Position numbers and translations under genes: made by a program. Source: an uncultured Aliiroseovarius sp. (GTDB taxonomy: Bacteria; Pseudomonadota; Alphaproteobacteria; Rhodobacterales; Rhodobacteraceae). Taken from it: DNA of 64,000 bases. The stretch spans positions 62,001-126,000 of the forward strand of contig NZ_CANLNB010000001.1 of assembly GCF_947492455.1 (NCBI RefSeq), given 5' to 3'. Under the pieces are notes generated by a model. It saw nothing but the letters and a program-made list of their open reading frames with translations. It was not told where the DNA came from and ran no database searches. Below are positions 1 to 64,000 of this stretch, in pieces (the stretch's first letter is position 1; every line of letters starts with the position of its first letter).

Positions 1-811
1 GGCGCATGAACATGATGCCCAGAATGGTCATCAGCGGGATAACGATCATCAGGGTCGGGGCAGCTTCCTTGGCGGTGCCGTGATGCAGCATCGAGTTGAA
101 GGCGGTGAACAAGGCCAGCGCAGCATAAACGATGGACGCGGTACCGAAGAAAGTCGAGCCAACCAGCGATACGCCCACGACGATGGTATTTGCGCTCATT
201 GCGGCGGGGGCGGCGAAGCCAACCGCGGTCATGGCAAGCGCGAAGGACGGCAGCATCTGGGCAAAGCTGTTATGGGCGGTCACGTCGAACACGCCACCTT
301 TGGACAGCACGCGGCCCAAGAAGTCACCGATGAAGCTCAGCGCCAGAATGCCGATGGCAAGGAAGGCGGCCATGGCGAAGGGGAACAGGTATTCCACGAT
401 CGACCACAGGCCCGGCACGAAGACCAGTCCGGCCACGAACAGGCCATTCACGCTCATCGCCAGCGCAAGCGGCATGGCAAGGATGGTGGTTTCCGCGTTT
501 GAATTCTTCAGCGCGGTGTACGCTTCGGTTTTGCGGAAGGCCGAGAAGCTTTTCAGGTTCCAGATCAGGTATTTCAGGTTAAGGAAGACCATGGCGGCGA
601 TCCCGGCCCACGCAACGACGATGGCGGTTTTGATGCCCATCGAGCCCGTGGTGAAGGCGGCCATGATGTCTTCAAAGACCGGCACGGGCTGACCCGGGTG
701 CTTCACCCAGAACATCAGATACATGAAGAAGGTGACCGACAGGCCACCGGCCCCAACCGAGGCGAGGAAGTAGAGCGGCGAATATTTATCCGCGGGACGT
801 GAGGTTTGCAT
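1..811 (-). CDS. Multi-pass membrane protein, TDT/TehA-like (3' end outside window)
   Basis: I translated this gene by hand from the minus strand. It begins MQTSRPADKYSPLYFL at an ATG at 811, with GGAGAG a few bases upstream, and runs off the left edge after about 270 codons without a stop. At least seven hydrophobic spans are visible (about residues 13-36, 62-84, 108-136 and four more towards the edge), so it is an inner-membrane protein. The fold resembles tellurite-resistance/dicarboxylate (TDT) type transporters. From memory only, similar Rhodobacteraceae proteins have been named TsoY in databases; I am not sure of that name. The operator-like repeat just upstream suggests control by a sulfur-responsive ArsR-type repressor. 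The substrate is unknown. Confidence 0.7.
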   Translation of the reverse strand, partial: MQTSRPADKYSPLYFLASVGAGGLSVTFFMYLMFWVKHPGQPVPVFEDIMAAFTTGSMGIKTAIVVAWAGIAAMVFLNLKYLIWNLKSFSAFRKTEAYTALKNSNAETTILAMPLALAMSVNGLFVAGLVFVPGLWSIVEYLFPFAMAAFLAIGILALSFIGDFLGRVLSKGGVFDVTAHNSFAQMLPSFALAMTAVGFAAPAAMSANTIVVGVSLVGSTFFGTASIVYAALALFTAFNSMLHHGTAKEAAPTLMIVIPLMTILGIMFMR

Positions 812-826
812 CGGATCTCTCCATTC

Positions 827-846
827 ATATTCGTAATCTTGAATAT
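827..846. promoter_or_regulatory. ATTC-N8-GAAT inverted repeat (SqrR/BigR-type operator candidate)
   Basis: Arms ATATTC (827-832) and GAATAT (841-846) flank an 8-base spacer, 16 bases upstream of the membrane-protein start codon. The core matches the ATTC-N8-GAAT pattern that I recall for SqrR, the persulfide-sensing ArsR-family repressor of Rhodobacter. A second perfect palindrome, TTGCAATTGCAA, lies at 854-865. The TTGCAA hexamers there could serve as a -35 for the minus-strand gene, which would put the repeat over the -10/start region. This is inference from position and pattern. Confidence 0.5.
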
Positions 847-972
847 CTTATAATTGCAATTGCAACAGTTAGCAAGCGGCCAGCTGTGCACAGATTGTCG
901 CGGGGGGATTTTGCGGGGATTTACCGATTATTAACCAATGCATCGCAAGCTGCACGGGAAGGAGACCCACCC

Positions 973-1287
973 ATGCGCCTTGCCCATTCCCTTGTTTTTC
1001 TGGGCTTTGCAGCCCTGACCGCCTGCGACAGCCCCAGCCCGCAATTCATGCATCGCGACACCGCCACCACGCGGGTCGAGGTCGAAGGTTCGACTTTTTC
1101 CGTGCATCAGCGCGAAAACTGGGTCGAGGTCTATCGCATTGGTTTCGAGGCTCTGCCCCGCGTCCCGGTGATTCTGGCCCGCGCGAAAATCGCGATAGAG
1201 CAGGCCACCGGTTGCAAAGTGGTCAAAGGGTCGCTCAGCGGGGATCAGGCCATCCAAAGGGCCAAGGTTGACTGTGACGTCGGCTAG
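973..1287 (+). CDS. Small predicted lipoprotein, function unknown
   Basis: The product has 104 residues. The chosen ATG at 973 follows GGAAGGAG and gives a good lipoprotein signal: MRLAHSLVFLGFAAL then the lipobox LTAC, with Cys as the modified residue. A longer in-frame ORF reaches back to 799, but that start has no ribosome site and hides the signal. The mature part is short and mixed alpha/beta in character, with one later Cys pair (VDCD, TGCK) that could form a disulfide. I do not recognise a family. It converges on cobN with only 16 bases between the stops. Confidence 0.7.
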   Translation: MRLAHSLVFLGFAALTACDSPSPQFMHRDTATTRVEVEGSTFSVHQRENWVEVYRIGFEALPRVPVILARAKIAIEQATGCKVVKGSLSGDQAIQRAKVDCDVG

Positions 1288-1303
1288 ACGCCCTACTGAA
1301 TGA

Positions 1304-4300
1304 TCATCTGATCTGATCCAGCATCGCACGGGCCGAGTTTGACCGTGGCGTCCAAAGCCCCCGCTCAATCGCTTCGCGCAGACGTTCAGCGATCTCTTTC
1401 AACGCCGGATCGTTGTGTTCCTCGATGAACTCGCGGGTGTCGTCGTCCTCGATGAAGGCGCTATAGACCAGATCGAAATGATGGCTGCGCACTGCGCCCG
1501 TGGTCGCTGCGAAGGCGAACATATAGTCGACAGTCGCCGCGATCTCGAACGCACCTTTATAGCCGTGGCGCTTCACCCCATCGATCCATTTCGGGTTCAC
1601 AACGCGCGAGCGGACCACGCGGCCGATCTCGTCTTCCAGCGTGCGAATGACCGGGCGTTCAGGCCGCGAGTGGTCGTTATGATAGATCGGGCGATCCCGG
1701 CCCTGAAGGGTCGACACAGCCGCAGCCGCCCCGCCTTCGAATTGGTAATAGTCGTCACTGTCCAGAAGGTCGTGCTCACGATTATCCTGGTTCTGCACGA
1801 TAGCCTCGACTTGCCCCAAACGGGCCTCGAATCCTTCGCGGTCGCGGGTGCCTTCCGACCCCGCGCCATAGGCATAGCCACCCCATTCCAGATAAGCCTC
1901 GGCCAGATCCGCCTTGTCGGCCCAAAGCCGCTCGTCGATCATCGCCTGCAGCCCCGCGCCATAGGCCCCGGGTTTCGAGCCATAGACCCGCGATGCCCCC
2001 TCGCCCGCTCGCACGCGCGCGGCAGCAGGGTTCACATCATCTGGTTCGTCCAGCGCCTGCACAGCGCGCGCGGCGCTATCAACCAAAGCGATCAGCTGCG
2101 GGAAGGCGTCGCGGAAGAAACCGGAGACACGCAAGGTCACGTCCACACGCGGACGGCCAAGTGCGGATGATGGGATCACTTCGAACCCGGTCACGCGGCG
2201 GTTGGCGCTGTCCCATTTGGGCTTCACGCCCATCAGCGCAAGCGCCTGCGCGATGTCATCGCCACCCGTACGCATGTTTGCCGTGCCCCATGCCGTGACC
2301 AGCATCGTGCGCGGCCAGTCGCCATGGGTTTGCAGGTGCTTGTCGATCAGCAGGCTGGCCGATTTCCACCCCAGCGCCCACGCGGTTGGCGTCGGCACCG
2401 CGCGGCTATCGACCGAGAAGAAATTCCGGCCCGTCGGCAGAACATCCAGTCGTCCGCGGGTGGGCGCGCCGGACGGCGCGGGGGCGACGAACTGCCCGGA
2501 AAGGGCGGTGAGGAGCCCCTCCCCCTCATCTGGTCCACAGGCGCGGACCGAGGGCAGAACCTGCGCGTGATAGGCATCAAGAACCGGGCGCGTAGCCGTG
2601 AACTCCTCCGGCACCTCATCCCAAGCGACGGCTGTCTGTGCCAACAGTTCCAGCCGCTCAACCGTGTCACCATTGCTGCGCCACTTACCTGCCGCGATCG
2701 CCTCAAGACGTGCGTGACGCGGACCGTCATATGTGGCCGCCATATCGCAATCCAGAGGGTCAATCTCCACACCGCAATCCGCTGCCAAAGCCCGGATCAA
2801 GGACGCATCGCCGCCTTCACCCTGACCGCGCGGCACACGGACAAGCGCGATGCCTAGATCCCGCTCAAGATCCCCAGTCGGAGACTGCCCGAACACGTGC
2901 AGCCCGTCACGGATTTGTGCTTCCTTGAGTTCACACAAGTAAGCATCCAGCTTCGCGAGATCGCTATCTTCATCCTCACCCGACATGCCCACATCGGCGT
3001 CCAGCCCGGTGGCGTGTGTCAGAGTCAAGATCTCGCGGCGCAGGCGGTCGATGCGGCGGGGGTCGACGCCGGCGGCTTCATAATATTCGTCAACCAGAGC
3101 TTCCAAATCACGCAGCGGACCATAGGTTTCGGCCCGGGTCAGGGGCGGCGTCAGGTGGTCGATGATCACCGCCTGCGCGCGGCGCTTGGCCTGCGTGCCT
3201 TCGCCGGGGTCATTCACGATGAACGGATAGACATGGGGCATCGGGCCCATCACAGCCTCGGGCCAGCAGGTCTCGGACAGGGCGACGGCCTTGCCCGGCA
3301 GCCATTCAAGGTTCCCGTGCTTGCCCATATGCACCAGCGCGTGCGCGCCAAACGTGTGGCGCAACCAGAAATAGAAGGCCAGATAGTTGTGCGGCGGGAC
3401 CAGATCGGGCGAATGATAGGTGTCAGTCGGGTCGATGTTATAGCCGCGCGCGGGCTGTACCCCGACGACAACGTTGCCGTATTCCAGAACCGATAGCGAG
3501 AACGACCCGCAGTCGACCTCACCCGGCGTGAAAAAGGGATCTTGTTCCGGCTTGCCCCAGCGGCTCTCAATCGCCTCGCGCATCTCCCACGGCAGTTGGC
3601 CATAATTGATCTGATAGTCGGACATCGGCATCGAGACTCCGCCCACGCGCGCAGCCCGGTCGGTCAGCCAGTTGGTCGGCCCCGCCATCACTGCCTGCAT
3701 CAGGGCATCGCTATTCGCAGGCGCATCTGCAACCGCGTAGCCCTGTTCGGCCAATAGCCCCAAAGCGTGCACCACGGCGGCGGGCGTATCCAGCCCCACG
3801 CCATTGGCAAGACGACCATCCTTGTTGGGATAGTTCGCCATGATCAACGCGACTTTGCGGTCGGCTGCTCCGGCGCGGCGCAGGCGTGCCCAGTTGGCGG
3901 CAAGCTCGGCCACGAATTGCACCCGATCACCCAGTGCCTTGTAGGTCGCGATGGGGCATTCGGTGGCCTCGTCAAAGAATGCCTCGCCTTTGAAGCTGAT
4001 CGCGCGGGACAGGATGCGCCCGTCCACTTCGGGCAGGGCGACGTTCATGGCGATGTCGCGGGCAGAGAGGCCGGTCAAGCCCTCGGCCCATGCCTCTTCG
4101 CTGGACCCGGCGAGCACCACTTGGAACACCGGCGCCGCGTTGCACCACGGGGCTTCGAACGGGTTCTTGCTGGGCGCGTCACCTGCATGCGGCGAGCCGA
4201 CGGCGAATGAGGTGCAGTTCAGGATGACCTCGGGCGCGGCCTCGGAAAACAGGCTTTCCAGCGTGGCGACCGATACCGGGTCTTTTAGCGACGCCACGAA

Positions 4301-5005
4301 CACGGGCAGCGGGTTCAGGCCCTGCCGCAGAAGCGACTTCACAAGGCGGTTAATCGGGTTCAGCCCTGCGCCCTGCACCAGCGCGCGATAGAAGACGACG
4401 GGCACAACAGGGGCGCCGTCAGTCCACATTTCTTCCGCGGCGGCCAGGTCCGCCACACCCGCACCTGGCCAATAGACACCTGCGCGCAGAAGGGGACGCG
4501 CGGCTTCGGGTTTGTCGCCGCCGTCCATCATCGCCTTGGCATAGTTCAGGAACCCGACCGAGTTCTCTGGCCCGCCCTCGACCAGATAGGCCCAGAGCGC
4601 ATCGTAATCCTCGTCCGAGACGGTCGACAGCGCGCGCAGTTCCGCGTCCGGCTTGTCGTCGCCCGGCAACAGCGCCAAGGGCACGCCCGCGTCGCGCAGA
4701 TGGGCGGCGTATTGCTCGGCCCCGTATTTCCAGTAGCCGACACCACCAAGCACCCGCGCCACAACAAGCCGGGACTTCGTCGCGCAATTGTCGATATGCA
4801 GATCGACCGACATCGGGTGCGCCAGATGCATCATGTTGGCCAGTCGCAGACCCGGTGCGCCCGCCATCTCGGCCCGCGCTTGAGCAAGCCCCGCAAGTTC
4901 CGTGTCTGCCGCCGAAATGAACACCAGATCCGAGGGCGTCTGCCCCAGATCAACCGGTTCTTTTCCGTCATCAATGCTGCCCGGAGTTGCTGCCAGAAGA
5001 TGCAT
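1304..5005 (-). CDS. cobN: Cobaltochelatase subunit CobN
   Basis: This is the large subunit of the aerobic, ATP-dependent cobaltochelatase, which inserts cobalt into hydrogenobyrinic acid a,c-diamide together with the AAA+ partners CobS and CobT. Those partners are not in this window. The 1233-residue length is typical of CobN. Recognisable magnesium-chelatase-H-like stretches include HMGKHGNLEWLPGKAVAL, YPFIVNDPGEGTQAKRRAQA and the C-terminal VDYMFAFAATTGAV. The start at 5005 (MHLLAATPGS) has AAGGGA upstream. It is the last gene of the cobW-GNAT-cobN direction, about 235 bases after the GNAT gene, and is presumably served by the cobalamin riboswitch upstream of cobW, perhaps also by a promoter of its own. 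Confidence 0.96.
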   Translation of the reverse strand: MHLLAATPGSIDDGKEPVDLGQTPSDLVFISAADTELAGLAQARAEMAGAPGLRLANMMHLAHPMSVDLHIDNCATKSRLVVARVLGGVGYWKYGAEQYAAHLRDAGVPLALLPGDDKPDAELRALSTVSDEDYDALWAYLVEGGPENSVGFLNYAKAMMDGGDKPEAARPLLRAGVYWPGAGVADLAAAEEMWTDGAPVVPVVFYRALVQGAGLNPINRLVKSLLRQGLNPLPVFVASLKDPVSVATLESLFSEAAPEVILNCTSFAVGSPHAGDAPSKNPFEAPWCNAAPVFQVVLAGSSEEAWAEGLTGLSARDIAMNVALPEVDGRILSRAISFKGEAFFDEATECPIATYKALGDRVQFVAELAANWARLRRAGAADRKVALIMANYPNKDGRLANGVGLDTPAAVVHALGLLAEQGYAVADAPANSDALMQAVMAGPTNWLTDRAARVGGVSMPMSDYQINYGQLPWEMREAIESRWGKPEQDPFFTPGEVDCGSFSLSVLEYGNVVVGVQPARGYNIDPTDTYHSPDLVPPHNYLAFYFWLRHTFGAHALVHMGKHGNLEWLPGKAVALSETCWPEAVMGPMPHVYPFIVNDPGEGTQAKRRAQAVIIDHLTPPLTRAETYGPLRDLEALVDEYYEAAGVDPRRIDRLRREILTLTHATGLDADVGMSGEDEDSDLAKLDAYLCELKEAQIRDGLHVFGQSPTGDLERDLGIALVRVPRGQGEGGDASLIRALAADCGVEIDPLDCDMAATYDGPRHARLEAIAAGKWRSNGDTVERLELLAQTAVAWDEVPEEFTATRPVLDAYHAQVLPSVRACGPDEGEGLLTALSGQFVAPAPSGAPTRGRLDVLPTGRNFFSVDSRAVPTPTAWALGWKSASLLIDKHLQTHGDWPRTMLVTAWGTANMRTGGDDIAQALALMGVKPKWDSANRRVTGFEVIPSSALGRPRVDVTLRVSGFFRDAFPQLIALVDSAARAVQALDEPDDVNPAAARVRAGEGASRVYGSKPGAYGAGLQAMIDERLWADKADLAEAYLEWGGYAYGAGSEGTRDREGFEARLGQVEAIVQNQDNREHDLLDSDDYYQFEGGAAAAVSTLQGRDRPIYHNDHSRPERPVIRTLEDEIGRVVRSRVVNPKWIDGVKRHGYKGAFEIAATVDYMFAFAATTGAVRSHHFDLVYSAFIEDDDTREFIEEHNDPALKEIAERLREAIERGLWTPRSNSARAMLDQIR

Positions 5006-5068
5006 ATCGCGTCCCTTGCGTTAAGATGTTATGGACCGGGAAAACAAAACCCGATCAAGGTGAACCCT

Positions 5069-5233
5069 ATGGATTATAAAGCTGCCGGCGCGCCGAAACC
5101 CGCCAAGGGCAAGCCCCGCCACTCCGAACACAACGCCCGCGGAACCGAGAAGAACCCGCTGAACCGCAAGGACGACAAATCGGCGCTTTTGGCGCGGATG
5201 AAAGCGGCTGCCGACAAGGGTAAGAAGGACTGA
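5069..5233 (+). CDS. Small basic lysine-rich protein, 54 aa
   Basis: The ORF starts with ATG at 5069 (MDYKAAGAPKPAKGKP) and encodes 54 residues with about a dozen Lys and several Arg. It has no hydrophobic segment, so it is a soluble, probably disordered basic peptide. A longer frame back to 4700 only runs antisense to cobN and is not real. It lies divergent from cobN and convergent with the GNAT gene, 7 bases from that gene's stop. AAGGTGAA precedes the start. Similar small basic proteins occur in roseobacters, but I know of no function. Confidence 0.6.
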   Translation: MDYKAAGAPKPAKGKPRHSEHNARGTEKNPLNRKDDKSALLARMKAAADKGKKD

Positions 5234-5240
5234 ACGCCGC

Positions 5241-5693
5241 TCACAGCGCTTTCTCCATGAAGAGAGAGCTGTTGGCCTCGGGGTAATCCCCAAACGGGCC
5301 GCATTTGGTAAATCCGGCCCGTTCATACAGACGGTGCGCTGCATAGAGCACATTGCCGGTTTCCAGCTTCATCGCCGCGTGGCCTTGCGCGCGAGAGGTG
5401 GCTTCGATCTGCTGAAGCAGCGCCTCGCCCACGCCTTTACCGCGCGCGTCGGGCGAGACGAACATGGATTTCACCTCGCCATAGTCGCCCTTATCGGCCA
5501 GCGCACCAGTGCCCAGCACAGTATCGCCTTCGCGCGCCACGAAGAACGAGATTTCGGGCACGCAGAGGTCGTCGATGTTCAGAAAGAAATTGTCCTCGGG
5601 CGGAAACAGGCTCTCCATCAGGGCATGGCTTTGCTTTAGCAACGCCGTGGCCTGTGGATCGAGTGGATCGCCGGGGACAACGTCAATCGTCAT
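5241..5693 (-). CDS. GNAT-family N-acetyltransferase
   Basis: The 150-residue protein has the GNAT acetyl-CoA loop as VSPDARGKGVGEALLQQIE (around residues 78-96), followed by the typical MKLETGNVLYAAHRLYERAGF stretch written here in part as LETGNVLYAAHRLYE. It should transfer an acetyl group to a small amine or a protein N-terminus; the substrate cannot be read from the sequence. Its ATG overlaps the cobW stop by four bases (ATGA), so it is translationally coupled to cobW and lies inside a riboswitch-controlled B12 unit, although nothing links it to B12 chemistry. Confidence 0.85.
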   Translation of the reverse strand: MTIDVVPGDPLDPQATALLKQSHALMESLFPPEDNFFLNIDDLCVPEISFFVAREGDTVLGTGALADKGDYGEVKSMFVSPDARGKGVGEALLQQIEATSRAQGHAAMKLETGNVLYAAHRLYERAGFTKCGPFGDYPEANSSLFMEKAL

Positions 5694-6802
5694 GCGGTTA
5701 GCGCCTGTGCGATGGCGTCGCGGTCAAGACCCGACTGGCCGATGACCACCAGACGCGTTTCGCGGGGCTGGGTGCCGAAAGGCTGGTCGAAATAGGTGTC
5801 GACGCGGGGACCAACCGCCTGCAACGTCAGACGCATCGGCTTGCCTTCGACGGCAGCGAAGCCTTTTAAGCGCAGGATGTTGTTGGCGCGGATCACGTCG
5901 GCGACTTTCTCGGCAAAGGTTTTGGGGTCTGCGACCTCGCCCAGTGTGACGACGAAGCTTTCAAACGCATCATGGTCATGATCGTGGTGGTGGTGATGAT
6001 GGTGGTCATCATCGTGATCATGGTGGTGATGGTCGTCGTCATGGTCGTGGTGGTGATCATCGTGGTGATGATGCCCCTTCTCGTGCAGCGACAGGCGGGC
6101 GTCCATGTCATCCTCAGCACCCATGCCTTGGCCAAGCAGAACCTCAACCGGCAGCGCGCCCATGGTCGAACGCACAACCTGCACGCCGTCGCGGCTATCC
6201 CCAGACAGTTTCGAGACCAGCTGATCCGCCTCGCCTTCTGCCAGAAGGTCGGACTTGTTCACGACGATCATGTCGGCACAGGTCACCTGATCCTTGAACA
6301 GCTCGGACAGAGGCGTTTCGTGGTCGAGATTTTCATCCAGCTTCCGCTGCGCTTCCACGGCGTCCAGATTGGACGCGAACTGACCGTCAAACACGGCCTT
6401 TCCATCCACAACAGTCACAACGCCATCCACGGTCACGCGGGTCGAGATTTCGGGCCATTGAAACGCGCGGACCAACGGTTGCGGCAGGGCCAAACCCGAG
6501 GTTTCAATCACGATGTGATCGGGCGGGGTGTCGCGGTCCAGCAGCTTTTCAAGCGTCGGGATGAAGTCCTCGGCCACGGTGCAGCAGATGCAGCCGTTCG
6601 ACAGCTCCATGATGTCATCCTCGGTGCAGGTCTCGTCTCCGCAGCCTTTCAGGATGTCGCCATCCACGCCCAGATCGCCAAATTCGTTGATGATCAGCGC
6701 AATGCGCTTGCCCTTGGCGTTGTCCAGCATGTGACGGATCAGGGTCGTCTTGCCCGCGCCCAGAAAGCCGGTGACCACGGTGGCAGGGATCTTTGCTTGC
6801 AT
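5690..6802 (-). CDS. cobW: CobW, GTP-dependent metallochaperone with His-rich loop
   Basis: This is a COG0523 G3E GTPase. It is expected to deliver cobalt for corrin synthesis. Visible motifs are Walker A GFLGAGKTT (residues 12-20), the metal-binding CxCC as C71-I-C73-C74, and the NKSD specificity motif at 182-185. Residues 244-278 form a His/Asp tract with over twenty histidines, a common metal-buffering insert in this family, before the CobW C-terminal domain (FESFVVTLGE onwards). Length is 370 residues. It is the first gene downstream of the cobalamin riboswitch and is followed by overlapping GNAT and then cobN, which supports the CobW assignment over zinc paralogs such as ZigA. Confidence 0.93.
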   Translation of the reverse strand: MQAKIPATVVTGFLGAGKTTLIRHMLDNAKGKRIALIINEFGDLGVDGDILKGCGDETCTEDDIMELSNGCICCTVAEDFIPTLEKLLDRDTPPDHIVIETSGLALPQPLVRAFQWPEISTRVTVDGVVTVVDGKAVFDGQFASNLDAVEAQRKLDENLDHETPLSELFKDQVTCADMIVVNKSDLLAEGEADQLVSKLSGDSRDGVQVVRSTMGALPVEVLLGQGMGAEDDMDARLSLHEKGHHHHDDHHHDHDDDHHHHDHDDDHHHHHHHDHDHDAFESFVVTLGEVADPKTFAEKVADVIRANNILRLKGFAAVEGKPMRLTLQAVGPRVDTYFDQPFGTQPRETRLVVIGQSGLDRDAIAQALTA

Positions 6803-6839
6803 CTTATCCTCCTTCGCCCGTCTCCCCGACGGGTGGGTT

Positions 6840-7022
6840 GCGTGTGGGCATGGCAGGTCTCCTGGCTATGCGGGTCGAAGCGCGCCGCCGCCTTCCCGAC
6901 CCGAAGATCAGTGGCGCTGGCGGGCGCTCTCCGCTTACAGTCGCGGGGGCGGCTGCACCATCAAACCCCGGATTGGGTCGTCCCCGGTGCATTCCCTTTT
7001 GTCCCATTGGGAACCATGCAGA
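6840..7022 (-). promoter_or_regulatory. Cobalamin (adenosylcobalamin) riboswitch
   Basis: The minus strand contains the classic elements in order: GGTGCAGCCGCCCCCGCGAC (the G-C-rich core near 6952), TGTAAGCGGAGAG, CCACTG, GGGAAGGCGG, and the B12 box AGCCAGGAGACCTGCC at 6852-6867. It ends about 40 bases before cobW. The family senses adenosylcobalamin and switches off expression when the cofactor is plentiful. Here it should control cobW, the GNAT gene and probably cobN. Boundaries are approximate because I cannot fold the RNA. The second B12 locus at 12.5-14.7 kb has no such element. Confidence 0.95.
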
Positions 7023-7127
7023 ACGTCTTTGCCGTGCAAGGGGGCAAAGGGTCAAGATCGAAACCGACCTTGGACGGGGGAATGGCGGCACGGGAATCCC
7101 GCCCAAACGGCACCAAATGCAATATCT

Positions 7128-7199
7128 TGTGGATAAGTTGCCCATTTCGACCACATATCGGTCACCGCCGTTGACTCCTGCAACTTCCCTTCGAACAAT
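7128..7199 (+). promoter_or_regulatory. smc promoter region with one perfect DnaA box
   Basis: TTGACT (7171-7176), a 17-base spacer and AACAAT (7194-7199) make a credible sigma-70 promoter 37 bases upstream of the smc start. Further upstream, TGTGGATAA (7128-7136) is the exact complement of the consensus DnaA box TTATCCACA. A single box can occur by chance, so a role is only a possibility. Confidence 0.45.
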
Positions 7200-7235
7200 C
7201 ATTGGACAGTAAGAATCAATTATGAGGCAGACCGC

Positions 7236-10200
7236 TTGCGGTTTTCAAAACTCCGTCTGAATGGCTTTAAAAGCTTCGTGGACCCGACCGATCTGGTGAT
7301 CGCGGACGGGCTGACGGGTGTGGTGGGACCGAACGGCTGCGGCAAATCCAACCTTCTGGAAGCCCTGCGCTGGGTTATGGGTGAAAACCGCCCGACCGCC
7401 ATGCGCGGTGGAGGGATGGAGGATGTGATCTTCGCCGGTGCGGCCTCGCGCCCTGCCCGGAACTTTGCCGAAGTCTCGTTGCTCTTGGACAACAGCGAAC
7501 GCCTTGCGCCCTCGGGGTTCAATGAAAGCGACAACCTTGAGATCGTGCGCCGGATCACCCGCGATGCAGGTTCGGCCTATAAGGTGAACACCAAGGATGT
7601 CCGCGCGCGTGACGTCAGTATGCTGTTCGCCGATGCCTCGACCGGGGCGCATTCGCCTGCGCTGGTACGTCAGGGTCAGATCTCGGAACTGATCAACGCA
7701 AAACCGAAGGCGCGTCGCCGCATCCTTGAGGAAGCCGCGGGCATCTCGGGCCTGTATCAGCGCCGCCACGAGGCCGAGTTGAAGCTGAAAGGCACCGAGA
7801 CCAATCTGGCGCGTGTGGAAGATGTGATCGAGCAGCTTGCGCAACAGCTTGGGCAACTGGCGCGTCAGGCCCGCCAAGCCGCGCGTTATCGCACCATCGG
7901 GGATGATCTGCGCCGCGCCGAAGGGCTTTTGCTTTACCGTCGTTGGAAAGAAGCCGACGCTGCCCGCGCCGAAGCACAAGCGCAATTGACCGAACGCGTG
8001 AAAGCCGCAGCCGCCGCAGAGAGCGCCTCGCGCCACGCCACCAAAGCGCGGCAAGAGGCCGAAGACCGCCTGCCGCCGTTGCGCGAGGAAGAGGCCGTCG
8101 CCGCCGCCATCCTGCAACGCCTTCAGGTTCAGCGCGACCAGCTGTCGGATCAGGAAAGCCAAGCGCGCGAACGGATCGAGACCCTAACCAGCCGCATCAC
8201 GCAACTGGCCCGCGACATCGAACGTGAAAGCGGGCTGAACAAGGATGCAGGCGAAACGATCGAGCGTCTGGAATGGGAACAGGATCAGATCGCAAAGGCC
8301 TCGGAAGGCCACGACGACGCGCTTGAGGCGTCTAATGCGGATGCCCGCGACAGTGCTGCAATCTTGCAGGAGCGCGAAGGCGACCTGACCCAACTGACGG
8401 AAGACGTCGCGCGGCTGGCCGCGCGCCACCAATCCGCCCATCGCCTGCTGGATGACAGCCGCAAGACGCTTGAGAAAAGCGAAGGCGAAGCCATGCGGGC
8501 GCGGTCCGCAATGGACGATGCGAAGGGCGCGGTCGACAAGGCAGCCGCGGATTTTGACGCAGCTGGCGTTGCGCAGACGGCAGCTGCGAAAGCCTCGGAA
8601 CAGGCTGAGGCAGCGTTGGTTGCTGCCGATGAAGCCCGTTCTGAAGCGCAGGCGCGCGAAGCCGACGCCCGCGCCGCACGCTCGTCCGCCGAGGGCGAAG
8701 TGAACGCCCTCCATGCCGAGGTTCAAGCCCTGTCACGTCTGGTCGAACGCGATGCAGCCGAAGGCACGCAAGTGCTCGATACGCTGCGGGTGAAATCGGG
8801 CTACGAGAAAGCCTTGGGCGCGGCATTGGCCGACGATTTGCGTGCGCCCGAGATCGAGGGCGAAGCGCCGTCTGGCTGGGCGTTGCTGCCGGGCTATGCG
8901 CAAGCGCAGTCCTTGCCTGACGGCGTGAATGCCCTGTCCAACTACGTCACTGTGCCCGAGGTCCTGGCCCGCCGGATGAGCCAGATCGGTCTGGTCCACA
9001 CAGAAGACGCCGCACGCCTGCAGGCAGAGTTGAAACCGGGGCAACGGCTTGTCTCGATGGAAGGCGATCTGTGGCGTTGGGACGGGTTCCGCGCTGGGGC
9101 GGAAGACCAGCCCTCGACCGCTGCGTTGCGACTTGAGCAGCTAAATCGTCTACAGGAGCTGAAGCAAGATCTGGAAGAGGCCTCGGCCCGCGCCGATGGT
9201 GCCCGCGCTGCCCATGACATGCTGAAAACCCGGCTGGTCGAAACCACCGAGGCCGACAAACGCGCCCGTGATGCCCGCCGCGATGCCGACCGCGCCGTCA
9301 CCGAAGCCAACCGCGCCCTGTCGCGCGCCGAAGCGGACCGCAACATCGCGGAAGGCAAGTTGGAAAACCTCGGGCTGGCGCTGAAACGCCACGAAGAAGA
9401 AGCCATGAGTGCACGTCAGCGTCTGGCCGAAGCAGAAAAAGGCGTCGCTGATCTGGGTGATCTGGACGCCGCCCGCACGCAGGTGGAAGAGGTCAAAATG
9501 GCCGTCGAAGCCGCGCGGATGACCATGATGTCCAAGCGCTCGGCCCATGACGAATTGCGCCGCGAGGGCGAGGCGCGGACCCGTCGGTCTCAGGAGATCA
9601 CCAAGGAAATCTCGGGCTGGAAGCACCGTCTGGAAACCGCGGGCAAACGGATCGCCGAGCTGGACGAGCGCAAGACCGAAAACGAAGCCGAACTGAAAGA
9701 CGCCCAAGCCGCACCGGACGAGCTGGCCGCCAAGCGCGACGAGCTGGCCGATGCGATTGGCGAATCCGAGACCCGGCGCAAAGCCGCAAGCGACAAGTTG
9801 GCCGAGGGCGAAACCGCTGAACGTGAAGCCGCCAATGCGGAACGAGACGCCGAACGCGCCGCAGGTGAAGCCCGCGAGGCCCGCGCCCGCGCCGAAGCCC
9901 GCGCGGATGCGGCGCGCGAGACGGTCGCACTGGCCGCCGAGCGCATTCAGGAAGAAATGGAGACCACGCCGGACGCCCTTCTGGAGACGCTGGATGCAGA
10001 CCCGGAAAAGATGCCCTCGTCCGAACAAATCGAACACGACGTGAACCGCCTGAAACGCCAGCGGGATTCACTGGGCGCGGTAAACTTGCGCGCTGAGGAA
10101 GACGCCAAGGAAGTTCAGGAAGAGCACGACAATCTGCTGTCGGAAAAGACAGATCTGGAAGAGGCGATCAAGGCCCTACGCACCGGCATTTCCAGCCTGA

Positions 10201-10691
10201 ACAAGGAAGGCCGCGAACGCCTTTTGACCGCGTTCGAACAGGTGAACGAAAGCTTCGGCACCTTGTTCAAGCACCTCTTCGGCGGCGGCGAAGCCAAGCT
10301 GGTACTGGTCGAAAGCGACGACCCGCTGGATGCCGGACTGGAAATCATGTGTCAGCCTCCGGGCAAGAAACTGTCGACGCTCAGCCTTCTGTCAGGCGGC
10401 GAACAGACCCTGACCGCGCTGGCCCTGATCTTTGCCGTGTTCTTGGCCAACCCCGCCCCCATCTGTGTGCTGGACGAGGTCGACGCGCCGCTGGACGACG
10501 CGAACGTGACCCGTTTCTGCGACCTGCTGGACGAGATGACCCGCCGCACCAACACGCGCTTCCTGATCATCACCCACCACGCGGTGACGATGGCACGGAT
10601 GGATCGTCTGTTCGGTGTGACGATGGCAGAACAGGGCGTTAGCCAGCTGGTCAGCGTTGACCTGAAGAAGGCCGAGCAAATGGTTGCCTGA
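7236..10691 (+). CDS. smc: Chromosome segregation protein SMC
   Basis: SMC is the ATPase of the condensin complex (with ScpA and ScpB) that compacts and segregates the chromosome. The 1151-residue product has Walker A GPNGCGKSN (31-39), two very long Ala/Glu/Arg-rich coiled coils, a hinge around residues 505-640 (GYEKALGAALADDLRAPEIE and following), the ABC signature LSGGEQT near residue 1052 and Walker B CVLDEVDAPLDD near 1077. The start is a TTG at 7236 (protein MRFSKLRLNGFKSF); the ATG at 7222 is out of frame and soon stops. GAGG lies 10 bases upstream of the TTG. It is divergent from the cobW riboswitch. Confidence 0.97.
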   Translation: MRFSKLRLNGFKSFVDPTDLVIADGLTGVVGPNGCGKSNLLEALRWVMGENRPTAMRGGGMEDVIFAGAASRPARNFAEVSLLLDNSERLAPSGFNESDNLEIVRRITRDAGSAYKVNTKDVRARDVSMLFADASTGAHSPALVRQGQISELINAKPKARRRILEEAAGISGLYQRRHEAELKLKGTETNLARVEDVIEQLAQQLGQLARQARQAARYRTIGDDLRRAEGLLLYRRWKEADAARAEAQAQLTERVKAAAAAESASRHATKARQEAEDRLPPLREEEAVAAAILQRLQVQRDQLSDQESQARERIETLTSRITQLARDIERESGLNKDAGETIERLEWEQDQIAKASEGHDDALEASNADARDSAAILQEREGDLTQLTEDVARLAARHQSAHRLLDDSRKTLEKSEGEAMRARSAMDDAKGAVDKAAADFDAAGVAQTAAAKASEQAEAALVAADEARSEAQAREADARAARSSAEGEVNALHAEVQALSRLVERDAAEGTQVLDTLRVKSGYEKALGAALADDLRAPEIEGEAPSGWALLPGYAQAQSLPDGVNALSNYVTVPEVLARRMSQIGLVHTEDAARLQAELKPGQRLVSMEGDLWRWDGFRAGAEDQPSTAALRLEQLNRLQELKQDLEEASARADGARAAHDMLKTRLVETTEADKRARDARRDADRAVTEANRALSRAEADRNIAEGKLENLGLALKRHEEEAMSARQRLAEAEKGVADLGDLDAARTQVEEVKMAVEAARMTMMSKRSAHDELRREGEARTRRSQEITKEISGWKHRLETAGKRIAELDERKTENEAELKDAQAAPDELAAKRDELADAIGESETRRKAASDKLAEGETAEREAANAERDAERAAGEAREARARAEARADAARETVALAAERIQEEMETTPDALLETLDADPEKMPSSEQIEHDVNRLKRQRDSLGAVNLRAEEDAKEVQEEHDNLLSEKTDLEEAIKALRTGISSLNKEGRERLLTAFEQVNESFGTLFKHLFGGGEAKLVLVESDDPLDAGLEIMCQPPGKKLSTLSLLSGGEQTLTALALIFAVFLANPAPICVLDEVDAPLDDANVTRFCDLLDEMTRRTNTRFLIITHHAVTMARMDRLFGVTMAEQGVSQLVSVDLKKAEQMVA

Positions 10692-10760
10692 TCCGGCAAC
10701 GCCCTTGCCCCCTGAAAGTCAAATCCCTAGGCTGACCCAAAGTCTGATTTGGAGAAGCAT

Positions 10761-11228
10761 ATGAAATCGATCCTTTTTTCCGGCGCAATGGCTCTATCCT
10801 TGTTGGCAGGTCACACCGCGACCGCCCAACAGGTCAAAGCGTCCGAGCCTGAAAGCGTTCTGGCGTATTTTGAAGACCTTGGTGCGCCTGCAAAATTGGT
10901 CGAAGACAATGTCGGCGATCCGTCGGTCGAGGTGCGTTATTACGGCACCAGCATGGTCGTGTTCTTCTATGGTTGCCGCAACAACAAGAACTGCAACTCG
11001 CTTCAGTTCTTCGCCGCCTACACCGAGGACAGCGAGATCTCGCTGTCGGGCCTGAACGAATGGAACGCCGAGCAGCGTTATGGCCGCGCCTATCGCGCGG
11101 ATGATGGCCGCAAGATGCTGGAGTATGACGTCTATACCGGTCAGGACGGCGTCAGCATGACCGACTTTGACGAGATTTTCGACATCTGGACCGAGGTCGT
11201 CGAAAGTTTCGAAGACTCTCTTTCCTAA
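10761..11228 (+). CDS. Secreted YbjN-domain protein
   Basis: The product has 155 residues. An N-terminal Sec signal peptide (MKSILFSGAMALSLLAGHTATAQ) is followed by a YbjN-like fold of about 130 residues, related to type III secretion chaperone-like domains. Two Cys (GCRNNKNC) are spaced for a disulfide in the periplasm. The ATG at 10761 is chosen over an upstream in-frame TTG because GGAGAA sits directly before it. It lies 69 bases after smc and ends at a strong terminator, so it may be its own unit. The role of these secreted YbjN proteins in alphaproteobacteria is not known to me. Confidence 0.8.
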   Translation: MKSILFSGAMALSLLAGHTATAQQVKASEPESVLAYFEDLGAPAKLVEDNVGDPSVEVRYYGTSMVVFFYGCRNNKNCNSLQFFAAYTEDSEISLSGLNEWNAEQRYGRAYRADDGRKMLEYDVYTGQDGVSMTDFDEIFDIWTEVVESFEDSLS

Positions 11229-11235
11229 AACGTGT

Positions 11236-11270
11236 CGCCCCCACCCTGATGGCTGGGGGCGTTCTTTTTT
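11236..11270. terminator. Bidirectional intrinsic terminator
   Basis: The stem CGCCCCCA / TGGGGGCG (11236-11243 and 11254-11261) is followed by a T-rich run to 11270. It separates the YbjN gene from the convergent transglycosylase gene, whose stop codon overlaps the end of the tract. Confidence 0.85.
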
Positions 11271-12450
11271 ACAGCGCGTTCAGCAGCTGTGCCGTCGGCC
11301 ACGCATCAGCAGGCAGGCCCAGACGGATCTGCTCTTGCTGAATGGCGGCACGGGTTTTCGCGCCCAGAATGCCGTCGATCTTACCCACATCATGTCCGCG
11401 CGCGGACAATTTCTTTTGCAGCGCTTTCATCTGTTGGCCGGTGAAGGCCGGGTCGGGGTTGCCCGCGTCAAAAACCGGCGCGCCTTCCAGCCGCGTTGCG
11501 AAATAGGCGGCGGTGGTCACGTAGACGAAGCTTTGGTTCCACTCGAAATAAACGTTGAAGTTAGGGTAGGCGATGAAGGCCGGCCCCTTGCGTCCTTGTG
11601 GCAAAATGATCGAGGCCGGCAGGGTCCCCTTCCCCAGCTTCCCGCTGCGAGGTTTCACGCCCAGCGCGGCCCAGTCCGACACGGATTTCGTGGTGTTCAG
11701 CCCGGTCTCGGCCCAGTTCAGGTTTGACGGTACTGTGACCTCTTGCAGCCACGGCTCGCCCGCGCGCCAGCCCAACCCGCGCAGCATATTGGCCCCGGAC
11801 AGAAGCGCATCCGCTGGGGTCTTGCGCAGGTCGATCTTACCGTCGCCATTGCCGTCCACGCCTGCCTCAATAATGTCACCGGGCAGCATTTGGACCATGC
11901 CAATCTCACCCGCCCAAGCGCCGGTTGAGGTCGCGGGGTTGAAGGCACCGGCCTCGTACAGTTCAAGTGCTGCGAAGACCTGCGGCTGGAACAGCTCGGG
12001 GCGCCGGCAGTCATGCGACAGCGTCACCAGAGAGTTCAGCGTGTTGAAGTCCCCTTGGAAGGCGCCATAGTCGGTCTCGAACGCCCAGAACGCGGTCAGG
12101 ACACCGCGGCTGACGCCGTATTCTGCCTCCATCCGGTCAAAGGTGGCGGCGTGCTTGGTCAGCATCGCGCGGCCCCGGTCGATCCGGTTCTGGCTAATCA
12201 AACGGCGCGAGAAATCGACGAAGGGCCGTTGGAAAATCCCCTGCGCGCGGTCGGCTTTCAGCGTAGCGGGGTCTTGCCGGACCGACGCGAAGAATTTGTT
12301 CACGCTGGCTTTGGAATGTCCCTTGGCAATGGCCGCCTTCTTCATCGCGCCCACGAAGCCCTTGAAGCTGCCACCACAGGCCACGGTTTGCGCCTGCGCG
12401 GGAAGGGCCAGTGTCATAGCCAAAACCGCTGCGGAAATAAATTTTTGCAT
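11269..12450 (-). CDS. Lytic murein transglycosylase, MltB type with peptidoglycan-binding domain
   Basis: This 393-residue secreted enzyme cleaves the MurNAc-GlcNAc bond of peptidoglycan to form 1,6-anhydroMurNAc. A Sec signal (ending PAQAQ) leads into an SLT_2/MltB domain of about residues 25-310. The catalytic Glu is in FWAFETDYGAFQGDFNT, and GEIGMVQMLP and DGNGDGKIDL are also recognisable. The C-terminal 60 residues form a PG_binding_1 domain (LQKKLSARGHDVGKIDGILG). No lipobox is evident, so it is probably periplasmic rather than a lipoprotein. It is transcribed convergently with the YbjN gene. Confidence 0.93.
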   Translation of the reverse strand: MQKFISAAVLAMTLALPAQAQTVACGGSFKGFVGAMKKAAIAKGHSKASVNKFFASVRQDPATLKADRAQGIFQRPFVDFSRRLISQNRIDRGRAMLTKHAATFDRMEAEYGVSRGVLTAFWAFETDYGAFQGDFNTLNSLVTLSHDCRRPELFQPQVFAALELYEAGAFNPATSTGAWAGEIGMVQMLPGDIIEAGVDGNGDGKIDLRKTPADALLSGANMLRGLGWRAGEPWLQEVTVPSNLNWAETGLNTTKSVSDWAALGVKPRSGKLGKGTLPASIILPQGRKGPAFIAYPNFNVYFEWNQSFVYVTTAAYFATRLEGAPVFDAGNPDPAFTGQQMKALQKKLSARGHDVGKIDGILGAKTRAAIQQEQIRLGLPADAWPTAQLLNAL

Positions 12451-12494
12451 GTGAATACCTTATTCTGCTCGGTGGGCAGATTACCGGATTCGCA

Positions 12495-13412
12495 TCACGT
12501 GACAACCGCAAGTAGGAATACGAGGCCCAGCAGGACCAACCATGCCGACCAGAGCGCATCGACGGCCTGATCGACCTCTTTCGCGCCAATGTCGCGCGCG
12601 CCTTCGCCGTTCACCCACGGGAAGTCCCGCATCTCGCCGTCATAGGCACGGGGGCCAGAGAGGGCGACGTTCAGGGTGCGGGCCATCGCGGCCTCGGGCC
12701 AGCCTGCGTTGGGCGAGCGGTGCAGGGGCGCGTCGCGGCGGATCACCGACCACGCGGACCATTGGCGGCTGGCGAGGATCAGGATCAGCGCAGTCAGGCG
12801 GGCGGGGATCCAGTTCAGCACATCATCCAGTCGCGCGGCGAACTTGCCGAATTGCTCATAGCGCTCGTTGCGATAGCCGATCATGCTGTCGGCGGTGTTC
12901 ACCAGCTTATAGACCATCAGCCCCGGCAGACCTGCGATCAGGAACCAGAAGGCAGGCGCGACAACCCCGTCCGAGAAGTTCTCGGCCGCGCTTTCAATCG
13001 CGCTGCGGGCGATGGCGTCATCCGTCATGTCCTTGGTGTCGCGCCCGACGATCATGGCGACCGCCTGACGGCCATCTTCCGTCGATTGGCGCAAGGCGTC
13101 GGCCACGGCCTGCACATGCTGGGCCAAGGATTTCTGCGCCAGAAGGATTGCAGCCACGATGATTTCCAGCAGTCCGCCGAAGGGCAGATACTGGATCACT
13201 TGGCCAAGTATCCCGGCAACGGCGGCCAGCACGAACACGCCCATCGCGCCGTTGAAAAAGCGGTTGTCGCCTTCGTTCAGATTGCGCTCTAGCCACCCAA
13301 TCGCGCGGCCCATCAGGACTGCCGGATGGGGCACCCGTTTCCACGCCCAATCGGGTTCGCCCAGAAAGGCATCCAAGATTAGGGCCAGAACCAGAGGTGC
13401 TGCGTAGATCAT
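12495..13412 (-). CDS. cbiB: Adenosylcobinamide-phosphate synthase CbiB
   Basis: CbiB (CobD in the aerobic nomenclature) is an inner-membrane protein that joins the aminopropanol(-phosphate) arm to adenosylcobyric acid. The 305-residue product has the N-terminal LDAFLGEPDWAWKRVPHPAV motif, the hallmark DGVVAPAFWFLIAGLPG stretch, ADSMIGYRNERYEQFG, and the C-terminal SPNAGWPEAAMA. The start is the ATG at 13412, overlapping the cobC stop by four bases; a longer frame to 13529 lies inside cobC and is not used. It is the last gene of DUF1636-cobC-cbiB. Confidence 0.95.
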   Translation of the reverse strand: MIYAAPLVLALILDAFLGEPDWAWKRVPHPAVLMGRAIGWLERNLNEGDNRFFNGAMGVFVLAAVAGILGQVIQYLPFGGLLEIIVAAILLAQKSLAQHVQAVADALRQSTEDGRQAVAMIVGRDTKDMTDDAIARSAIESAAENFSDGVVAPAFWFLIAGLPGLMVYKLVNTADSMIGYRNERYEQFGKFAARLDDVLNWIPARLTALILILASRQWSAWSVIRRDAPLHRSPNAGWPEAAMARTLNVALSGPRAYDGEMRDFPWVNGEGARDIGAKEVDQAVDALWSAWLVLLGLVFLLAVVT

Positions 13413-14350
13413 AGAGCAGTCTCCAACTGCGCCCAGCGGTCCGGGTGCGGCAAGCCAAGGCGAAGCCACCCGGTCGAATAAGGGAAGATACGCGACCAGA
13501 CGTGGCGTTCGGCCAAACGGTCCTGCCACGCCTGCGCGTCGCCCACATCATAAAGCCGGAATAGCGTCGTGCCGCCCAGCGCCTTGGCGCCCTTGGCGGT
13601 CATCAGGGCATCCAGACGCGCGGTGTCGTCCGCCAACCGCACGCGTGTCGCTTCGGCCCAATCAAAATCCTCAAGCGCCTGCGCGCCCAGTTCCAGTGCC
13701 GGGCCCGAGACCTGCCACGGACCGATCGTATAGCGCAGCTTGGCGATCAACGCGGGGTCTCCGATCACAAAACCCAGACGAAGCCCTGCGAGACCCCAGA
13801 ACTTGCCGAAGCTTTTCAGGATCAACACGCCGGGAGTGGTCGCGGCGTCGATCAGGCTTTGATCCGGCATCACGTCGCAAAAGCTTTCGTCAATCACGGT
13901 CAGGGCGCGGTTCAGATCCAGATCCGGCCAAACGCGACCATCAGGGTTGTTGGGGTGCACCACCACGCGGGCGGGGGCGGTGTGGTCCACGACCTCCCAC
14001 CCTTGCGCATGAAACCCGGCGGCGTGTTCGTTATAGGTCGGGCCTTCGATCTGCACCTGACCAGCGGGCAGCAAAGACGGGATGCGCGCGATCAGCGCAG
14101 ACGCACCGGGGGCCGCCAGAACAGCGGCACCTTCGGGTACGTTCCAGAACTTACGTGCCGCAGACTCAAGCCGCGCAAACGCGCCCTTGTCGGGCAGCGC
14201 GGTCCACGCGTCAGCCGAGAACGCGCCCACAGGATAGGGCAACGGGTTGATGCCCGTGGACAGGTCCAGCCAGCCCGTGCGTGTGCCGCCGAACCGTGCG
14301 ATGGCCGCGTCCAGCCCGCCCCCGTGATCGCGTTCTTCCACTTGGGTCAT
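13409..14350 (-). CDS. cobC: Threonine-phosphate decarboxylase (CobC), PLP enzyme
   Basis: This class I/II aminotransferase-fold enzyme makes (R)-1-amino-2-propanol phosphate from threonine phosphate for the B12 nucleotide loop. The 313-residue protein carries LDLSTGINPLPYP near the N-terminus, PNNPDGRVWP, and the PLP lysine in LILKSFGKFWGLAGLRLGF. The ATG at 14350 overlaps the upstream stop (ATGA), and its own stop overlaps cbiB, so all three genes are translationally coupled. Adjacent cbiB, whose substrate it produces, supports the call over histidinol-phosphate aminotransferase. Confidence 0.93.
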   Translation of the reverse strand: MTQVEERDHGGGLDAAIARFGGTRTGWLDLSTGINPLPYPVGAFSADAWTALPDKGAFARLESAARKFWNVPEGAAVLAAPGASALIARIPSLLPAGQVQIEGPTYNEHAAGFHAQGWEVVDHTAPARVVVHPNNPDGRVWPDLDLNRALTVIDESFCDVMPDQSLIDAATTPGVLILKSFGKFWGLAGLRLGFVIGDPALIAKLRYTIGPWQVSGPALELGAQALEDFDWAEATRVRLADDTARLDALMTAKGAKALGGTTLFRLYDVGDAQAWQDRLAERHVWSRIFPYSTGWLRLGLPHPDRWAQLETAL

Positions 14351-14718
14351 GTGTCCTCCGGCAAGGGGGCGTGGCGGGTGACGAAATGGCCTTTCACGGC
14401 CTGCGGCCATTCGCGATAAGGCACCTGTCCAGTTTCGCTGCCTGCATGGGCCACGGCGTAGTCGACGATCCCTTGGGCAGCTTCCTCGGACACCTCGAAC
14501 CGGCCCAGCGTGTAGCACAGCTTGCCATGTGCCTGAACGGTGACGTTGCAGCTGTTGTCACACCCCATCATGCAGGATACGCGGCGGGTGCGGACCTCGG
14601 TGCCATCGGCCTGCGCCTCGATCAATGCGGCCAAGGCTTCGCCGTCGGTCTGCTCCATCCCGCGTTCAGCCCAATCAGCGTGTTTGCAGGTGTCACAGAT
14701 GGTGATCCAAGTTGTCAT
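14347..14718 (-). CDS. DUF1636 cysteine-rich protein, (2Fe-2S) ferredoxin-like
   Basis: This small protein of 123 residues has a metal-ligand pattern: CDTC near the N-terminus and CMMGCDNSC in the middle, resembling thioredoxin-fold [2Fe-2S] ferredoxins. The family DUF1636 recurs next to cobalamin genes in alphaproteobacteria. Its stop overlaps the cobC start, so it heads a three-gene B12 operon. A role in electron or metal supply to corrin synthesis is an inference from context. No riboswitch is visible in the 160 bases upstream. Confidence 0.85.
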   Translation of the reverse strand: MTTWITICDTCKHADWAERGMEQTDGEALAALIEAQADGTEVRTRRVSCMMGCDNSCNVTVQAHGKLCYTLGRFEVSEEAAQGIVDYAVAHAGSETGQVPYREWPQAVKGHFVTRHAPLPEDT

Positions 14719-14877
14719 GGCGCGCGCTCCTTCAGTGTTGGTGACGGTTCAAACGGAAAATGCAGCGAAAGACAACGCAAATTGCGGCGAAGTGGCTGGG
14801 TTGGGCGACACAACGGCAGCAACGGCAAGATTGGCAAGTGCTGCGGAACGTGTCATACCGCGCCCGCGGAGAATATT

Positions 14878-15285
14878 ATGCAAGTACTTATTATCGAGGA
14901 AAACCCCGATCTGGCCCGAATTTGGTCGGCGCACCTGAAGCGTCAGGGGATGAACGTGACGCACGCGACGTCGAAAATCGAGGCGCACACGGCGGTGACC
15001 GAACGCGCGTTCGACGTGGTTGTTTTGGACGCCGATATTGATGGAGGACGGCCGATTGCGCTGGCGGATTATATTTCCTACCGCCTGCCTGCCGCGCGGA
15101 TCATCTTTGTGACCAGCGCCAGCTTCTTTTCCGATGGCTCGATCTTTGCCTTGGCGGCGAATGCCCATGCCTGCGTGCCGACAGACTCGGATCCCGCGGA
15201 CATTGTCAGCCTTGTCGACCACCACGCCCGTGCCGCACGCCTGCAGGCCAGCCTCTCAGGCCCCTCGGGCCCTCTGGACGGATAA
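14878..15285 (+). CDS. Stand-alone response-regulator receiver, atypical
   Basis: The 135-residue product is a single CheY-like receiver: MQVLIIEENPDLARIW supplies the acidic pair and VVVLDADIDGG the phospho-acceptor Asp strand. The conserved Thr/Ser is in FVTSASFF. The usual Lys before the last strand's Pro is not seen (the segment reads ACVPTDSDP), so phosphorylation-driven switching may be altered. No output domain follows. The ATG at 14878 has CGGAGAAT upstream; a longer frame from 14281 has no support. No histidine kinase is adjacent; the hybrid kinase at 22.3 kb is the only one in the window. Confidence 0.85.
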   Translation: MQVLIIEENPDLARIWSAHLKRQGMNVTHATSKIEAHTAVTERAFDVVVLDADIDGGRPIALADYISYRLPAARIIFVTSASFFSDGSIFALAANAHACVPTDSDPADIVSLVDHHARAARLQASLSGPSGPLDG

Positions 15286-15340
15286 CGCGCACCCGCAGGT
15301 TTCGGCTTCCGTTTCCGGACAAACGCACTAAGGTCGCGGC

Positions 15341-15970
15341 ATGACACAGAATACCCCCGTCACCGCCGTGGTCTTTGACATCGGCAACGTCCTGATCCGC
15401 TGGCAGCCGGAAGAGCTCTATGACCAATGGGTCGGGCAAGCGCGCCGGGAAGAGATGTTCGCCGCCATCGATCTGCATTTCATGAATGAACTGGTCGACC
15501 GTGGCGCGGATTTTCGGCAGGTGATTTATGATACGGCAGACAAACACCCGACCTACGCGGAAGAAATCCGCTGGTGGCATGATCGCTGGCTCGACATGGC
15601 CAGCCCCGCGATTGACCTGTCGGTGGCCACGTTGCGGGCGTTGAAAGCCCGTGGCGTGCCGGTCTTTGCTCTGTCCAATTTCGGCATCGGCACGTTCGAA
15701 GTCGGAGAAGCCGCCTATGATTTCCTGTCTGACTTCGACCGGCGCTATATCTCGGGCCATATGGGCGTGACCAAGCCCAGCGCGCGGATCTATCAGATGC
15801 TGGAAGACGATTGCGGCCACGCGCCCAGCGGTCTTCTGTTCACCGATGACCGCGAAGAAAACATCGACGCCGCCGCCCAACGCGGTTGGCAGACCCATCA
15901 TTTCACCACGCCCCGTGCGTGGGCCGACACCCTGATCGCCCGCGACTTGATAAAGGAGAGCGACCTGTGA
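15341..15970 (+). CDS. HAD-family hydrolase, YihX-like
   Basis: The 209-residue HAD superfamily subclass IA phosphatase has motif I as VVFDIGNVLIRW (nucleophile D13). Glycine replaces the usual second Asp, as in the YihX glucose-1-phosphatase group. Motif II is ALSNFG, motif III is around VTKPSARIY and motif IV is LFTDDREENIDAA. The substrate is unknown. The stop overlaps the GTG start of the cyclodeaminase-like gene, which itself overlaps the PhyH gene, so the three form one translationally coupled operon. Confidence 0.9.
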   Translation: MTQNTPVTAVVFDIGNVLIRWQPEELYDQWVGQARREEMFAAIDLHFMNELVDRGADFRQVIYDTADKHPTYAEEIRWWHDRWLDMASPAIDLSVATLRALKARGVPVFALSNFGIGTFEVGEAAYDFLSDFDRRYISGHMGVTKPSARIYQMLEDDCGHAPSGLLFTDDREENIDAAAQRGWQTHHFTTPRAWADTLIARDLIKESDL

Positions 15971-16881
15971 CCCCCGAACTGATCCCGTTTGACGCCGATG
16001 CCCTTCTCAGCTGGCAGGGTCTGGCCGACGCTTTCCTTGCGGACCACACCAAACCCAAGGCCGAGATCGGGGATACGTTCCTCTATCGTGGCGAAGACAC
16101 CATGTTGACCCGCTCGGCCTGGATCGACGGGCTGGGGATCGCGGTGAAGACCGCCAACATCATGCCCGGCAACCCGGGGCGGGGCGAGCCGATGATCCAC
16201 GGAGCGGTGAACCTCTATGACGATACCACCGGGCTGCTTGAGGCCATCGTGGATTTCCATCTGGTCACCAAGTGGAAAACCGCAGGTGACAGTGCCCTTG
16301 GCGCGCGACTTCTGGCGCGGCCTGACAGCAAAGTGGTGCTGATCGTCGGCGCGGGCACCGTGGGGCGCAATCTGCGAATGGCCTATGAAGCCATGTTCAC
16401 CGACGCCCGTTTCCTGATCTGGAACCGCAGCCCGGAAGGTGCCGCCAAGTTCGCGGACAGTTTCGACAAAACCGAGGCCGTCGCCTCGCTGGAAGAAGGC
16501 TTTGCGCAAGCGGACATCATCACCTCGGCCACCATGACGACCGATCCCCTGATCAAAGGCGAGTGGCTGCGCCCCGGCCAGCATCTGGACCTGATCGGCG
16601 CCTATCGACCCGACATGCGCGAAGCTGACGACACCGCCCTGACCCGCGCCCGCCTGTTCATGGACAGCCGCGATACGGTGCTGGATCACATCGGCGAGTT
16701 CAAAGACCCACTGGCCCGGGGCGTGATCAGCCGCGACGATGTGGTGGGCGACCTTTACGATCATAAGGATGGCGTTTTCCAGCGCGCGCCCGAGGACATC
16801 ACGCTCTATAAAAACGGTGGCGGCGCGCATCTGGACCTGATGACCAGCCGCTACATCCTGAACGCCTGGAGGAACAGATGA
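15967..16881 (+). CDS. Ornithine cyclodeaminase / mu-crystallin family protein
   Basis: This NAD(P)-dependent family includes ornithine cyclodeaminase, alanine dehydrogenase and ketimine reductases. The 304-residue product has GIAVKTANIMPGNP with the conserved Lys, MIHGAVNLYDDTTGLLEAIVD, and a Rossmann motif in VLIVGAGTVGRNLRMAYEA. The start is a GTG at 15967, preceded by AAAGGAGAG inside the HAD gene; the longer upstream frame overlaps the HAD coding region and has no ribosome site. Whether it deaminates ornithine or reduces a cyclic imine cannot be told. It is coupled to HAD upstream and PhyH downstream. Confidence 0.88.
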   Translation: MTPELIPFDADALLSWQGLADAFLADHTKPKAEIGDTFLYRGEDTMLTRSAWIDGLGIAVKTANIMPGNPGRGEPMIHGAVNLYDDTTGLLEAIVDFHLVTKWKTAGDSALGARLLARPDSKVVLIVGAGTVGRNLRMAYEAMFTDARFLIWNRSPEGAAKFADSFDKTEAVASLEEGFAQADIITSATMTTDPLIKGEWLRPGQHLDLIGAYRPDMREADDTALTRARLFMDSRDTVLDHIGEFKDPLARGVISRDDVVGDLYDHKDGVFQRAPEDITLYKNGGGAHLDLMTSRYILNAWRNR

Positions 16882-17666
16882 TCACACAGCAGCATATCGA
16901 GGACTTCCAGCGCGACGGTGTGGTCGTGATCCGTGGGGCGTTCACCGACTGGATCGATACGATGATTGCGGGCGTGGAGCGCAACATGGCCGAGCCGTCG
17001 CAATACGCGTCCGAGAATGCCGTGACCGAAGGCCGCTTCTTCGACGATTACGTCAATTGGACCCGCGTTCCGGAATACGAACGCATCGTGCGCGAAAGCC
17101 CGGCGGCCCAGATCGCTGCTGAAGTCATGCAAAGCGAGACCGCGCAGTTCTTCCATGATCACGTGCTGGTCAAAGAACCCGGCACGCCCAAACCCACCCC
17201 GTGGCATCAGGACGGCCCCTATTACTTTGTCGAGGGCGAGCAAACCGCCAGCTTCTGGATCCCACTGGACCCGGTCCGCGAGAACTCGCTTCGGTTCATC
17301 GCAGGCAGCCACAAATGGGAACGCATGGTCCGCCCGGTCAGTTGGGCCGATGATAGCGACTTTTATGAAGGTGATCAGGAATGGACGCCGGTGCCGGACC
17401 CAGACGCAAACCCAGACGATATGAAAGTGCTGGAATGGGAGATGGACCCCGGCGACGCCGTCATCTTCGACTTCCGCACCGCCCACGGCGCCCGTGGCAA
17501 CCATTCACCTAACCGCCGCCGCGCACTCAGCCTGCGCTGGATGGGCGATGACGCACGCTATGTCGAACGCCCGGGCCGCACGTCTCCGCCTTTCCCGGGG
17601 CACGAGATGATTCAGGGCCAAAAGCTGCGCGAGGACTGGTTCCCAGTAATCTGGCCGAAAACTTAA
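16878..17666 (+). CDS. Phytanoyl-CoA dioxygenase (PhyH) family oxygenase
   Basis: This is an Fe(II)/2-oxoglutarate dioxygenase of 262 residues. The iron triad is visible as H110-x-D112 (PWHQDGPYYF) and a distal H203 (RTAHGARGNHSPN), with an Arg about 11 residues on for 2-oxoglutarate. PhyH members hydroxylate diverse small molecules, including amino acids such as ectoine or proline derivatives. Its ATG overlaps the preceding stop by four bases. A shared pathway acting on a cyclic amino acid is possible given the cyclodeaminase-like partner, but that is inference. It ends before a strong terminator. Confidence 0.88.
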   Translation: MITQQHIEDFQRDGVVVIRGAFTDWIDTMIAGVERNMAEPSQYASENAVTEGRFFDDYVNWTRVPEYERIVRESPAAQIAAEVMQSETAQFFHDHVLVKEPGTPKPTPWHQDGPYYFVEGEQTASFWIPLDPVRENSLRFIAGSHKWERMVRPVSWADDSDFYEGDQEWTPVPDPDANPDDMKVLEWEMDPGDAVIFDFRTAHGARGNHSPNRRRALSLRWMGDDARYVERPGRTSPPFPGHEMIQGQKLREDWFPVIWPKT

Positions 17667-17681
17667 ACCAGACAAAAACAA

Positions 17682-17714
17682 ACCCCCGGAAGCGGCGCTT
17701 ACGGGGGTCGTTTT
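17682..17714. terminator. Bidirectional intrinsic terminator between PhyH gene and rpsU
   Basis: The stem ACCCCCG / CGGGGGT (17682-17688 and 17702-17708) has an inner AAGC/GCTT extension and is followed by CGTTTT. The A-rich left flank gives a T-run for the opposite strand. Confidence 0.85.
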
Positions 17715-17756
17715 GACGGACAGTTGACAACCTGCCCATCGAACACTGTTCAGATC

Positions 17757-17963
17757 TTAGAGAAGACCTTCACGCTGTGCTTTTTTCCGAGCCAGCTTAC
17801 GCTGACGGCGAATCGCTTCTGCCTTCTCGCGCGCTTTTTTCTCGGAGGGCTTCTCGAAATGCTGCTTAAGCTTCATCTCACGGAAGACACCTTCACGCTG
17901 AAGTTTTTTCTTCAGCGCACGAAGCGCTTGATCGACGTTGTTATCACGAACCGAAACCTGCAT
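17757..17963 (-). CDS. rpsU: 30S ribosomal protein S21
   Basis: This is a 68-residue bS21: [20 protein letters not shown], then [20 protein letters not shown] and a basic C-terminal tail rich in Arg and Lys. bS21 lies near the 3' end of 16S rRNA and assists Shine-Dalgarno pairing during initiation. It is monocistronic here, between the bidirectional terminator and the divergent COQ9 gene. AAAGGTGGTGAC precedes the ATG. Strong codon bias, as expected for a ribosomal gene. Confidence 0.98.
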
Positions 17964-18074
17964 GTGGTTGTCACCACCTTTCTAAGTTAGAGTTTGCAAA
18001 AAGTTGCAGGAAGCTGGCTTCTAGCAGCGACGAAGCCTCTTGTCCAGTTCGCGCTCAGATGCGAGGAAATAACC

Positions 18075-18755
18075 ATGATTGAAAAAGATAAATTGCTTGA
18101 GGCTGCTCTGAACCACGTCCCCTTCGACGGGTGGTCGGATGCAACCCTTATCGCTGCCGCTGAAGATTGCGACCTAACCGAATCTGACGCGCGCGCGATG
18201 TATCCGCGTGGGGCGGTGGATCTGGCGCTGGCCTATCACCGGGCGGGCGACGCTAAGATGGTCGACCGGCTAACCGCCGCGGACCTGTCCGAGATGCGCT
18301 TTCGCGACAAGATCGCGGCGGGTGTGCGGTTCCGGCTTGAAGTCGCGGACAAGGAGCTGGTCCGCAAGGGCATGGCCTTCTTCGCGATGCCGCAAAATGC
18401 CAGCGATGGGGCGGCTGCGTTGTGGCAGACCTGCGGTCTGATCTGGGAGACATTGGGCGACAGCTCGACAGATCTGAACTGGTACACCAAGCGAGCGACG
18501 CTGTCGGCGGTCTATTCATCCGTCGTGCTGTTCTGGCTTGGCGATGAAAGCGAGGGGGATCAGGACACATGGGCCTTCTTGGACCGTCGCATCGACGACG
18601 TGATGCAGATCGAGAAATTCAAAGGACAGGCCCGCGGATCGGCGCTGTATAAGGCGTTTATGTCGGGGCCGGGCAAGATCTTGGATACGATCAAGGCCCC
18701 CGGAACGCCTAACCCGAACTACCCCGGCCGCTGGCACCCAGACGAGGACGAATAA
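18075..18755 (+). CDS. COQ9 family protein (ubiquinone biosynthesis accessory)
   Basis: The 226-residue product starts at the ATG at 18075, preceded by GAGGAAAT; the longer frame to 17994 has no ribosome site. The fold is TetR-like without a true DNA-binding motif, and the C-terminal COQ9 domain includes LNWYTKRATLSAVYSSVVLFWLGDESEG (given here in part as LNWYTKRATLSAVY and VLFWLGDES), the lipid-binding signature. COQ9 binds isoprenoid lipids and helps the Coq7-type hydroxylase. The following quinone oxidoreductase starts within the COQ9 stop (TAATG), giving a small quinone-related operon. Confidence 0.92.
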   Translation: MIEKDKLLEAALNHVPFDGWSDATLIAAAEDCDLTESDARAMYPRGAVDLALAYHRAGDAKMVDRLTAADLSEMRFRDKIAAGVRFRLEVADKELVRKGMAFFAMPQNASDGAAALWQTCGLIWETLGDSSTDLNWYTKRATLSAVYSSVVLFWLGDESEGDQDTWAFLDRRIDDVMQIEKFKGQARGSALYKAFMSGPGKILDTIKAPGTPNPNYPGRWHPDEDE

Positions 18756-19738
18756 TGACCAACACCATGCGCGCAATTCAGATCACCGAGCCCGGTGGTC
18801 CAGACGTCCTGCAACTGTGCGAAGAACCCATCCCGACCCCGCGCCCGGGCGAGATCCTGATCAAGGTCGCCTATGCCGGGGTAAACCGCCCCGATGCGTT
18901 GCAACGCGCGGGCAGTTATGCCCCACCCCCCACCGCAAGCCCCCTGCCCGGCCTTGAAGCCTCGGGCGAGGTTGTGGCGCTTGGCGACGGGGTGACCCAG
19001 TGGGCCGTGGGCGACAAGGTCTGCGCCCTTCTGCCCGGTGGTGGCTATGCGGAATACGTCACGACCCCTGCGGCACATACCCTACGCATCCCCGAAGGCA
19101 TGGGGATGAAAGAGGCCGCCTGCCTGCCCGAAACCTTCTTCACCGTCTGGTCCAACGTCTTCATGCGCGGTGGGTTGCAAGCAGGCGAGCGGTTCCTTGT
19201 GCACGGCGGCAGCTCGGGCATCGGCACCACAGCCATCCAACTGGCCAACGCCTTTGGTGCCCGCGTGTTCACCACCGCTGGCTCGGACGAGAAATGCACC
19301 GTGTGCACCGATCTGGGGGCCGAGCGCGTGATCAATTACAAAGACGAGGATTTCGTCGAGGTGTTGAAACCCGAAGGTGGCGCGAACCTGATCCTCGACA
19401 TGGTGGGCGGGGGCTATATCGCCCGCAACATCAAATGTTTGGCCGTAGAAGGCCGCATGGTCCACATCGCCTTTCTGTCTGGCCCCAAGGCCGAAATCAA
19501 CTTCGCAATGATCATGGCAAAGCGCCTGACCGTCACCGGATCGACCCTGCGCCCGCAATCAGATCTGGCCAAAGCCCGCATCGCCGAGGAACTGGCCGAA
19601 AAGGTCTGGCCCCTTCTGGATGCAGGCCGCATCGCGCCGGTCATGGATCAGGTCTTTACGCTTGAAGATGCCCACAAGGCCCATGCCCGCATGGAAACCA
19701 GCCAGCATATTGGGAAGATCGTTCTGGAGATCCGCTAG
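18755..19738 (+). CDS. NAD(P)H-quinone oxidoreductase (zinc-independent MDR family)
   Basis: The 327-residue medium-chain dehydrogenase/reductase belongs to the QOR/PIG3 group. It has an N-terminal GroES-like domain (GGPDVLQLCEEPIPTPRPGE) and a Rossmann domain with FLVHGGSSGIGTTAIQLANA. Zn ligands are missing, as usual for quinone oxidoreductases. It should reduce quinones or alkenals with NADPH. It is translationally coupled to COQ9 by TAATG. Its own stop TAG overlaps a GTG that opens a sulfotransferase remnant. Confidence 0.9.
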   Translation: MTNTMRAIQITEPGGPDVLQLCEEPIPTPRPGEILIKVAYAGVNRPDALQRAGSYAPPPTASPLPGLEASGEVVALGDGVTQWAVGDKVCALLPGGGYAEYVTTPAAHTLRIPEGMGMKEAACLPETFFTVWSNVFMRGGLQAGERFLVHGGSSGIGTTAIQLANAFGARVFTTAGSDEKCTVCTDLGAERVINYKDEDFVEVLKPEGGANLILDMVGGGYIARNIKCLAVEGRMVHIAFLSGPKAEINFAMIMAKRLTVTGSTLRPQSDLAKARIAEELAEKVWPLLDAGRIAPVMDQVFTLEDAHKAHARMETSQHIGKIVLEIR

Positions 19739-19950
19739 TGCCCTATATCGAACATGGCGGAAAACGGATCCTGTTCGCTCACATCCCCAAGACGGGCGGG
19801 TCGTCGGTCGAAGACTGGCTCAGCTCGATCGCGCCGCTTCGGCTCCACAACCCGATCCCATAATGGGACTTTCTGACCGAGGCCTGCACGTTCGCGGCGA
19901 ACTAAAAGTACCGGGCGAGATTCGAGAACCTCGGCTATGAGATGCGCTAA
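19738..19950 (+). pseudogene. Decayed sulfotransferase-family gene remnant
   Basis: From a GTG at 19738 the frame reads a 41-residue peptide containing KRILFAHIPKTGGSSVEDWL, the PAPS-binding P-loop start of the sulfotransferase family, then stops at 19861. In a later frame, from about 19864, comes DFLTEACTFAAN, a stop, then RARFENLGYEMR and a final stop at 19950, which reads like the C-terminal end of such an enzyme. A normal gene of about 200 residues or more has therefore lost its middle and gained stops. The P-loop identification is firm; the C-terminal match is weaker. Confidence 0.65.
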
Positions 19951-20082
19951 ACAAGCTTCAAGTCCCGTCTAGGCCACCTTTTGAAGCCGCAAAGATTGAC
20001 GGAAATGGAAAAATCAACTTTACGGCGTTGCCGGGCTAGCGGTAGCATGAAAAAGGTAAACTAATCAGGCAGCTTTACAACA

Positions 20083-20640
20083 ATGACGCGAATTGAATGT
20101 GCACTCATTTCTTTGCTCCTTTCTATTCCAACCATTGCCCACGCAGATAGATATGAGACGACCAATCTGTTCCGGCACAAGGCGTGGTCGGTCACGTTAA
20201 CCCATGATCAGCTCGACAATGACTTTTGGTGCAACGCAGAGACCACAAATCGGCGCAATCAGTTGCTTTCGATCTCTGCTTTCGACAGCGGCAACCTTGG
20301 CCTGTTCATATTTGATGACAGGTGGTCGCTGAGGGAACGCGAGCTAAAGTTCCGAATTGACGTCGACTACTCGCGCTGGATCGTAAGCGGGAATGCGGAA
20401 GGTACTGGTGTGTCAACGATGCTCAGCGACCCGGAATCCAGCGTGAAATTTCTGACGGAAGTTGCGGAAGGTTCAGCGGTGGCGGTCTACAATTCGGATG
20501 ACCGCAAGATTGCCACTTTCTCGCTTGCTGGTTCGAGTGCATCACTTCGAAAGCTCATGGAATGCTGGAAGCGCATCACTCCTACCGACCCCTTCGAGAC
20601 CGGAGGAAGGCAAACCGCACCTCAAAGTGATCCGTTTTAA
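20083..20640 (+). CDS. Secreted protein of unknown function, 185 aa
   Basis: A clear Sec signal peptide (MTRIECALISLLLSIPTIAHA) is followed by about 160 residues without a family I can name. The pattern (alternating beta-type segments, two Cys as DFWCNAE and LMECWKR that could pair, SLRKLMECWKRI near the end) recalls the periplasmic invasion-associated-locus-B type proteins, with low confidence. Base composition is lower in GC than the flanking genes, and it sits next to a decayed gene, so this 1-kb patch may be recently acquired. It converges on RNase T2 with 5 bases between the stops. Confidence 0.65.
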   Translation: MTRIECALISLLLSIPTIAHADRYETTNLFRHKAWSVTLTHDQLDNDFWCNAETTNRRNQLLSISAFDSGNLGLFIFDDRWSLRERELKFRIDVDYSRWIVSGNAEGTGVSTMLSDPESSVKFLTEVAEGSAVAVYNSDDRKIATFSLAGSSASLRKLMECWKRITPTDPFETGGRQTAPQSDPF

Positions 20641-20645
20641 GTGGC

Positions 20646-21287
20646 TTACTTGATCGGATCCAGCAACGCCCGCTGCGCCGTGCAATCGCGCACCACGTCG
20701 CGGGCGCAGACGCGGGGTTCTAGGTCTTTGGTCAGGCACAGGCGGGCCTCTTGGATGCGGTCGGCTTTGCAGGTGATGGTCAGCATGTCCGCGTGCCAGT
20801 CGGGATTGGCCTGAAGGAAGGCCTCTTCCACCACGGATGCTGGCAAGCGCACGGGATTGGTCAGTTTGCGGAACACTTCGGGGCGGTTCACTGCGCCAAA
20901 TGCCTTTCGCACGAGGTCATAGTAGACCGCCGCTTCAATGCCCGCGCAGGACCCGTGCTTCTTCCACTGATACCATGCGGCCCCGCCCGTGCCGAACAAA
21001 TCAGCCTGTGCTGCGGTCATCGCGCGGGACGGCGCACGCACGGCGGTTTTGCAGTAGCTCGGCCAGCCGTCTTCGTATTGCGGCCACAGCCCGTGCACGA
21101 CCCAGCCCAGATCGCGGTCGGGGTCGCATTGCTTGGACCCGCGCCGGTCGCCGGTCGTGGCACACCAGTTGGGAGACCAACTGAGCGACAGGACGTAGTA
21201 ATCGAAATCCCCGGCGCGTTCGCCCTCGGCCACGCAGGCCCATGCTGCACTCAGCCAGATCAAGCCGCTTAGGACCAGTTGACGCAT
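20646..21287 (-). CDS. Ribonuclease T2 family protein
   Basis: This 213-residue secreted endoribonuclease has a Sec signal, then the two active-site blocks CAS I as WVVHGLWPQ and CAS II as WYQWKKHGSCAG, each with the catalytic His. It also carries SLSWSPNWC at the N-terminal beta strand and several Cys for disulfides. RNase T2 cleaves single-stranded RNA in the periplasm or outside via a 2',3'-cyclic intermediate. It stands alone. Confidence 0.93.
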   Translation of the reverse strand: MRQLVLSGLIWLSAAWACVAEGERAGDFDYYVLSLSWSPNWCATTGDRRGSKQCDPDRDLGWVVHGLWPQYEDGWPSYCKTAVRAPSRAMTAAQADLFGTGGAAWYQWKKHGSCAGIEAAVYYDLVRKAFGAVNRPEVFRKLTNPVRLPASVVEEAFLQANPDWHADMLTITCKADRIQEARLCLTKDLEPRVCARDVVRDCTAQRALLDPIK

Positions 21288-21434
21288 TTGCCCTTCCCTC
21301 TTTCAGCTTCCTTCCTTATATAGACCCCAAGTTCCCCGACAACGGAAACCCGTCTGGAAGGTCAGAAGACGCCAGACAGCCCAGCCAGGGCGCGGGAAAG
21401 TTGTATCCGGGCCGATATCGTAAGGAGTGTTCAG

Positions 21435-22172
21435 ATGAGCAAACTGATCATGGCAAAAGCCACCGCTGTTTGGCTGGTGGACAACACGACGATCAGCTTC
21501 AAGCAGATCGCGGATTTCTGTGGCCTGCACGAGCTGGAAGTGCAGGGCATTGCGGATGGCGACGTCGCCACCGGTGTTAAAGGTTTCGATCCGGTAGCCA
21601 ACAACCAGTTGGATCAAGAAGAGATCGACAAGGCCGAAGCGAACCCGCTGCACAAGCTGAAGCAGAAGTTCTATGCCGCAGCCGCCGGTGAAGAAAAACG
21701 CCGTGGCCCGCGCTATACGCCGCTGTCCAAGCGTCAGGACCGTCCGAACTCGATCCTGTGGCTGGTGAAGTTCCACCCGGAACTGGCCGACGCCCAGATC
21801 GCCAAGCTGGTGGGCACCACCAAGCCGACCATTCAGGCAATCCGCGAGCGCACCCACTGGAACATCCAGAACATGGAACCGATCGATCCGGTTGCCCTGG
21901 GTCTGTGCCGTCAGAGCGAGCTGGACCAGGCCGTTCAGAAAGCCGCTGCCAAGCAGGCCAAAGAGGGTGGCGTGATGTCCGATGACGAACGCCGCAAGCT
22001 GGTTTCGACCGAGCAGAGCCTGGCCATGGACACCGAGCCCAAGATGCCAAGCGCCATCGAAGGGCTGGAAACCTTCTCGTTGTCGGACACACCGGAAGAG
22101 AAAGAGGAAGAACTGCCCGATGCAGACAGCTTCTTCAACCTGCCGGACTCGAAAGAAGACGACGACGAATAA
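21435..22172 (+). CDS. trcR: Cell-cycle transcriptional regulator TrcR (DUF1013)
   Basis: The 245-residue protein belongs to DUF1013, widespread in alphaproteobacteria and named TrcR. It has an N-terminal helix-turn-helix-like block (ATAVWLVDNTTISFKQIADF), a central RGPRYTPLSKRQDRPNSILW, a second HTH-like block KLVGTTKPTIQAIRERTHWN, and an acidic tail (EEKEEELPDADSFF, KEDDDE). It is reported to act with RNA polymerase in cell-cycle gene expression. AAGGAG precedes the ATG. It ends at a strong terminator and is monocistronic. Confidence 0.9.
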   Translation: MSKLIMAKATAVWLVDNTTISFKQIADFCGLHELEVQGIADGDVATGVKGFDPVANNQLDQEEIDKAEANPLHKLKQKFYAAAAGEEKRRGPRYTPLSKRQDRPNSILWLVKFHPELADAQIAKLVGTTKPTIQAIRERTHWNIQNMEPIDPVALGLCRQSELDQAVQKAAAKQAKEGGVMSDDERRKLVSTEQSLAMDTEPKMPSAIEGLETFSLSDTPEEKEEELPDADSFFNLPDSKEDDDE

Positions 22173-22179
22173 GATCCCA

Positions 22180-22206
22180 AACCCCGGCCCCGCGCCGGGG
22201 TTTTTC
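22180..22206 (+). terminator. Intrinsic terminator after trcR
   Basis: The stem AACCCCGGC / GCCGGGGTT, with loop CCCGC, is followed by TTTTCG. Confidence 0.9.
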
Positions 22207-22311
22207 GTTGCCGGATCCGTGCGCCTCAAGTTTTCCGGGTCTTGTTAAGTTCCTGTTCACCGTGATCGACGATGCTGCCTTGGACAGTATCGGAAGACCG
22301 GAGAACCGGGG

Positions 22312-24525
22312 ATGAAAATCGAAGATATTCTTGCACAGGAACGGCGGGCCAGAATGGCCGCTGAACGGCTGTTGGCCCAGAAACAGGCCGAGCTATCGGA
22401 TGCCAACCGGATACTGTCTTTGCACGCATTATCACTGTCGGACGAGATTACCGAGACCCGCGAGGTCGTCGAGGAAATCAAAGGGGAGAACACCCAGGTC
22501 CGCGCAGACCTAGAGCGTGCCAATAAGGAAGTGGTGATTGCCAAACGGCGGCTTTGGGATTCGCTGGAGACCATCGAAGATGGTTTCGCCGTCTTCGATC
22601 AGACCGACCGCATGATCGCCGCCAACAGCGCCTATCTGAAACCCTTCGACGGGCTGACCTGCGTGGCGCCGGGGGTCCGCTATGTGGACATCCTGAACAT
22701 CGCCACAGAAGAAGGCATCGTCGACATTGGCGACCTGCGCCCGCTGGCGTGGCGCGATATGATGCTGGCGCGCTGGCATGCCCCCAAGCGCGACCCACTG
22801 AATTTGCGCCTGTGGGACGGCACCCATATCCGGCTGATCGACCGACGCTCGCGCGATGGGGATATGGTGTGCCTTGGGCTGAACATCACCGAAACCATCA
22901 CCTATCAAACCAAGTTGAAAGAGGCCCGCCACCGTGCCGAGGCCGCAAACCGCGCCAAGTCCGCCTTCCTTGCCAATATGAGCCACGAAATTCGCACGCC
23001 GATGAACGGGGTCGTGTCGATGGCCGAGCTGATGGCCGAAAGTGAATTGGACGACGAGCAGCGCCTCTATGTGGATACGATCCGAAAATCCGGCGAGGCG
23101 CTTTTGACGATCATCAACGACGTGCTGGATTACTCGAAGATCGAAGCCGCGAAGCTGGCGCTCCACCCGGAACCCTTCGACCTTGAGAAGACCATTCTGG
23201 ACGTGGTGACCCTGCTGCAGCCCACCGTGCAAGAGAAAGGCATCCAGCTGTCGATTGATTTTGACCTGTTCATGCCCACGAAGTTTATGGGCGACGCGGT
23301 ACGCTTGCGGCAGATATTGACCAACCTGATCGGCAACGCGGTCAAATTCACCTCGGAAGGGCACGTACTGGTCCGCGCAATCGGCTTGCCTGCTGACGAT
23401 GACAAGGATTACCGCGTGCATCTCTCGGTCGAAGACAGTGGCATCGGTATTCCAAAGGACATGCAGGCGCACATCTTTGGCGAGTTCAATCAGGTCGAGG
23501 ACGAGCGTAATCGCCGCTATGAAGGCACCGGACTGGGCCTTGCCATCGTCAAGCGCCTCGTCAAGCTGATGGACAGTGAGATCTGGCTGGAAAGCGAAGA
23601 AGGCGAGGGCTCGTGCTTTGGGTTCAACATCTCGCTGCCCGCGCTCGAACATGTGGTCGAACCCAATCTGCCGGATACACCGGGCAAGGCCGTGCTGGCC
23701 CTGACCGACGGGCTGAACAAGGCCATTCTAGAAAAGCGCCTGCGCGCACTGGGGTTTGAGGTCACGCTGACCTCAGCGACCGCCAATTTAATGGATATCT
23801 GCCACGGCGCTCGGCTGGTTTTCGTGGACGAGGCTCTTTGTCCTACGACACCCCTTGATAGCCACCCGCTACGCAATCTGAATGCCACATTTCCCGACTG
23901 CGACCTGATCCTTCTGACCCCCCCGCAAAAACGCGAACCGGATTGCGGCTGCACGGCGCTTACTGCGTTCACCCTGCACACGCCGGTTTTGCGCACAGAG
24001 CTGTTTGACACGCTCAACCGGCTCGGCCATGCGCCCGCACCGACAACGTGGCCCCCCGCCGCATCCGCGCCGATCGCAGAGCCCCTCCCGGTTTCAGACA
24101 CCCAGGCTAAGGTTGCCGCCCGCCAAATGCGCGTGCTGGCCGCCGAGGATAACAAGACCAACCAGCTGGTCTTCTCGAAATTGGTTAAATCCCTGAACAT
24201 CGACCTACGCTTTGCCAATAACGGGCTTGAGGCGGTCGAGGCGTTCTTGGACTTCAAACCCGATCTGATCTTCATGGACATCTCGATGCCCGAGGTCGAC
24301 GGCAAAGAAGCCACCCGTCGCATTCGCCTGATCGAGCAAGATCAGAACATGCCCCGCACCCGCATCGTCGCCCTGACCGCGCACGCGATGCCGGGCGACG
24401 CAGAAGAGATCATGGCCTACGGCTTGGACAACTACCTGACCAAACCCCTGCGCAAACCCGTCATCTTTGACGAGATCATGGAAAGCTGCCCCGAGGGTGC
24501 GACGCCGCCGATGGACGACGTCTGA
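22312..24525 (+). CDS. Soluble hybrid histidine kinase with PAS and two receivers (one degenerate)
   Basis: The 737-residue kinase has no membrane segment. The order is an N-terminal coiled coil (1-80), a PAS-like domain (about 80-205, ending CLGLNITETI), and HisKA with phospho-acceptor H225 in FLANMSHEIRTPMNG. Then come HATPase_c with N box NLIGNAVKFT, G1 DSGIGIP and G2 GTGLGLAI, a degenerate receiver-like segment (about 450-565), and a true C-terminal receiver with D656 in LIFMDISMPEVDG and Lys in YLTKPL. The final receiver implies phosphorelay to an Hpt protein not found here. The signal is cytoplasmic; the PAS ligand is unknown. Confidence 0.93.
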   Translation: MKIEDILAQERRARMAAERLLAQKQAELSDANRILSLHALSLSDEITETREVVEEIKGENTQVRADLERANKEVVIAKRRLWDSLETIEDGFAVFDQTDRMIAANSAYLKPFDGLTCVAPGVRYVDILNIATEEGIVDIGDLRPLAWRDMMLARWHAPKRDPLNLRLWDGTHIRLIDRRSRDGDMVCLGLNITETITYQTKLKEARHRAEAANRAKSAFLANMSHEIRTPMNGVVSMAELMAESELDDEQRLYVDTIRKSGEALLTIINDVLDYSKIEAAKLALHPEPFDLEKTILDVVTLLQPTVQEKGIQLSIDFDLFMPTKFMGDAVRLRQILTNLIGNAVKFTSEGHVLVRAIGLPADDDKDYRVHLSVEDSGIGIPKDMQAHIFGEFNQVEDERNRRYEGTGLGLAIVKRLVKLMDSEIWLESEEGEGSCFGFNISLPALEHVVEPNLPDTPGKAVLALTDGLNKAILEKRLRALGFEVTLTSATANLMDICHGARLVFVDEALCPTTPLDSHPLRNLNATFPDCDLILLTPPQKREPDCGCTALTAFTLHTPVLRTELFDTLNRLGHAPAPTTWPPAASAPIAEPLPVSDTQAKVAARQMRVLAAEDNKTNQLVFSKLVKSLNIDLRFANNGLEAVEAFLDFKPDLIFMDISMPEVDGKEATRRIRLIEQDQNMPRTRIVALTAHAMPGDAEEIMAYGLDNYLTKPLRKPVIFDEIMESCPEGATPPMDDV

Positions 24526-25287
24526 TTACCCCTCGTCGCGTAAGAAAACAGGCTGGTCCGGGGTGCTCATCTTTGGTTGGTATTGATACCCACCCAGATC
24601 GAACTCGGTCAGGGCCGCAGGATCGCGCAGGCGATTTTGCACCACATAGCGCGCCATCGATCCACGGGCTTTCTTGGCATAGAAGCTGACCACCTTCGGC
24701 GCGCCGTTCTTCATCTCCATGAATTGGGGCGTGATCACGCGCAGCGCCAAACGGTCCTTCTGCACAGCCGAGAAATACTCTACCGAGGCGCAGTTCACCA
24801 AGACCTCGCTTTGGGTCTCGTCCGCGGCCGCATTCAACGCATCCGCAATGCGCGGTCCCCAGAATTCATAGAGGTTCTTGCCCCGCGGGTTCTGCATCCG
24901 CGTGCCCATCTCAAGCCGGTGCGGCGCGATCTGGTCACGCGGGCGCAACAGGCCGTAAAGGCCCGACAGAAGACACAGATGGTCGTCGGCATAGCGCAAC
25001 GCGTCTTCATCCAGACTGGGTGCATCAAGGCCTGCATAGGTATCCCCCGCGAACATCTCGATCGCCGGCTTTTCTCCTTCGCCGCTGCCAAACGCGTCGA
25101 AGCGTTCCGCATTCAGCGCGCCCAGCTTGGGCGAGATATGCATGAGTTTCTCCAACCCCTCCGCCCCGACACCGCGTGCGGTTTCGGCCAGAATTTCAGC
25201 CTGCTCCAAGAACCGAGGCCGCGTACCCGCCCCGTTCAGGGCCGGTTTTTCGTCCAATCGTTTGGCAGGAGACACCACAACCAGCAT
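24526..25287 (-). CDS. yaaA: Peroxide stress protein YaaA
   Basis: The product is 253 residues, close to the family's usual length. It opens MLVVVSPAKRLDE, and SGLYGLLRPRDQIAPHRLEMG, given here as LYGLLRPRDQIAPHRLEM, is the family signature; VSFYAKKARGSMARY follows. YaaA limits Fenton damage by lowering free iron during hydrogen peroxide stress in E. coli and binds DNA. It starts one base after recQ's stop codon and ends exactly where the convergent histidine kinase gene ends, so recQ-yaaA is a likely two-gene operon for DNA protection and repair. Confidence 0.94.
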   Translation of the reverse strand: MLVVVSPAKRLDEKPALNGAGTRPRFLEQAEILAETARGVGAEGLEKLMHISPKLGALNAERFDAFGSGEGEKPAIEMFAGDTYAGLDAPSLDEDALRYADDHLCLLSGLYGLLRPRDQIAPHRLEMGTRMQNPRGKNLYEFWGPRIADALNAAADETQSEVLVNCASVEYFSAVQKDRLALRVITPQFMEMKNGAPKVVSFYAKKARGSMARYVVQNRLRDPAALTEFDLGGYQYQPKMSTPDQPVFLRDEG

Positions 25288-25288
25288 A

Positions 25289-27331
25289 TCAGTCCTCTTC
25301 GTTTAGAATTTCCAAAAACGCGGGGCCGAATCGTTCGGCTTTGGCATCATTCATCCCCGGCATGCGGCCAAGATCTCCGATGCTCATCGGTTTGCGTTCA
25401 GCAATTTTACGTAAGGTGCCCGGCGCGATGGTCAAGTACTTGCCGGTGCCATCTTCGCCGCGCAACAATTCCGTCGCGGCGTCCTGCAGCCGGTCAAATA
25501 GACTGCCTGCCGCGCGGCCAGCCAGTTTGCGACGGGCGGGGTGCATGTGCTCGACCGCGCCTGCGATGACTTGAAGGAAGTCTGCGCCATAGCTTTCCAG
25601 CTTCTTCGCGCCAACGCCGCCAATCCGCGCCATGTCGTCCAACGTGGCGGGTCGGGTTTCGGCCATTTCGATCAGGGTTTTATCTGTGAAGACCACATAG
25701 GCGGGGACGCGGGCGGCCTCGGCCAATGCGCGGCGTTTTGCCTTGAGGGCAGACAAAAGCGGCGCGTCTTCCTCGGACACCAGCATCTTGGCAGCGGGGC
25801 GGCGCGCGGCCTTCAACGTGTCACGCCGCAGCGTGACCTGCGCCTCGCCGCGCAGCACCGGATGCGCCTTTTGCGTGATGCGCAACGCACCGTGGCGTTC
25901 CGGATCGGGCCGCACCAGATCCAGCCCCAACATCTGCCGGAAGATCGCCTGCCACATGGGCTTTGTATGGTCCTGCCCCACCCCGAAGGTCGGCAGGCTG
26001 TCATGGCCGCGTTCCTGCACACGATCCGTCATCGTCCCGCGCAGAATGTCGATCAGGTGTCCGGCGCCAAAGCTTTCGTCGGTGCGCAGAATGGCCGACA
26101 GCGCCTTCATCACGTCGACCGTTCCGTCGAACAGATCAGGCGGGTTGGAGCACAGGTCGCAATTCCCACAAGGTTCAGCCGCTTCCCCGAAATAGGCCAG
26201 AAGCTGCTGGCGGCGGCAGCCATGGGCCTCGGCCAGACCCAGAAGCGCATTCAGCCGCCCGTGATCCGCCGCACGGCGTTCCGGCGGGGCGAGCCCTTCG
26301 TCGATCTGGGTGCGCCGAAAGCGGATGTCGTCGGCACCGAACAGGGTCAACGTCTCGGCAGGCGCGCCATCGCGACCTGCGCGGCCGATTTCTTGGTAAT
26401 AGGCTTCGATGGATTTGGGCAGATCGGAATGGGCAACCCAGCGGATGTCAGGCTTGTCGACCCCCATGCCGAAGGCAACGGTGGCAACGACGATCAGCCC
26501 GTCTTCCTGTTGAAAGCGGCGCTCGACCTCGCGGCGATCATCGGGCTCCATGCCGCCGTGGTAATGTACAGCAGCGTGGCCCGCATCGCGCAGAGCGTTG
26601 GCCAAGGTTTCAGTCCGGGCGCGCGTGCCGGAATAGACGATGCCCGACTGACCTTTGCGCGCGGCGGCGAAGGACAGGATCTGCTGTCGGGGTGAGTTCT
26701 TGGCGGCGAAGGCCAGATGAATATTGGGTCGGTCAAAGCCCCGCAGGAACGCAGCGGGCGGGACACCGTCAAACAGTTTCTCGACAATTTCGGCCCGGGT
26801 TTCTTCATCGGCGGTCGCGGTAAAGGCGGCGAGGGGTACGTCGAGCATGCGGCGCAGCTCGCCTATCCGCAGATAGTCGGGGCGGAAATCATGGCCCCAT
26901 TGGCTGACGCAATGCGCCTCATCCACGGCGATTAGGCTGGTACCGATCCGGCGCAGAAGGTTCAACGTCCCACCCGAGGCCAAACGCTCGGGCGCCATAT
27001 ACAGCAGCTTCAGCTCGCCGCGCTCCAACGCGTCAAACACCGCATCGGTTTCTTCCTGCGTGTTGCCCGAGGTCAGCGCCCCAGCAGAAACGCCCGCCGC
27101 CTGCAGCCCACGGACTTGGTCGCGCATCAGGGCAATCAGCGGCGAAATCACCACCGTCACCCCGTCACGCACCAGCGCAGGCAATTGAAAGCAAAGGGAT
27201 TTTCCGCCACCCGTTGGCATGATGGCCAAGGTGTTCTGACCATCGCAGACGGCCTGCACGATCTCGGCCTGACCGGGCCGAAAGTCATCGAAGCCGAAAA
27301 CGGATTTCAGAAGATCAAGGTCGCGGGGCAT
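25289..27331 (-). CDS. recQ: ATP-dependent DNA helicase RecQ with tandem HRDC-like domains
   Basis: The 680-residue 3'-5' helicase is longer than E. coli RecQ (about 610). It has Walker A PTGGGKSLCF (39-48), the DEAH box VDEAHCVSQWGHDF, motif VI YQEIGRAGRDG, the zinc-binding Cys cluster CGNCDLC, a winged helix, and an HRDC domain around ALKAKRRALAEAARVPAYVV. A further C-terminal block (LRGEDGTGKYLTIAPGTLRK to MNDAKAERFG) looks like a second HRDC. RecQ acts in recombination and stalled-fork repair. It is followed by yaaA at 1-base spacing. Confidence 0.96.
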   Translation of the reverse strand: MPRDLDLLKSVFGFDDFRPGQAEIVQAVCDGQNTLAIMPTGGGKSLCFQLPALVRDGVTVVISPLIALMRDQVRGLQAAGVSAGALTSGNTQEETDAVFDALERGELKLLYMAPERLASGGTLNLLRRIGTSLIAVDEAHCVSQWGHDFRPDYLRIGELRRMLDVPLAAFTATADEETRAEIVEKLFDGVPPAAFLRGFDRPNIHLAFAAKNSPRQQILSFAAARKGQSGIVYSGTRARTETLANALRDAGHAAVHYHGGMEPDDRREVERRFQQEDGLIVVATVAFGMGVDKPDIRWVAHSDLPKSIEAYYQEIGRAGRDGAPAETLTLFGADDIRFRRTQIDEGLAPPERRAADHGRLNALLGLAEAHGCRRQQLLAYFGEAAEPCGNCDLCSNPPDLFDGTVDVMKALSAILRTDESFGAGHLIDILRGTMTDRVQERGHDSLPTFGVGQDHTKPMWQAIFRQMLGLDLVRPDPERHGALRITQKAHPVLRGEAQVTLRRDTLKAARRPAAKMLVSEEDAPLLSALKAKRRALAEAARVPAYVVFTDKTLIEMAETRPATLDDMARIGGVGAKKLESYGADFLQVIAGAVEHMHPARRKLAGRAAGSLFDRLQDAATELLRGEDGTGKYLTIAPGTLRKIAERKPMSIGDLGRMPGMNDAKAERFGPAFLEILNEED

Positions 27332-27391
27332 GTGTGTGCTGCTCGGTGTTTTGACAGCACAATCCCATGCCCGCGCGTGGGCAGCAAGGGG

Positions 27392-27682
27392 TTAGTAGGC
27401 GGCCGAGTACAAAGCGTCGTTCAGCACGATCCGAATGGCCATCAGTGCAATCAGGGCGACCAGCGGCGCCAGATCCAGATTGCCCAGATTGGGCAGGAAG
27501 CCACGGATGCGGGAATAGATCGGCTCGAGCAGTTTGTTCAGGCCGAACCAGATCTGCGCAACGATCGGCTGGCGCAGGTTCAGCACCTGGAAATTGATCA
27601 GCCACGACATGACGATGTGCACGATCAGGATGAACCAAGCAATTTCGGTAAGCATCAGAAGGATTTTAAGAATGCTGATCAT
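27392..27682 (-). CDS. YggT family membrane protein
   Basis: This 96-residue inner-membrane protein has two hydrophobic spans (LLMLTEIAWFILIVHIVMSW and LAPLVALIALMAIRIVL) separated by the family's conserved LNLRQPIVAQIWFGLNKLLEPIYSRIR segment, quoted in part as LEPIYSRIRGFLPN. The ATG at 27682 has AAGGAG upstream; the frame continues to 27712 without a better start. YggT proteins affect osmotic or division-related membrane functions; the precise role is unclear. It sits 60 bases upstream of recQ's far end and is transcribed separately. Confidence 0.9.
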   Translation of the reverse strand: MISILKILLMLTEIAWFILIVHIVMSWLINFQVLNLRQPIVAQIWFGLNKLLEPIYSRIRGFLPNLGNLDLAPLVALIALMAIRIVLNDALYSAAY

Positions 27683-27808
27683 GTCGGCTCCTTGCATGTT
27701 GGTCACACCCATCTAGGTCGCCTGACGCGCAAGAGCAAGGGTGACGCGCGGTTGGCATTGACGTTTGGGGAAAGGCGCGGCAGGGCAACCACAATCAAAG
27801 GAGCCCCC

Positions 27809-28339
27809 ATGTACCCCTTCGTCCGCATGATCAAAGAGATGGTCAAATTCGCCAAGGCAGAGCCGCTGCCTGTTGATGGCGTCCACATCAGCCACCACCG
27901 CTGCTGGCCGTGGGATATCGACCTGTGGCGCGAACTGAACAATGGCCGCACCCTGACCATGTACGATCTGGGCCGCATTCCGCTTGCAGGTCGCACCGGG
28001 TTAAGCCGCACCCTGATCAAGAACCGCTGGGGGCTGACCATGGCGGGCGCGAGCGTGCGCTATCGCAAGCGCATCCGCACCTTCGCGCGGTTCGAGATGC
28101 GCAGCCGCTTGGTCGGGTGGGACGACAAGTTCTTTTATGTGGAACAGAGCATGTGGTTGGGCGGTGACTGTGCGAACCAGATCGTCTATCGCTCGGCCGT
28201 CACGGATCGCAGCGGAATTGTGTCTACGGACAGGGTGCGGACGGCCATTGGCCACGCGGGACCGGCACCTGCGCTGCCCGAATGGGTGCAAGCCTGGATC
28301 GCGGCTGACGCAACGAGACCTTGGCCCCCCGAAATGTAA
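27809..28339 (+). CDS. Thioesterase-like (hotdog) protein, THEM6/4HBT type
   Basis: The product has 176 residues; the ATG at 27809 is chosen because AAAGGAG lies 7 bases before it. The segment DGVHISHHRCWPWDIDLWRE followed by LNNGRTLTMYDLGR is the typical hotdog start of acyl-CoA thioesterase-like proteins of the THEM6/Al-II group, in which the usual catalytic Asp is replaced in part of the family. FYVEQSMWLGGDCANQIVYR fits the central strands. The substrate is unknown. It stands alone between yggT and the MFS gene. Confidence 0.75.
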   Translation: MYPFVRMIKEMVKFAKAEPLPVDGVHISHHRCWPWDIDLWRELNNGRTLTMYDLGRIPLAGRTGLSRTLIKNRWGLTMAGASVRYRKRIRTFARFEMRSRLVGWDDKFFYVEQSMWLGGDCANQIVYRSAVTDRSGIVSTDRVRTAIGHAGPAPALPEWVQAWIAADATRPWPPEM

Positions 28340-28408
28340 TCCCCTTGCCCGCGCGCCTGTTTCCCTGTTTGATCGAAAAAAAGCACACAGGCATTCTCAG
28401 GGGCAAAC

Positions 28409-29740
28409 ATGGCAGAGATCTCGGCACGCAAGCGCATCTGGGGATGGTTCTTTTTCGATTGGGCCAGCCAGCCCTATAACACGCTGATCCTGACCTTCGT
28501 CTTCGCCCCCTATTTCAAAACCGTGGTGGGCGATGGTGCACAGGCGCAGGCCAGTTGGGGCTTTGCCGTTGGCACCTGCGGCCTGATCATCGCGATCCTC
28601 GCCCCAATTCTGGGTGCCTTCGCCGATAACTCGGGCAATCGTCTGCGATGGATTTGGCTGTTTTCGGTCATGTATGTGATCGGCAGTTTCGGGCTGTGGT
28701 ATGCAGCCCCAGACAATTTCAACATGACGCTTATTCTGATCCTGTTCGGCATCGGCCTGATTGGGATGGAGTTCGCCACGATCTTCACCAACGCCATGCT
28801 GCCCGACCTTGGCTCGCGCGAGGAAATCGGCAGCATTTCCGGCAATGGCTGGGCGTTTGGCTATATCGGAGGTCTGCTGACCCTGATCATCATGCTGCTG
28901 CTGTTCGTTGAACAAGAGAACGGCAAAACCCTGATCGGCATGACGCCCCCCTTCGGGCTGGACCCCGTTGCGAAAGAGGGCACGCGGTTTGTCGGCCCGC
29001 TGACCGCAGTTTGGTACGCTCTGTTCATGATCCCGTTCTTCCTGTGGGTACGTGATCCGAAGCCGGTCAGCAGCGACCCCCTGTTGGTGCGCCACGCGCT
29101 GGCGAGCCTATGGAAAACTCTGAAATCTCTGCCCCGCTCGCCCAGCCTGTTTGCCTATCTCAGCAGCTCGATGTTCTATCGCGACGCGCTGAACGGGATG
29201 TACACGTTCGGCGGCATCTACGCGGCGGGCGTGTTGAACTGGTCCGTGGTTGATGTGGGCATCTTCGGCATTCTGGCGATCATCACCGGTGCGATTTTTG
29301 CATGGATCGGCGGTCGCGCAGACCGGCGCTTTGGCCCGAAGCCCGTCATCACCACCTGCATTCTGGTGCTGACCTTCGTCGCCATCTGCATCGTCTTCAT
29401 CTCACGCGAGAGCGTGTTTGGCATGCCGGTCGAGCCTGACAGCAAGCTGCCCGACATCGGCTTCTACATCCTGGGCGCGCTGATCGGGGCCGCGGGTGGC
29501 GCGCTGCAATCGGCCAGCCGCACCATGATGGTCCGCCAAGCCAACCCGGAACGGATGACCGAAGCGTTTGGCCTCTATGCCCTTGCTGGCAAGGCCACCA
29601 GCTTTCTTGCGCCCTTCCTGATCGGCATCATCACGGCGGCGACGGGCAGCCAGCAGCTCGGCGTCTCCCCGCTTATCGGGCTCTTTGTACTGGGACTTGT
29701 CCTATTGATCTGGGTTAAACCCAAAGGCACTCACGCGTAG
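28409..29740 (+). CDS. MFS transporter, UMF1/Atg22-like family
   Basis: The 443-residue carrier begins with the family signature FFFDWASQPYNTLILTFVFA and contains roughly 11-12 hydrophobic spans. UMF1 proteins are related to the vacuolar amino-acid exporter Atg22 of yeast; in bacteria the substrate is unproven. GGCGGRADRRFGPK-like basic loop (GGRADRRFGPKP) fits the MFS central motif. It ends 8 bases before mepA, so the genes may be co-transcribed. Confidence 0.88.
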   Translation: MAEISARKRIWGWFFFDWASQPYNTLILTFVFAPYFKTVVGDGAQAQASWGFAVGTCGLIIAILAPILGAFADNSGNRLRWIWLFSVMYVIGSFGLWYAAPDNFNMTLILILFGIGLIGMEFATIFTNAMLPDLGSREEIGSISGNGWAFGYIGGLLTLIIMLLLFVEQENGKTLIGMTPPFGLDPVAKEGTRFVGPLTAVWYALFMIPFFLWVRDPKPVSSDPLLVRHALASLWKTLKSLPRSPSLFAYLSSSMFYRDALNGMYTFGGIYAAGVLNWSVVDVGIFGILAIITGAIFAWIGGRADRRFGPKPVITTCILVLTFVAICIVFISRESVFGMPVEPDSKLPDIGFYILGALIGAAGGALQSASRTMMVRQANPERMTEAFGLYALAGKATSFLAPFLIGIITAATGSQQLGVSPLIGLFVLGLVLLIWVKPKGTHA

Positions 29741-29748
29741 GTCTTCAT

Positions 29749-30615
29749 ATGAAACTGTTTCACAAGCTCATCCTGATTACTGGCCTTGCCCTGACCGGGG
29801 CGCCTGCGGCGGCCCAAACACCTGCGAAAGAGCTGTTCGGCGCAGCCCGCAATGGCACCGCAAGCCGGTCGGCCTCGTTCGGGTCCTACGCCAAGGGCTG
29901 TCTGGCCGGGGCCGAGCAACTGGCCGAGACCGGGCCGACATGGCAAGCCATGCGCCTGTCGCGCAACCGCAACTGGGGCCACCCCGAGCTGATCGACTTC
30001 GTGGAAAAACTGTCGCGCAAAGCCGCCCAGCAACCCGGATGGAAGGGGCTTTACGTGGGCGACCTCAGCCAACCGCGCGGAGGGCCGATGCTGACCGGGC
30101 ACCGCTCGCACCAGATCGGGCTGGATGCCGATATCTGGATGCTGCCGCCCAAACGCCTGAACCTGTCCGCGTCCGAGCGCGAGGCGCTGTCGTCCATCTC
30201 GACCCGCCGGTCAAAGGGCGCTTATGTGAACGACAACTGGACCCGCGCCCATCACGAGATCATCAAGGCCGCCGCCAAAGACAAACGCGTCGCGCGGATC
30301 TTTGTCTTCCCCGGCGCCAAGGTACAGATGTGCAAGGACGCCAAGGGCGACCGCCGCTGGCTGCGCAAAATTCGCCCATGGTGGGGGCATCACTATCACT
30401 TCCACGTGCGACTTTCCTGCCCCAAGGGCGTGAAGGGCTGCGTGAACCAAGCGCCGCCGCCCGCCGGGGATGGCTGCAAAGACGCCGAGAAATGGGTACA
30501 AGATATTCTGCACCCCAAACCTGCGCCGAAAAACACGACGCCGCGCAAACCCCGCGGCCCCCTGACCCTTAAGGATCTTCCCAACCAATGCGGACCCGTA
30601 TTGTCATCGCGATAG
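29749..30615 (+). CDS. mepA: Penicillin-insensitive murein endopeptidase MepA
   Basis: This periplasmic zinc peptidase (family M74) of 288 residues cuts D-Ala-mDAP crosslinks in peptidoglycan. A signal peptide ends at PAAAQ. Zinc ligands are visible in [15 protein letters not shown] and in the C-terminal [15 protein letters not shown]. Cys residues ([27 protein letters not shown]) match the disulfide-bonded family. A Pro/Lys-rich tail follows. Its last 28 bases overlap the phytase-like gene, suggesting co-translation. Confidence 0.95.
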
Positions 30616-31514
30616 CGGCACTTGCCGCGCTTCTTGCGCTTGATCTTGGGGCGCAGCCTGTGTCGGACGCCCAACTGGTGTCCGCCTATCGCTGGCATGG
30701 CACCGGCGAGAATTTCGGCGGATTCTCTGGTCTAGAAGTCAGCGACGACGGCAAAGATTTCATCGCGATCACTGACCGGGGCTATATCGCCCGGGGCAGC
30801 TTCAATCGCGAAGAGGGCGTGATCAAAGGCCTGAACACCACGCGCCTTGGCCCGCTGAAATCCCCGAAAGGCACTCCACTCGGTCGCTTCCGCGCTGACA
30901 GCGAGGGGCTGGCCACCCATATGGACGGTCCAATTTTCGTCAGTTTCGAGGCCAAACACCGTGTGATGCGCTTTTCCGGCCTACGAACGAAGGGCCGCGC
31001 GCTACAAGGGCATCCAGACTTCAAGGGATTGCAAAACAACTCGTCGCTCGAGGCCTTGGCCATCGAACGCGACGGCACGCTTTACACCATTCCCGAACGC
31101 ACGGGCGTCGAGGGCTCGCCGTTCCCGGTCTATCGCCTGCGTGCCGGTAGCCAAACATGGGACAAGCCCTTCTCGATCCCCCGCTTTGCACCCTACCTGC
31201 CGGTCGGCGCTGACATTGGCCCGGATGGAAAGTTCTATCTGCTGGAACGTCACCTCAGCGGCATTCTGGGCTTCACCAACCGCGTTCGTCGCTTCGACAT
31301 CACGCCAGAGGGGTTCAAAAACGGCGTGGAATTGCTGCGCACCCCCGTCGGCCTGCACGACAATCTGGAAGGCCTGGCCGTCTGGCGCGACACAGATGGA
31401 AACATCCGCCTGACCATGGTGTCGGACGACAATTTCAAGTTCTACCAGACCACTGAATTCGTCGAATATGTGGTCCCGACCCCGGCCCCCGCCACAAACA
31501 AGGTCGCGAACTGA
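30588..31514 (+). CDS. Secreted esterase-like phytase-family protein (PF13449 type)
   Basis: The product has 308 residues. The N-terminus ([20 protein letters not shown]) is a signal peptide or anchor. The rest matches the 'esterase-like activity of phytase' beta-propeller family: [28 protein letters not shown], a [18 protein letters not shown] block and [15 protein letters not shown] true phytase activity should not be assumed; related proteins include phosphodiesterase-like enzymes. The ATG lies inside mepA's end, 28 bases before its stop. A short CCCTTG/CAAGGG hairpin at 31526-31541 follows the gene. Confidence 0.82.
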
Positions 31515-31630
31515 CGCGACATCCCCCTTGTTTACAAGGGTTGATCTGTCCGTTTCGTCCCTGTAAGAGCACTCCGTCCCTGATCGGCAGGGGCCAAGTC
31601 TCCGCAACCTTGCTAAAACGGACCAACAAC

Positions 31631-32251
31631 ATGACCCGTCTTCTTCCTGGCGTAATCGCCATGGCCGCCATCGTCGTGGCCTCAAACATTCTGGTGCAAT
31701 TCCTGTTCGGCAACTGGCTGACCTGGGGCGCCTTCACCTACCCGCTTGCTTTCCTTGTCACCGACGTGATGAACCGCGTCTACGGTGTGTCCGCGGCGCG
31801 TAAGGTGGTTCTGGTCGGCTTCATCACCGGCGTGATCTGCAGCTTCATCGGCACCCAAATCATGGGCGAGTTCGGTCCGCTTGTGACCCTGCGCATCGCT
31901 ATGGGCTCGGGCCTTGCCTTCCTGACCGCACAGCTGCTGGACGTCGCGATCTTTGACCGCCTGCGCGAAGGCCGTTGGTGGCGCGCGCCGGTTGTCTCGA
32001 CCCTGATCGGCAGCTCGGTGGACACCGCGATCTTCTTCACCATCGCCTTCTCGGGCACGCTGACCTTCCTTGAACCCGCTAATGACGTCAGCTGGGCGGG
32101 CGAGGTTTTGCCGCTTCTGGGCGCAGGTCCGATGGCCCCGCTGTGGGTGTCTTTGGCGGTTGCTGACTGGATGGTGAAACTGGCCCTTGCCCTGCTGGCA
32201 TTGGTGCCGTTCCGCGTCTTGGTCACAAAACTTTCACCAAATCCTGCGTGA
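31631..32251 (+). CDS. Queuosine precursor transporter YhhQ family
   Basis: The protein has 206 residues and about six membrane spans. The conserved WGAFTYPLAFLVTDVMNRVYG, quoted here in part as TYPLAFLVTDVMNR, and GSSVDTAIFFTIAF are family signatures. YhhQ imports preQ0/preQ1 for queuosine tRNA modification. The ATG at 31631 opens MTRLLPGVIAM; the longer frame from 31541 adds non-membrane sequence in the leader and is less likely. The 115-base leader has no preQ1 riboswitch that I can recognise. Confidence 0.88.
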   Translation: MTRLLPGVIAMAAIVVASNILVQFLFGNWLTWGAFTYPLAFLVTDVMNRVYGVSAARKVVLVGFITGVICSFIGTQIMGEFGPLVTLRIAMGSGLAFLTAQLLDVAIFDRLREGRWWRAPVVSTLIGSSVDTAIFFTIAFSGTLTFLEPANDVSWAGEVLPLLGAGPMAPLWVSLAVADWMVKLALALLALVPFRVLVTKLSPNPA

Positions 32252-32319
32252 AAAGTTTTGACAAACGCAAAATATGTGGCACGCTCCTAGATATAGAAAC
32301 AGCGAGAAAGGAGGTGTCC

Positions 32320-32361
32320 ATGTCAAGAGATACAACGGAGCGAGGTGCCGGGACAATCTAG
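32320..32361 (+). CDS. Thirteen-codon leader peptide candidate
   Basis: ATG at 32320 with the very strong Shine-Dalgarno GGAGG five bases before it reads MSRDTTERGAGTI and stops with TAG at 32359. It has no amino-acid run of the type seen in classical attenuators. The quality of the ribosome site is the reason to list it. Confidence 0.5.
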   Translation: MSRDTTERGAGTI

Positions 32362-32445
32362 ATCGCGACGTTTCGGGGCAGCCCCCGGAACGGAACGCGG
32401 GCCGAATTGACCCAGGTCTAACCGGTCCCACCTCCTACATTCTCG

Positions 32446-32475
32446 AAAGGGTCGTCCTGCTGGGCGGCCCTTTTT
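32446..32475 (+). terminator. Intrinsic terminator at the end of the arfB leader
   Basis: The stem AAAGGGTCG / CGGCCCTTT (32446-32454 and 32465-32473, one G-U pair) is followed by a T-run to 32475. It lies 46 bases upstream of arfB, so it either ends a small RNA or attenuates arfB. Confidence 0.85.
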
Positions 32476-32521
32476 CGTTGCGCCCATTCCCGTCCCCGTC
32501 TCAATTCGCTACGGTGCCCCC

Positions 32522-32941
32522 ATGATCCGCGTGAATGACGATATCACCCTGAAAGATTGGGAGCTGAGCGAGAGCTTTTCGCGTTCCTCTGGTCCCGGCG
32601 GGCAGAACGTGAACAAGGTCTCGACCGCCGTCGAGTTGCGTTTCGAGGCCGCCCGTTCGCCCCATCTGACGCAAGCGGTGAAAGCACGTCTGAAGCGGAT
32701 CGCCGGGCGCAAATGGGCGCAGGACGGTGCCATCACCATCCGGGTCGAGGACACAAGAAGCCAAGCCCGCAACCGCGAGATCGCCGCCGAACGTCTGGCC
32801 GAGATGATCCGCAAAGCGCTGGTCGCGCCCAAGCGGCGCATTCCCACCAAACCAACGAAGGGATCCCAGCGCCGTCGCATGGACGCCAAAACCAAGCGCG
32901 GGCAGGTCAAAGCGCTGCGCGGGCGGGTCACCGACGACTGA
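32522..32941 (+). CDS. arfB: Alternative ribosome-rescue factor ArfB (peptidyl-tRNA hydrolase)
   Basis: The 139-residue protein carries the release-factor GGQ motif in RSSGPGGQNVNKVSTAVELR and a basic C-terminal tail (KRRIPTKPTKGSQRRRMDAK) that enters the mRNA channel. ArfB hydrolyses peptidyl-tRNA on ribosomes stalled without a stop codon, a backup for tmRNA. The ATG at 32522 begins MIRVNDDITLKDWELSE. It sits directly downstream of a terminated leader with a strong ribosome-binding short ORF, which makes ribosome-state regulation plausible. Confidence 0.94.
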   Translation: MIRVNDDITLKDWELSESFSRSSGPGGQNVNKVSTAVELRFEAARSPHLTQAVKARLKRIAGRKWAQDGAITIRVEDTRSQARNREIAAERLAEMIRKALVAPKRRIPTKPTKGSQRRRMDAKTKRGQVKALRGRVTDD

Positions 32942-33030
32942 CGCCACTTACTTAACAACGCAATTAATTTGCTTTGCGCCCAGCAAGCTGGCATAGTCGG
33001 CGCAGAACACCCAGCACAGCGGAGCATGAC

Positions 33031-34308
33031 ATGGCGGACACCTCTTCGATCCTGGAACGGCGCGCGCAGCTTCTTGGCCCGAACATGACCACCTTCTATC
33101 GCGAACCCGTTCACGTTGTCCGCGGTGAAGGCACGTGGCTGTGGGATGCGGATGGGAACCGCTATCTGGACTGCTACAACAACGTCCCGCATGTCGGTCA
33201 CGCCCATCCGAAAGTGGTCGAGGCGATCACCAAGCAGGCCGCGACTCTGAACACCCACACGCGCTATCTGCACGAGGGCATTCTGGACTATGCCGAGCGT
33301 CTGACCGGCACGATGGATCACGGGCTGGACACGATGATCATGGTCTGCACCGGCTCCGAGGCGAACGACATCGCCCTGCGCATGGGCCGCGCGATGACCG
33401 AGAAGGTGGGCATCATCTGCACCGACAACACCTATCACGGCAACACCGATCTGGTCAGCCAGATGTCGTCAAAGCGCACGCCGATTGGCGGGCCGGTGGA
33501 CTGGGTCAAGAAGGTGCCCGCGCCGGATACGCTGTCTCCGCTGGGCGGCAGCGCCGAGGCCCAGCCACAGGCCTTTGCCGACGAGATCCAGCGCGCGATT
33601 GATGAGCTGGAGGAGGCAGGGTACGGCTTCGGCACGCTGATCCTCGACCCGTTTTTCGCCAATGAAGGCTTTCATACGCTGCCCAAAGGTTTCCTCGACC
33701 CGACCTTAGCGGTGGTCCGCATGGCCGGCGGCATCATCATCGCAGACGAGGTGCAACCGGGCTTTGGTCGCACGGGACGTAATTTCTGGGGGCATGACCG
33801 GATCGGGTTGGTGCCTGACATCGTGACGATGGGCAAGCCGATGGGGAACGGGCATCCGGTGGCAGCCGTGGTTACGCGGCCTGAGATCATGGCCGAATTC
33901 CGCACCCGTTTCGGGTACTTCAACACATTCGGCGGCAACCCAGTGTCTGCGGCGGCGGCGATGGCGGTTCTGGATGTGCTCGAAGAAGAAGAGCTGGTCC
34001 AAAACGCACGCGACACGGGCGACTATGCGTTGGGGTTGCTTAAGGAACTATCGCACCCGATGATCGCAGACACGCGTGGCGCAGGCATGTTCATGGGCAT
34101 CGAATTCACGCGCGACGGCGACCCGGAAGGCGCGACGACGTTCTGCAAAGATCTGGTGGAAGAGGTACGCAATCGTGGCGTGCTGTTGCACCTGATGGGG
34201 CGGCATTATCACGGGATCAAGATCCGTCCGCCCATGTGTTTTAGCCGCGCGCAGGCCGACCTTTTGGCCGAGACGCTGGACGCCGCGCTGAAAGCCGTTC
34301 CCGCATGA
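33031..34308 (+). CDS. Class-III PLP enzyme, probable phospholyase (ETNPPL/PHYKPL-like)
   Basis: The 425-residue protein is a fold-type I class-III aminotransferase homolog. The PLP lysine is K269 in DIVTMGKPMGNGHPVAAV. The text around NVPHVGHAHPKVVEAI, THTRYLHEGILDYAERL, GSEANDIALRM and GYFNTFGGNPVSAAAAMAVL is strikingly close to vertebrate phosphoethanolamine and 5-phosphohydroxylysine phospholyases. These release phosphate and ammonia rather than transferring an amino group. The partner gene, coupled by ATGA overlap, encodes an APH-fold kinase that could make the phosphorylated substrate. The ATG at 33031 follows CGGAGCATGAC. An ordinary aminotransferase remains possible. Confidence 0.82.
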   Translation: MADTSSILERRAQLLGPNMTTFYREPVHVVRGEGTWLWDADGNRYLDCYNNVPHVGHAHPKVVEAITKQAATLNTHTRYLHEGILDYAERLTGTMDHGLDTMIMVCTGSEANDIALRMGRAMTEKVGIICTDNTYHGNTDLVSQMSSKRTPIGGPVDWVKKVPAPDTLSPLGGSAEAQPQAFADEIQRAIDELEEAGYGFGTLILDPFFANEGFHTLPKGFLDPTLAVVRMAGGIIIADEVQPGFGRTGRNFWGHDRIGLVPDIVTMGKPMGNGHPVAAVVTRPEIMAEFRTRFGYFNTFGGNPVSAAAAMAVLDVLEEEELVQNARDTGDYALGLLKELSHPMIADTRGAGMFMGIEFTRDGDPEGATTFCKDLVEEVRNRGVLLHLMGRHYHGIKIRPPMCFSRAQADLLAETLDAALKAVPA

Positions 34309-35249
34309 GCACCACTTTGAAACAGGCCCTCAAGGCGTGGGGCGCGCAGCATGTGCGGATGATCAAGGATCGCGAGAACGCGGTGCATGAGGTGCGGATT
34401 TCCGGTAAGCCCGCCGCACTGCGTCTGCACCGTCCGGGGTATCAATCCGAAGCTGCCATTCGGTCGGAGCTCGACTGGATGGCTGCGCTGGCCGCGAAGG
34501 GCATGCGGGTGCCCTCGCCCATCCCGACGAAGGATGGCGATCTGGTGTTTTCGCTGGGGTCCGATCAGTGCGCGACGATGGTGTCGTGGGTCGAGGGCGC
34601 CCCGATTGGGGAAAGTGGCGTGCCGTTGCAGGGTACGGTCAAGGATCAGGCCGCGCTGTATCGCAAAGTCGGCGCCGAACTGGCGAAACTGCACAACCTA
34701 ACCGATGATATCACGCTGCCCGACGGGTTCACACGGCACCGCTGGGACATCCCCGGCCTGCTGGGAGACGACCCGTTCTGGGGGCGGTTTTGGGAGTGCC
34801 CAGCGCTGCGCGAGGACGAGCGCAACATGGTGCTGCGGGCGCGGGCCGTGGCGCGTGATCTGGCGACGGTCTATCTTGAGAACGGCGCGGATTTCGGGTT
34901 GATCCATGCGGACGCCCTGCGAGAGAACGTGTTTATTCACAAGGGCTTGCTGACCCTGATCGACTTCGACGACGCAGGGTTTGGGTTTCGGCTTTACGAC
35001 CTTGCGGTGATGCTGTCACAGAACGAAGACGAACCCGCCTATGAGGCGATCAAGGCGGCTGCGCTGGCGGGGTATCGAGACCACCGCGCGCTGAGCCAAG
35101 AGGCGGAAGACCTGCTGCCCATGTTCCTAATGATGCGCCGCTTCGCCTCAATGGGCTGGGCGGTCCCGCGCTATGATCCGGCCGACCCGAAAGTCACCAG
35201 CTATACCCAAAAAGCGGTAACCGCTGCGCGGAGATTTCTCGGGGGCTAA
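34305..35249 (+). CDS. APH-fold small-molecule kinase (hydroxylysine/ethanolamine-kinase-like)
   Basis: The 314-residue product has the phosphotransferase catalytic motif LIHADALRENVF and the metal motif LIDFDDAGFG, with an N-terminal nucleotide lobe (AVHEVRISGKPAALRLHRPG). It belongs to the aminoglycoside phosphotransferase superfamily, which includes hydroxylysine and homoserine kinases. Coupling (4-base overlap) to the phospholyase-like gene suggests it phosphorylates an amino alcohol that the partner then eliminates. Antibiotic resistance is unlikely in this context. Confidence 0.82.
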   Translation: MSTTLKQALKAWGAQHVRMIKDRENAVHEVRISGKPAALRLHRPGYQSEAAIRSELDWMAALAAKGMRVPSPIPTKDGDLVFSLGSDQCATMVSWVEGAPIGESGVPLQGTVKDQAALYRKVGAELAKLHNLTDDITLPDGFTRHRWDIPGLLGDDPFWGRFWECPALREDERNMVLRARAVARDLATVYLENGADFGLIHADALRENVFIHKGLLTLIDFDDAGFGFRLYDLAVMLSQNEDEPAYEAIKAAALAGYRDHRALSQEAEDLLPMFLMMRRFASMGWAVPRYDPADPKVTSYTQKAVTAARRFLGG

Positions 35250-35464
35250 AAGCAGCGTGACAGACAAAGATCTACCAGAGACCTCAACAACACAATGTTG
35301 AACTTCTTGAGGGGGCAGCGGTGTTTTTGCTTGGGTTTCCATGACCTACTGCTACGATCATGCACGAGCATCTTGAACCCTGCGGTCCACCAAAAAGAAA
35401 GGGCATTGATCCGACAATAGGTTCAATATCCGACTAAACCCGGTCTGCAGATTTGCGCTGAATG

Positions 35465-35499
35465 CGTGCTAATACTTCATGAAGCCGCCCATTAGCACG
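35465..35499. repeat. 9-bp perfect inverted repeat upstream of the acyltransferase
   Basis: Arms CGTGCTAAT (35465-35473) and ATTAGCACG (35491-35499) are separated by 17 bases, which contain a second palindrome CTTCATGAAG (35475-35484). It ends 30 bases before the GTG start, so it could be an operator or an RNA stem in the leader. The surrounding 280 bases between kinase and acyltransferase otherwise hold nothing I recognise. Confidence 0.6.
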
Positions 35500-35529
35500 T
35501 GGCGCTGATATTTACTTGGATTCTGCCTA

Positions 35530-36642
35530 GTGACATCGCCAATAGAAAAACGTCTTGGACTCGAACTCCTTCGGTTCTACTTGGCCTTTGCGGTTGTTCT
35601 ATATCACTATTTGTTTATCGGGCCGATACACAAGATTATCCACCCGCCATATGGGAACGCGCCTGACTCAGATCTCTTTTGGATTGGAATGCTGCTTGGC
35701 GCACTTGCCGTGCCAGCCTTCTTTGTCATTAGCGGCTATACGATTTTTTTCTCGGCAGAAAGAAACAACTGGCGCAACTTCTCGGCCGCACGAGTTTCTC
35801 GCCTATACCCGGCACTGATCGTATGCGCGACATGCACCTTCCTGCTGCAGCCCGTCCCACAAGGCCAGCTCGCCAGCGAATACACTCGCATGTATTTGGA
35901 TGCAGTTCTTTTCGTACCGATCTATTTTGAACGCGGTATGATCGACGCTTCGTACTGGTCGCTGGCATATGAGGTTCGCTTCTACCTGTTCGTTGCAATT
36001 TTACTGGCCCTGCGGCTATTCAAACATGTTTCGCTGGTCATAATAGTGGTGTCATTGCTGGGAACAGCCATGTCACTTGCGCCAGAAGGCGTTGATTTAT
36101 CGAAGTATTTCCTCTTTCCCTATGCATCATTCTTCGGGATTGGCATTTCCATCGCACAGATCGAGAGACAAGGAGCCACAATCCCAAACGTCTTGATCGC
36201 TGCGCTGCATTTAGGCACCGCATCCTACGGGTTCCTATACGGTTACGAATTCATCGATATGCTTGACGGAGTTCGATCGCCTTGGTGGGTTGGCCTAGGA
36301 GCTGCGCTATTCTGCACTGGTGTTGTTATCGTACACCTGCGCGCCAAACCCAGCGCAAAGATGGCGCGGCTGGCAATCCCGCTGGGCGCGATCAGCTATC
36401 CACTCTACCTATTCCACCAAGAAATCGGATATGAGCTGATCAAATATCTCGCCCCTCATCTGGGTTTTTGGGCGAGCACGATACTTGCAATCTTCGTCGC
36501 GCTTATCGCCGCATGGCTTGTGAACATTGCCGTTGAAAAGCCATTCTCGCGCCCCTTGCGCAAGTTACTGAGCGCAAACAGGAAGCGAGATCACGAACAG
36601 TCCACAACGGATCTCGCTACAGAAGCAGTAAGGCCGCGATAG
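35530..36642 (+). CDS. Acyltransferase 3 family (OafA/YrhL-like) membrane protein
   Basis: The 370-residue multi-pass enzyme begins IEKRLGLELLRFYLAFAVVL with the catalytic-region His in VVLYHY. About ten hydrophobic spans follow and a basic, Lys/Arg-rich tail. Family members O-acetylate or acylate surface polysaccharides or lipids. The start is a GTG at 35530. GC content is visibly lower than flanking genes and codon choice is less biased, suggesting horizontal transfer. It is monocistronic between a kinase gene and the convergent pncB. Confidence 0.9.
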   Translation: MTSPIEKRLGLELLRFYLAFAVVLYHYLFIGPIHKIIHPPYGNAPDSDLFWIGMLLGALAVPAFFVISGYTIFFSAERNNWRNFSAARVSRLYPALIVCATCTFLLQPVPQGQLASEYTRMYLDAVLFVPIYFERGMIDASYWSLAYEVRFYLFVAILLALRLFKHVSLVIIVVSLLGTAMSLAPEGVDLSKYFLFPYASFFGIGISIAQIERQGATIPNVLIAALHLGTASYGFLYGYEFIDMLDGVRSPWWVGLGAALFCTGVVIVHLRAKPSAKMARLAIPLGAISYPLYLFHQEIGYELIKYLAPHLGFWASTILAIFVALIAAWLVNIAVEKPFSRPLRKLLSANRKRDHEQSTTDLATEAVRPR

Positions 36643-36713
36643 CTGGACACCTACTGAAGTCATTAGATGAATCGATCAAACGACAGGATGGCCAACAACC
36701 GCAGTTGGCGCCA

Positions 36714-38006
36714 CTATACGACGACCTCCATCCCGACCTGTTCGCCCACCCCAAACACCCGCTTATAGCGAGCAATCTCGTCTTCCGGCCCCATCGCCTT
36801 GTTGGGGTTATCCGACAGCTTCACCGTCGCCCTCCCATTCGCCTTCACCGCCTTACAGACCAGCGAGAACGGGGCGAGGGCGTTATCCGGCACGAGGTCT
36901 CGGAAATCATTCGTCAGCAGGGTGCCCCAGCCAAAGCTGGTGCGCACGCGGCCTGCGAATTGCTGGTGCAGTTCAATGATTTTGTCGGTGTCCAGACCGT
37001 CCGAGAAGATGACCATTTTCTGGGTGGGATCCTCGCCGCGGGATTTCCACCAGTTGATGGCGATCTCGGCGCCCGTCGCGGGGTCTCCGCTGTCGATGCG
37101 GATGCCGGTCCAGCCGGCCAGCCAATCGGGGGCGTTCTGAAGGAAGCCTTCGGTGCCATAGGTGTCGGGCAGGATGATGCGCAGGTTGCCGTCGTGCTCC
37201 TGCTGCCAGTCGGCGAGCACGTCATAGGGCGCTTGGGCGAGTTCGGCGTCATCTTCGGCAAGGGCCGCGTAGACCATGGGCAGTTCGTGGGCATTGGTGC
37301 CGATGGCTTCGATGTCGCGCTTCATGGCGATGTGGCAGTTCGAGGTGCCGACGAAGCTGTCGCCCAGCCCCTCCATCGCCGCTTGCACGCACCAGTCCTG
37401 CCAGAGGTAGGAGTGGCGGCGTCTTGTGCCGAAATCGGCAAGGCGCAGGCCATCGAGGGTGCGGAGCCCGGAGATCTTCTCCCACGCGCGGGTCATGGCG
37501 CGGGCGTAGAGCACTTGCAGTTCGAACTTGCCCATGCCGCGCAGGACGGCGCGGGAGCGGAGTTCCATGAGGACGGAAAGCGCGGGGATTTCCCACAGCA
37601 TAACCTCGGGCCAGGAGCCTTCGAAGGTAAGCTCGTATTGGTCGCCGACGCGTTCGAGGTGATAGGCGGGAAGGCGCATGTTCTCGAACCACTCCATGAA
37701 GTCGGAGCGGAACATCTGGCGTTTGCCATAGAAGGTGTTGCCGCGCAGCCAAGTGCTTTCGCCGCGGGACAGCGACAGCGAGCGGATATGGTCCAGTTGC
37801 TCGCGCAGTTCACCTTCGTCGATGAGGTCGGCGAGCGGGACGTGTTTCGAGCGGTTGATGAGGCTGAAAGTGACGTGGGCATCGGGCTTGTTGCGGAAGA
37901 CCGACTGGCACATCAGAAGCTTGTAGAAATCGGTGTCGATCAGCGAGCGGACGATCGGGTCGATTTTGAAGCTGTGATTGTAGACGCGGGTGGCAATATC
38001 GACCAT
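36714..38006 (-). CDS. pncB: Nicotinate phosphoribosyltransferase
   Basis: The 430-residue enzyme converts nicotinate and PRPP to nicotinate mononucleotide in NAD salvage. It has the family N-terminus (VRSLIDTDFYKLLMCQSVF), the phosphohistidine-region segment, and RIDSGDPATGAEIAINWW and KMVIFSDGLDTDKIIELH for PRPP and base binding. The ATG directly follows the pncA stop codon (TAAATG), so the two salvage genes form one operon in which PncA's product feeds PncB. Confidence 0.96.
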   Translation of the reverse strand: MVDIATRVYNHSFKIDPIVRSLIDTDFYKLLMCQSVFRNKPDAHVTFSLINRSKHVPLADLIDEGELREQLDHIRSLSLSRGESTWLRGNTFYGKRQMFRSDFMEWFENMRLPAYHLERVGDQYELTFEGSWPEVMLWEIPALSVLMELRSRAVLRGMGKFELQVLYARAMTRAWEKISGLRTLDGLRLADFGTRRRHSYLWQDWCVQAAMEGLGDSFVGTSNCHIAMKRDIEAIGTNAHELPMVYAALAEDDAELAQAPYDVLADWQQEHDGNLRIILPDTYGTEGFLQNAPDWLAGWTGIRIDSGDPATGAEIAINWWKSRGEDPTQKMVIFSDGLDTDKIIELHQQFAGRVRTSFGWGTLLTNDFRDLVPDNALAPFSLVCKAVKANGRATVKLSDNPNKAMGPEDEIARYKRVFGVGEQVGMEVVV

Positions 38007-38615
38007 TTACGCCTCCAGCTTGACGCCAGCGGCGCGCATGTTGTCACGGGCGGCTGCCAGCGAGCCATCAAGGTCAATGGCGCGGCAAGCAGGTTCAAGT
38101 ACAGTGACGTCGAAGCCCAGTTTCGCGCCGTCGATGGCCGAGTAAGCAACGCAGAAATCGGTGGCGAGGCCAACCATGGTCAGCTTGGTCACACCACGGG
38201 TGCGCAGGTAGCCTTCCAGCCCCGTGGGGGTGGTCTGGTCGTTCTCGAAAAAGGCGGAATAGCTGTCGATCTGTGGGCGGAAGCCTTTGCGGATCACAAG
38301 GTCGGCGGGATCGGTCAGAAGGTCGGGGTGGAAGGCCGCACCGTCGGTACCCTGCACGCAATGGTCGGGCCAGAGCACTTGGGGGCCATAAGGCATATCC
38401 GTCACCTCGAACGGGGCTTTGCCGTCATGGGACGTTGCGAAGGACGAATGACCCGCCGGGTGCCAATCCTGCGTGAAGACCTTCACGGCGAAGTCAGGCA
38501 GCATGGCGTTGATCAGGGGCACGATCTGGTCCCCGTCCGCGACAGCGAGTGCTCCGCCGGGGCAGAAATCGTTCTGCACGTCGATCACGATCAGGGCTTC
38601 ATCTGCACTATGCAT
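38007..38615 (-). CDS. pncA: Nicotinamidase
   Basis: The 202-residue isochorismatase-fold hydrolase deaminates nicotinamide to nicotinate. The catalytic triad regions are visible: VIDVQNDFCPGGAL (Asp), the Lys in IRKGFRPQIDSYSAFF, and the nucleophilic Cys in MVGLATDFCVAYSA. Metal ligands fit DWHPAGHSSFA. The ATG at 38615 has GGAGGAAC upstream. First gene of pncA-pncB. Confidence 0.96.
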   Translation of the reverse strand: MHSADEALIVIDVQNDFCPGGALAVADGDQIVPLINAMLPDFAVKVFTQDWHPAGHSSFATSHDGKAPFEVTDMPYGPQVLWPDHCVQGTDGAAFHPDLLTDPADLVIRKGFRPQIDSYSAFFENDQTTPTGLEGYLRTRGVTKLTMVGLATDFCVAYSAIDGAKLGFDVTVLEPACRAIDLDGSLAAARDNMRAAGVKLEA

Positions 38616-38972
38616 GGGCGTTCCTCCTTGAACTTCAATGGGTAAGGACCGGGCGCGGCAGGGTCAAGCGACGAGGGTCATCGTCACCTGTATCACCACG
38701 GGAAACGGGCGCGCATGATGCGCACCCCGATCATCCGCTGCGATCCGCCGCACAAGAAAGCCCTGACAAAACAAGGGTAAGCACAACGGAATGACACGCG
38801 ACACCGACGGCGAGGCGTATCCGCAAGATTGCATTAAGAACCTGTTAATTTTCAATTGCTTACAATTCCTAAACAAAACCCTGACGAGAAGTAAACAGTC
38901 CTTAACCTCCAGCCAACACACTTGAAGAGCGCATTCAGCGCGTGGGTGAAAACAAGGGTGGTTGGGGTGACC
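38616..38972. other. 357-base intergenic region between pncA and the RTX gene
   Basis: This divergent region holds promoters for both flanks and becomes A/T-rich on the RTX side. Its only distinct motif is the TTAA-N7-TTAA box listed separately; an extra TTAACC half-site lies near 38902. A 21-codon ORF at about 38715 lacks a ribosome site and is not called. Confidence 0.5.
38834..38848. promoter_or_regulatory. CtrA-type box TTAA-N7-TTAA
   Basis: TTAA (38834-38837), GAACCTG and TTAA (38845-38848) match exactly the full CtrA box known from alphaproteobacteria. It lies about 125 bases before the RTX-protein start. CtrA controls motility and other surface or late genes in Rhodobacterales, so this may place the RTX gene in that regulon. 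A/T-rich context raises the chance-match rate. Confidence 0.4.
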
Positions 38973-40922
38973 ATGTTTCGTTTCGCTGGCACCAGCTCGG
39001 GTGCCGGTCGACTATATGAATCGGGCATTACGGATCTAAAGATCGTCTGGCAGGATGGTCAGGCACATCTTGTATCTATCAGCGCCTCGGCCAGCGGATC
39101 GATGATTCAGACCATCGGCGCGGGCGGCACGCTGACGCTGTCCGATCAGGTCTGGACCGGCGGGGGGGCGGTGTCCTCCTCTGTCCCTGTCTTGGAACCC
39201 ATAACACACCAAGGCGCAACTGCCCTTTTGACCTTTGGCCAAAGCGACTGGGGGATTGCGGGGCTGGCTCTCGCCCCCGGCGCAACGCTATCGGACCCGG
39301 TTACGTATCAGTGGGGCCCAAGTGGGGTGGGGCTGCTTACGGCCCTGCACGCGACAGTCATCGACGGCGAGACACATATCTACGCGGCCAGCATCACCGG
39401 TGAAGGTTTTTACCACTACACAATTGATGCCGCGAACACCTTTATTCTGCAGGGTAATTATAGCCAGCCTGCAAGTCTGTCAGAACCGGATGTAGTCGAT
39501 ATCGAGTCCATTGACTTTGGAACGCATCAGGTTCTGATCATGGCCTCATCCTTGGGCGATGGCATCGCCAGCTATATGCTGAATGCAGAGGGCACCCCGT
39601 CCCTTGTGTCCGAGCATTCGGCCGCCACATCCCTGCCGGTCGGCACGCCAACAAAGCTGGCCAGCGGGAAGGTTGGCAATCAGACCTTCGTCATCATGGC
39701 GAGCGCGGGCAGCTCTTCCCTGACCGTCTTTGCGGTCGATGCAACAGGAACGCTTACCCCGACGGATCACATCCTTGATAACAAATTTACGCGCTTCTCG
39801 AATGCATCCGAACTGACCACGGTCGAACATCTGGGCCGCCTGTATGTTATCGCGGGCGGATCGGACGATGGGCTATCCCTGTTCACGGTGCTCCCTGACG
39901 GCACGCTGGTCCATTTGGACACCGTTTGGGACACCAACATGACCGCCCTTCAGAACGTCGCCGCCCTTGAGGCCACCGTCATGAATGGACAGATCGTAGT
40001 CTTTGCGACCAGCGAGACCGAACTGGGGATTACCCAATACACGATCGACCCAGATCCTGCGGGCGTAACGCTGATCGGCGGCGGCGCAGGGGATACATTA
40101 ACCGGAGGTACCGACAGCGATATCATTCATGGCGGCCTTGGCGATGATGTTCTTGTGGGCGCCGAGGGCGCTGACATTCTCAGCGATGGTGCAGGTGCGG
40201 ACACGCTGACAGGTGGTGCGGGTGCGGATGTATTTGTCCTTTCTGCCGACGATAATCTGGATACGATCACCGATTTCGATCCGGCTGAGGATTCGCTGGA
40301 TCTCAGCCGCTATCGCATGCTGTATGACGCCAGCCAGCTTGATGTGACCTCGACCAGTTGGGGGGCCATCCTGACGTATCGGAACGAGGTCCTGCATGTC
40401 TATCGCGCGGGCGGTGGGTCGCTGGATGCCTCGCATTTCCAGACACCCGACATTTTGACAGTGGACCGTCCGCCGAACGGGTTCGAATTCATCCCGGGAA
40501 ACTTGGACGGCACTCCGACGGACAGCAGCCCGCCAGAGATCGAAACCATTTGTTTTTCAATGGCAAGCTCTGGCACCCTGAATGGCTCTCACAACAGCGA
40601 GATCGAACAGCGCTCCCTTAAAGGCCAAGCTGGTTCTGCTGACAGCATGTCCGCGGATCCCGGTCTGGATAGCGATATTGATCCAGACACATTTGCGTTC
40701 CGCCACATCACCGACCACATTCGCGCGCTCACTTTTGCGGATGATGAGTTCCTGTTTCACGATGTTCTTCCAAGCGGCGGATACCCTTCCGCGAAGCAAA
40801 CACTCAGGTCCACATTCTTGGAAGACCCCCGAGAAATGGATGACGTCGGCGACAGGAACCTACTGGCGTTTCTGGGCATCGACGACCCGCCTTTTTTCGA
40901 AGACATGTTGGGTTTCTACTAA
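38973..40922 (+). CDS. RTX-type calcium-binding protein with propeller-like N-terminal part
   Basis: I start this at the ATG at 38973 (MFRFAGTSSGAG, 649 residues); a TTG at 38922 would add 17 residues but lacks a ribosome site. No Sec signal is present. Residues 1 to about 360 are repeating beta-rich blocks resembling YVTN/lactonase propellers. Residues about 368-425 carry roughly five RTX nonapeptides such as GGLGDDVLVG and GGAGADVF, for calcium binding and type I secretion. A 150-residue acidic tail ends FFEDMLGFY. Secretion by a T1SS and extracellular location are inferences; no T1SS genes are in the window. Confidence 0.8.
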   Translation: MFRFAGTSSGAGRLYESGITDLKIVWQDGQAHLVSISASASGSMIQTIGAGGTLTLSDQVWTGGGAVSSSVPVLEPITHQGATALLTFGQSDWGIAGLALAPGATLSDPVTYQWGPSGVGLLTALHATVIDGETHIYAASITGEGFYHYTIDAANTFILQGNYSQPASLSEPDVVDIESIDFGTHQVLIMASSLGDGIASYMLNAEGTPSLVSEHSAATSLPVGTPTKLASGKVGNQTFVIMASAGSSSLTVFAVDATGTLTPTDHILDNKFTRFSNASELTTVEHLGRLYVIAGGSDDGLSLFTVLPDGTLVHLDTVWDTNMTALQNVAALEATVMNGQIVVFATSETELGITQYTIDPDPAGVTLIGGGAGDTLTGGTDSDIIHGGLGDDVLVGAEGADILSDGAGADTLTGGAGADVFVLSADDNLDTITDFDPAEDSLDLSRYRMLYDASQLDVTSTSWGAILTYRNEVLHVYRAGGGSLDASHFQTPDILTVDRPPNGFEFIPGNLDGTPTDSSPPEIETICFSMASSGTLNGSHNSEIEQRSLKGQAGSADSMSADPGLDSDIDPDTFAFRHITDHIRALTFADDEFLFHDVLPSGGYPSAKQTLRSTFLEDPREMDDVGDRNLLAFLGIDDPPFFEDMLGFY

Positions 40923-41027
40923 GGAAACATCCGCACATTTCCGCGACGCAACGCACGCTTGGGTGCGGCCCCGTTAAGCATTTTCGCCAATCACTTGGTC
41001 GGAAACGACCTTTTCGCGGAGAACCTC

Positions 41028-41849
41028 ATGAGCCAGTCCCCCATCCTGTCCCTACCCCTGATCCAGCCGTCTCAGGCGCAAAAGCATGTTACGCATAATG
41101 AAGCACTTCGGGTGCTTGACGTGCTGGTCCAACTGACAGTTCAAAGCGCAGATGGCACTGCGCCGCCCGTCTCTGCCGCAGAGGGGGATCGCCATATCGT
41201 TGCCAGCGGTGCAACCGGTGGCTGGGCTGGGCAGGATCACAACATTGCCCTGTTGGAAAACGGCACTTGGCAGTTTTTCGTACCGCTGGAAGGTTGGCGC
41301 GCTGATGTTCTGGCCACGGCCGAGACCGTGCGGTTCAACGGCAGCGCGTGGGGGGAAGTAACCCCCGACACCAACAATCTGGATCTGGTCGGCGTCAACA
41401 CCAGCGCCGATACGACCAACCGGCTTGCCGTGTCTTCGGACGCAACGCTTTTGACCCATGCGGGCAGCTCGCATCAGTTGAAGGTCAACAAGGCCAGCGT
41501 CGGCGATACCGCCACGCTTCTGTTTCAGGACAACTGGTCCGGTCGTGCGGAAATGGGGCTTGCGGGGAATGACGACTTCTCGATCAAAACCAGCGCTGAC
41601 GGGTCCAGCTGGAACAGTGCGGTGGTCGCCACCGGTGGCGGAGACGTTGGGATCGGCAAAACCCCAGACGCCAAGCTGGACGTGGACGGCGTGATGAAGT
41701 TGACACCGGTGCTGACCGCCGATCTGCCCGCCGCGGCAACCATCGGCGCGGGCGGAATCGCCTTTGTGTCGGATGCGAGCGGAGGCGCTCAGCTGGCCTA
41801 TAGCGATGGTACGGCGTGGCTGAAAGTGGCAGACGGCACAGCGCTGTAA
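41028..41849 (+). CDS. DUF2793 domain protein
   Basis: The product has 273 residues; the ATG at 41028 is preceded by GGAG. The N-terminal half is a DUF2793 domain (LPLIQPSQAQKHVTHNEALR, VLDVLVQLTV), known mainly from phage tail and gene-transfer-agent related proteins. The C-terminal half (TTNRLAVSSDATLLTHAGSS, GDVGIGKTPDAKLDVDGVMK) resembles tail-fibre or trimeric beta-stalk segments. No other phage genes are nearby. It follows the RTX gene by 105 bases on the same strand, so the pair may be co-expressed surface proteins. Confidence 0.82.
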   Translation: MSQSPILSLPLIQPSQAQKHVTHNEALRVLDVLVQLTVQSADGTAPPVSAAEGDRHIVASGATGGWAGQDHNIALLENGTWQFFVPLEGWRADVLATAETVRFNGSAWGEVTPDTNNLDLVGVNTSADTTNRLAVSSDATLLTHAGSSHQLKVNKASVGDTATLLFQDNWSGRAEMGLAGNDDFSIKTSADGSSWNSAVVATGGGDVGIGKTPDAKLDVDGVMKLTPVLTADLPAAATIGAGGIAFVSDASGGAQLAYSDGTAWLKVADGTAL

Positions 41850-41864
41850 TCGGCACGAAGACTT

Positions 41865-41891
41865 GGCAGTGGCAAAAGTTTTGCCGCTGCC
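41865..41891. terminator. Long hairpin between DUF2793 gene and ugd, possible terminator
   Basis: GGCAGTGGCAAAA (41865-41877) pairs with TTTTGCCGCTGCC (41879-41891) with one G-U. The A and T runs lie inside the stem and no clear T-tract follows, so termination efficiency is uncertain. It separates convergent genes. Confidence 0.5.
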
Positions 41892-41970
41892 GGATGCACT
41901 ACCTATAGACCCAACATCTGCGACGCGCTTTAAAGCAAACGACAGATGAACGGGCACCCGTCCTTGGCAA

Positions 41971-43299
41971 TCACCACACTCCGGAGCCAAACCCGCGACG
42001 CCCAACGGCCGAATAGGCTACGAACCCCGCGCGTTCCGCGTCCAATGGCGAATAGATGTTGCGTAAATCGGCCATCGCTGCCGTGTTCATCCCGTCCGCC
42101 AGACGTTTCAAGTCCAGCGCACGGAACTCATTCCACTCGGTCAAAAGCACAACCGCATCGGCACCCTCGGCGGCCTTATACGCATCTTCAAACCAATGTG
42201 CGCCCGGCAAAAGCGCCTCGCCCTCGGCCCGCCCCTGAGGGTCGACCACGCGGACGGTTGCCCCACCACCGATCAGGGCAGGAACAATGGTCAGGCTGGG
42301 CGCATCGCGCATGTCATCCGTGTTCGGCTTGAAGGTAACGCCCAGCACGGCGATGGTCTTGCCCGAGACCGAGCCACCACACATATCGACCACCTTGTCG
42401 ATCATCCTGCGCTTGGCATTGTCATTTACGTTGATCACAGTTTCTGTGATCTGCATCGCCATGCCGTTTTCTTGCCCGATACGGGCCAGCGCCTTGGTAT
42501 CTTTCGGAAAACAGCTGCCCCCATAGCCCGGCCCGGCATGCAGGAACTTGTTGCCAATGCGCCCATCCAGCCCGATGCCCCGCGACACCTGCTTAACGTC
42601 CGCATCCACGCGTTCACACAGCGCGGCGATCTCGTTCATGAAGGTGATCTTGGTCGCCAAGAACGCGTTGGCGGCGTATTTGATCATCTCGGCGCTTTCC
42701 AGATCGGTAGTGACAATCGGGAAGTCGCGCAGGAAAAGCGGACGATAGATCTCGGCCATCACTTGGGCAGCGCGGTCGCTTTCGACACCGACCACCACAC
42801 GGTCCGGCCGCATGAAGTCATCAATCGCAGCTCCCTCACGCAGGAATTCCGGGTTCGAGGCCACGTCGAAGTCCAAATCCGGATCGGCCTTCGCGATGAC
42901 CTCGGCGACGCGGCGATTGGTGCCGACGGGGACCGTGGACTTGGTGACGACCACCGCATAGTGGTCCAGCGATTCGGCAATCTCTTCCGCAGCTGCGAAA
43001 ACATAGGTCAGATCCGCGTGGCCATCACCGCGACGCGTCGGCGTGCCAACGGCAATGAATACAGCATCAGCCCCCGACACGGCGTCTTTCAGGTTCCCCG
43101 TGAAGGTCAGGCGCCCAGCCTGAACATTCTTCGCCATCAAGTCTTCCAACCCGGGCTCATAGATCGGAACTTTCCCCGCTTCCAGCATCTGGATCTTGCG
43201 CGGATCCTTGTCGACGCAAACGACTTCATGTCCAAAATCAGAAAAACAAACCCCCGATACGAGCCCAACATAGCCCGTTCCAATCATTGCGATTTTCAT
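41971..43299 (-). CDS. ugd: UDP-glucose 6-dehydrogenase
   Basis: The 442-residue enzyme oxidises UDP-glucose to UDP-glucuronate, a precursor for acidic exopolysaccharides. It has the N-terminal NAD motif MKIAMIGTGYVGLVSGVCFS, the EGAAIDDFMRPDRVVVGVES block, and the catalytic Cys in GPGYGGSCFPKDTKALARI. The C-terminal UDP-binding domain includes VLGVTFKPNTDDMRDAPSL. The stop lies about 120 bases from the DUF2793 gene. Its location beside yjbF/yjbH genes supports a polysaccharide role. Confidence 0.95.
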   Translation of the reverse strand: MKIAMIGTGYVGLVSGVCFSDFGHEVVCVDKDPRKIQMLEAGKVPIYEPGLEDLMAKNVQAGRLTFTGNLKDAVSGADAVFIAVGTPTRRGDGHADLTYVFAAAEEIAESLDHYAVVVTKSTVPVGTNRRVAEVIAKADPDLDFDVASNPEFLREGAAIDDFMRPDRVVVGVESDRAAQVMAEIYRPLFLRDFPIVTTDLESAEMIKYAANAFLATKITFMNEIAALCERVDADVKQVSRGIGLDGRIGNKFLHAGPGYGGSCFPKDTKALARIGQENGMAMQITETVINVNDNAKRRMIDKVVDMCGGSVSGKTIAVLGVTFKPNTDDMRDAPSLTIVPALIGGGATVRVVDPQGRAEGEALLPGAHWFEDAYKAAEGADAVVLLTEWNEFRALDLKRLADGMNTAAMADLRNIYSPLDAERAGFVAYSAVGRRGFGSGVW

Positions 43300-43471
43300 C
43301 GGTCATTACTCTCATGTATTTAATAAAACTGCACAACTTAGGTGCGGGAAACACCGCGCCAAGTCAATGGACGGCGCCACAAAATTGCCAAGAAATGGTC
43401 TCGCATTTCTCTACCATTTATTGAACAATAGGCTCTAGGATCCGTTATTACCACTCTGATCGGAGACAGAA

Positions 43472-44107
43472 ATGTTGCGCCCCTTGTTCCTTGCCTTGCT
43501 GGCGGTTTGTTTGGCAGTGCTCCTGACACCTGCTGCAGCGCAGGCCAAATGCTCTGTTCCGCGCGTCGCAGGCGAAGAAAAACCCCTATCCTATAAACGG
43601 TTAAACCAAGCGCTTTTGGATGCTGCGATCTTGGCGCAAGTGAATTTTTATAGGTGCAAACACGGCCTGCCAAAGCTGACAGCGGCAAGCGGCTTGCGCA
43701 AGCAGGCCAGCAAACATTCCAAGTGGATGGCCAAGGCCGACAAGCTTAGCCACCACGCATCCAGTGGGACATCACGTAACCTGAAAGGGCGGCTTAAATC
43801 ATCTGGCCTGAAGTACAAAACGGGCGCCGAGAACATCGGCGTCATGCGCTTTTTCAACGTCGACAACCGCCAATTTTTGGTTCGGTCTTCGGGGAAATGC
43901 GTGTTCACAACGCCCGCCGGCCAGCGCATCGGGCCGCATAGCTATCGCAGCCTGGCACGACTCGCCGTGCGCGAATGGATGGAATCCCCGGGTCACCGCA
44001 AGAATATCTTACGCCGAAACCTGCGCTACACCGGTGCGGGTGGCGGGATCCGCCCGAACTCTCAGTACTGTGGAGCGGTTTTCCTGACCCAGATATTTTC
44101 AGGCTAG
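43472..44107 (+). CDS. Secreted CAP-domain (SCP/PR-1) protein
   Basis: The 211-residue protein has a signal peptide (ending PAAAQA) and a CAP fold. It shows NFYRCKHGLPKLTAASGLRK, SKHSKWMAKADKLSHH with the first metal-site His, TGAENIGV with the conserved Glu, and ESPGHRKNILRRNLRYTGAG. A terminal YCGAVFLTQIF follows, typical of bacterial CAP proteins. The biochemical role of bacterial members is mostly unknown; some bind lipids or cleave the cell wall. It lies divergent from ugd and just upstream of the four small tandem genes. Confidence 0.9.
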   Translation: MLRPLFLALLAVCLAVLLTPAAAQAKCSVPRVAGEEKPLSYKRLNQALLDAAILAQVNFYRCKHGLPKLTAASGLRKQASKHSKWMAKADKLSHHASSGTSRNLKGRLKSSGLKYKTGAENIGVMRFFNVDNRQFLVRSSGKCVFTTPAGQRIGPHSYRSLARLAVREWMESPGHRKNILRRNLRYTGAGGGIRPNSQYCGAVFLTQIFSG

Positions 44108-44263
44108 TAGGCGGGTATGGCAACCATGCCACATCGGCCAAACTTCGCTGGTCAAGCAGGGGTAGTCGGCAGTTCATCCTTCCAAAACCACCGCTTCTAT
44201 GAGAAATATTGCGTGACGGCACGCTAAAGTAGTGAGCCTGTGCACCATTATGGAGTATGTAAC

Positions 44264-44491
44264 ATGAAAAAAGTCATGACCCTTGCCGCTGCTGGCATGA
44301 TCGCTCTGTCCGCCCCCGCTTTTGCTGGCGGCTACAGCGACCCGATCGTTGAAGACGTTGTTGTGGTTGAAGAAGCTGCAAGCTCGATCGGCAACACCGG
44401 TCTGGCACTGCTGGGCCTGGCACTGATCGCCGGCATCATCATTGCTTCGGATTCGGACGACGATTCGACTCCGGTTCGTACGCAACCCTAA
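44264..44491 (+). CDS. Small secreted/membrane protein, tandem copy 1 (YjbE-like candidate)
   Basis: The product has 75 residues. A Sec signal is cut after AFA (residue 21), an acidic segment follows (DPIVEDVVVVEEAASS), then a hydrophobic span (about 44-61, TGLALLGLALIAGIII), and a tail beginning ASDSD. The copy-specific tail is DDSTPVRTQP. By size, secretion signal and position next to yjbF-yjbH it may fill the role of YjbE/GfcA in exopolysaccharide production; sequence similarity to E. coli YjbE is not evident. ATGGAGTATGTAAC before the ATG contains the GGAG. A hairpin at 44520-44548 terminates it. Confidence 0.85.
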   Translation: MKKVMTLAAAGMIALSAPAFAGGYSDPIVEDVVVVEEAASSIGNTGLALLGLALIAGIIIASDSDDDSTPVRTQP

Positions 44492-44519
44492 TAGCTTGCT
44501 TCCCACGAAGCATTCTAAC

Positions 44520-44548
44520 AAAACGGCAAGCCTTCGGGCTTGCCGTTT
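44520..44548 (+). terminator. Terminator of tandem copy 1
   Basis: AAAACGGCAAGCC pairs with GGGCTTGCCGTTTT around loop TTC. Confidence 0.85.
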
Positions 44549-44744
44549 TGCTTTTGGGTATGGCCCATCTACCGACGCACCTAGGTTGACAGTGAATTCA
44601 CATTGAGGACCCAAGGTATAAATTGGCAACACTGCCTAACGCCGCCAGAACTTCATCCTTCCAAAACCACCTATTCTGTGCAAAGTACGAAGGGACGGCG
44701 CGCTAAAATAGCGACGCCCGCCCATTTGTTGAGGAGTATGTAAC

Positions 44745-44954
44745 ATGAAAAAAGTCATGACCCTTGCCGCTGCTGGCATGATCGCCCTGTCCGCCCCCGC
44801 TTTTGCTGGCGGCTACAGCGACCCGATCGTTGAAGACGTTGTTGTCGTTGAAGAAGCTGCAAGCTCGATCGGCAACGCCGGTCTGGCACTGCTGGGCTTG
44901 GCCCTGATCGCCGGCATCATCATCGCGTCGGATTCGGACTCGGACGACGATTAA
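44745..44954 (+). CDS. Small secreted/membrane protein, tandem copy 2
   Basis: The product has 69 residues, identical to copy 1 through the hydrophobic span except Ala for Thr at residue 45 (SIGNAG). It ends in DSDSDDD, the shortest tail. The ribosome site is GAGGAGTATGTAAC. A second strong hairpin terminator (44986-45013) follows, so each copy is its own transcription unit. Confidence 0.85.
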   Translation: MKKVMTLAAAGMIALSAPAFAGGYSDPIVEDVVVVEEAASSIGNAGLALLGLALIAGIIIASDSDSDDD

Positions 44955-44985
44955 TTCGATCGCTTTTAGCTAAGCATTCGGATGG

Positions 44986-45013
44986 AACGGCAGGTCTTCG
45001 GGCCTGCCGTTTT
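44986..45013 (+). terminator. Terminator of tandem copy 2
   Basis: AACGGCAGG(T)C pairs with G(G)CCTGCCGTT around TTCG, followed by TTTG. Confidence 0.85.
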
Positions 45014-45207
45014 GTGTTTGGGGATGGCCCATCTGTCGACGTGATCAGATCAAAGGTGAATTCGAATGGGAGGCCCAAGGTATAAATTGGCAACACTGCC
45101 CAACGCCGCCCGAATAACAGCCTTCCAAAGCCACCTGTTCTGTGCAAAGTACGAGGAGACGGCGCGCTAAAACAGCGACGCCCGCGCATCATTATGGAGT
45201 ATGTAAC

Positions 45208-45420
45208 ATGAAAAAAGTCATGACCCTTGCCGCTGTTGGCATGATCGCCCTGTCCGCCCCCGCTTTTGCTGGCGGCTACAGCGACCCGATCGTTGAAGAC
45301 GTTGTTGTGGTTGAAGAAGCTGCAAGCTCGATCGGCAACACCGGTCTGGCACTGCTGGGCCTGGCTCTGATCGCCGGCATCATCATTGCGTCGGATTCGG
45401 ACGAGCAAGCCCCCGAATAA
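45208..45420 (+). CDS. Small secreted/membrane protein, tandem copy 3
   Basis: The product has 70 residues. Its signal peptide differs from copy 1 by one residue (Val for Ala at position 10) and its tail is DSDEQAPE, giving a less acidic end. The mature part otherwise matches copy 1. The start at 45208 follows ATTATGGAGTATGTAAC. A longer in-frame ORF back to 45142 reads through the leader and is not used. Confidence 0.85.
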   Translation: MKKVMTLAAVGMIALSAPAFAGGYSDPIVEDVVVVEEAASSIGNTGLALLGLALIAGIIIASDSDEQAPE

Positions 45421-45455
45421 GATTACACGTCTGCTTTTCAAAAAGCATTCGAATG

Positions 45456-45486
45456 AAACGGCAGACCCTCGGGCCTGCCGTTTTGC
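45456..45486 (+). terminator. Terminator of tandem copy 3
   Basis: AAACGGCAGACC and GGCCTGCCGTTTT pair around the TCG loop. Confidence 0.8.
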
Positions 45487-45694
45487 GTTTTAGCGGGAAG
45501 CCATCAAAAGTCGGGCAGACACGCGCATCTGGGCACCAGCGTTGCGGCAGGCGGCAGACGCGGAACCGAGTGGGGCAAACGGTCGCGACGCAGCCCGCAG
45601 TTCATACTTTCTTGACCGCCTTTAGTATGCAAAAAACCGGTGGGGTGGCGCACTGACATAATCCTGCCCGCCCATTCATTATGGAGCACAAAAT

Positions 45695-45913
45695 ATGAAA
45701 AAAGTAATGACCCTTGCCGCTGCTGGCATGATCGCCCTGTCCGCCCCCGCTTTTGCTGGTGGTTTCAGCGACCCGATCGTTGAAGACGTTGTTGTGGTTG
45801 AAGAAGCTGCAAGCTCGATCGGCAACACCGGTCTGGCACTGCTGGGCCTGGCACTGATCGCCGGCATCATCATTGCGTCGGATTCGGACGACGACGACCG
45901 CATTAAAAGATAA
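45695..45913 (+). CDS. Small secreted/membrane protein, tandem copy 4
   Basis: The product has 72 residues. Phe replaces Tyr in the mature N-terminus (GGFSDPIVED) and the tail is DSDDDDRIKR, the only one ending in basic residues. The upstream 90 bases differ most from the other leaders, so its expression may differ. It converges on yjbF, sharing the hairpin at 45944-45973. Confidence 0.85.
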   Translation: MKKVMTLAAAGMIALSAPAFAGGFSDPIVEDVVVVEEAASSIGNTGLALLGLALIAGIIIASDSDDDDRIKR

Positions 45914-45943
45914 GTCGTGCGCCTTCCCATAAGCACACGAACG

Positions 45944-45973
45944 AAACGGTAAGCCTTCAGGCTTGCCGTTTTG
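45944..45973. terminator. Terminator between tandem copy 4 and yjbF
   Basis: AAACGGTAAGCC pairs with GGCTTGCCGTTT around TTCA. The A and T flanks allow use on both strands. Confidence 0.8.
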
Positions 45974-45996
45974 CATTTCAGAGACGTGGATAAAGG

Positions 45997-46728
45997 TTAC
46001 AAGCGCAGGTTTTGGATGGCCAAGCTGCCGATACGCTGCCCGACCCATTGGCTCGATTTCAGCACGCGGCCAGCATCATCAACCCAATAGACATTGCTGA
46101 ACGCGATCTGATCCCAGCGGCAGGTTTCCTTCAGAATGACGGCATCCTCGTCAATCTCGCCCAAGGTGACTTTTTCGGTTTCCCCGCGACGCAGCGTACA
46201 GTTCAGCCGCAGCTCTGTCGTCTGCCCCAAATCCCCTAGATAATAGTGAAACCGCGTGTATTCGGCATCACTGCGCGAGGTGATCGCAGCCACGGCGTCA
46301 TCAATGCGTGACGACATCAGGTCATCACCCAGACCGCGCGTATTGGTCATGACACCACGGTTATAGGTGATCCCCTGCCCCGGTGCGCTTCCCCAAGTGA
46401 CGTGATCGCCATTGGTGCCCACAGGGTTCATCGCCAGCACTGCCTTGGTGTCCAGACGAACCACGATGGCAATCGGGCCATCTGTGGCAGCCAAGGCCTT
46501 TGCGATCAGCGCACCGGGATCCGCAGCAGCGGCCGGAGCAGCGCCCGCGTTGGACTTACCTCCACCAATCTTCGAGGTCAGTTTGCTGGTTGTCTGTTTC
46601 AGAACATCCAGCGCAACATTGGACATTTCGGTTTCTTGCGTATTAGACCCGCAGGCCACCAGACCAGCAACCGCGCACAGCGCAAAACCTGCCGCACGCA
46701 GCGGCTTTGTCAGATGAAATCCCAGCAC
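45997..46728 (-). CDS. yjbF: YjbF family lipoprotein (GfcB-like, exopolysaccharide)
   Basis: The 243-residue outer-membrane lipoprotein has a signal ending in the lipobox LVAC with Cys followed by GSNTQ. The body has YjbF features: GQGITYNRGVMTNTRGLGDD, then TRFHYYLGDLGQTTELRLNC, and ETCRWDQIAFSNVYWVDDAG with RVLKSSQWVG at the end. The YjbFGH/GfcBCD group is needed for secretion or modification of certain capsules and exopolysaccharides. The start is a GTG at 46728 with GGAGGT upstream, two bases from yjbH's stop, so it is translated right after yjbH. No yjbG gene is present between them. Confidence 0.88.
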   Translation of the reverse strand: MLGFHLTKPLRAAGFALCAVAGLVACGSNTQETEMSNVALDVLKQTTSKLTSKIGGGKSNAGAAPAAAADPGALIAKALAATDGPIAIVVRLDTKAVLAMNPVGTNGDHVTWGSAPGQGITYNRGVMTNTRGLGDDLMSSRIDDAVAAITSRSDAEYTRFHYYLGDLGQTTELRLNCTLRRGETEKVTLGEIDEDAVILKETCRWDQIAFSNVYWVDDAGRVLKSSQWVGQRIGSLAIQNLRL

Positions 46729-46730
46729 GG

Positions 46731-48842
46731 TTACCTCCAGAATCGGCCCCAGCGGCCAGAATAGGCATCACCGTGACCCTGATCGACCCAATCAAACAAG
46801 CGACCTTCGACGCTCAGACGTGCGCCATCATCGCGGCTAAGCGATCGTAGCTCGGCAACGGATGCGCTTTTCGTCGGGCTTCCAAGCGCCCATTCCAGCG
46901 GAATCGAGATGCGGATCCCTTTGTCAAATGAGCCGCTTGCCGATGCATTGGTCTTGGTGAAATACCCACCAATCTTCCAGCCATTGTCAAAGTTTCGATC
47001 CACCGAGACCGTCGCGCCAAAGTCCCCGGCCAGATAACGCCCTACATCCACGCGGGTCGAGAAACCGTTGCCGAAATCGTAATAGGCCGAGACGTGGCCA
47101 GTCACGACATCATAATCCTGAAAGCCGAAAAGCTGGTCATAGTCGCGCTGCTTGACCCATGCGATCTCGGCCCCGAGGGCAAGCCGGCTGTCCACAGGTT
47201 TCCAAAGAAGTTCCGCCGACACACCGCCAAACATCTGTTCCAGATAACCAACGGTGACGCGGCTATACAGGTTTTTGCCGGGTCGCTCGTACCAGGATGC
47301 AGTCAGGTGCGCGATCGCGGGATCGCCTTGTTGCGCATAGAGCGCGCTATCGGTGCGCACATGGGGCAGAGTCGAGGTGTTCGGACCTGAATCATCGCCG
47401 AGATTCCCCCAGATGCTTTTCTGAAGCGCACCCGACAGGACGAAATTCGGAGTGACCTCGTAGCTCGCGCTCAGACGCACCCCAGAATCCCCTTGGATCG
47501 GCTTGGTCGGATCAAAGAAACTGAGCTTCAGATACGGCGCCAATGCCCAGGTGAAACGCGTGTCATGGTTCGCCAGCTCAGAATTCTGCACGGCAACGGG
47601 AGAGGCTTCGTCAATGGTGACGCGAGCGTACATGTCGTTGGCGGGCGCGTGCTCTAGTCGCTCGACATCGCTGCGGCGCATAGACACCGTCGACAACGGG
47701 ATGCCATTCGCGACTACGGTCACCTCAAATGTCTCGACCGAGGGCGGTGTGGCGTGGGTCAAAATGCGTACGGTGCGACCTACGGCCTGCGCCAGCGCGT
47801 TATACCGATTGTTCTCAATCTTCACTTCAGCCCGCGTGGCCGTCAGCGCCAAGGCTTTCAGTTGAATGCCTTCTTTACCAAGCGCGTCCGAGGCAACCCT
47901 CTTGATGCCAGCATGATCTTCCGGGTTGCTCACCCACTCCGTGCTCCACGCAGCCGAGTCAGCACGAGATGGGCGCGGTTTCACCGGCAGCGGGGCCTTT
48001 TCGCTGCCCGAATAGACCGGGGGCTTGCGGGGGTTCATGGTGAACGTCAGACCCGCACCGAACATGCTCCCTGCGACATAGGCAGCGTTCAGATGCGCAG
48101 ATGGCGAAATCTGATAGTCGATGCCAAAGTTGAAAGGAGAGTTATACTCGACCAATCCGCGCTGGGTTTCCTCAACAAACGCGTCTGACGAATATTCCGC
48201 CTTAAATGTTAGCTTGTCATTAACCTTGTAGCTCAACCCACCAAATGGGGCGAAATCCCCACGAAACCATTGGTTCGCGTTAAGAGAGCTACCTTGGTTC
48301 GGATCCCACGGCGCACGAGCTCCACCGGTCGCGCCGATTGGGTTGTGTGACCCCAAACGCCCCCAGCCCAAGCCGCCGTGTACGCGCAGCCGGTCACCGA
48401 AGCTTTTCGTCGCAACAATGTATTCGCCAGAATTGGCACCCTTACTGACAAAATCCCGCAAACCAACCGAGACAGCCGGCAGGTAATCCGATTCATTCAG
48501 GATGCGATATTGCAGGTCGAAACTGCCGTCATTGAAGCTTTGACCTGTCTGGGGGCCGCTGGTCCAAAAGTTGTCAATGCTCGAGTAACGGAAGGTGCCC
48601 GACAAACGCGGGGAGATTTGAAAAGTCAGTACGCCATTGGTATTTGGACCAAAATGCGAATACGTAATCGCCAGCTCACTGTCTTCCGCGACCTCGGCCG
48701 TGGGCATCAGGATCAGACCCGGCGTCCCGAACATCGTATAGCTTGAGGTTTCGGTCCCGACTTGCGCCTGGGCAGGCGTTGCCGCCGTGGCCAGCACGCC
48801 AAGCGCTGCGTATTTGATGAAATCCACCCGTGCAGTAGTCAC
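46731..48842 (-). CDS. yjbH: YjbH family outer-membrane beta-barrel protein
   Basis: The 703-residue protein has a signal peptide (ending ATPAQAQ), then the YjbH start SSYTMFGTPGLILMPTAEVA. Alternating amphipathic beta strands typical of a large barrel follow, up to a C-terminal segment including GKSKPRF-like strands (YFTKTNASASGSFDKGIRIS). GfcD/YjbH proteins pair with YjbF at the outer membrane in exopolysaccharide export. The start is a GTG at 48842; a later GTG at 48827 is an alternative. It is the first gene of yjbH-yjbF and diverges from the acyl-CoA dehydrogenase. Confidence 0.9.
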   Translation of the reverse strand: MTTARVDFIKYAALGVLATAATPAQAQVGTETSSYTMFGTPGLILMPTAEVAEDSELAITYSHFGPNTNGVLTFQISPRLSGTFRYSSIDNFWTSGPQTGQSFNDGSFDLQYRILNESDYLPAVSVGLRDFVSKGANSGEYIVATKSFGDRLRVHGGLGWGRLGSHNPIGATGGARAPWDPNQGSSLNANQWFRGDFAPFGGLSYKVNDKLTFKAEYSSDAFVEETQRGLVEYNSPFNFGIDYQISPSAHLNAAYVAGSMFGAGLTFTMNPRKPPVYSGSEKAPLPVKPRPSRADSAAWSTEWVSNPEDHAGIKRVASDALGKEGIQLKALALTATRAEVKIENNRYNALAQAVGRTVRILTHATPPSVETFEVTVVANGIPLSTVSMRRSDVERLEHAPANDMYARVTIDEASPVAVQNSELANHDTRFTWALAPYLKLSFFDPTKPIQGDSGVRLSASYEVTPNFVLSGALQKSIWGNLGDDSGPNTSTLPHVRTDSALYAQQGDPAIAHLTASWYERPGKNLYSRVTVGYLEQMFGGVSAELLWKPVDSRLALGAEIAWVKQRDYDQLFGFQDYDVVTGHVSAYYDFGNGFSTRVDVGRYLAGDFGATVSVDRNFDNGWKIGGYFTKTNASASGSFDKGIRISIPLEWALGSPTKSASVAELRSLSRDDGARLSVEGRLFDWVDQGHGDAYSGRWGRFWR

Positions 48843-48978
48843 CGCGGTCTCCGTCTAATATCTTTTCAATCTCATTACGTGATCCATACGCTCAACGCAC
48901 GCAAAACATACCCCTTGGGGCGGTTTGCAGTGGATTGTCGCGCAATTGCACAAGTTCCCTTGCGTCCGCTTAGCGCGT

Positions 48979-48993
48979 GTAACGTCACGTTAC
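48979..48993. promoter_or_regulatory. Inverted repeat GTAACGT-C-ACGTTAC, operator candidate
   Basis: A perfect 7-bp inverted repeat around a single central C lies 62 bases upstream of the acyl-CoA dehydrogenase start and 137 bases from yjbH. ACGT-centred palindromes like this resemble operators of TetR or MerR (LiuR-type) regulators of acyl-CoA catabolism. The regulator is not in the window. Confidence 0.45.
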
Positions 48994-49054
48994 CAGTCCG
49001 ATTGCCAAATGCGCGGCCTATAGTTTGAAAAACAACGTCAAATCGGAGGCCACC

Positions 49055-50212
49055 ATGAGCCTGTTTTCGCCCTCGGCCAGCTGGATCAGCGACGAACATC
49101 GCATGTTCGCAGACATGACCAACCGCTTCTTCGCGGACGAACTTTCCCCCAATATCGAACGCTGGGTCGATCAAGGTATCGTCGACCGCGAATTTTGGCA
49201 CACCGCCGGTCAGGCGGGGATCATGGGTGGCGCGATTCCCGAGGAACATGGCGGCGCGGGCGGCGACATGGGGTTCGAAAGCGTCGTGATCTATGAACAG
49301 ACCCGCACAGGCGATTGCGGCTGGGGCTATGGCATTCAGTCGATCGTCACCCACTACATCACCGCCTATGGCACCGAGGAGCAGAAGGCGCGCTGGCTGC
49401 CGGGTCTTGCCTCGGGCGAGATCGTGGGCGCGATTGCGATGACCGAACCGGGCACCGGATCGGACCTTCAGGCCGTGAAAACGCGGGCCGAGAAGGACGG
49501 CAACCAGTACAAGATCAACGGATCGAAGATTTTCATCACCAACGGTCAGGCCGCCGATCTGGTCATCACCGTCTGCAAGACGGATCCAAGCGCGGGCGGA
49601 AAAGGTGTGTCCCTGATCGTGGTCGAACCCGACCAGTGCGAGGGCTTCCAGCGTGGTAAGAACCTGAAAAAGCTGGGCATGAAAGCCAATGACACGTCCG
49701 AGCTGTTCTATGAAGACGTGAAGGTGCCGCTGACCAATCTGCTGGGCGCGGAAGAGGGTCAGGGCTTTTATCAACTGATGAAGCAGCTGCCGTGGGAACG
49801 TCTGCTGATCGCCATTCAGGCGCTTGGCGCCATTGACTTCGCGATCGAGCAGACCGTGGCCTACACACAGGAACGCAAAGCCTTTGGACAGCGCGTGATG
49901 GACTTCCAGAATACCCGCTTCAAGCTGGCCGAGTGCAAAACCAAGGCCGAGGTTCTGCGCAGTTTCGTCAACGATTGCATCGCTCAGCTGATCGCGGGGA
50001 CGCTGGACGCGCCCACCGCCTCGATGGCGAAATATTGGGGCACCGAGGTCCAGAACGAGATTATGCACGAGTGTCTGCAGTTGTTCGGCGGCTATGGCTA
50101 TATGATGGAGTACCCCATTGCGCGGCTCTATGCGGATGCGCGGGTGCAGATGATCTATGGCGGCACGAACGAGATCATGAAGGAATTGATCGCACGGTCG
50201 ATTGACGTGTAA
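49055..50212 (+). CDS. Acyl-CoA dehydrogenase
   Basis: The 385-residue FAD enzyme performs the alpha-beta dehydrogenation of an acyl-CoA. It shows IAMTEPGTGSDLQAVKTRAE, quoted partly as AMTEPGTGSDLQ, FITNGQAADLVITVCKTDP, ERKAFGQRVMDFQNTRFKLA and the C-terminal QLFGGYGYMMEYPIARLYAD then QMIYGGTNEIMKELIARSI with the catalytic-region Glu. The ATG at 49055 follows GGAGG; the frame extends to 49025 without a better start. Chain-length preference cannot be read. It is probably co-regulated with the CoA transferase downstream. Confidence 0.95.
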   Translation: MSLFSPSASWISDEHRMFADMTNRFFADELSPNIERWVDQGIVDREFWHTAGQAGIMGGAIPEEHGGAGGDMGFESVVIYEQTRTGDCGWGYGIQSIVTHYITAYGTEEQKARWLPGLASGEIVGAIAMTEPGTGSDLQAVKTRAEKDGNQYKINGSKIFITNGQAADLVITVCKTDPSAGGKGVSLIVVEPDQCEGFQRGKNLKKLGMKANDTSELFYEDVKVPLTNLLGAEEGQGFYQLMKQLPWERLLIAIQALGAIDFAIEQTVAYTQERKAFGQRVMDFQNTRFKLAECKTKAEVLRSFVNDCIAQLIAGTLDAPTASMAKYWGTEVQNEIMHECLQLFGGYGYMMEYPIARLYADARVQMIYGGTNEIMKELIARSIDV

Positions 50213-50219
50213 GCACAGG

Positions 50220-50250
50220 GCGCCCGCTGCGTTGCGTCGGGCGCGCTTTC
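50220..50250 (+). terminator. Possible terminator after the acyl-CoA dehydrogenase
   Basis: GCGCCCG (50220-50226) and CGGGCGC (50238-50244) form a stem followed by a short GCTTTC. The T-tract is weak, so partial read-through to the CoA-transferase gene is possible. Confidence 0.5.
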
Positions 50251-50354
50251 GATGGCTCACGGTGTGAGCCTGATGGGGCTCTGCCCCTCGCCCGTTCCGG
50301 GCTCACCCCGGGATATTTGTGGCAAGGAAATGCAGTCATGCGAAGGAGCAGGGC

Positions 50355-51452
50355 ATGAGCACAGGGAAACCTCTTTCAGGGTTGAAGGTTATTGAAATTC
50401 AAGGGCTTGGCCCCACCCCCTTTGCGGCCATGTGGCTGGCGGATATGGGGGCGGATGTGGTGCGCATTCAGCGTCCGAACTTGAAGGCGCTGATCCCGCA
50501 AAAGGTAGATGTGCTGAACCGCGGGCGCGGCTTTGTCGAGCTGGATCTGAAGTCCGATGCCGACCGCGCCACCGCGCATGACTTGATCAATCGCACGGAC
50601 ATGCTGATCGAAGGCATGCGCCCCGGCGTGATGGAGCGGTTGGGACTGGGCCCGGGTGATTTTCCGGACAACCCCGCGCTGGTTTATGGCCGTATGACGG
50701 GTTGGGGCCAAAGCGGTCCGTTGGCCCATGCGGCGGGGCATGACATCAACTATATCGCCATCTCGGGCGCGCTGCATGCGATTGGCGGGGCACATCCCGT
50801 ACCACCCTTGAACCTGTTGGGCGACTTTGGTGGCGGCGGCATGTATCTGGTGGCTGGCATGTTGGCCGCGCTGCATGCGGCAAAGACCACCGGGCGTGGG
50901 CAGGTGGTGGATGCGGCCATCACCGATGGAACTGCGCATCTGATGGCGATGATCTATTCGCTTTACGGGTCGGGCATCTGGGCTGATCAGCGCGAGGCCA
51001 ACCTGCTAGACGGCGGCGCGCCGTTCTATGCGGTCTATGAATGCGCCTGTGGTGGACACATGACGGTGGGCGCGTTGGAAGCCAAGTTCTATGCCGAGTT
51101 TCTGGAGCGGATCGGGCTTGCGGATGCAGGCCTTCCGGACCAGCACGATGTAGAAGGATGGCCAAAACTTCGGGCAGCCTTCGCCCAGCGTTTCAAGGAA
51201 AAGACACGCGACGCATGGGCCGGTTTGCTGGAAGGCACAGATGCCTGCTGCGCCCCTGTCCTGTCGTTGGCCGAGGCCCCCACCCACCCGCATAACGCGG
51301 CCCGCAGCAGCTTTGCCACGATCGACGGTGTGGCCCAGCCAAGCCCTGCTCCGCAGATGTCCGGCAGCACCCTGCACGCTAGAGCCGGAGAGGAACAGCG
51401 CCCGCAAGATATCGCCTCGGTGCTGTCCCGCTGGGCAGGGTCAGCAAAATAA
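50355..51452 (+). CDS. CaiB/BaiF-type CoA transferase (alpha-methylacyl-CoA racemase-like)
   Basis: The 365-residue class-III CoA-transferase family protein has [20 protein letters not shown] and [13 protein letters not shown] at the N-terminus, [15 protein letters not shown], and the active-site Asp in [20 protein letters not shown]. The shape of the sequence ([26 protein letters not shown]) is closest to alpha-methylacyl-CoA racemases. The ATG at 50355 follows AAGGAG. It lies downstream of the acyl-CoA dehydrogenase and probably shares a branched-chain acyl-CoA pathway. Confidence 0.92.
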
Positions 51453-51555
51453 GGGGCAGTACGAGGGTTGAATGCGCTTCTGCGAAAAAGTCGAAAAAAC
51501 TTCGACTTTCGCCCTTGCAAACCCCCGGCGGTCCAGTTACATCCCCGCCTACCGC

Positions 51556-51632
51556 GCTCTGGTAGCTCAGCTGGATAGAGTACTTGACTACGAATCAAGG
51601 GGTCGGGGGTTCGAATCCTCCCCAGAGCGCCA
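51556..51632 (+). tRNA. tRNA-Arg (anticodon ACG)
   Basis: The acceptor stem is GCTCTGG / CCAGAGC, the D arm contains AGCTCAGCTGGATAGAG, and the anticodon stem CTTGA / TCAAG closes loop CTACGAA (anticodon ACG). The T loop is TTCGAAT within GGGGG/CCTCC, the discriminator is G, and CCA is encoded. Length is 77 bases. Adenosine 34 would be edited to inosine by TadA. It stands alone. Confidence 0.97.
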
Positions 51633-51789
51633 TTTTCCCTTCCAGCGAAAAAATAGATGCAGGTATTGCCTGCGTGTCTGTTTTGTTGACACCCTTTGAC
51701 CGACACCTAAGCCGCGCTATAGCTGACGCTATGAACGAGCATTCACCTTGGCGCAGCGCATCTTTGATTTCCCTCGGCGCGAGCGCCCC

Positions 51790-53070
51790 ATGATCAGTCC
51801 GCGCATCGATACACTCCGTCAGACGGCACGTCGGATCTTCGCGAAAGCGGTCGAGGCCGCCGACCCTGCGCTGGCCGTCCGCAAGGCGATTGGCCAGTCA
51901 CCGTTTCCGACACCCGGCCCCAGCGGGAAAAGCTATATCGTCAGCATCGGCAAAGCCGCCCCCGCCATGATGCGCGAGGCATTGCAGCACATTGACGGTC
52001 CGCGCCAGGCCTTGATCGTCACCCATCCCGAGAACCAGGAAACGGTCGAGGGTGCAACCCTTCTGCACGGCGCACATCCGGTGCCAGACCAGCACAGTCT
52101 GGCCGCAGGGCAGGCGGTGAAAGAGCTGCTGTCGCAAGCCGGGGCCGAGGACCGAGTGATCGCCCTGATCTCGGGCGGGGGGTCGGCGCTGATGGCGCTG
52201 CCTGCGGATGGGATCTCGATCGAGGTCAAAGGGAAGGTCAGCGCGCTTTTGCTGGGCGCGGGCATCGACATCACCCAGATGAACCTTGTGCGCCAACAGC
52301 TGAGCCAGTTGAAAGGCGGCGGCATGTTGCGGGTTGCAAACCCCACGCCGGTGACCGCCTATATCCTGTCCGACGTGATCGGAGACGATCTGTGCGCGAT
52401 TGCCAGCGGACCCACTGTGGCGCCCATCGGCACGCGGAAAGACGCCCGTGCAATCTGCGAGGACGCAGGCGTTTGGTCAGATCTTCCCACGTCGGTCCAA
52501 GCGCATCTGGCGCAGCCTGACATGGCTGACGACCTGCCGCAAACCGCCCAGAACCATCTGATCGGATCGAACGGCCACAGCCTGCGCGCAGCCGAGGTCG
52601 AGGCTCAGGGCATCGGCGCGGTTCAGATCGTTTCGGATATGCTGACCGGGGATGTGAAAGACGCGGCATCCACCCTTCTGGACGCAGCCGAGGCTGCGCC
52701 TGCTGGCACCTTATCTGTCCTTCTGGCGGGGGGCGAAACCACAGTGCACCTGACCGGCACCGGGCGGGGCGGTCGCAATCAAGAACTCGCGCTTCATGTG
52801 GCGACCGGCGCCGCCGCGCGCGGATTGCAGGGCGATTGGGTGTTCCTGAGCGGCGGCACGGACGGGCGCGATGGGCCGACCGATGCGGCGGGTGGCATCG
52901 TGGATGTGGACAGCTTGAACCGCATGCGCGCCGCAGGGGTAGACCCCGCCGCGCTTCTACACAACAACGACAGCTACGCCGCGCTTGCGGCCTCGGACGA
53001 TCTGTTGATGACCGGCGCGACGGGCACCAATGTGGCCGACATTCAGTGCTTTCTGATTGCCAAACCCTAA
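51790..53070 (+). CDS. Glycerate 2-kinase (MOFRL/TtuD family)
   Basis: The 426-residue protein belongs to the type-2 glycerate kinase family, long annotated as hydroxypyruvate reductase TtuD. It has IVSIGKAAPAMMREALQHI, VIALISGGGSALMALPADGI and the C-terminal MOFRL-type VLLAGGETTVHLTGTGRGGR and FLSGGTDGRDGPTDAAGGIV. It phosphorylates glycerate to 2-phosphoglycerate in glyoxylate, serine or tartrate use. The ATG at 51790 is chosen over frame extensions to 51748, which run into the tRNA flank. It is monocistronic and convergent with phaZ. Confidence 0.92.
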   Translation: MISPRIDTLRQTARRIFAKAVEAADPALAVRKAIGQSPFPTPGPSGKSYIVSIGKAAPAMMREALQHIDGPRQALIVTHPENQETVEGATLLHGAHPVPDQHSLAAGQAVKELLSQAGAEDRVIALISGGGSALMALPADGISIEVKGKVSALLLGAGIDITQMNLVRQQLSQLKGGGMLRVANPTPVTAYILSDVIGDDLCAIASGPTVAPIGTRKDARAICEDAGVWSDLPTSVQAHLAQPDMADDLPQTAQNHLIGSNGHSLRAAEVEAQGIGAVQIVSDMLTGDVKDAASTLLDAAEAAPAGTLSVLLAGGETTVHLTGTGRGGRNQELALHVATGAAARGLQGDWVFLSGGTDGRDGPTDAAGGIVDVDSLNRMRAAGVDPAALLHNNDSYAALAASDDLLMTGATGTNVADIQCFLIAKP

Positions 53071-53073
53071 AGG

Positions 53074-53907
53074 TCAGTCCTTCCCCAAGAAAGTCGTGAT
53101 CTCGGCCCCGACTTCCTCGCGCTGGGTGTACATCAGCAGGTGACCTGCGGGATACACGTGCAGACTGGCGTTCGGCAGCATGTTCGACAGCAGGATCTGA
53201 TTGGTGATCGGGATCAGCCCATCATACTTGCCGGCGATCACCAGCGTCGGCTGGGTCAGCGTGCGCAGCCAAGGCAGGCTGGTCCAGCCACACATCGCCC
53301 GCACCTGCGAGAAATACCCCTCGGGGCTGGGACGGATCGCGTGTTTCGAGTACTCGCGGAATTCGGCAGGCGCAAAGATCGCCTCGCCGCCATACATCAA
53401 CGGACCGATGAAATTGCCATAGGCCTTGCTGGTGAAACGCAGCGGGAACATGATTTCGGACAGCGCGATGGGGGTGCCCCACCAGCTGCCGATGCCGCCC
53501 GCGGAACAGATCGCCAGTACCAGCTTCGCCACACGGTCCGGGACCATATGGGCGATCTGCTGCGCCAATGCGCCACCCCACGAGATGCCGAGGATATCGA
53601 AGTTCTCGATCCCGATCTGATCCAGCACCCGCAGCGTGAAATCCGCATAGTCCGGAATGGTCGAGACCCCCTCGATCATATGCGAGCGTCCCGTGCCGGG
53701 CATGTCGATCGCGATCAGGCAGCGATCGTTGATCTCATCCAACAACGGCAGAAGAACCTCGATGGACTGAGCAAGGCCGTTGCACACCAGCAGCGGCGGC
53801 AGGTCCGAATTCACGACGCGATGGAGGTAACGGATTTTCGCGCCGTCCACCTCGATCATGTGGAACTCGGACTGGTCGATGGTGTCGATCACCTCTTGCA
53901 CGCCCAT
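53074..53907 (-). CDS. phaZ: Intracellular PHA depolymerase-like alpha/beta hydrolase
   Basis: The 277-residue alpha/beta hydrolase has its nucleophile S109 in LGISWGGALAQQ, the Asp in AGKYDGLIP and a His in YPAGHLLMYTQ. PPLLVCNGLAQSIE is typical of intracellular medium-chain-type PHA depolymerases. Its ATG shares a base with the phaC stop (TGATG), so synthase and depolymerase are translationally coupled, a common way to balance storage-polymer synthesis and use. The gene ends 4 bases from the glycerate kinase stop. Confidence 0.85.
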   Translation of the reverse strand: MGVQEVIDTIDQSEFHMIEVDGAKIRYLHRVVNSDLPPLLVCNGLAQSIEVLLPLLDEINDRCLIAIDMPGTGRSHMIEGVSTIPDYADFTLRVLDQIGIENFDILGISWGGALAQQIAHMVPDRVAKLVLAICSAGGIGSWWGTPIALSEIMFPLRFTSKAYGNFIGPLMYGGEAIFAPAEFREYSKHAIRPSPEGYFSQVRAMCGWTSLPWLRTLTQPTLVIAGKYDGLIPITNQILLSNMLPNASLHVYPAGHLLMYTQREEVGAEITTFLGKD

Positions 53908-55532
53908 CAATCCTTGCCCTCAAGCACATAGGTGCCGGGGGCGTCGGCCAGACGTTTGTACTTGCGGTTGCCCAGCGTCTTGGCGGGCGCGCCGCGTTCA
54001 GCGGGGTTGTTCTTGTCCAGCCACTCCAGCCAATGGGGCCACCAGCTGCCGTCGGTCAGCGCGGCACTTTCCTGCCAACCTTCGGCACCAGAGCCATCCG
54101 AGCCATCTGCCCAGAATTTGCGGCGGGTCTTGGCCGGGTGGTTGATTACCGTGCCCGAGACATGGCCGCCCGTGGTCAGCACGAACTCGGTCGGGCCGGA
54201 TACCAATTCGGTCGCCGTGTACGAGGATTTCCACGGGACGATGTGGTCGCCGTCGGCCGCCAGGAAATAGCACGGCACATCAATGTTGCGCGTGTCCACG
54301 GGCGTTCCACAAAGGGTCAGCGCGCCCGGCTCTTTCAGCTTGTTGGCCATGTACATCTCTTCCACGAAGAAGCTGTACCACTTGGCCGGAAGGTTCTGCG
54401 TGTCCGAGTTCCAATACAGCACGTCGAACGGTGCAGGCGACTTGCCCATCAGATAGTTCGACACCACGAAGCCCCAGATGCTTTCGTTCACGTGCAGCAT
54501 CGCCATGGCGTTTGCAATGTCGCGGCCGGGGGCCACCCCTTCGGATTGCAGGCGCTGGTTATAGACCTCGACCTGCGGTTCATCGATGAACACTTTCAAC
54601 TGCCCCGGATCGGCGAAGTCGATCATCGAGGACAGGAAGGTTGCGGTGCCAAGTTTGGCTTTCAGATCGTCCGGCATGACGGCCAAAGCCGCGACCAGCA
54701 TGGTGCCGCCATTGCACCAGCCCATGATGTCCACAGCGTCCGATTTCGACACCTCGGACGTCACGCGCAGCGCTTCGAAAATCCCGTCCGAGACATACTC
54801 GTCCCAGCCCAGATCGCCCAGTTCGGCGCTGGGGTTGCGCCATGCCATCATGTAAACGCTCTGCCCCTGTTCCAGCAGATAGCGCACCATGGATTTCTTT
54901 TCGTTCAGATCAAAGATGTAGAACTTGTTCACGCAGGGCGGCACGATCAGGATCGGCGCCTTTCGGGTCTTTGCGGCCATCGGCTTGTACTGGATCAGCT
55001 CGATCAGCTCGTTGCGATAGATCACCGACCCGGGCGTGGTGCCAAGGTTCTTGCCCACGTCGAACGCATCTTCGTCAGTGGTGCTGATATAGCCCTTTTC
55101 CAGATCTTCCATCACGTTCTGGAAGCCGTCGATCAGGCTTTGCCCACCAGTTTCCTGCGCCAGTTTCTGCGCTTCGGGGTTGGTGGCCAGGAAGTTCGAG
55201 GGCGACATGTTGTCGGCGGCAACGCGGGCGTAGAAGCTTAGCTTGTCCTGTTCCTGCTCGGACAGCCCGGCCTTGTCGGCCATGTCTACCATCGCCTTCG
55301 CGGTCAGTTCATAGGAATGGCGCAGCAGCGGGAAGACGCCTTCGTTCCACGCGTCACCTTTGAAACGGTGATCCTTCGACGGCTCGATCCCGTCGCCCGC
55401 TTTCAGCGCGGTGGTCATCCACAGCTTGGCCATGTCTTTCTGATAGGACATCCACGTTTCCGCCCAAGCGCCAAAGGGATTGTCCCCGGACTTGTTCATC
55501 TCTTCCAGCAGTTTGAAGAATTCTTTGTTCAT
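53907..55532 (-). CDS. phaC: Class I poly(3-hydroxyalkanoate) synthase
   Basis: PhaC polymerises (R)-3-hydroxyacyl-CoA into storage polyester. The 541-residue protein has the lipase-like box with catalytic C273 in IMGWCNGGTMLVAAL, the Asp in AADGDHIVPWKSS and the His in TTGGHVSGTVINHP. PPCVNKFYIFDLNEKKSMVR, given here as PPCVNKFYIFDLN, is a family signature. The start is the ATG at 55532 (MNKEFFKLLEEMNKSG) rather than the longer frame to 55577. phaZ follows by overlap. No phasin or phaR gene is seen on this side. Confidence 0.96.
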   Translation of the reverse strand: MNKEFFKLLEEMNKSGDNPFGAWAETWMSYQKDMAKLWMTTALKAGDGIEPSKDHRFKGDAWNEGVFPLLRHSYELTAKAMVDMADKAGLSEQEQDKLSFYARVAADNMSPSNFLATNPEAQKLAQETGGQSLIDGFQNVMEDLEKGYISTTDEDAFDVGKNLGTTPGSVIYRNELIELIQYKPMAAKTRKAPILIVPPCVNKFYIFDLNEKKSMVRYLLEQGQSVYMMAWRNPSAELGDLGWDEYVSDGIFEALRVTSEVSKSDAVDIMGWCNGGTMLVAALAVMPDDLKAKLGTATFLSSMIDFADPGQLKVFIDEPQVEVYNQRLQSEGVAPGRDIANAMAMLHVNESIWGFVVSNYLMGKSPAPFDVLYWNSDTQNLPAKWYSFFVEEMYMANKLKEPGALTLCGTPVDTRNIDVPCYFLAADGDHIVPWKSSYTATELVSGPTEFVLTTGGHVSGTVINHPAKTRRKFWADGSDGSGAEGWQESAALTDGSWWPHWLEWLDKNNPAERGAPAKTLGNRKYKRLADAPGTYVLEGKD

Positions 55533-55615
55533 GCCGCGCGCCTTCTGATTCCGGTTTCTCGCGCCGCAGTATTCCAACGAAATGCTTCACGAGTTTTTCA
55601 ACAGGGTCCTTTAGA

Positions 55616-56107
55616 TCAGTTTTTGGCCGAATCTCGTGCAGAATTCAGCTTTCCCTGAAGCTTTTCATCCTTATCGGGAACCAGAGATGCCAACCCTTCA
55701 ATCAGCCCCGAAAGATGTGCTGAGGGGACTTTGTCTTCAATTTCGGACAGCATCAGACCGCCATAGACTTTCCACATCTCCGCCCGCAGCGCTTTGCCCT
55801 CTTCGGTGATCCGCAGCTCACGCCCGCGCCGGTCGGTTGCTGCGGGGCATTGTGTCACCAGCCCGTCATCCACCATGCGCTTGATGGTGCGCGACAGGTT
55901 GGGTTGGTCGAATAGGGATTGGCGCTCCAGCTCGTTCTGGCGCATCCCCTCTTCCGCGCGCTCCAGCGCCCACAAGATGTCATACCACGCGGCCGAAGGT
56001 AGATGCGCGCGCTTCAGTTCCGCCTCGAAGGTTTGCGTGACCCGTTTATGGGCAATGTTCAGAAGCACCCAGATCGCGGTGGTCTGGCTATTCGGTTTTC
56101 TATCCAT
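55616..56107 (-). CDS. MarR family transcriptional regulator
   Basis: The 163-residue winged-helix protein has the MarR core: ALERAEEGMRQNELERQSLF, DQPNLSRTIKRMVDDGLVTQ, then the wing CPAATDRRGRELRITEEGKA. It is transcribed divergently from yceI. The near-perfect palindrome between the two genes (56157-56182) is its likely operator, so it probably represses yceI and the cytochrome b561 gene and controls itself. The ligand is unknown; its lone Cys is in the wing, so redox sensing of the OhrR type is not indicated. Confidence 0.9.
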   Translation of the reverse strand: MDRKPNSQTTAIWVLLNIAHKRVTQTFEAELKRAHLPSAAWYDILWALERAEEGMRQNELERQSLFDQPNLSRTIKRMVDDGLVTQCPAATDRRGRELRITEEGKALRAEMWKVYGGLMLSEIEDKVPSAHLSGLIEGLASLVPDKDEKLQGKLNSARDSAKN

Positions 56108-56156
56108 CTCACATTCCCGTTACCGGCAGATTTGCCGTCTTCCCCTACGCGCTCAC

Positions 56157-56182
56157 ATTAGATACATGCACATGCATCTAAT
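56157..56182. promoter_or_regulatory. MarR operator palindrome
   Basis: Arms ATTAGATACATG (56157-56168) and CATGCATCTAAT (56171-56182) match at 11 of 12 positions around a central CA. It lies 50 bases from the MarR start and 46 from the yceI start, within promoter distance of both. Confidence 0.75.
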
Positions 56183-56227
56183 ATTTCATCCCACGTTGTC
56201 CTGCAACATGACAAAGGAGCCGACACA

Positions 56228-56827
56228 ATGAAACCTCTTCTGACCGCCGCCGCCCTGGGACTGGGCCTTGCTGCCGCCGGAACCGCCACCGCCGAGATCT
56301 ATAAGTTCGACCCCGGCCATACCGAAATCCGCTTCTATTATAACCACGCCGGCCTGTCGGAACAGTCGGGCCAGTGGAAAGTGATCGGCGGCGAAGTTGA
56401 CTTCGACCCCGCGAATGTCGCCGCCACCAAAGTCACCGTGACCATTGACCCGGCCAGCGTCGACACCGGTGTCGGCCCGCTGGACGACCACCTGAAAAGC
56501 GCCGACTTCTTTGATGTCGAGAACTTCCCCGAGATCACCTTCACCTCGACCGGGGTCGAGCAGACCTCGGACAACACCATCACGCTGGTGGGGGATCTGA
56601 CCATCAAGGACAACACCAAGCCGGTCACCATGAACTTCACCCTGAACCACAACGGCCCGCACCCGCTGGGCGATTTCTTTGACTACTACAAAGGCGAATG
56701 GATCGGCGTTCAAGGCACCGGCGACATGCTGCGGTCGGACTTTGGCGTGGGCATGTTCGCGCCCGTGACCTCGGACGAAGTGCGTCTGGAAATCTCGGCC
56801 GAGCTGCGCGCAGGCGGCTGGGAATAA
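56228..56827 (+). CDS. YceI family periplasmic lipid-binding protein
   Basis: The 199-residue protein has a signal peptide (ending TATA-EI) and the YceI lipocalin-like fold: YKFDPGHTEIRFYYNHAG, then VDTGVGPLDDHLKSADFFDV and FPEITFTSTGVEQ, TVTMNFTLNHNG-like (KPVTMNFTLNHNG) and the final LRSDFGVGMFAPVTSDEVRL. YceI proteins bind long isoprenoids such as ubiquinone-type molecules. It is followed at 3 bases by a cytochrome b561, the conserved partner, supporting a role in quinone-linked redox. AAAGGAG precedes the ATG. Confidence 0.93.
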   Translation: MKPLLTAAALGLGLAAAGTATAEIYKFDPGHTEIRFYYNHAGLSEQSGQWKVIGGEVDFDPANVAATKVTVTIDPASVDTGVGPLDDHLKSADFFDVENFPEITFTSTGVEQTSDNTITLVGDLTIKDNTKPVTMNFTLNHNGPHPLGDFFDYYKGEWIGVQGTGDMLRSDFGVGMFAPVTSDEVRLEISAELRAGGWE

Positions 56828-56830
56828 GCC

Positions 56831-57403
56831 ATGCGGCTTACCAACACGACACAAAGCTGGGGGGCGCTTGCGCGCCTCCTGCATTGGGCGATTGCTGTGA
56901 TCATCCTGTATCAATTGGGGATGGGCGTCTGGATGACGAAATTCGTCACGGACGCCTTGGCCCAGTTCCCGCTGATCCAGACCCATAAAAGCTGGGGTTT
57001 CGTGGTATTCGCCTTGGCGGTCATCCGCGTGATCTGGCGGCTGCTTAATCGCAACGCGCCCACTTTGCCCGACCACATGCCGCCGCTGGAAAAGCTGGCG
57101 GCAAAGCTGGGGCATCTGGGGCTTTACGCGCTGATGTTCATCATGCCGCTGTCGGGGTGGCTGATGGCCTCGGCCTCGCCCTTGCAAGACCGGTTCGGCG
57201 TGAAGAACAAGGTGTTTGACTGGTTCGAGATGTACGACCCCTTCGTCCCCGGAAGCCAAGCCCTGACAGACTTTTTCGCGCAGGTGCATTTCCTGTCCGC
57301 GATTGCCCTTGGCCTGCTTTTGCTGGGCCATGCGGGGGCGGCGATTTGGCACCACGTCCATCACAAGGACGACGTGCTGAAACGCATGACGTGGGGCAAA
57401 TGA
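56831..57403 (+). CDS. Cytochrome b561 family protein (YceJ-like)
   Basis: The 190-residue inner-membrane cytochrome has four hydrophobic spans. Histidines for two b hemes are visible: LARLLHWAIAVIILYQL, QTHKSWGFVVFALAVIRVIW, and LLLGHAGAAIWHHVHHKDDV. It shuttles electrons between quinol and a periplasmic acceptor such as superoxide. It is coupled to yceI (3 bases) and shares its MarR-controlled promoter. It ends before the bidirectional terminator at 57418. Confidence 0.93.
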   Translation: MRLTNTTQSWGALARLLHWAIAVIILYQLGMGVWMTKFVTDALAQFPLIQTHKSWGFVVFALAVIRVIWRLLNRNAPTLPDHMPPLEKLAAKLGHLGLYALMFIMPLSGWLMASASPLQDRFGVKNKVFDWFEMYDPFVPGSQALTDFFAQVHFLSAIALGLLLLGHAGAAIWHHVHHKDDVLKRMTWGK

Positions 57404-57417
57404 TCCCGGAAACATAA

Positions 57418-57444
57418 AAAGGCCCGGCGAGTTGCCGGGCCTTT
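57418..57444. terminator. Bidirectional intrinsic terminator
   Basis: AAAGGCCCGGC pairs with GCCGGGCCTTT around loop GAGTT. It ends the yceI-b561 operon and, with the A-rich left side, the opposing ABC-transporter operon. Confidence 0.9.
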
Positions 57445-57466
57445 CCGTTTTCAAGCAGCGGAACGA

Positions 57467-58744
57467 TCAGTTGTTGTCGTTCCCCAGCGCGTTGGGATCG
57501 AACACGTTTCCGAAGCCGGAGTTGTTCGACGATCCCGCGGCACCTTCATCTGACGCACCATCATCCGCACCCTCGTTCTGCAGCGTGTTCGGCGCGAACA
57601 CTCCACCGAAGCCCGAGTTATTGGACGGTTTCGGCGCCGTCTGGGTTGCTCCACCCTCCGCGCCTTCGGCGGCAGCTTTCTCGGCTGCTTCCTTGGCACG
57701 GCGGTCGCGCAGTTCCTGAATGCGCTTCTCGGTTTCAAGGCGCTTCTGTTCCTGCACATCGGCGATGCACTGATCCGGGCTGTAGGTCATGGCCGAGGCC
57801 GTCACCGTTGCCACACCGATCACCAGCACGATCAACGCAATCGCGGCCGGGTTGCGGCTGATCAGACCGGGCACTTCGATCTTGCCCGCCAGTTCACCCA
57901 CGGTGGCATCCTTGCGCGCCTCGGCGACCATCTTCTTACGCTTGATGTTCGCTTCGTTGACCAAGGCAAAGAACACCGTCAGGGCCACGATCATGAAGGC
58001 CAGGGCCGAGATCGCAGGCGTGATCCCGTAACGCACTTTCTGGGCCAGTTCGATCGTCAGGGTCGGATATTCCCCAAAGGTGAATGTGGTGGTGTTGTAG
58101 TTCTCGAACGACGCGAGGAACGCCAGCACAGCCGCCGACAGGATCGCGGGCATCATGAAGGGCATCAGCACCTTGCGGAAGGCCTGCGCGTGGGTTGCAC
58201 CCAAGTCCAACGCCGCCTCGGTCAGCGCGATGTCATAGCGCTGAAGACGGGCCACCAGCACCAGCATGCAGTAGCTGGCGATGAAGGTAGACTGGCCGAT
58301 GATGGTCAGGAACAGACCGTTCGACAGGAAGCTATCCGCACCAAGACCCAGCATACGGTTGATGCGATCCCAGAACACAAGGGTCGAGATACCCAGAACC
58401 ACGCCCGGAATAAGAATCGGGGCAATGATGATCGTGTAATAGGTCGCCCGCAATTTGGGCCAGATCTGCGTGAGCATCAGAGCCCCCGCCAGACCCATCG
58501 ACACCGACAGGATCACCGTGCCGAACCCGACAAGGATCGAGTTCCAGATCCCGTTCAGGATCCGCTCGTCCCGGAAAAGCTCGCCAAACCAGTTGAAGGT
58601 CAGACACTCCCACGGCGTCATGCGCGGGAAACTGGGCGAATTGAACGCCGTCGCCGACATGATGATCAGCGGACCAAGCAGGTAGGCAAAGAAGATACCC
58701 AGATAGACCCAGATGGAGACGCGAATGATTTTATCAGTCGTCAT
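57467..58744 (-). CDS. PotC-like ABC permease with unusual C-terminal extension
   Basis: The 425-residue protein is much longer than the usual 260-290. Residues 1-265 form a normal polyamine-type permease with six spans and the EAA loop LTEAALDLGATHAQAFRKVL (174-193). After a basic loop there is an extra hydrophobic span (299-320), a Glu/Lys/Arg-rich helix (330-365), and an Asn/Gly-rich tail in which a 12-residue motif is duplicated: NNSGFGGVFAPN (375-386) and NNSGFGNVFDPN (407-418). The ATG overlaps the upstream permease stop by four bases. It is the last gene of the operon. Confidence 0.93.
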   Translation of the reverse strand: MTTDKIIRVSIWVYLGIFFAYLLGPLIIMSATAFNSPSFPRMTPWECLTFNWFGELFRDERILNGIWNSILVGFGTVILSVSMGLAGALMLTQIWPKLRATYYTIIIAPILIPGVVLGISTLVFWDRINRMLGLGADSFLSNGLFLTIIGQSTFIASYCMLVLVARLQRYDIALTEAALDLGATHAQAFRKVLMPFMMPAILSAAVLAFLASFENYNTTTFTFGEYPTLTIELAQKVRYGITPAISALAFMIVALTVFFALVNEANIKRKKMVAEARKDATVGELAGKIEVPGLISRNPAAIALIVLVIGVATVTASAMTYSPDQCIADVQEQKRLETEKRIQELRDRRAKEAAEKAAAEGAEGGATQTAPKPSNNSGFGGVFAPNTLQNEGADDGASDEGAAGSSNNSGFGNVFDPNALGNDNN

Positions 58745-59661
58745 TTGCCAATATCCCCCATGTTCACTTTGAACACACGCATCAGGGCCAGCACCAGCAG
58801 GATACAGGTGACAAGCAGAACGATCGCGTAGGCAGCACCTTGCGGCCAGTCAGAGTTGTCGTTGAACTGCTGATAGATCAGCTGCGTGAACCACAGGCTG
58901 GACGGTCCCCCAAGGATTTGGGGCGCGGCCAAAGCACCTGCAGACAGCATGAACACCATCGTACAGCCCGAGCTGATGCCCGGCTTGGCATAGGGAATGA
59001 CCACCCGCTTGTGGATCCGCCACCACGGCGCACCAAGGTCACGCGCGGCCTCGATCTGGTTGTGATCAAGGCTTTCGATCACGTTGTAGATCGGGAAGAT
59101 CATCAGAAGGATGTAGGCGTACCCAAGACCCGCATAGAGCGCGATGTCGTTGCGGATGAAGTCAAAGGGCGTATCGAATATCCCACTGCCGACAAGCAGC
59201 GTGTTCAACACCCCGCTTTCACCAAAGATGATGCGCAACGCAAAGGCGCGCAGGATCTCGTTGATCCAGTAGGGGATGATCAGCATCAGCGCGAAAACGC
59301 GGATGTGGTTACCCTTATTCTGACCCAGATAATAGGCAATCGGATAGCACAGGATCAGGTTGAAGATGGTCACACAGACCGCCGCCACCAGCGTGCGGAA
59401 GAACACTTTCAGGTCCACCGCGTTGTAATCCTGCGACCCGCCTTCGGGGCCATAGATCAGGTATTTATAGTTCTCGAGCGTATAGACATCCTTCGGCCCA
59501 CCAATCTCGGGCGGGGGAAGGTTTGGACGGAACGAGAAGTCGAGCATCGACAGCTGCGGAAGAATGATCAGGCCGACGGTCCAGAAAAGGACCAGACCCA
59601 GCATCAGGGATCCCATCAGCGTGCCGTTCCGGTTGAAGAATTCCTTCAGGAAACCTGGCAT
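58741..59661 (-). CDS. PotB-like ABC permease
   Basis: The 306-residue integral membrane subunit has six predicted spans and the EAA loop IEAARDLGAPWWRIHKRVVI before the last spans. A large periplasmic loop (NLPPPEIGGPKDVYTLENYK) follows span 1. It pairs with the PotC-like permease downstream (ATGA overlap) and the ATPase upstream (12-base gap) to form a spermidine/putrescine-type importer. The exact substrate is unproven. Confidence 0.93.
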   Translation of the reverse strand: MPGFLKEFFNRNGTLMGSLMLGLVLFWTVGLIILPQLSMLDFSFRPNLPPPEIGGPKDVYTLENYKYLIYGPEGGSQDYNAVDLKVFFRTLVAAVCVTIFNLILCYPIAYYLGQNKGNHIRVFALMLIIPYWINEILRAFALRIIFGESGVLNTLLVGSGIFDTPFDFIRNDIALYAGLGYAYILLMIFPIYNVIESLDHNQIEAARDLGAPWWRIHKRVVIPYAKPGISSGCTMVFMLSAGALAAPQILGGPSSLWFTQLIYQQFNDNSDWPQGAAYAIVLLVTCILLVLALMRVFKVNMGDIGK

Positions 59662-59673
59662 CGCACCCCCTCC

Positions 59674-60786
59674 TTATTCCGCGGCCAATTCGCCGGCGGG
59701 AACCGCAACGGCGTTGTGCACGTCATATTCCAGCGTCATGTCCTGACCCGAATGGTCATCGAATGACTGGCCGTGGTTGGGGATCGCAACCTTCAGCTCT
59801 TTCCCGCCATCGCCTTCCATGAAGATGTTGAAGGAATTGCCTTCAAATTCTTCGTGGTTGACCTTGGCAGTGACAAAGTGATCGCCCTGCGTGCCGGTCG
59901 GGGCCAGCGAAAGGGCTTCTGGACGGATGAACATCATCGCATCGTCGCCCACGTTCATCTTGCCCTGATTGGCGGTCGAGATCCGCGACAGCAGATCCCC
60001 CGAACGGTTGGTGCGGATCAGAGCCTGGTCGCCACGCACTTCCAACACCTTGCCGCGGAAGACGTTGTTTTCGCCCACGAAGCTGGCCGCAAAGGCCGTC
60101 GCCGGATCGTTGTAGATGGTCTTACCATCCGCGATTTGGTCGATCACACCGGCACGCATCACGGCGATGTCGTCCGACATGGTCAGCGCCTCACCCTGGT
60201 CGTGGGTGATGTAGATGAATGTAATGCCAACGCGCTTCTGAATTTCGCGAAGCTCGGTCCGCATGTGTTGGCGCAGCTTCAGGTCAAGCGCGGACAAAGG
60301 TTCGTCCAGCAACAGAACGTCCGGTTCTGCACAGAGCGCTCGGGCAATGGCCACACGCTGACGCTGACCACCTGACAATTCGCTGGGCAGTTTGTCGCCC
60401 TGACCGGGCAGCGCGATCATGTCCAGCAGTTCGTCCGCACGCTTGCGGCGATCGCGTGCGGATGCGCCTGCGATCTCCATCGAGAAGGTGATGTTTTCCC
60501 AGACTTTCATAAGGGGGAACAACGCAAGGTTCTGGAAGATCAGCGCGGTCGGGCGCTTGTTCGGTCCAATGCCCTTCATGTTGTTTCCACCAATCAACAC
60601 ATTACCTTCGCTGGGCTCAAGAAAGCCCGAAACGGCGCGCAGGATCGTGGTCTTGCCACAGCCCGACGGCCCAAGGAACGAGAAGAAGTCGCCCCCTTTG
60701 ATGTGCACATTCGCGTCGCGCACCGCGACGAAATCTCCAAAGCGGATCCAGAGGTTTTCAAGATCGACGCCTACTCCGGCACTCAT
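59674..60786 (-). CDS. PotA-like ABC ATPase
   Basis: I choose the ATG at 60786 (MSAGVGVDLENLWIRFGD, 370 residues) because GGGGAGA lies 7 bases before it; an in-frame GTG at 60816 is weaker. Walker A GPSGCGKTTILRA, Q-loop LFPLMKVWENI, signature LSGGQRQRVAIARAL and Walker B VLLLDEPLSALD are all present. A TOBE domain (about 290-360) follows. It powers import of polyamine-like substrates with the two permeases. Confidence 0.94.
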   Translation of the reverse strand: MSAGVGVDLENLWIRFGDFVAVRDANVHIKGGDFFSFLGPSGCGKTTILRAVSGFLEPSEGNVLIGGNNMKGIGPNKRPTALIFQNLALFPLMKVWENITFSMEIAGASARDRRKRADELLDMIALPGQGDKLPSELSGGQRQRVAIARALCAEPDVLLLDEPLSALDLKLRQHMRTELREIQKRVGITFIYITHDQGEALTMSDDIAVMRAGVIDQIADGKTIYNDPATAFAASFVGENNVFRGKVLEVRGDQALIRTNRSGDLLSRISTANQGKMNVGDDAMMFIRPEALSLAPTGTQGDHFVTAKVNHEEFEGNSFNIFMEGDGGKELKVAIPNHGQSFDDHSGQDMTLEYDVHNAVAVPAGELAAE

Positions 60787-60913
60787 ATGGTTTCTCCCCA
60801 TAAACGGGCCGCTCACGCGCTGATCTCAGGCGTGCGACCGTGTTTCCAGACGTTTCAGTCAGTTTGGTGTGGCGCCCCCATCCGGTGACGGGGACGCGCA
60901 GTTTTCAAGTCGC

Positions 60914-62047
60914 TTAGGCGCTCTTGAACTTGTTGACGAACTCGGTCCGCACATCTGCATACCAAGGCGCTTCAGCAGGCCACGGGTTCAGGTTGGCCAG
61001 ACTGTCACCCGGATAGGCTTCCGAGAAGTTCTTCTTATAGGTGTCACCCGAATAGGTGTCGGCACCCAGCACCGGCGAGTTATAGCCGTGGCTGTCAATC
61101 GCGACACCAGCCGGTTCCTGACGATAGGCATATTCGATGAAGGCATAGACTTGCTCTTCATTCGTTGCGCCGACCGGCATCGACATACCGTCGACCCATG
61201 CCATCGCGCCCTCGACCGGAGCCTGATAGTGCACCGGCTCGCCTGCCGATTTCAGGGCCAGCGGCGGACCATCCCAAGTCTGACCGACCACAACGCCTTC
61301 ATTCAGAAGACCGTTCTTCTGGGTGTCAGCGTCGTTCCAGATCAGCTTGATGCGCGACTTGCGTGCGACACACCAGTCGGTGATCTGGCCCCATACCTTA
61401 CGCATGGTCTCTTCGTCGTTATAGGCAGCCCAGACCGAGCCCGGCTCCATCTCGCCAGCACGTTCCATGTACAGACCGGCACCCAGCATCATCGAGTGGG
61501 CACGGCCCATGGTCTTGCCAGCGTTTTCTTCCGACCAGACGTCGCCATAGCTGGGTGCATCCCCTGCCGGCAGCCACTTATCGGTACGATAGGCAATGCC
61601 TTCGGTACCCCAGATGTGCGGCAGCCAGTGCGCACCGCCACCGGCAAAGTTCCATGCATCGGTGCCGATCTTGGCCATCGCCGGGTTCACCGCATCGATG
61701 TTCACTTTCGACAGGTCGAACGGCTTCAGAAGCTCAAGCGGCTCCCACTGCAGCGACCGGTTGTTGGTCGGCGACACGATGTCGAAGCCCTGACCCTTGG
61801 TCGCCTTCATCTTGTTGATGATTTCTTCGTTCGACCCAATGCCGGTGTAGTTCACCTTAATGCCGGTCTCAGCCTCGAAGCCCGCGATGAACTCGGGCGG
61901 CAGATAGTCCGACCACATCAGGATGTTGATTTCACCCGAGGACGCCAGCGCGTTCTTCACGTAAAGCGGCGTCGCCAGTGCGGCGGCACCCATCGTGGTC
62001 GCGCCTTTCAGCACGGAACGACGGCTGAACTTGTTCTCTGTTGTCAT
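60914..62047 (-). CDS. PotD-like periplasmic substrate-binding protein (Tat signal)
   Basis: The 377-residue protein starts at the ATG at 62047 (MTTENKFSRRSVLKGATTMG). The twin-arginine motif SRRSVLKG and the following hydrophobic stretch suggest Tat export, ending near NALASSG. The body has the polyamine-binding fold: NILMWSDYLPPEFIAGFEAE, then VSPTNNRSLQWEPLELLKPF and VPVGAT-like MSMPVGATNEEQVYAFIEYA. A longer frame to 62188 would bury the signal. First gene of the four-gene importer operon, 127 bases before potA. Confidence 0.92.
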   Translation of the reverse strand: MTTENKFSRRSVLKGATTMGAAALATPLYVKNALASSGEINILMWSDYLPPEFIAGFEAETGIKVNYTGIGSNEEIINKMKATKGQGFDIVSPTNNRSLQWEPLELLKPFDLSKVNIDAVNPAMAKIGTDAWNFAGGGAHWLPHIWGTEGIAYRTDKWLPAGDAPSYGDVWSEENAGKTMGRAHSMMLGAGLYMERAGEMEPGSVWAAYNDEETMRKVWGQITDWCVARKSRIKLIWNDADTQKNGLLNEGVVVGQTWDGPPLALKSAGEPVHYQAPVEGAMAWVDGMSMPVGATNEEQVYAFIEYAYRQEPAGVAIDSHGYNSPVLGADTYSGDTYKKNFSEAYPGDSLANLNPWPAEAPWYADVRTEFVNKFKSA

Positions 62048-62379
62048 TGTATTCTCCCGTTGGTTTTTTAGTTTTTGTCTTGCGATAGTTTTTTTCATTA
62101 TCCAGCGCACCAATAGCGCCAGGTTATATCGCTTGTTCGGTCCAGTTTTGTAACACCACATTGGCTTCTGGACACAGATCGAGCACAAATCCTCAAAAAT
62201 TGGGCCTTAGGCGTGGATTTCTCCTTTTTCTTTCAAGCCTCTATGCATCAAGGCGCAATCTGGATACATCAGCACCCGGGTTCTCGATTTCATTGGACCG
62301 ACTCCTCGGCCACCTGAGGAAGTGAACGACCTGAAAGGGTCTTGTGTCAACTACTTAGGCCCGTTGCCTCGAATCTCGC
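62048..62379. other. 332-base intergenic region upstream of the PotD-like gene
   Basis: It separates two minus-strand genes. GGGAGAATACA immediately before the PotD start is its ribosome site. The remainder is moderately A/T-rich and holds the operon promoter, but I see no clear operator, ORF or RNA structure. Confidence 0.5.
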
Positions 62380-63219
62380 TCATATCGACAGACCAATCAG
62401 GGCAACGCCACCTGCCATCAGAACCGCTGCCAGCAGGCGGCGCTGCCAGTTGCCTTCTCCCAAAAAAACAAAGCCAATCAGTGCCGCAAAAATGACCGAG
62501 GTTTCACGTAAGGCCGAGACTGCGCCCAGCGGAGCGAAGTTCTTAGCGTACAGGACCAACCCATAGGCGGTCATCGACACCATGCCGCCCAGAATACCGA
62601 TCATCCATGTGCGGCGCGGCAAGGCGCGCATGGCATTCCCACGGCGCGCGGCCACGAAACCCGTGATGAAGATATGCAGCACCGAATGCCACGCCCAGTA
62701 AGACAATGTGTTGCCAGACAGGCGTACGCCGACCCCATCCACCAGCGAATAGCCCGAGATGCAGACCCCAGTGCCAAGGGCAAAGAAAAGCGCAGCCCGA
62801 CCAACCCCGTGCCGAAGTGCTGCCCAGCTGGACACCTGAATGGCCACCGCAATCAGCGCGATGCCAAACCAGGCCTGTGCAGGAAGGATTTCGCCTACGA
62901 ACAGCATGGCCCAAAGCGAGACCAGCGCGGGGACAATGCCACGCGCAATGGGGTAAACGACGCTGAGGTCACCGTGCTTATAGGCCTGACCCAGCATGTA
63001 GAAATAGCCAAAGTGGATCACTGTGGAGGCAATCAAGTAGGGCCAGCTTTCCGCCGCAGGCAAGGGCAGCAACGCCACCATCACCAAGCCGGGAATCACA
63101 TGACCCAGCGCCACCAATCCCAGTGTGGCCGTCCGATCCCCCGCCGTTTTCACGATGGTGTTCCATGTGGCGTGCAGCATTGCCGCCGACAGGATGATCA
63201 GGACGATGCCCGTGGTCAT
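62380..63219 (-). CDS. EamA/DMT family transporter
   Basis: The 279-residue protein has ten hydrophobic spans in two EamA halves. It starts MTTGIVLIILSAAMLHATWN and has YPIARGIVPALVSLWAMLFV, quoted as YPIARGIVPALV, and SALRETSVIFAALIGFVFLG, the typical DMT repeat ends. It exports or imports small metabolites; the substrate is unknown. It follows the alcohol dehydrogenase by 4 bases and is probably in the same transcript. Confidence 0.9.
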   Translation of the reverse strand: MTTGIVLIILSAAMLHATWNTIVKTAGDRTATLGLVALGHVIPGLVMVALLPLPAAESWPYLIASTVIHFGYFYMLGQAYKHGDLSVVYPIARGIVPALVSLWAMLFVGEILPAQAWFGIALIAVAIQVSSWAALRHGVGRAALFFALGTGVCISGYSLVDGVGVRLSGNTLSYWAWHSVLHIFITGFVAARRGNAMRALPRRTWMIGILGGMVSMTAYGLVLYAKNFAPLGAVSALRETSVIFAALIGFVFLGEGNWQRRLLAAVLMAGGVALIGLSI

Positions 63220-63223
63220 TGGG

Positions 63224-64000
63224 TCAGATCACATCTTCAAAGAGTTGCCGCAGGTTTTCACGCGTCAGTTCGACCGGGTTGCCGCCGCAGCTGGGATCCT
63301 TGATGGCCCCTTCCACCAGAGCATCCATCTGATCCGCGCTCACGCCCATCTCGGACAGTTTGCGCGGGATTTCGAAGCTGTCATTGAAGTCTTGCACGAA
63401 GCTTTGGAAGCCTTTGAAGCCGCCCTTGATGCCCAGATAACCCGCCGCACGATCGAACCGATCTGCGATCTCAGCGGCATTGAACTCCAACACCGCTGGC
63501 ATGCAGACTGCATTCGTCGTGCCGTGGTGCGTGTTGAAGATCGCGCCCACCGGGTGTGACAACGCATGGATTGCGCCCAAGCCCTTCTGGAAAGCCGTCG
63601 CGCCCATTGCAGCTGCGGACATCATGTTTGCCCGTGCCTCAAGGTCGGTGCCATCCGCATAGGCGCGCGGCAAATAGTCGATGACCAAACGCATGCCTTC
63701 CAGCGCAATGCCTTGGCTCATCGGGTGATAATGCGGGCTGCTGAATGCCTCGACGCAATGCGCAAACGCATCCAGACCGGTGCCTGCGGTGATGAACTTG
63801 GGCATGCCCATGGTCAGCTCGGGGTCGGCAATCACGACGGTCGGCAGAACCTTCGGGTGGAAGATGATCTTCTTCTCATGCGTGACCGAGTTGGTGATGA
63901 TCGAGGCGCGCCCGACCTCGGATCCCGTCCCCGCCGTGGTCGGCACCGCGATGATCGGCGCAATCGCGTCGGCATCCGCGCGGGTCCACCAATCGCCAAT
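63224..64000 (-). CDS. Iron-containing alcohol dehydrogenase (5' end outside window)
   Basis: The gene runs off the right edge; 258 C-terminal residues are present, beginning in frame IGDWWTRADADAIAPIIAVP. It has the NAD-binding-region PTTAGTGSEVG and iron-ligand segments GLDAFAHCVEAF (Asp and His), ALSHPVGAIFNTHHG (His ligands), and a conserved final LTRENLRQLFEDV. Members oxidise primary alcohols or reduce aldehydes with an Fe(II) site. The substrate is not determined. A GTG at 63946 is internal and not the start. Confidence 0.93.
   Translation of the reverse strand: MGDWWTRADADAIAPIIAVPTTAGTGSEVGRASIITNSVTHEKKIIFHPKVLPTVVIADPELTMGMPKFITAGTGLDAFAHCVEAFSSPHYHPMSQGIALEGMRLVIDYLPRAYADGTDLEARANMMSAAAMGATAFQKGLGAIHALSHPVGAIFNTHHGTTNAVCMPAVLEFNAAEIADRFDRAAGYLGIKGGFKGFQSFVQDFNDSFEIPRKLSEMGVSADQMDALVEGAIKDPSCGGNPVELTRENLRQLFEDVI

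Follow-up and report, generated by a model that had tools for sequence, protein, structure and literature searches.

A small RNA gene that looks like a divergent and hitherto unrecognised relative of the CC2171 sRNA lies between a queT-like gene and arfB in a 64,000-nucleotide stretch of DNA (the window) from an uncultured Aliiroseovarius sp. (contig NZ_CANLNB010000001.1). With moderate confidence, we view this element as an independently transcribed and terminated gene, related to CC2171 and built like a tiny mRNA, in which ribosome docking and passage would be what is selected. Comparison among relatives shows a conserved gene with a conserved structure, an open reading frame, complementarity to the 16S rRNA and a kinship with CC2171. 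From 5' to 3' the RNA would carry an extended SD, a start codon, a short ORF, a hairpin, a fold-back strand and a terminator (Table 1). Read from sequence, this is best seen as a putative autonomous ribosome-docking small mRNA, or a dual-function sRNA, whose Rhodobacteraceae form would lock its own SD. In the literature searched, so far as its available text goes, we found neither a function for CC2171 nor a description of a CC2171-type reading frame with a 16S-complementary site. What is new here is the recognition of such a frame and such a site in a CC2171-like RNA, which supplies testable parts (the SD, the start codon, the frame and the fold-back strand) in Caulobacter and Rhodobacter. 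The CC2171-like RNA is also extended to nearly all the sampled Rhodobacteraceae and to part of the other alphaproteobacterial families, and the tempting idea that it controls arfB is removed as unsupported.

Table 1. Features of the small RNA locus and its neighbours (window coordinates)
Feature	Position	Strand	Details
queT-like queuosine precursor transporter gene	31631..32251	+	TIGR00697 above its cut-off; upstream of the RNA
Candidate promoter of the RNA	32258..32285	+	TTGACA 32258-32263, 16 nt, CACGCT 32280-32285; predicted start site
Small RNA gene, CC2171-like	32295..32475	+	R2 covariance model 138.2 bits, full length; fold z -4.06
Extended SD AGAAAGGAGGTG	32305..32316	+	complement of the 16S 3' tail
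13-codon ORF, MSRDTTERGAGTI	32320..32361 (including stop)	+	predicted; 18 codons in most family sequences
Long-range helix (helix 4)	32348..32425	+	CCGG 32348-32351 / CCGG 32422-32425; 97.9% of cells paired, two-sided changes in 3/4 pairs
Hairpin, loop CAGC (helix 7)	32369..32392	+	10 pairs; two-sided changes in 5/8 pairs
Fold-back strand masking the SD	32429..32445	+	anti-SD CACCTCCT 32429-32436 plus TTCTCG 32440-32445
Intrinsic terminator (helix 9)	32446..32475	+	stem 32446-32457 / 32462-32473, T run to 32475; two-sided changes in 11/11 pairs
-10-like box TACGGT of arfB	32510..32515	+	
arfB	32522..32941	+	NF006718 ArfB above its cut-off

The element is single-copy in the 3.09-Mb genome, and its computed fold (-82.8 kcal/mol) is more stable than that of shuffled sequences (-64.07 +/- 4.61), none of 200 being as low. 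Neither its promoter nor its terminator was reported by a simple consensus scan, so the transcript ends given here are predictions; the terminator was missed because part of its T run sits inside the stem, and the RNA probably begins a few bases 5' of the start in Table 1. In 171 sequences a TTGAC-like block located about 45-50 nt 5' of the SD is moderately conserved (at most 1.05 bits per column) and the -10 region weakly so (about 0.4 bits). The distance from the RNA to queT is nearly constant within the genus and that to arfB is variable; in 154 of 167 family loci queT is found on the 5' side of the RNA at a distance of 400 nt or less. A 9-nt perfect inverted repeat (CAAAACTTT/AAAGTTTTG, 32226-32260) spans the end of queT, and its second arm touches the likely -35 box.

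A preliminary description of this DNA had noted a 12-base SD complementary to the usual 16S tail, and both its coordinates and its complementarity were verified against the 3' end of the genome's own 16S, which reads GGCTGGATCACCTCCTTTCT. The 12-base sequence occurs only twice in the genome, at this locus and opposite the 16S 3' end; the reversed control is absent. Across the family the complement 5' of the start codon extends over 12-18 nt, many relatives having the 18-nt form AGAAAGGAGGTGATCCAG. For the window sequence, pairing of the 16S tail with the SD was computed at -25.4 kcal/mol against an opening cost of 13.0; with the Aliiroseovarius 16S tail the corresponding medians are -29.7 and 8.2 kcal/mol in 142 other Rhodobacteraceae sequences, and -29.7 and 4.9 kcal/mol in 47 sequences of other families. 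These energies, which ignore kinetics and ribosome structure, suggest that a free 30S subunit could open the RNA, since the pairing energy exceeds the cost of opening.

The 13-codon ORF that had been named in the window is present, and a start codon stands at the expected place in all 169 family sequences (GTG in 134, ATG in 29 and TTG in 6); its first base can thus be A, G or T, and the TG that follows is invariant. The frame has 18 codons in 139/169 of these sequences and 13 codons in 25/169, the shorter form being found in Aliiroseovarius and at a handful of other loci; the remaining five have 17, 20, 20, 24 and 25 codons. The stop position is maintained through three different codons (TAG 89, TGA 49, TAA 31), and none of 60 column shuffles was without internal stops in the frame. 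These frame counts, and the count for codons 12-15 given below, exclude loci L132, L133, L179 and L200, and the comparison behind the SD and ORF forms leaves out 16 of 109 loci that its anchor pattern missed. The loci that we name, among the matches listed, and the motif loci were found by patterns containing part of the start region, and hence they provide no independent test of the start codon; the matches of the R1 covariance model do. In the other families, 54 loci picked by a pattern that includes the start codon have frames of 18-56 codons, with 43 of the 54 at 22-26.

The constancy of this frame bears on the first alternative, that of a purely non-coding, base-pairing sRNA whose SD-like 5' part binds the 16S rRNA or other targets and whose ORF is incidental. 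Rfam files CC2171 as an sRNA, the structure is strongly conserved, no peptide selection rises above column shuffles and, in the available text of PMC4117421, ribosome profiling finds most Caulobacter ncRNA regions untranslated. Nevertheless, the start codon changes in its first base yet keeps its TG, the stop is held in place by three different codons, and 164 of the 169 frames have either 18 or 13 codons, and we consider a non-coding RNA rather unlikely. According to the same text of PMC4117421, two of the ncRNAs predicted earlier in Caulobacter do undergo translation, and the accessible portion of PMC10117765 places 33% of 54 new Sinorhizobium sORFs on annotated sRNAs. The preliminary description had itself offered an independent sRNA as its second possibility, and that part is supported. 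Its idea that such an RNA mimics the 16S tail has to be turned around: the RNA is complementary to the tail and has an internal copy of the anti-SD that is able to mask the SD.

The next alternative, a small mRNA that acts through its peptide, is improbable. Codon 7 is Glu in all 139 of the 18-codon frames and codon 12 is Thr in 136 of them, and peptides of the MSHCH- or MSSE-/EQP- type are found in other families (where the site taken for L276 was the wrong one); however, the recurrent codons are also fixed at their third base, and there is no resemblance between the peptides of different families. The true frame outperforms both shifted frames when synonymous changes are compared. The synonymous share itself, 0.21 against 0.18 +/- 0.05 in column shuffles, is equalled or exceeded in 18 of 60 shuffles; because this value falls inside the shuffle range, peptide selection lacks support, and we rejected it as the main constraint. 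The sequences suggest that the reading frame is maintained and that the peptide is not clearly so.

The folding of the RNA was compared in an alignment of 71 sequences, in which 91.0% of the cells are paired and 25 of the 46 pairs have changed on both sides. On each of five measures the real alignment stands above all 500 shuffles, and the paired share drops to 39-60% when the alignment is slid by 1-3 columns. Within the genus the first ~65 nt are near-invariant and the middle of the RNA is variable. The hairpin previously called a perfect 10-bp one does have ten pairs, but "perfect" is too strong, one of them being G-U; in the 18-codon relatives the stop codon lies within the 5' arm of its counterpart. 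The anti-SD copy noted earlier was confirmed as an exact 8-nt complement of 32309-32316, and the terminator, 46 nt before the arfB ATG, was verified in both its stem and its T run.

Two results on the fold-back strand count against our preferred reading of a ribosome-docking small mRNA. The SD:anti-SD helix (helix 1) is maintained in 98.6% of cells and varies by G-U exchange only, which is to be expected if the 16S rRNA holds the SD fixed. In the Rhodobacteraceae the fold-back pairing is in slight excess over swapped sequences (15.73 vs 15.36 +/- 0.07; 163 of 169 sequences), the difference being small because the SD hardly varies. Codons 12-15 of the ORF also pair with a downstream strand, and here a sequence's own strand scores 13.54 vs 10.55 +/- 0.26 for swapped ones (79 of 169 sequences, those having all the anchors). 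In other families the RNA is closed near the ORF start, for example by CATTGTC/GACAATG (13.43 vs 12.10 +/- 0.33; 47 of 54 loci). In most of the Rhodobacteraceae loci examined, this closing helix is replaced by the SD:anti-SD lock. That most other families do not have this lock also counts against our reading.

As the Rhodobacteraceae fold-back strand is an anti-SD, the RNA would have two forms: a closed one, in which this strand hides the SD and the start codon, and an open one, in which the RNA is docked on the 30S subunit. Docking, and the passage of the ribosome over the ORF, would open helices and so might alter the stability or the pairing of the RNA. Selection would then act on docking and passage, not on a specific peptide or on arfB control in cis. 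We infer the transcription and translation of the RNA, its two states and any output it may have. A more specific and quite tentative proposal, to which we give little weight, is that the RNA reads the state of the free 30S pool: a perfect complement of the single-stranded 16S tail would capture the 30S subunit, and initiation on the mini-ORF, not the peptide, would switch the RNA between its closed form and an open form acting in trans. On such a scheme, the frame would stay open across families and the peptide would drift.

The distribution of the RNA was followed with two covariance models, R1 (built from 21 genus sequences) and R2 (built from 71 sequences). A DNA search found the element in all 21 genomes of the genus, taken here to be Aliiroseovarius. 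Of 394 family genomes, 337 are matched by R1 at E<=0.01; under strict filters the other 57 have no match. An order sample of 390 genomes, all of them Rhodobacteraceae, gave R2 matches in 383 at E<=0.001; about a dozen of these matches are weaker than 1e-10, and some of them may be terminators alone. In a sample of the class, R2 matches 70 of 385 genomes, five of them Rhodobacteraceae, and several of the weak matches are short; no match was obtained in 315 of the 385. The SD-plus-start motif AAAGGAGGTGNTCNNRTGTC is found in 78 of the 385 class genomes (two of them Rhodobacteraceae) and its reversed control in none, and it is absent from 307; it occurs once per genome in 77 of the 78. With these tools, therefore, most of the sampled genomes outside the family are unmatched, and the family genomes missed by R1 and the class genomes missed by R2 and by the motif weigh against the preferred reading. 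The one genome with two copies of the motif, from another family (G673), has them at C1:805113 and C1:2922049.

CC2171 was reportedly discovered in Caulobacter by Landt and others. The window region has no match in Rfam at gathering scores, and those obtained up to E 10 are all at chance level; in particular, the CC2171 family (RF01867) has no match at the locus up to E 10 and its curated 75 bits are not reached, and at E<=1 it does not match L044, a 13-codon type like that of the window. By Rfam's own threshold, the window copy is no member of RF01867. Common descent is thus argued through a chain of relatives, and the two unmatched copies tell against our preferred reading. Among 20 relatives compared with Rfam (19 loci of other families and L179), 17 match RF01867 at E<=0.5 and two are above its cut-off. 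At E<=0.001, RF01867 matches 48 of 240 class genomes, seven of them above the cut-off, and 48 of 61 family genomes, none of the 61 above 75 bits; where they were compared (for example G022, G045 and G070), its matches fall at the places found by R1. In the RF01867 alignments of L080 and L206, SD lies on SD and the GAAAGGAGGUGAUCC-start is in register; the window form of this conserved 5' segment is two bases shorter (AGAAAGGAGGTGTCCATG). A link to an Rfam family unrelated to arfB, which the preliminary description had counted against its own proposal, was found in this way, via relatives rather than from the window copy directly. The best match of RF01867 in the genome of the window (C8:1938-1986, minus strand, 16.9 bits) is opposite the 16S 3' end, and matches of this kind might give rise to false CC2171 annotations.

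The Rhodobacteraceae relatives share with CC2171 an SD-bearing 5' end, CAACAA..GAAAGGAGGUGAUCCAGUGUC, in register, a 3' terminator and a similar length. They differ in that their copies score below 75 bits, and that of the window, with its 13 codons, is unmatched; moreover, the Rhodobacteraceae RNA locks its SD by an anti-SD in place of the pairing at the ORF start. In the available text of PMC5596092 a Mesorhizobium transcript of 215 nt is assigned to RF01867, and that of PMC11701678 counts RF01867 among the families that gain one covarying pair. A comparison of how such an RNA might work is offered by rnTrpL/RcsR1, the leader-peptide-encoding trp attenuator sRNA of Sinorhizobium (RF02552), which according to the accessible parts of PMC7143759, PMC5977203 and PMC10117765 is likewise a small, terminated RNA with a mini-ORF and acts in trans; in contrast, its ORF is leaderless and stands in front of the trp genes. 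Identity with RcsR1/rnTrpL was rejected, a weak match being obtained for L179 alone (30.8 bits, cut-off 60). Also rejected were SorY (15.9 bits, cut-off 111) and ftsZ-DE (16.8 bits, cut-off 72.2), both at a chance-level E of 1.4 with a terminator-like stem in common, and 6S RNA, for which the genome's sole RF00013 candidate (C3:589548-589701, 41 bits) is below its cut-off and none is at this locus.

The position of the RNA had led the preliminary description to propose an attenuator in cis, in which occupancy of the short ORF by ribosomes sets SD masking and termination and so ties ArfB to the state of the ribosome. The ORF, SD, anti-SD and terminator that it calls for are all present, and arfB lies downstream in 141 of 167 family loci (109 within 260 nt, 23 at 260-500 nt and nine farther), so that 132 have it within 500 nt. 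Against this, in all 21 genus genomes a TANNNT box stands exactly 6 nt 5' of the arfB ATG and an SD is absent, as is characteristic of leaderless genes that have a promoter of their own; by its sequence, arfB is probably leaderless and separately transcribed. Further, arfB was not found downstream in 26 of the 167 loci, in 22 of which the sequence there runs to 1.2 kb or more; among the matches listed, loci labelled Paracoccus, Thioclava dalianensis and Defluviimonas denitrificans belong to these 26 (the counts for arfB and queT cover the strand of the RNA only, and L132, L133, L179, L200, L136 and L162 are excluded from the arfB tests and neighbour counts). GGGCCG, GACCC and CCCAG, which had been suggested to pair with the terminator, are indeed present, but as antiterminator strands they receive no clear support from a swap test on 148 sequences: over swapped sequences, pairing with the 5' arm shows no excess (7.84 vs 7.92 +/- 0.12) and pairing with the 3' arm a marginal one (7.80 vs 7.61 +/- 0.08). 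With a leaderless-type arfB promoter, loci that lack arfB, no clear antiterminator, a variable distance to arfB, and an SD lock and terminator that coexist in the computed fold, the attenuator is very unlikely.

Between the RNA and arfB, some loci have sequences of their own. A palindrome, TTGGATCCAA, perhaps an operator, stands between the -35 and -10 regions of arfB in L016, L017, L018, L021, L022 and L025-L028, and in L025-L028 tandem CTAGTTTT repeats are inserted between the RNA terminator and arfB (the stretch in L028 is partly N). Elsewhere in the window there are a cobalamin riboswitch (6835-7033, minus strand, 100.6 bits) and a tRNA gene (51556-51629, 64.1 bits).
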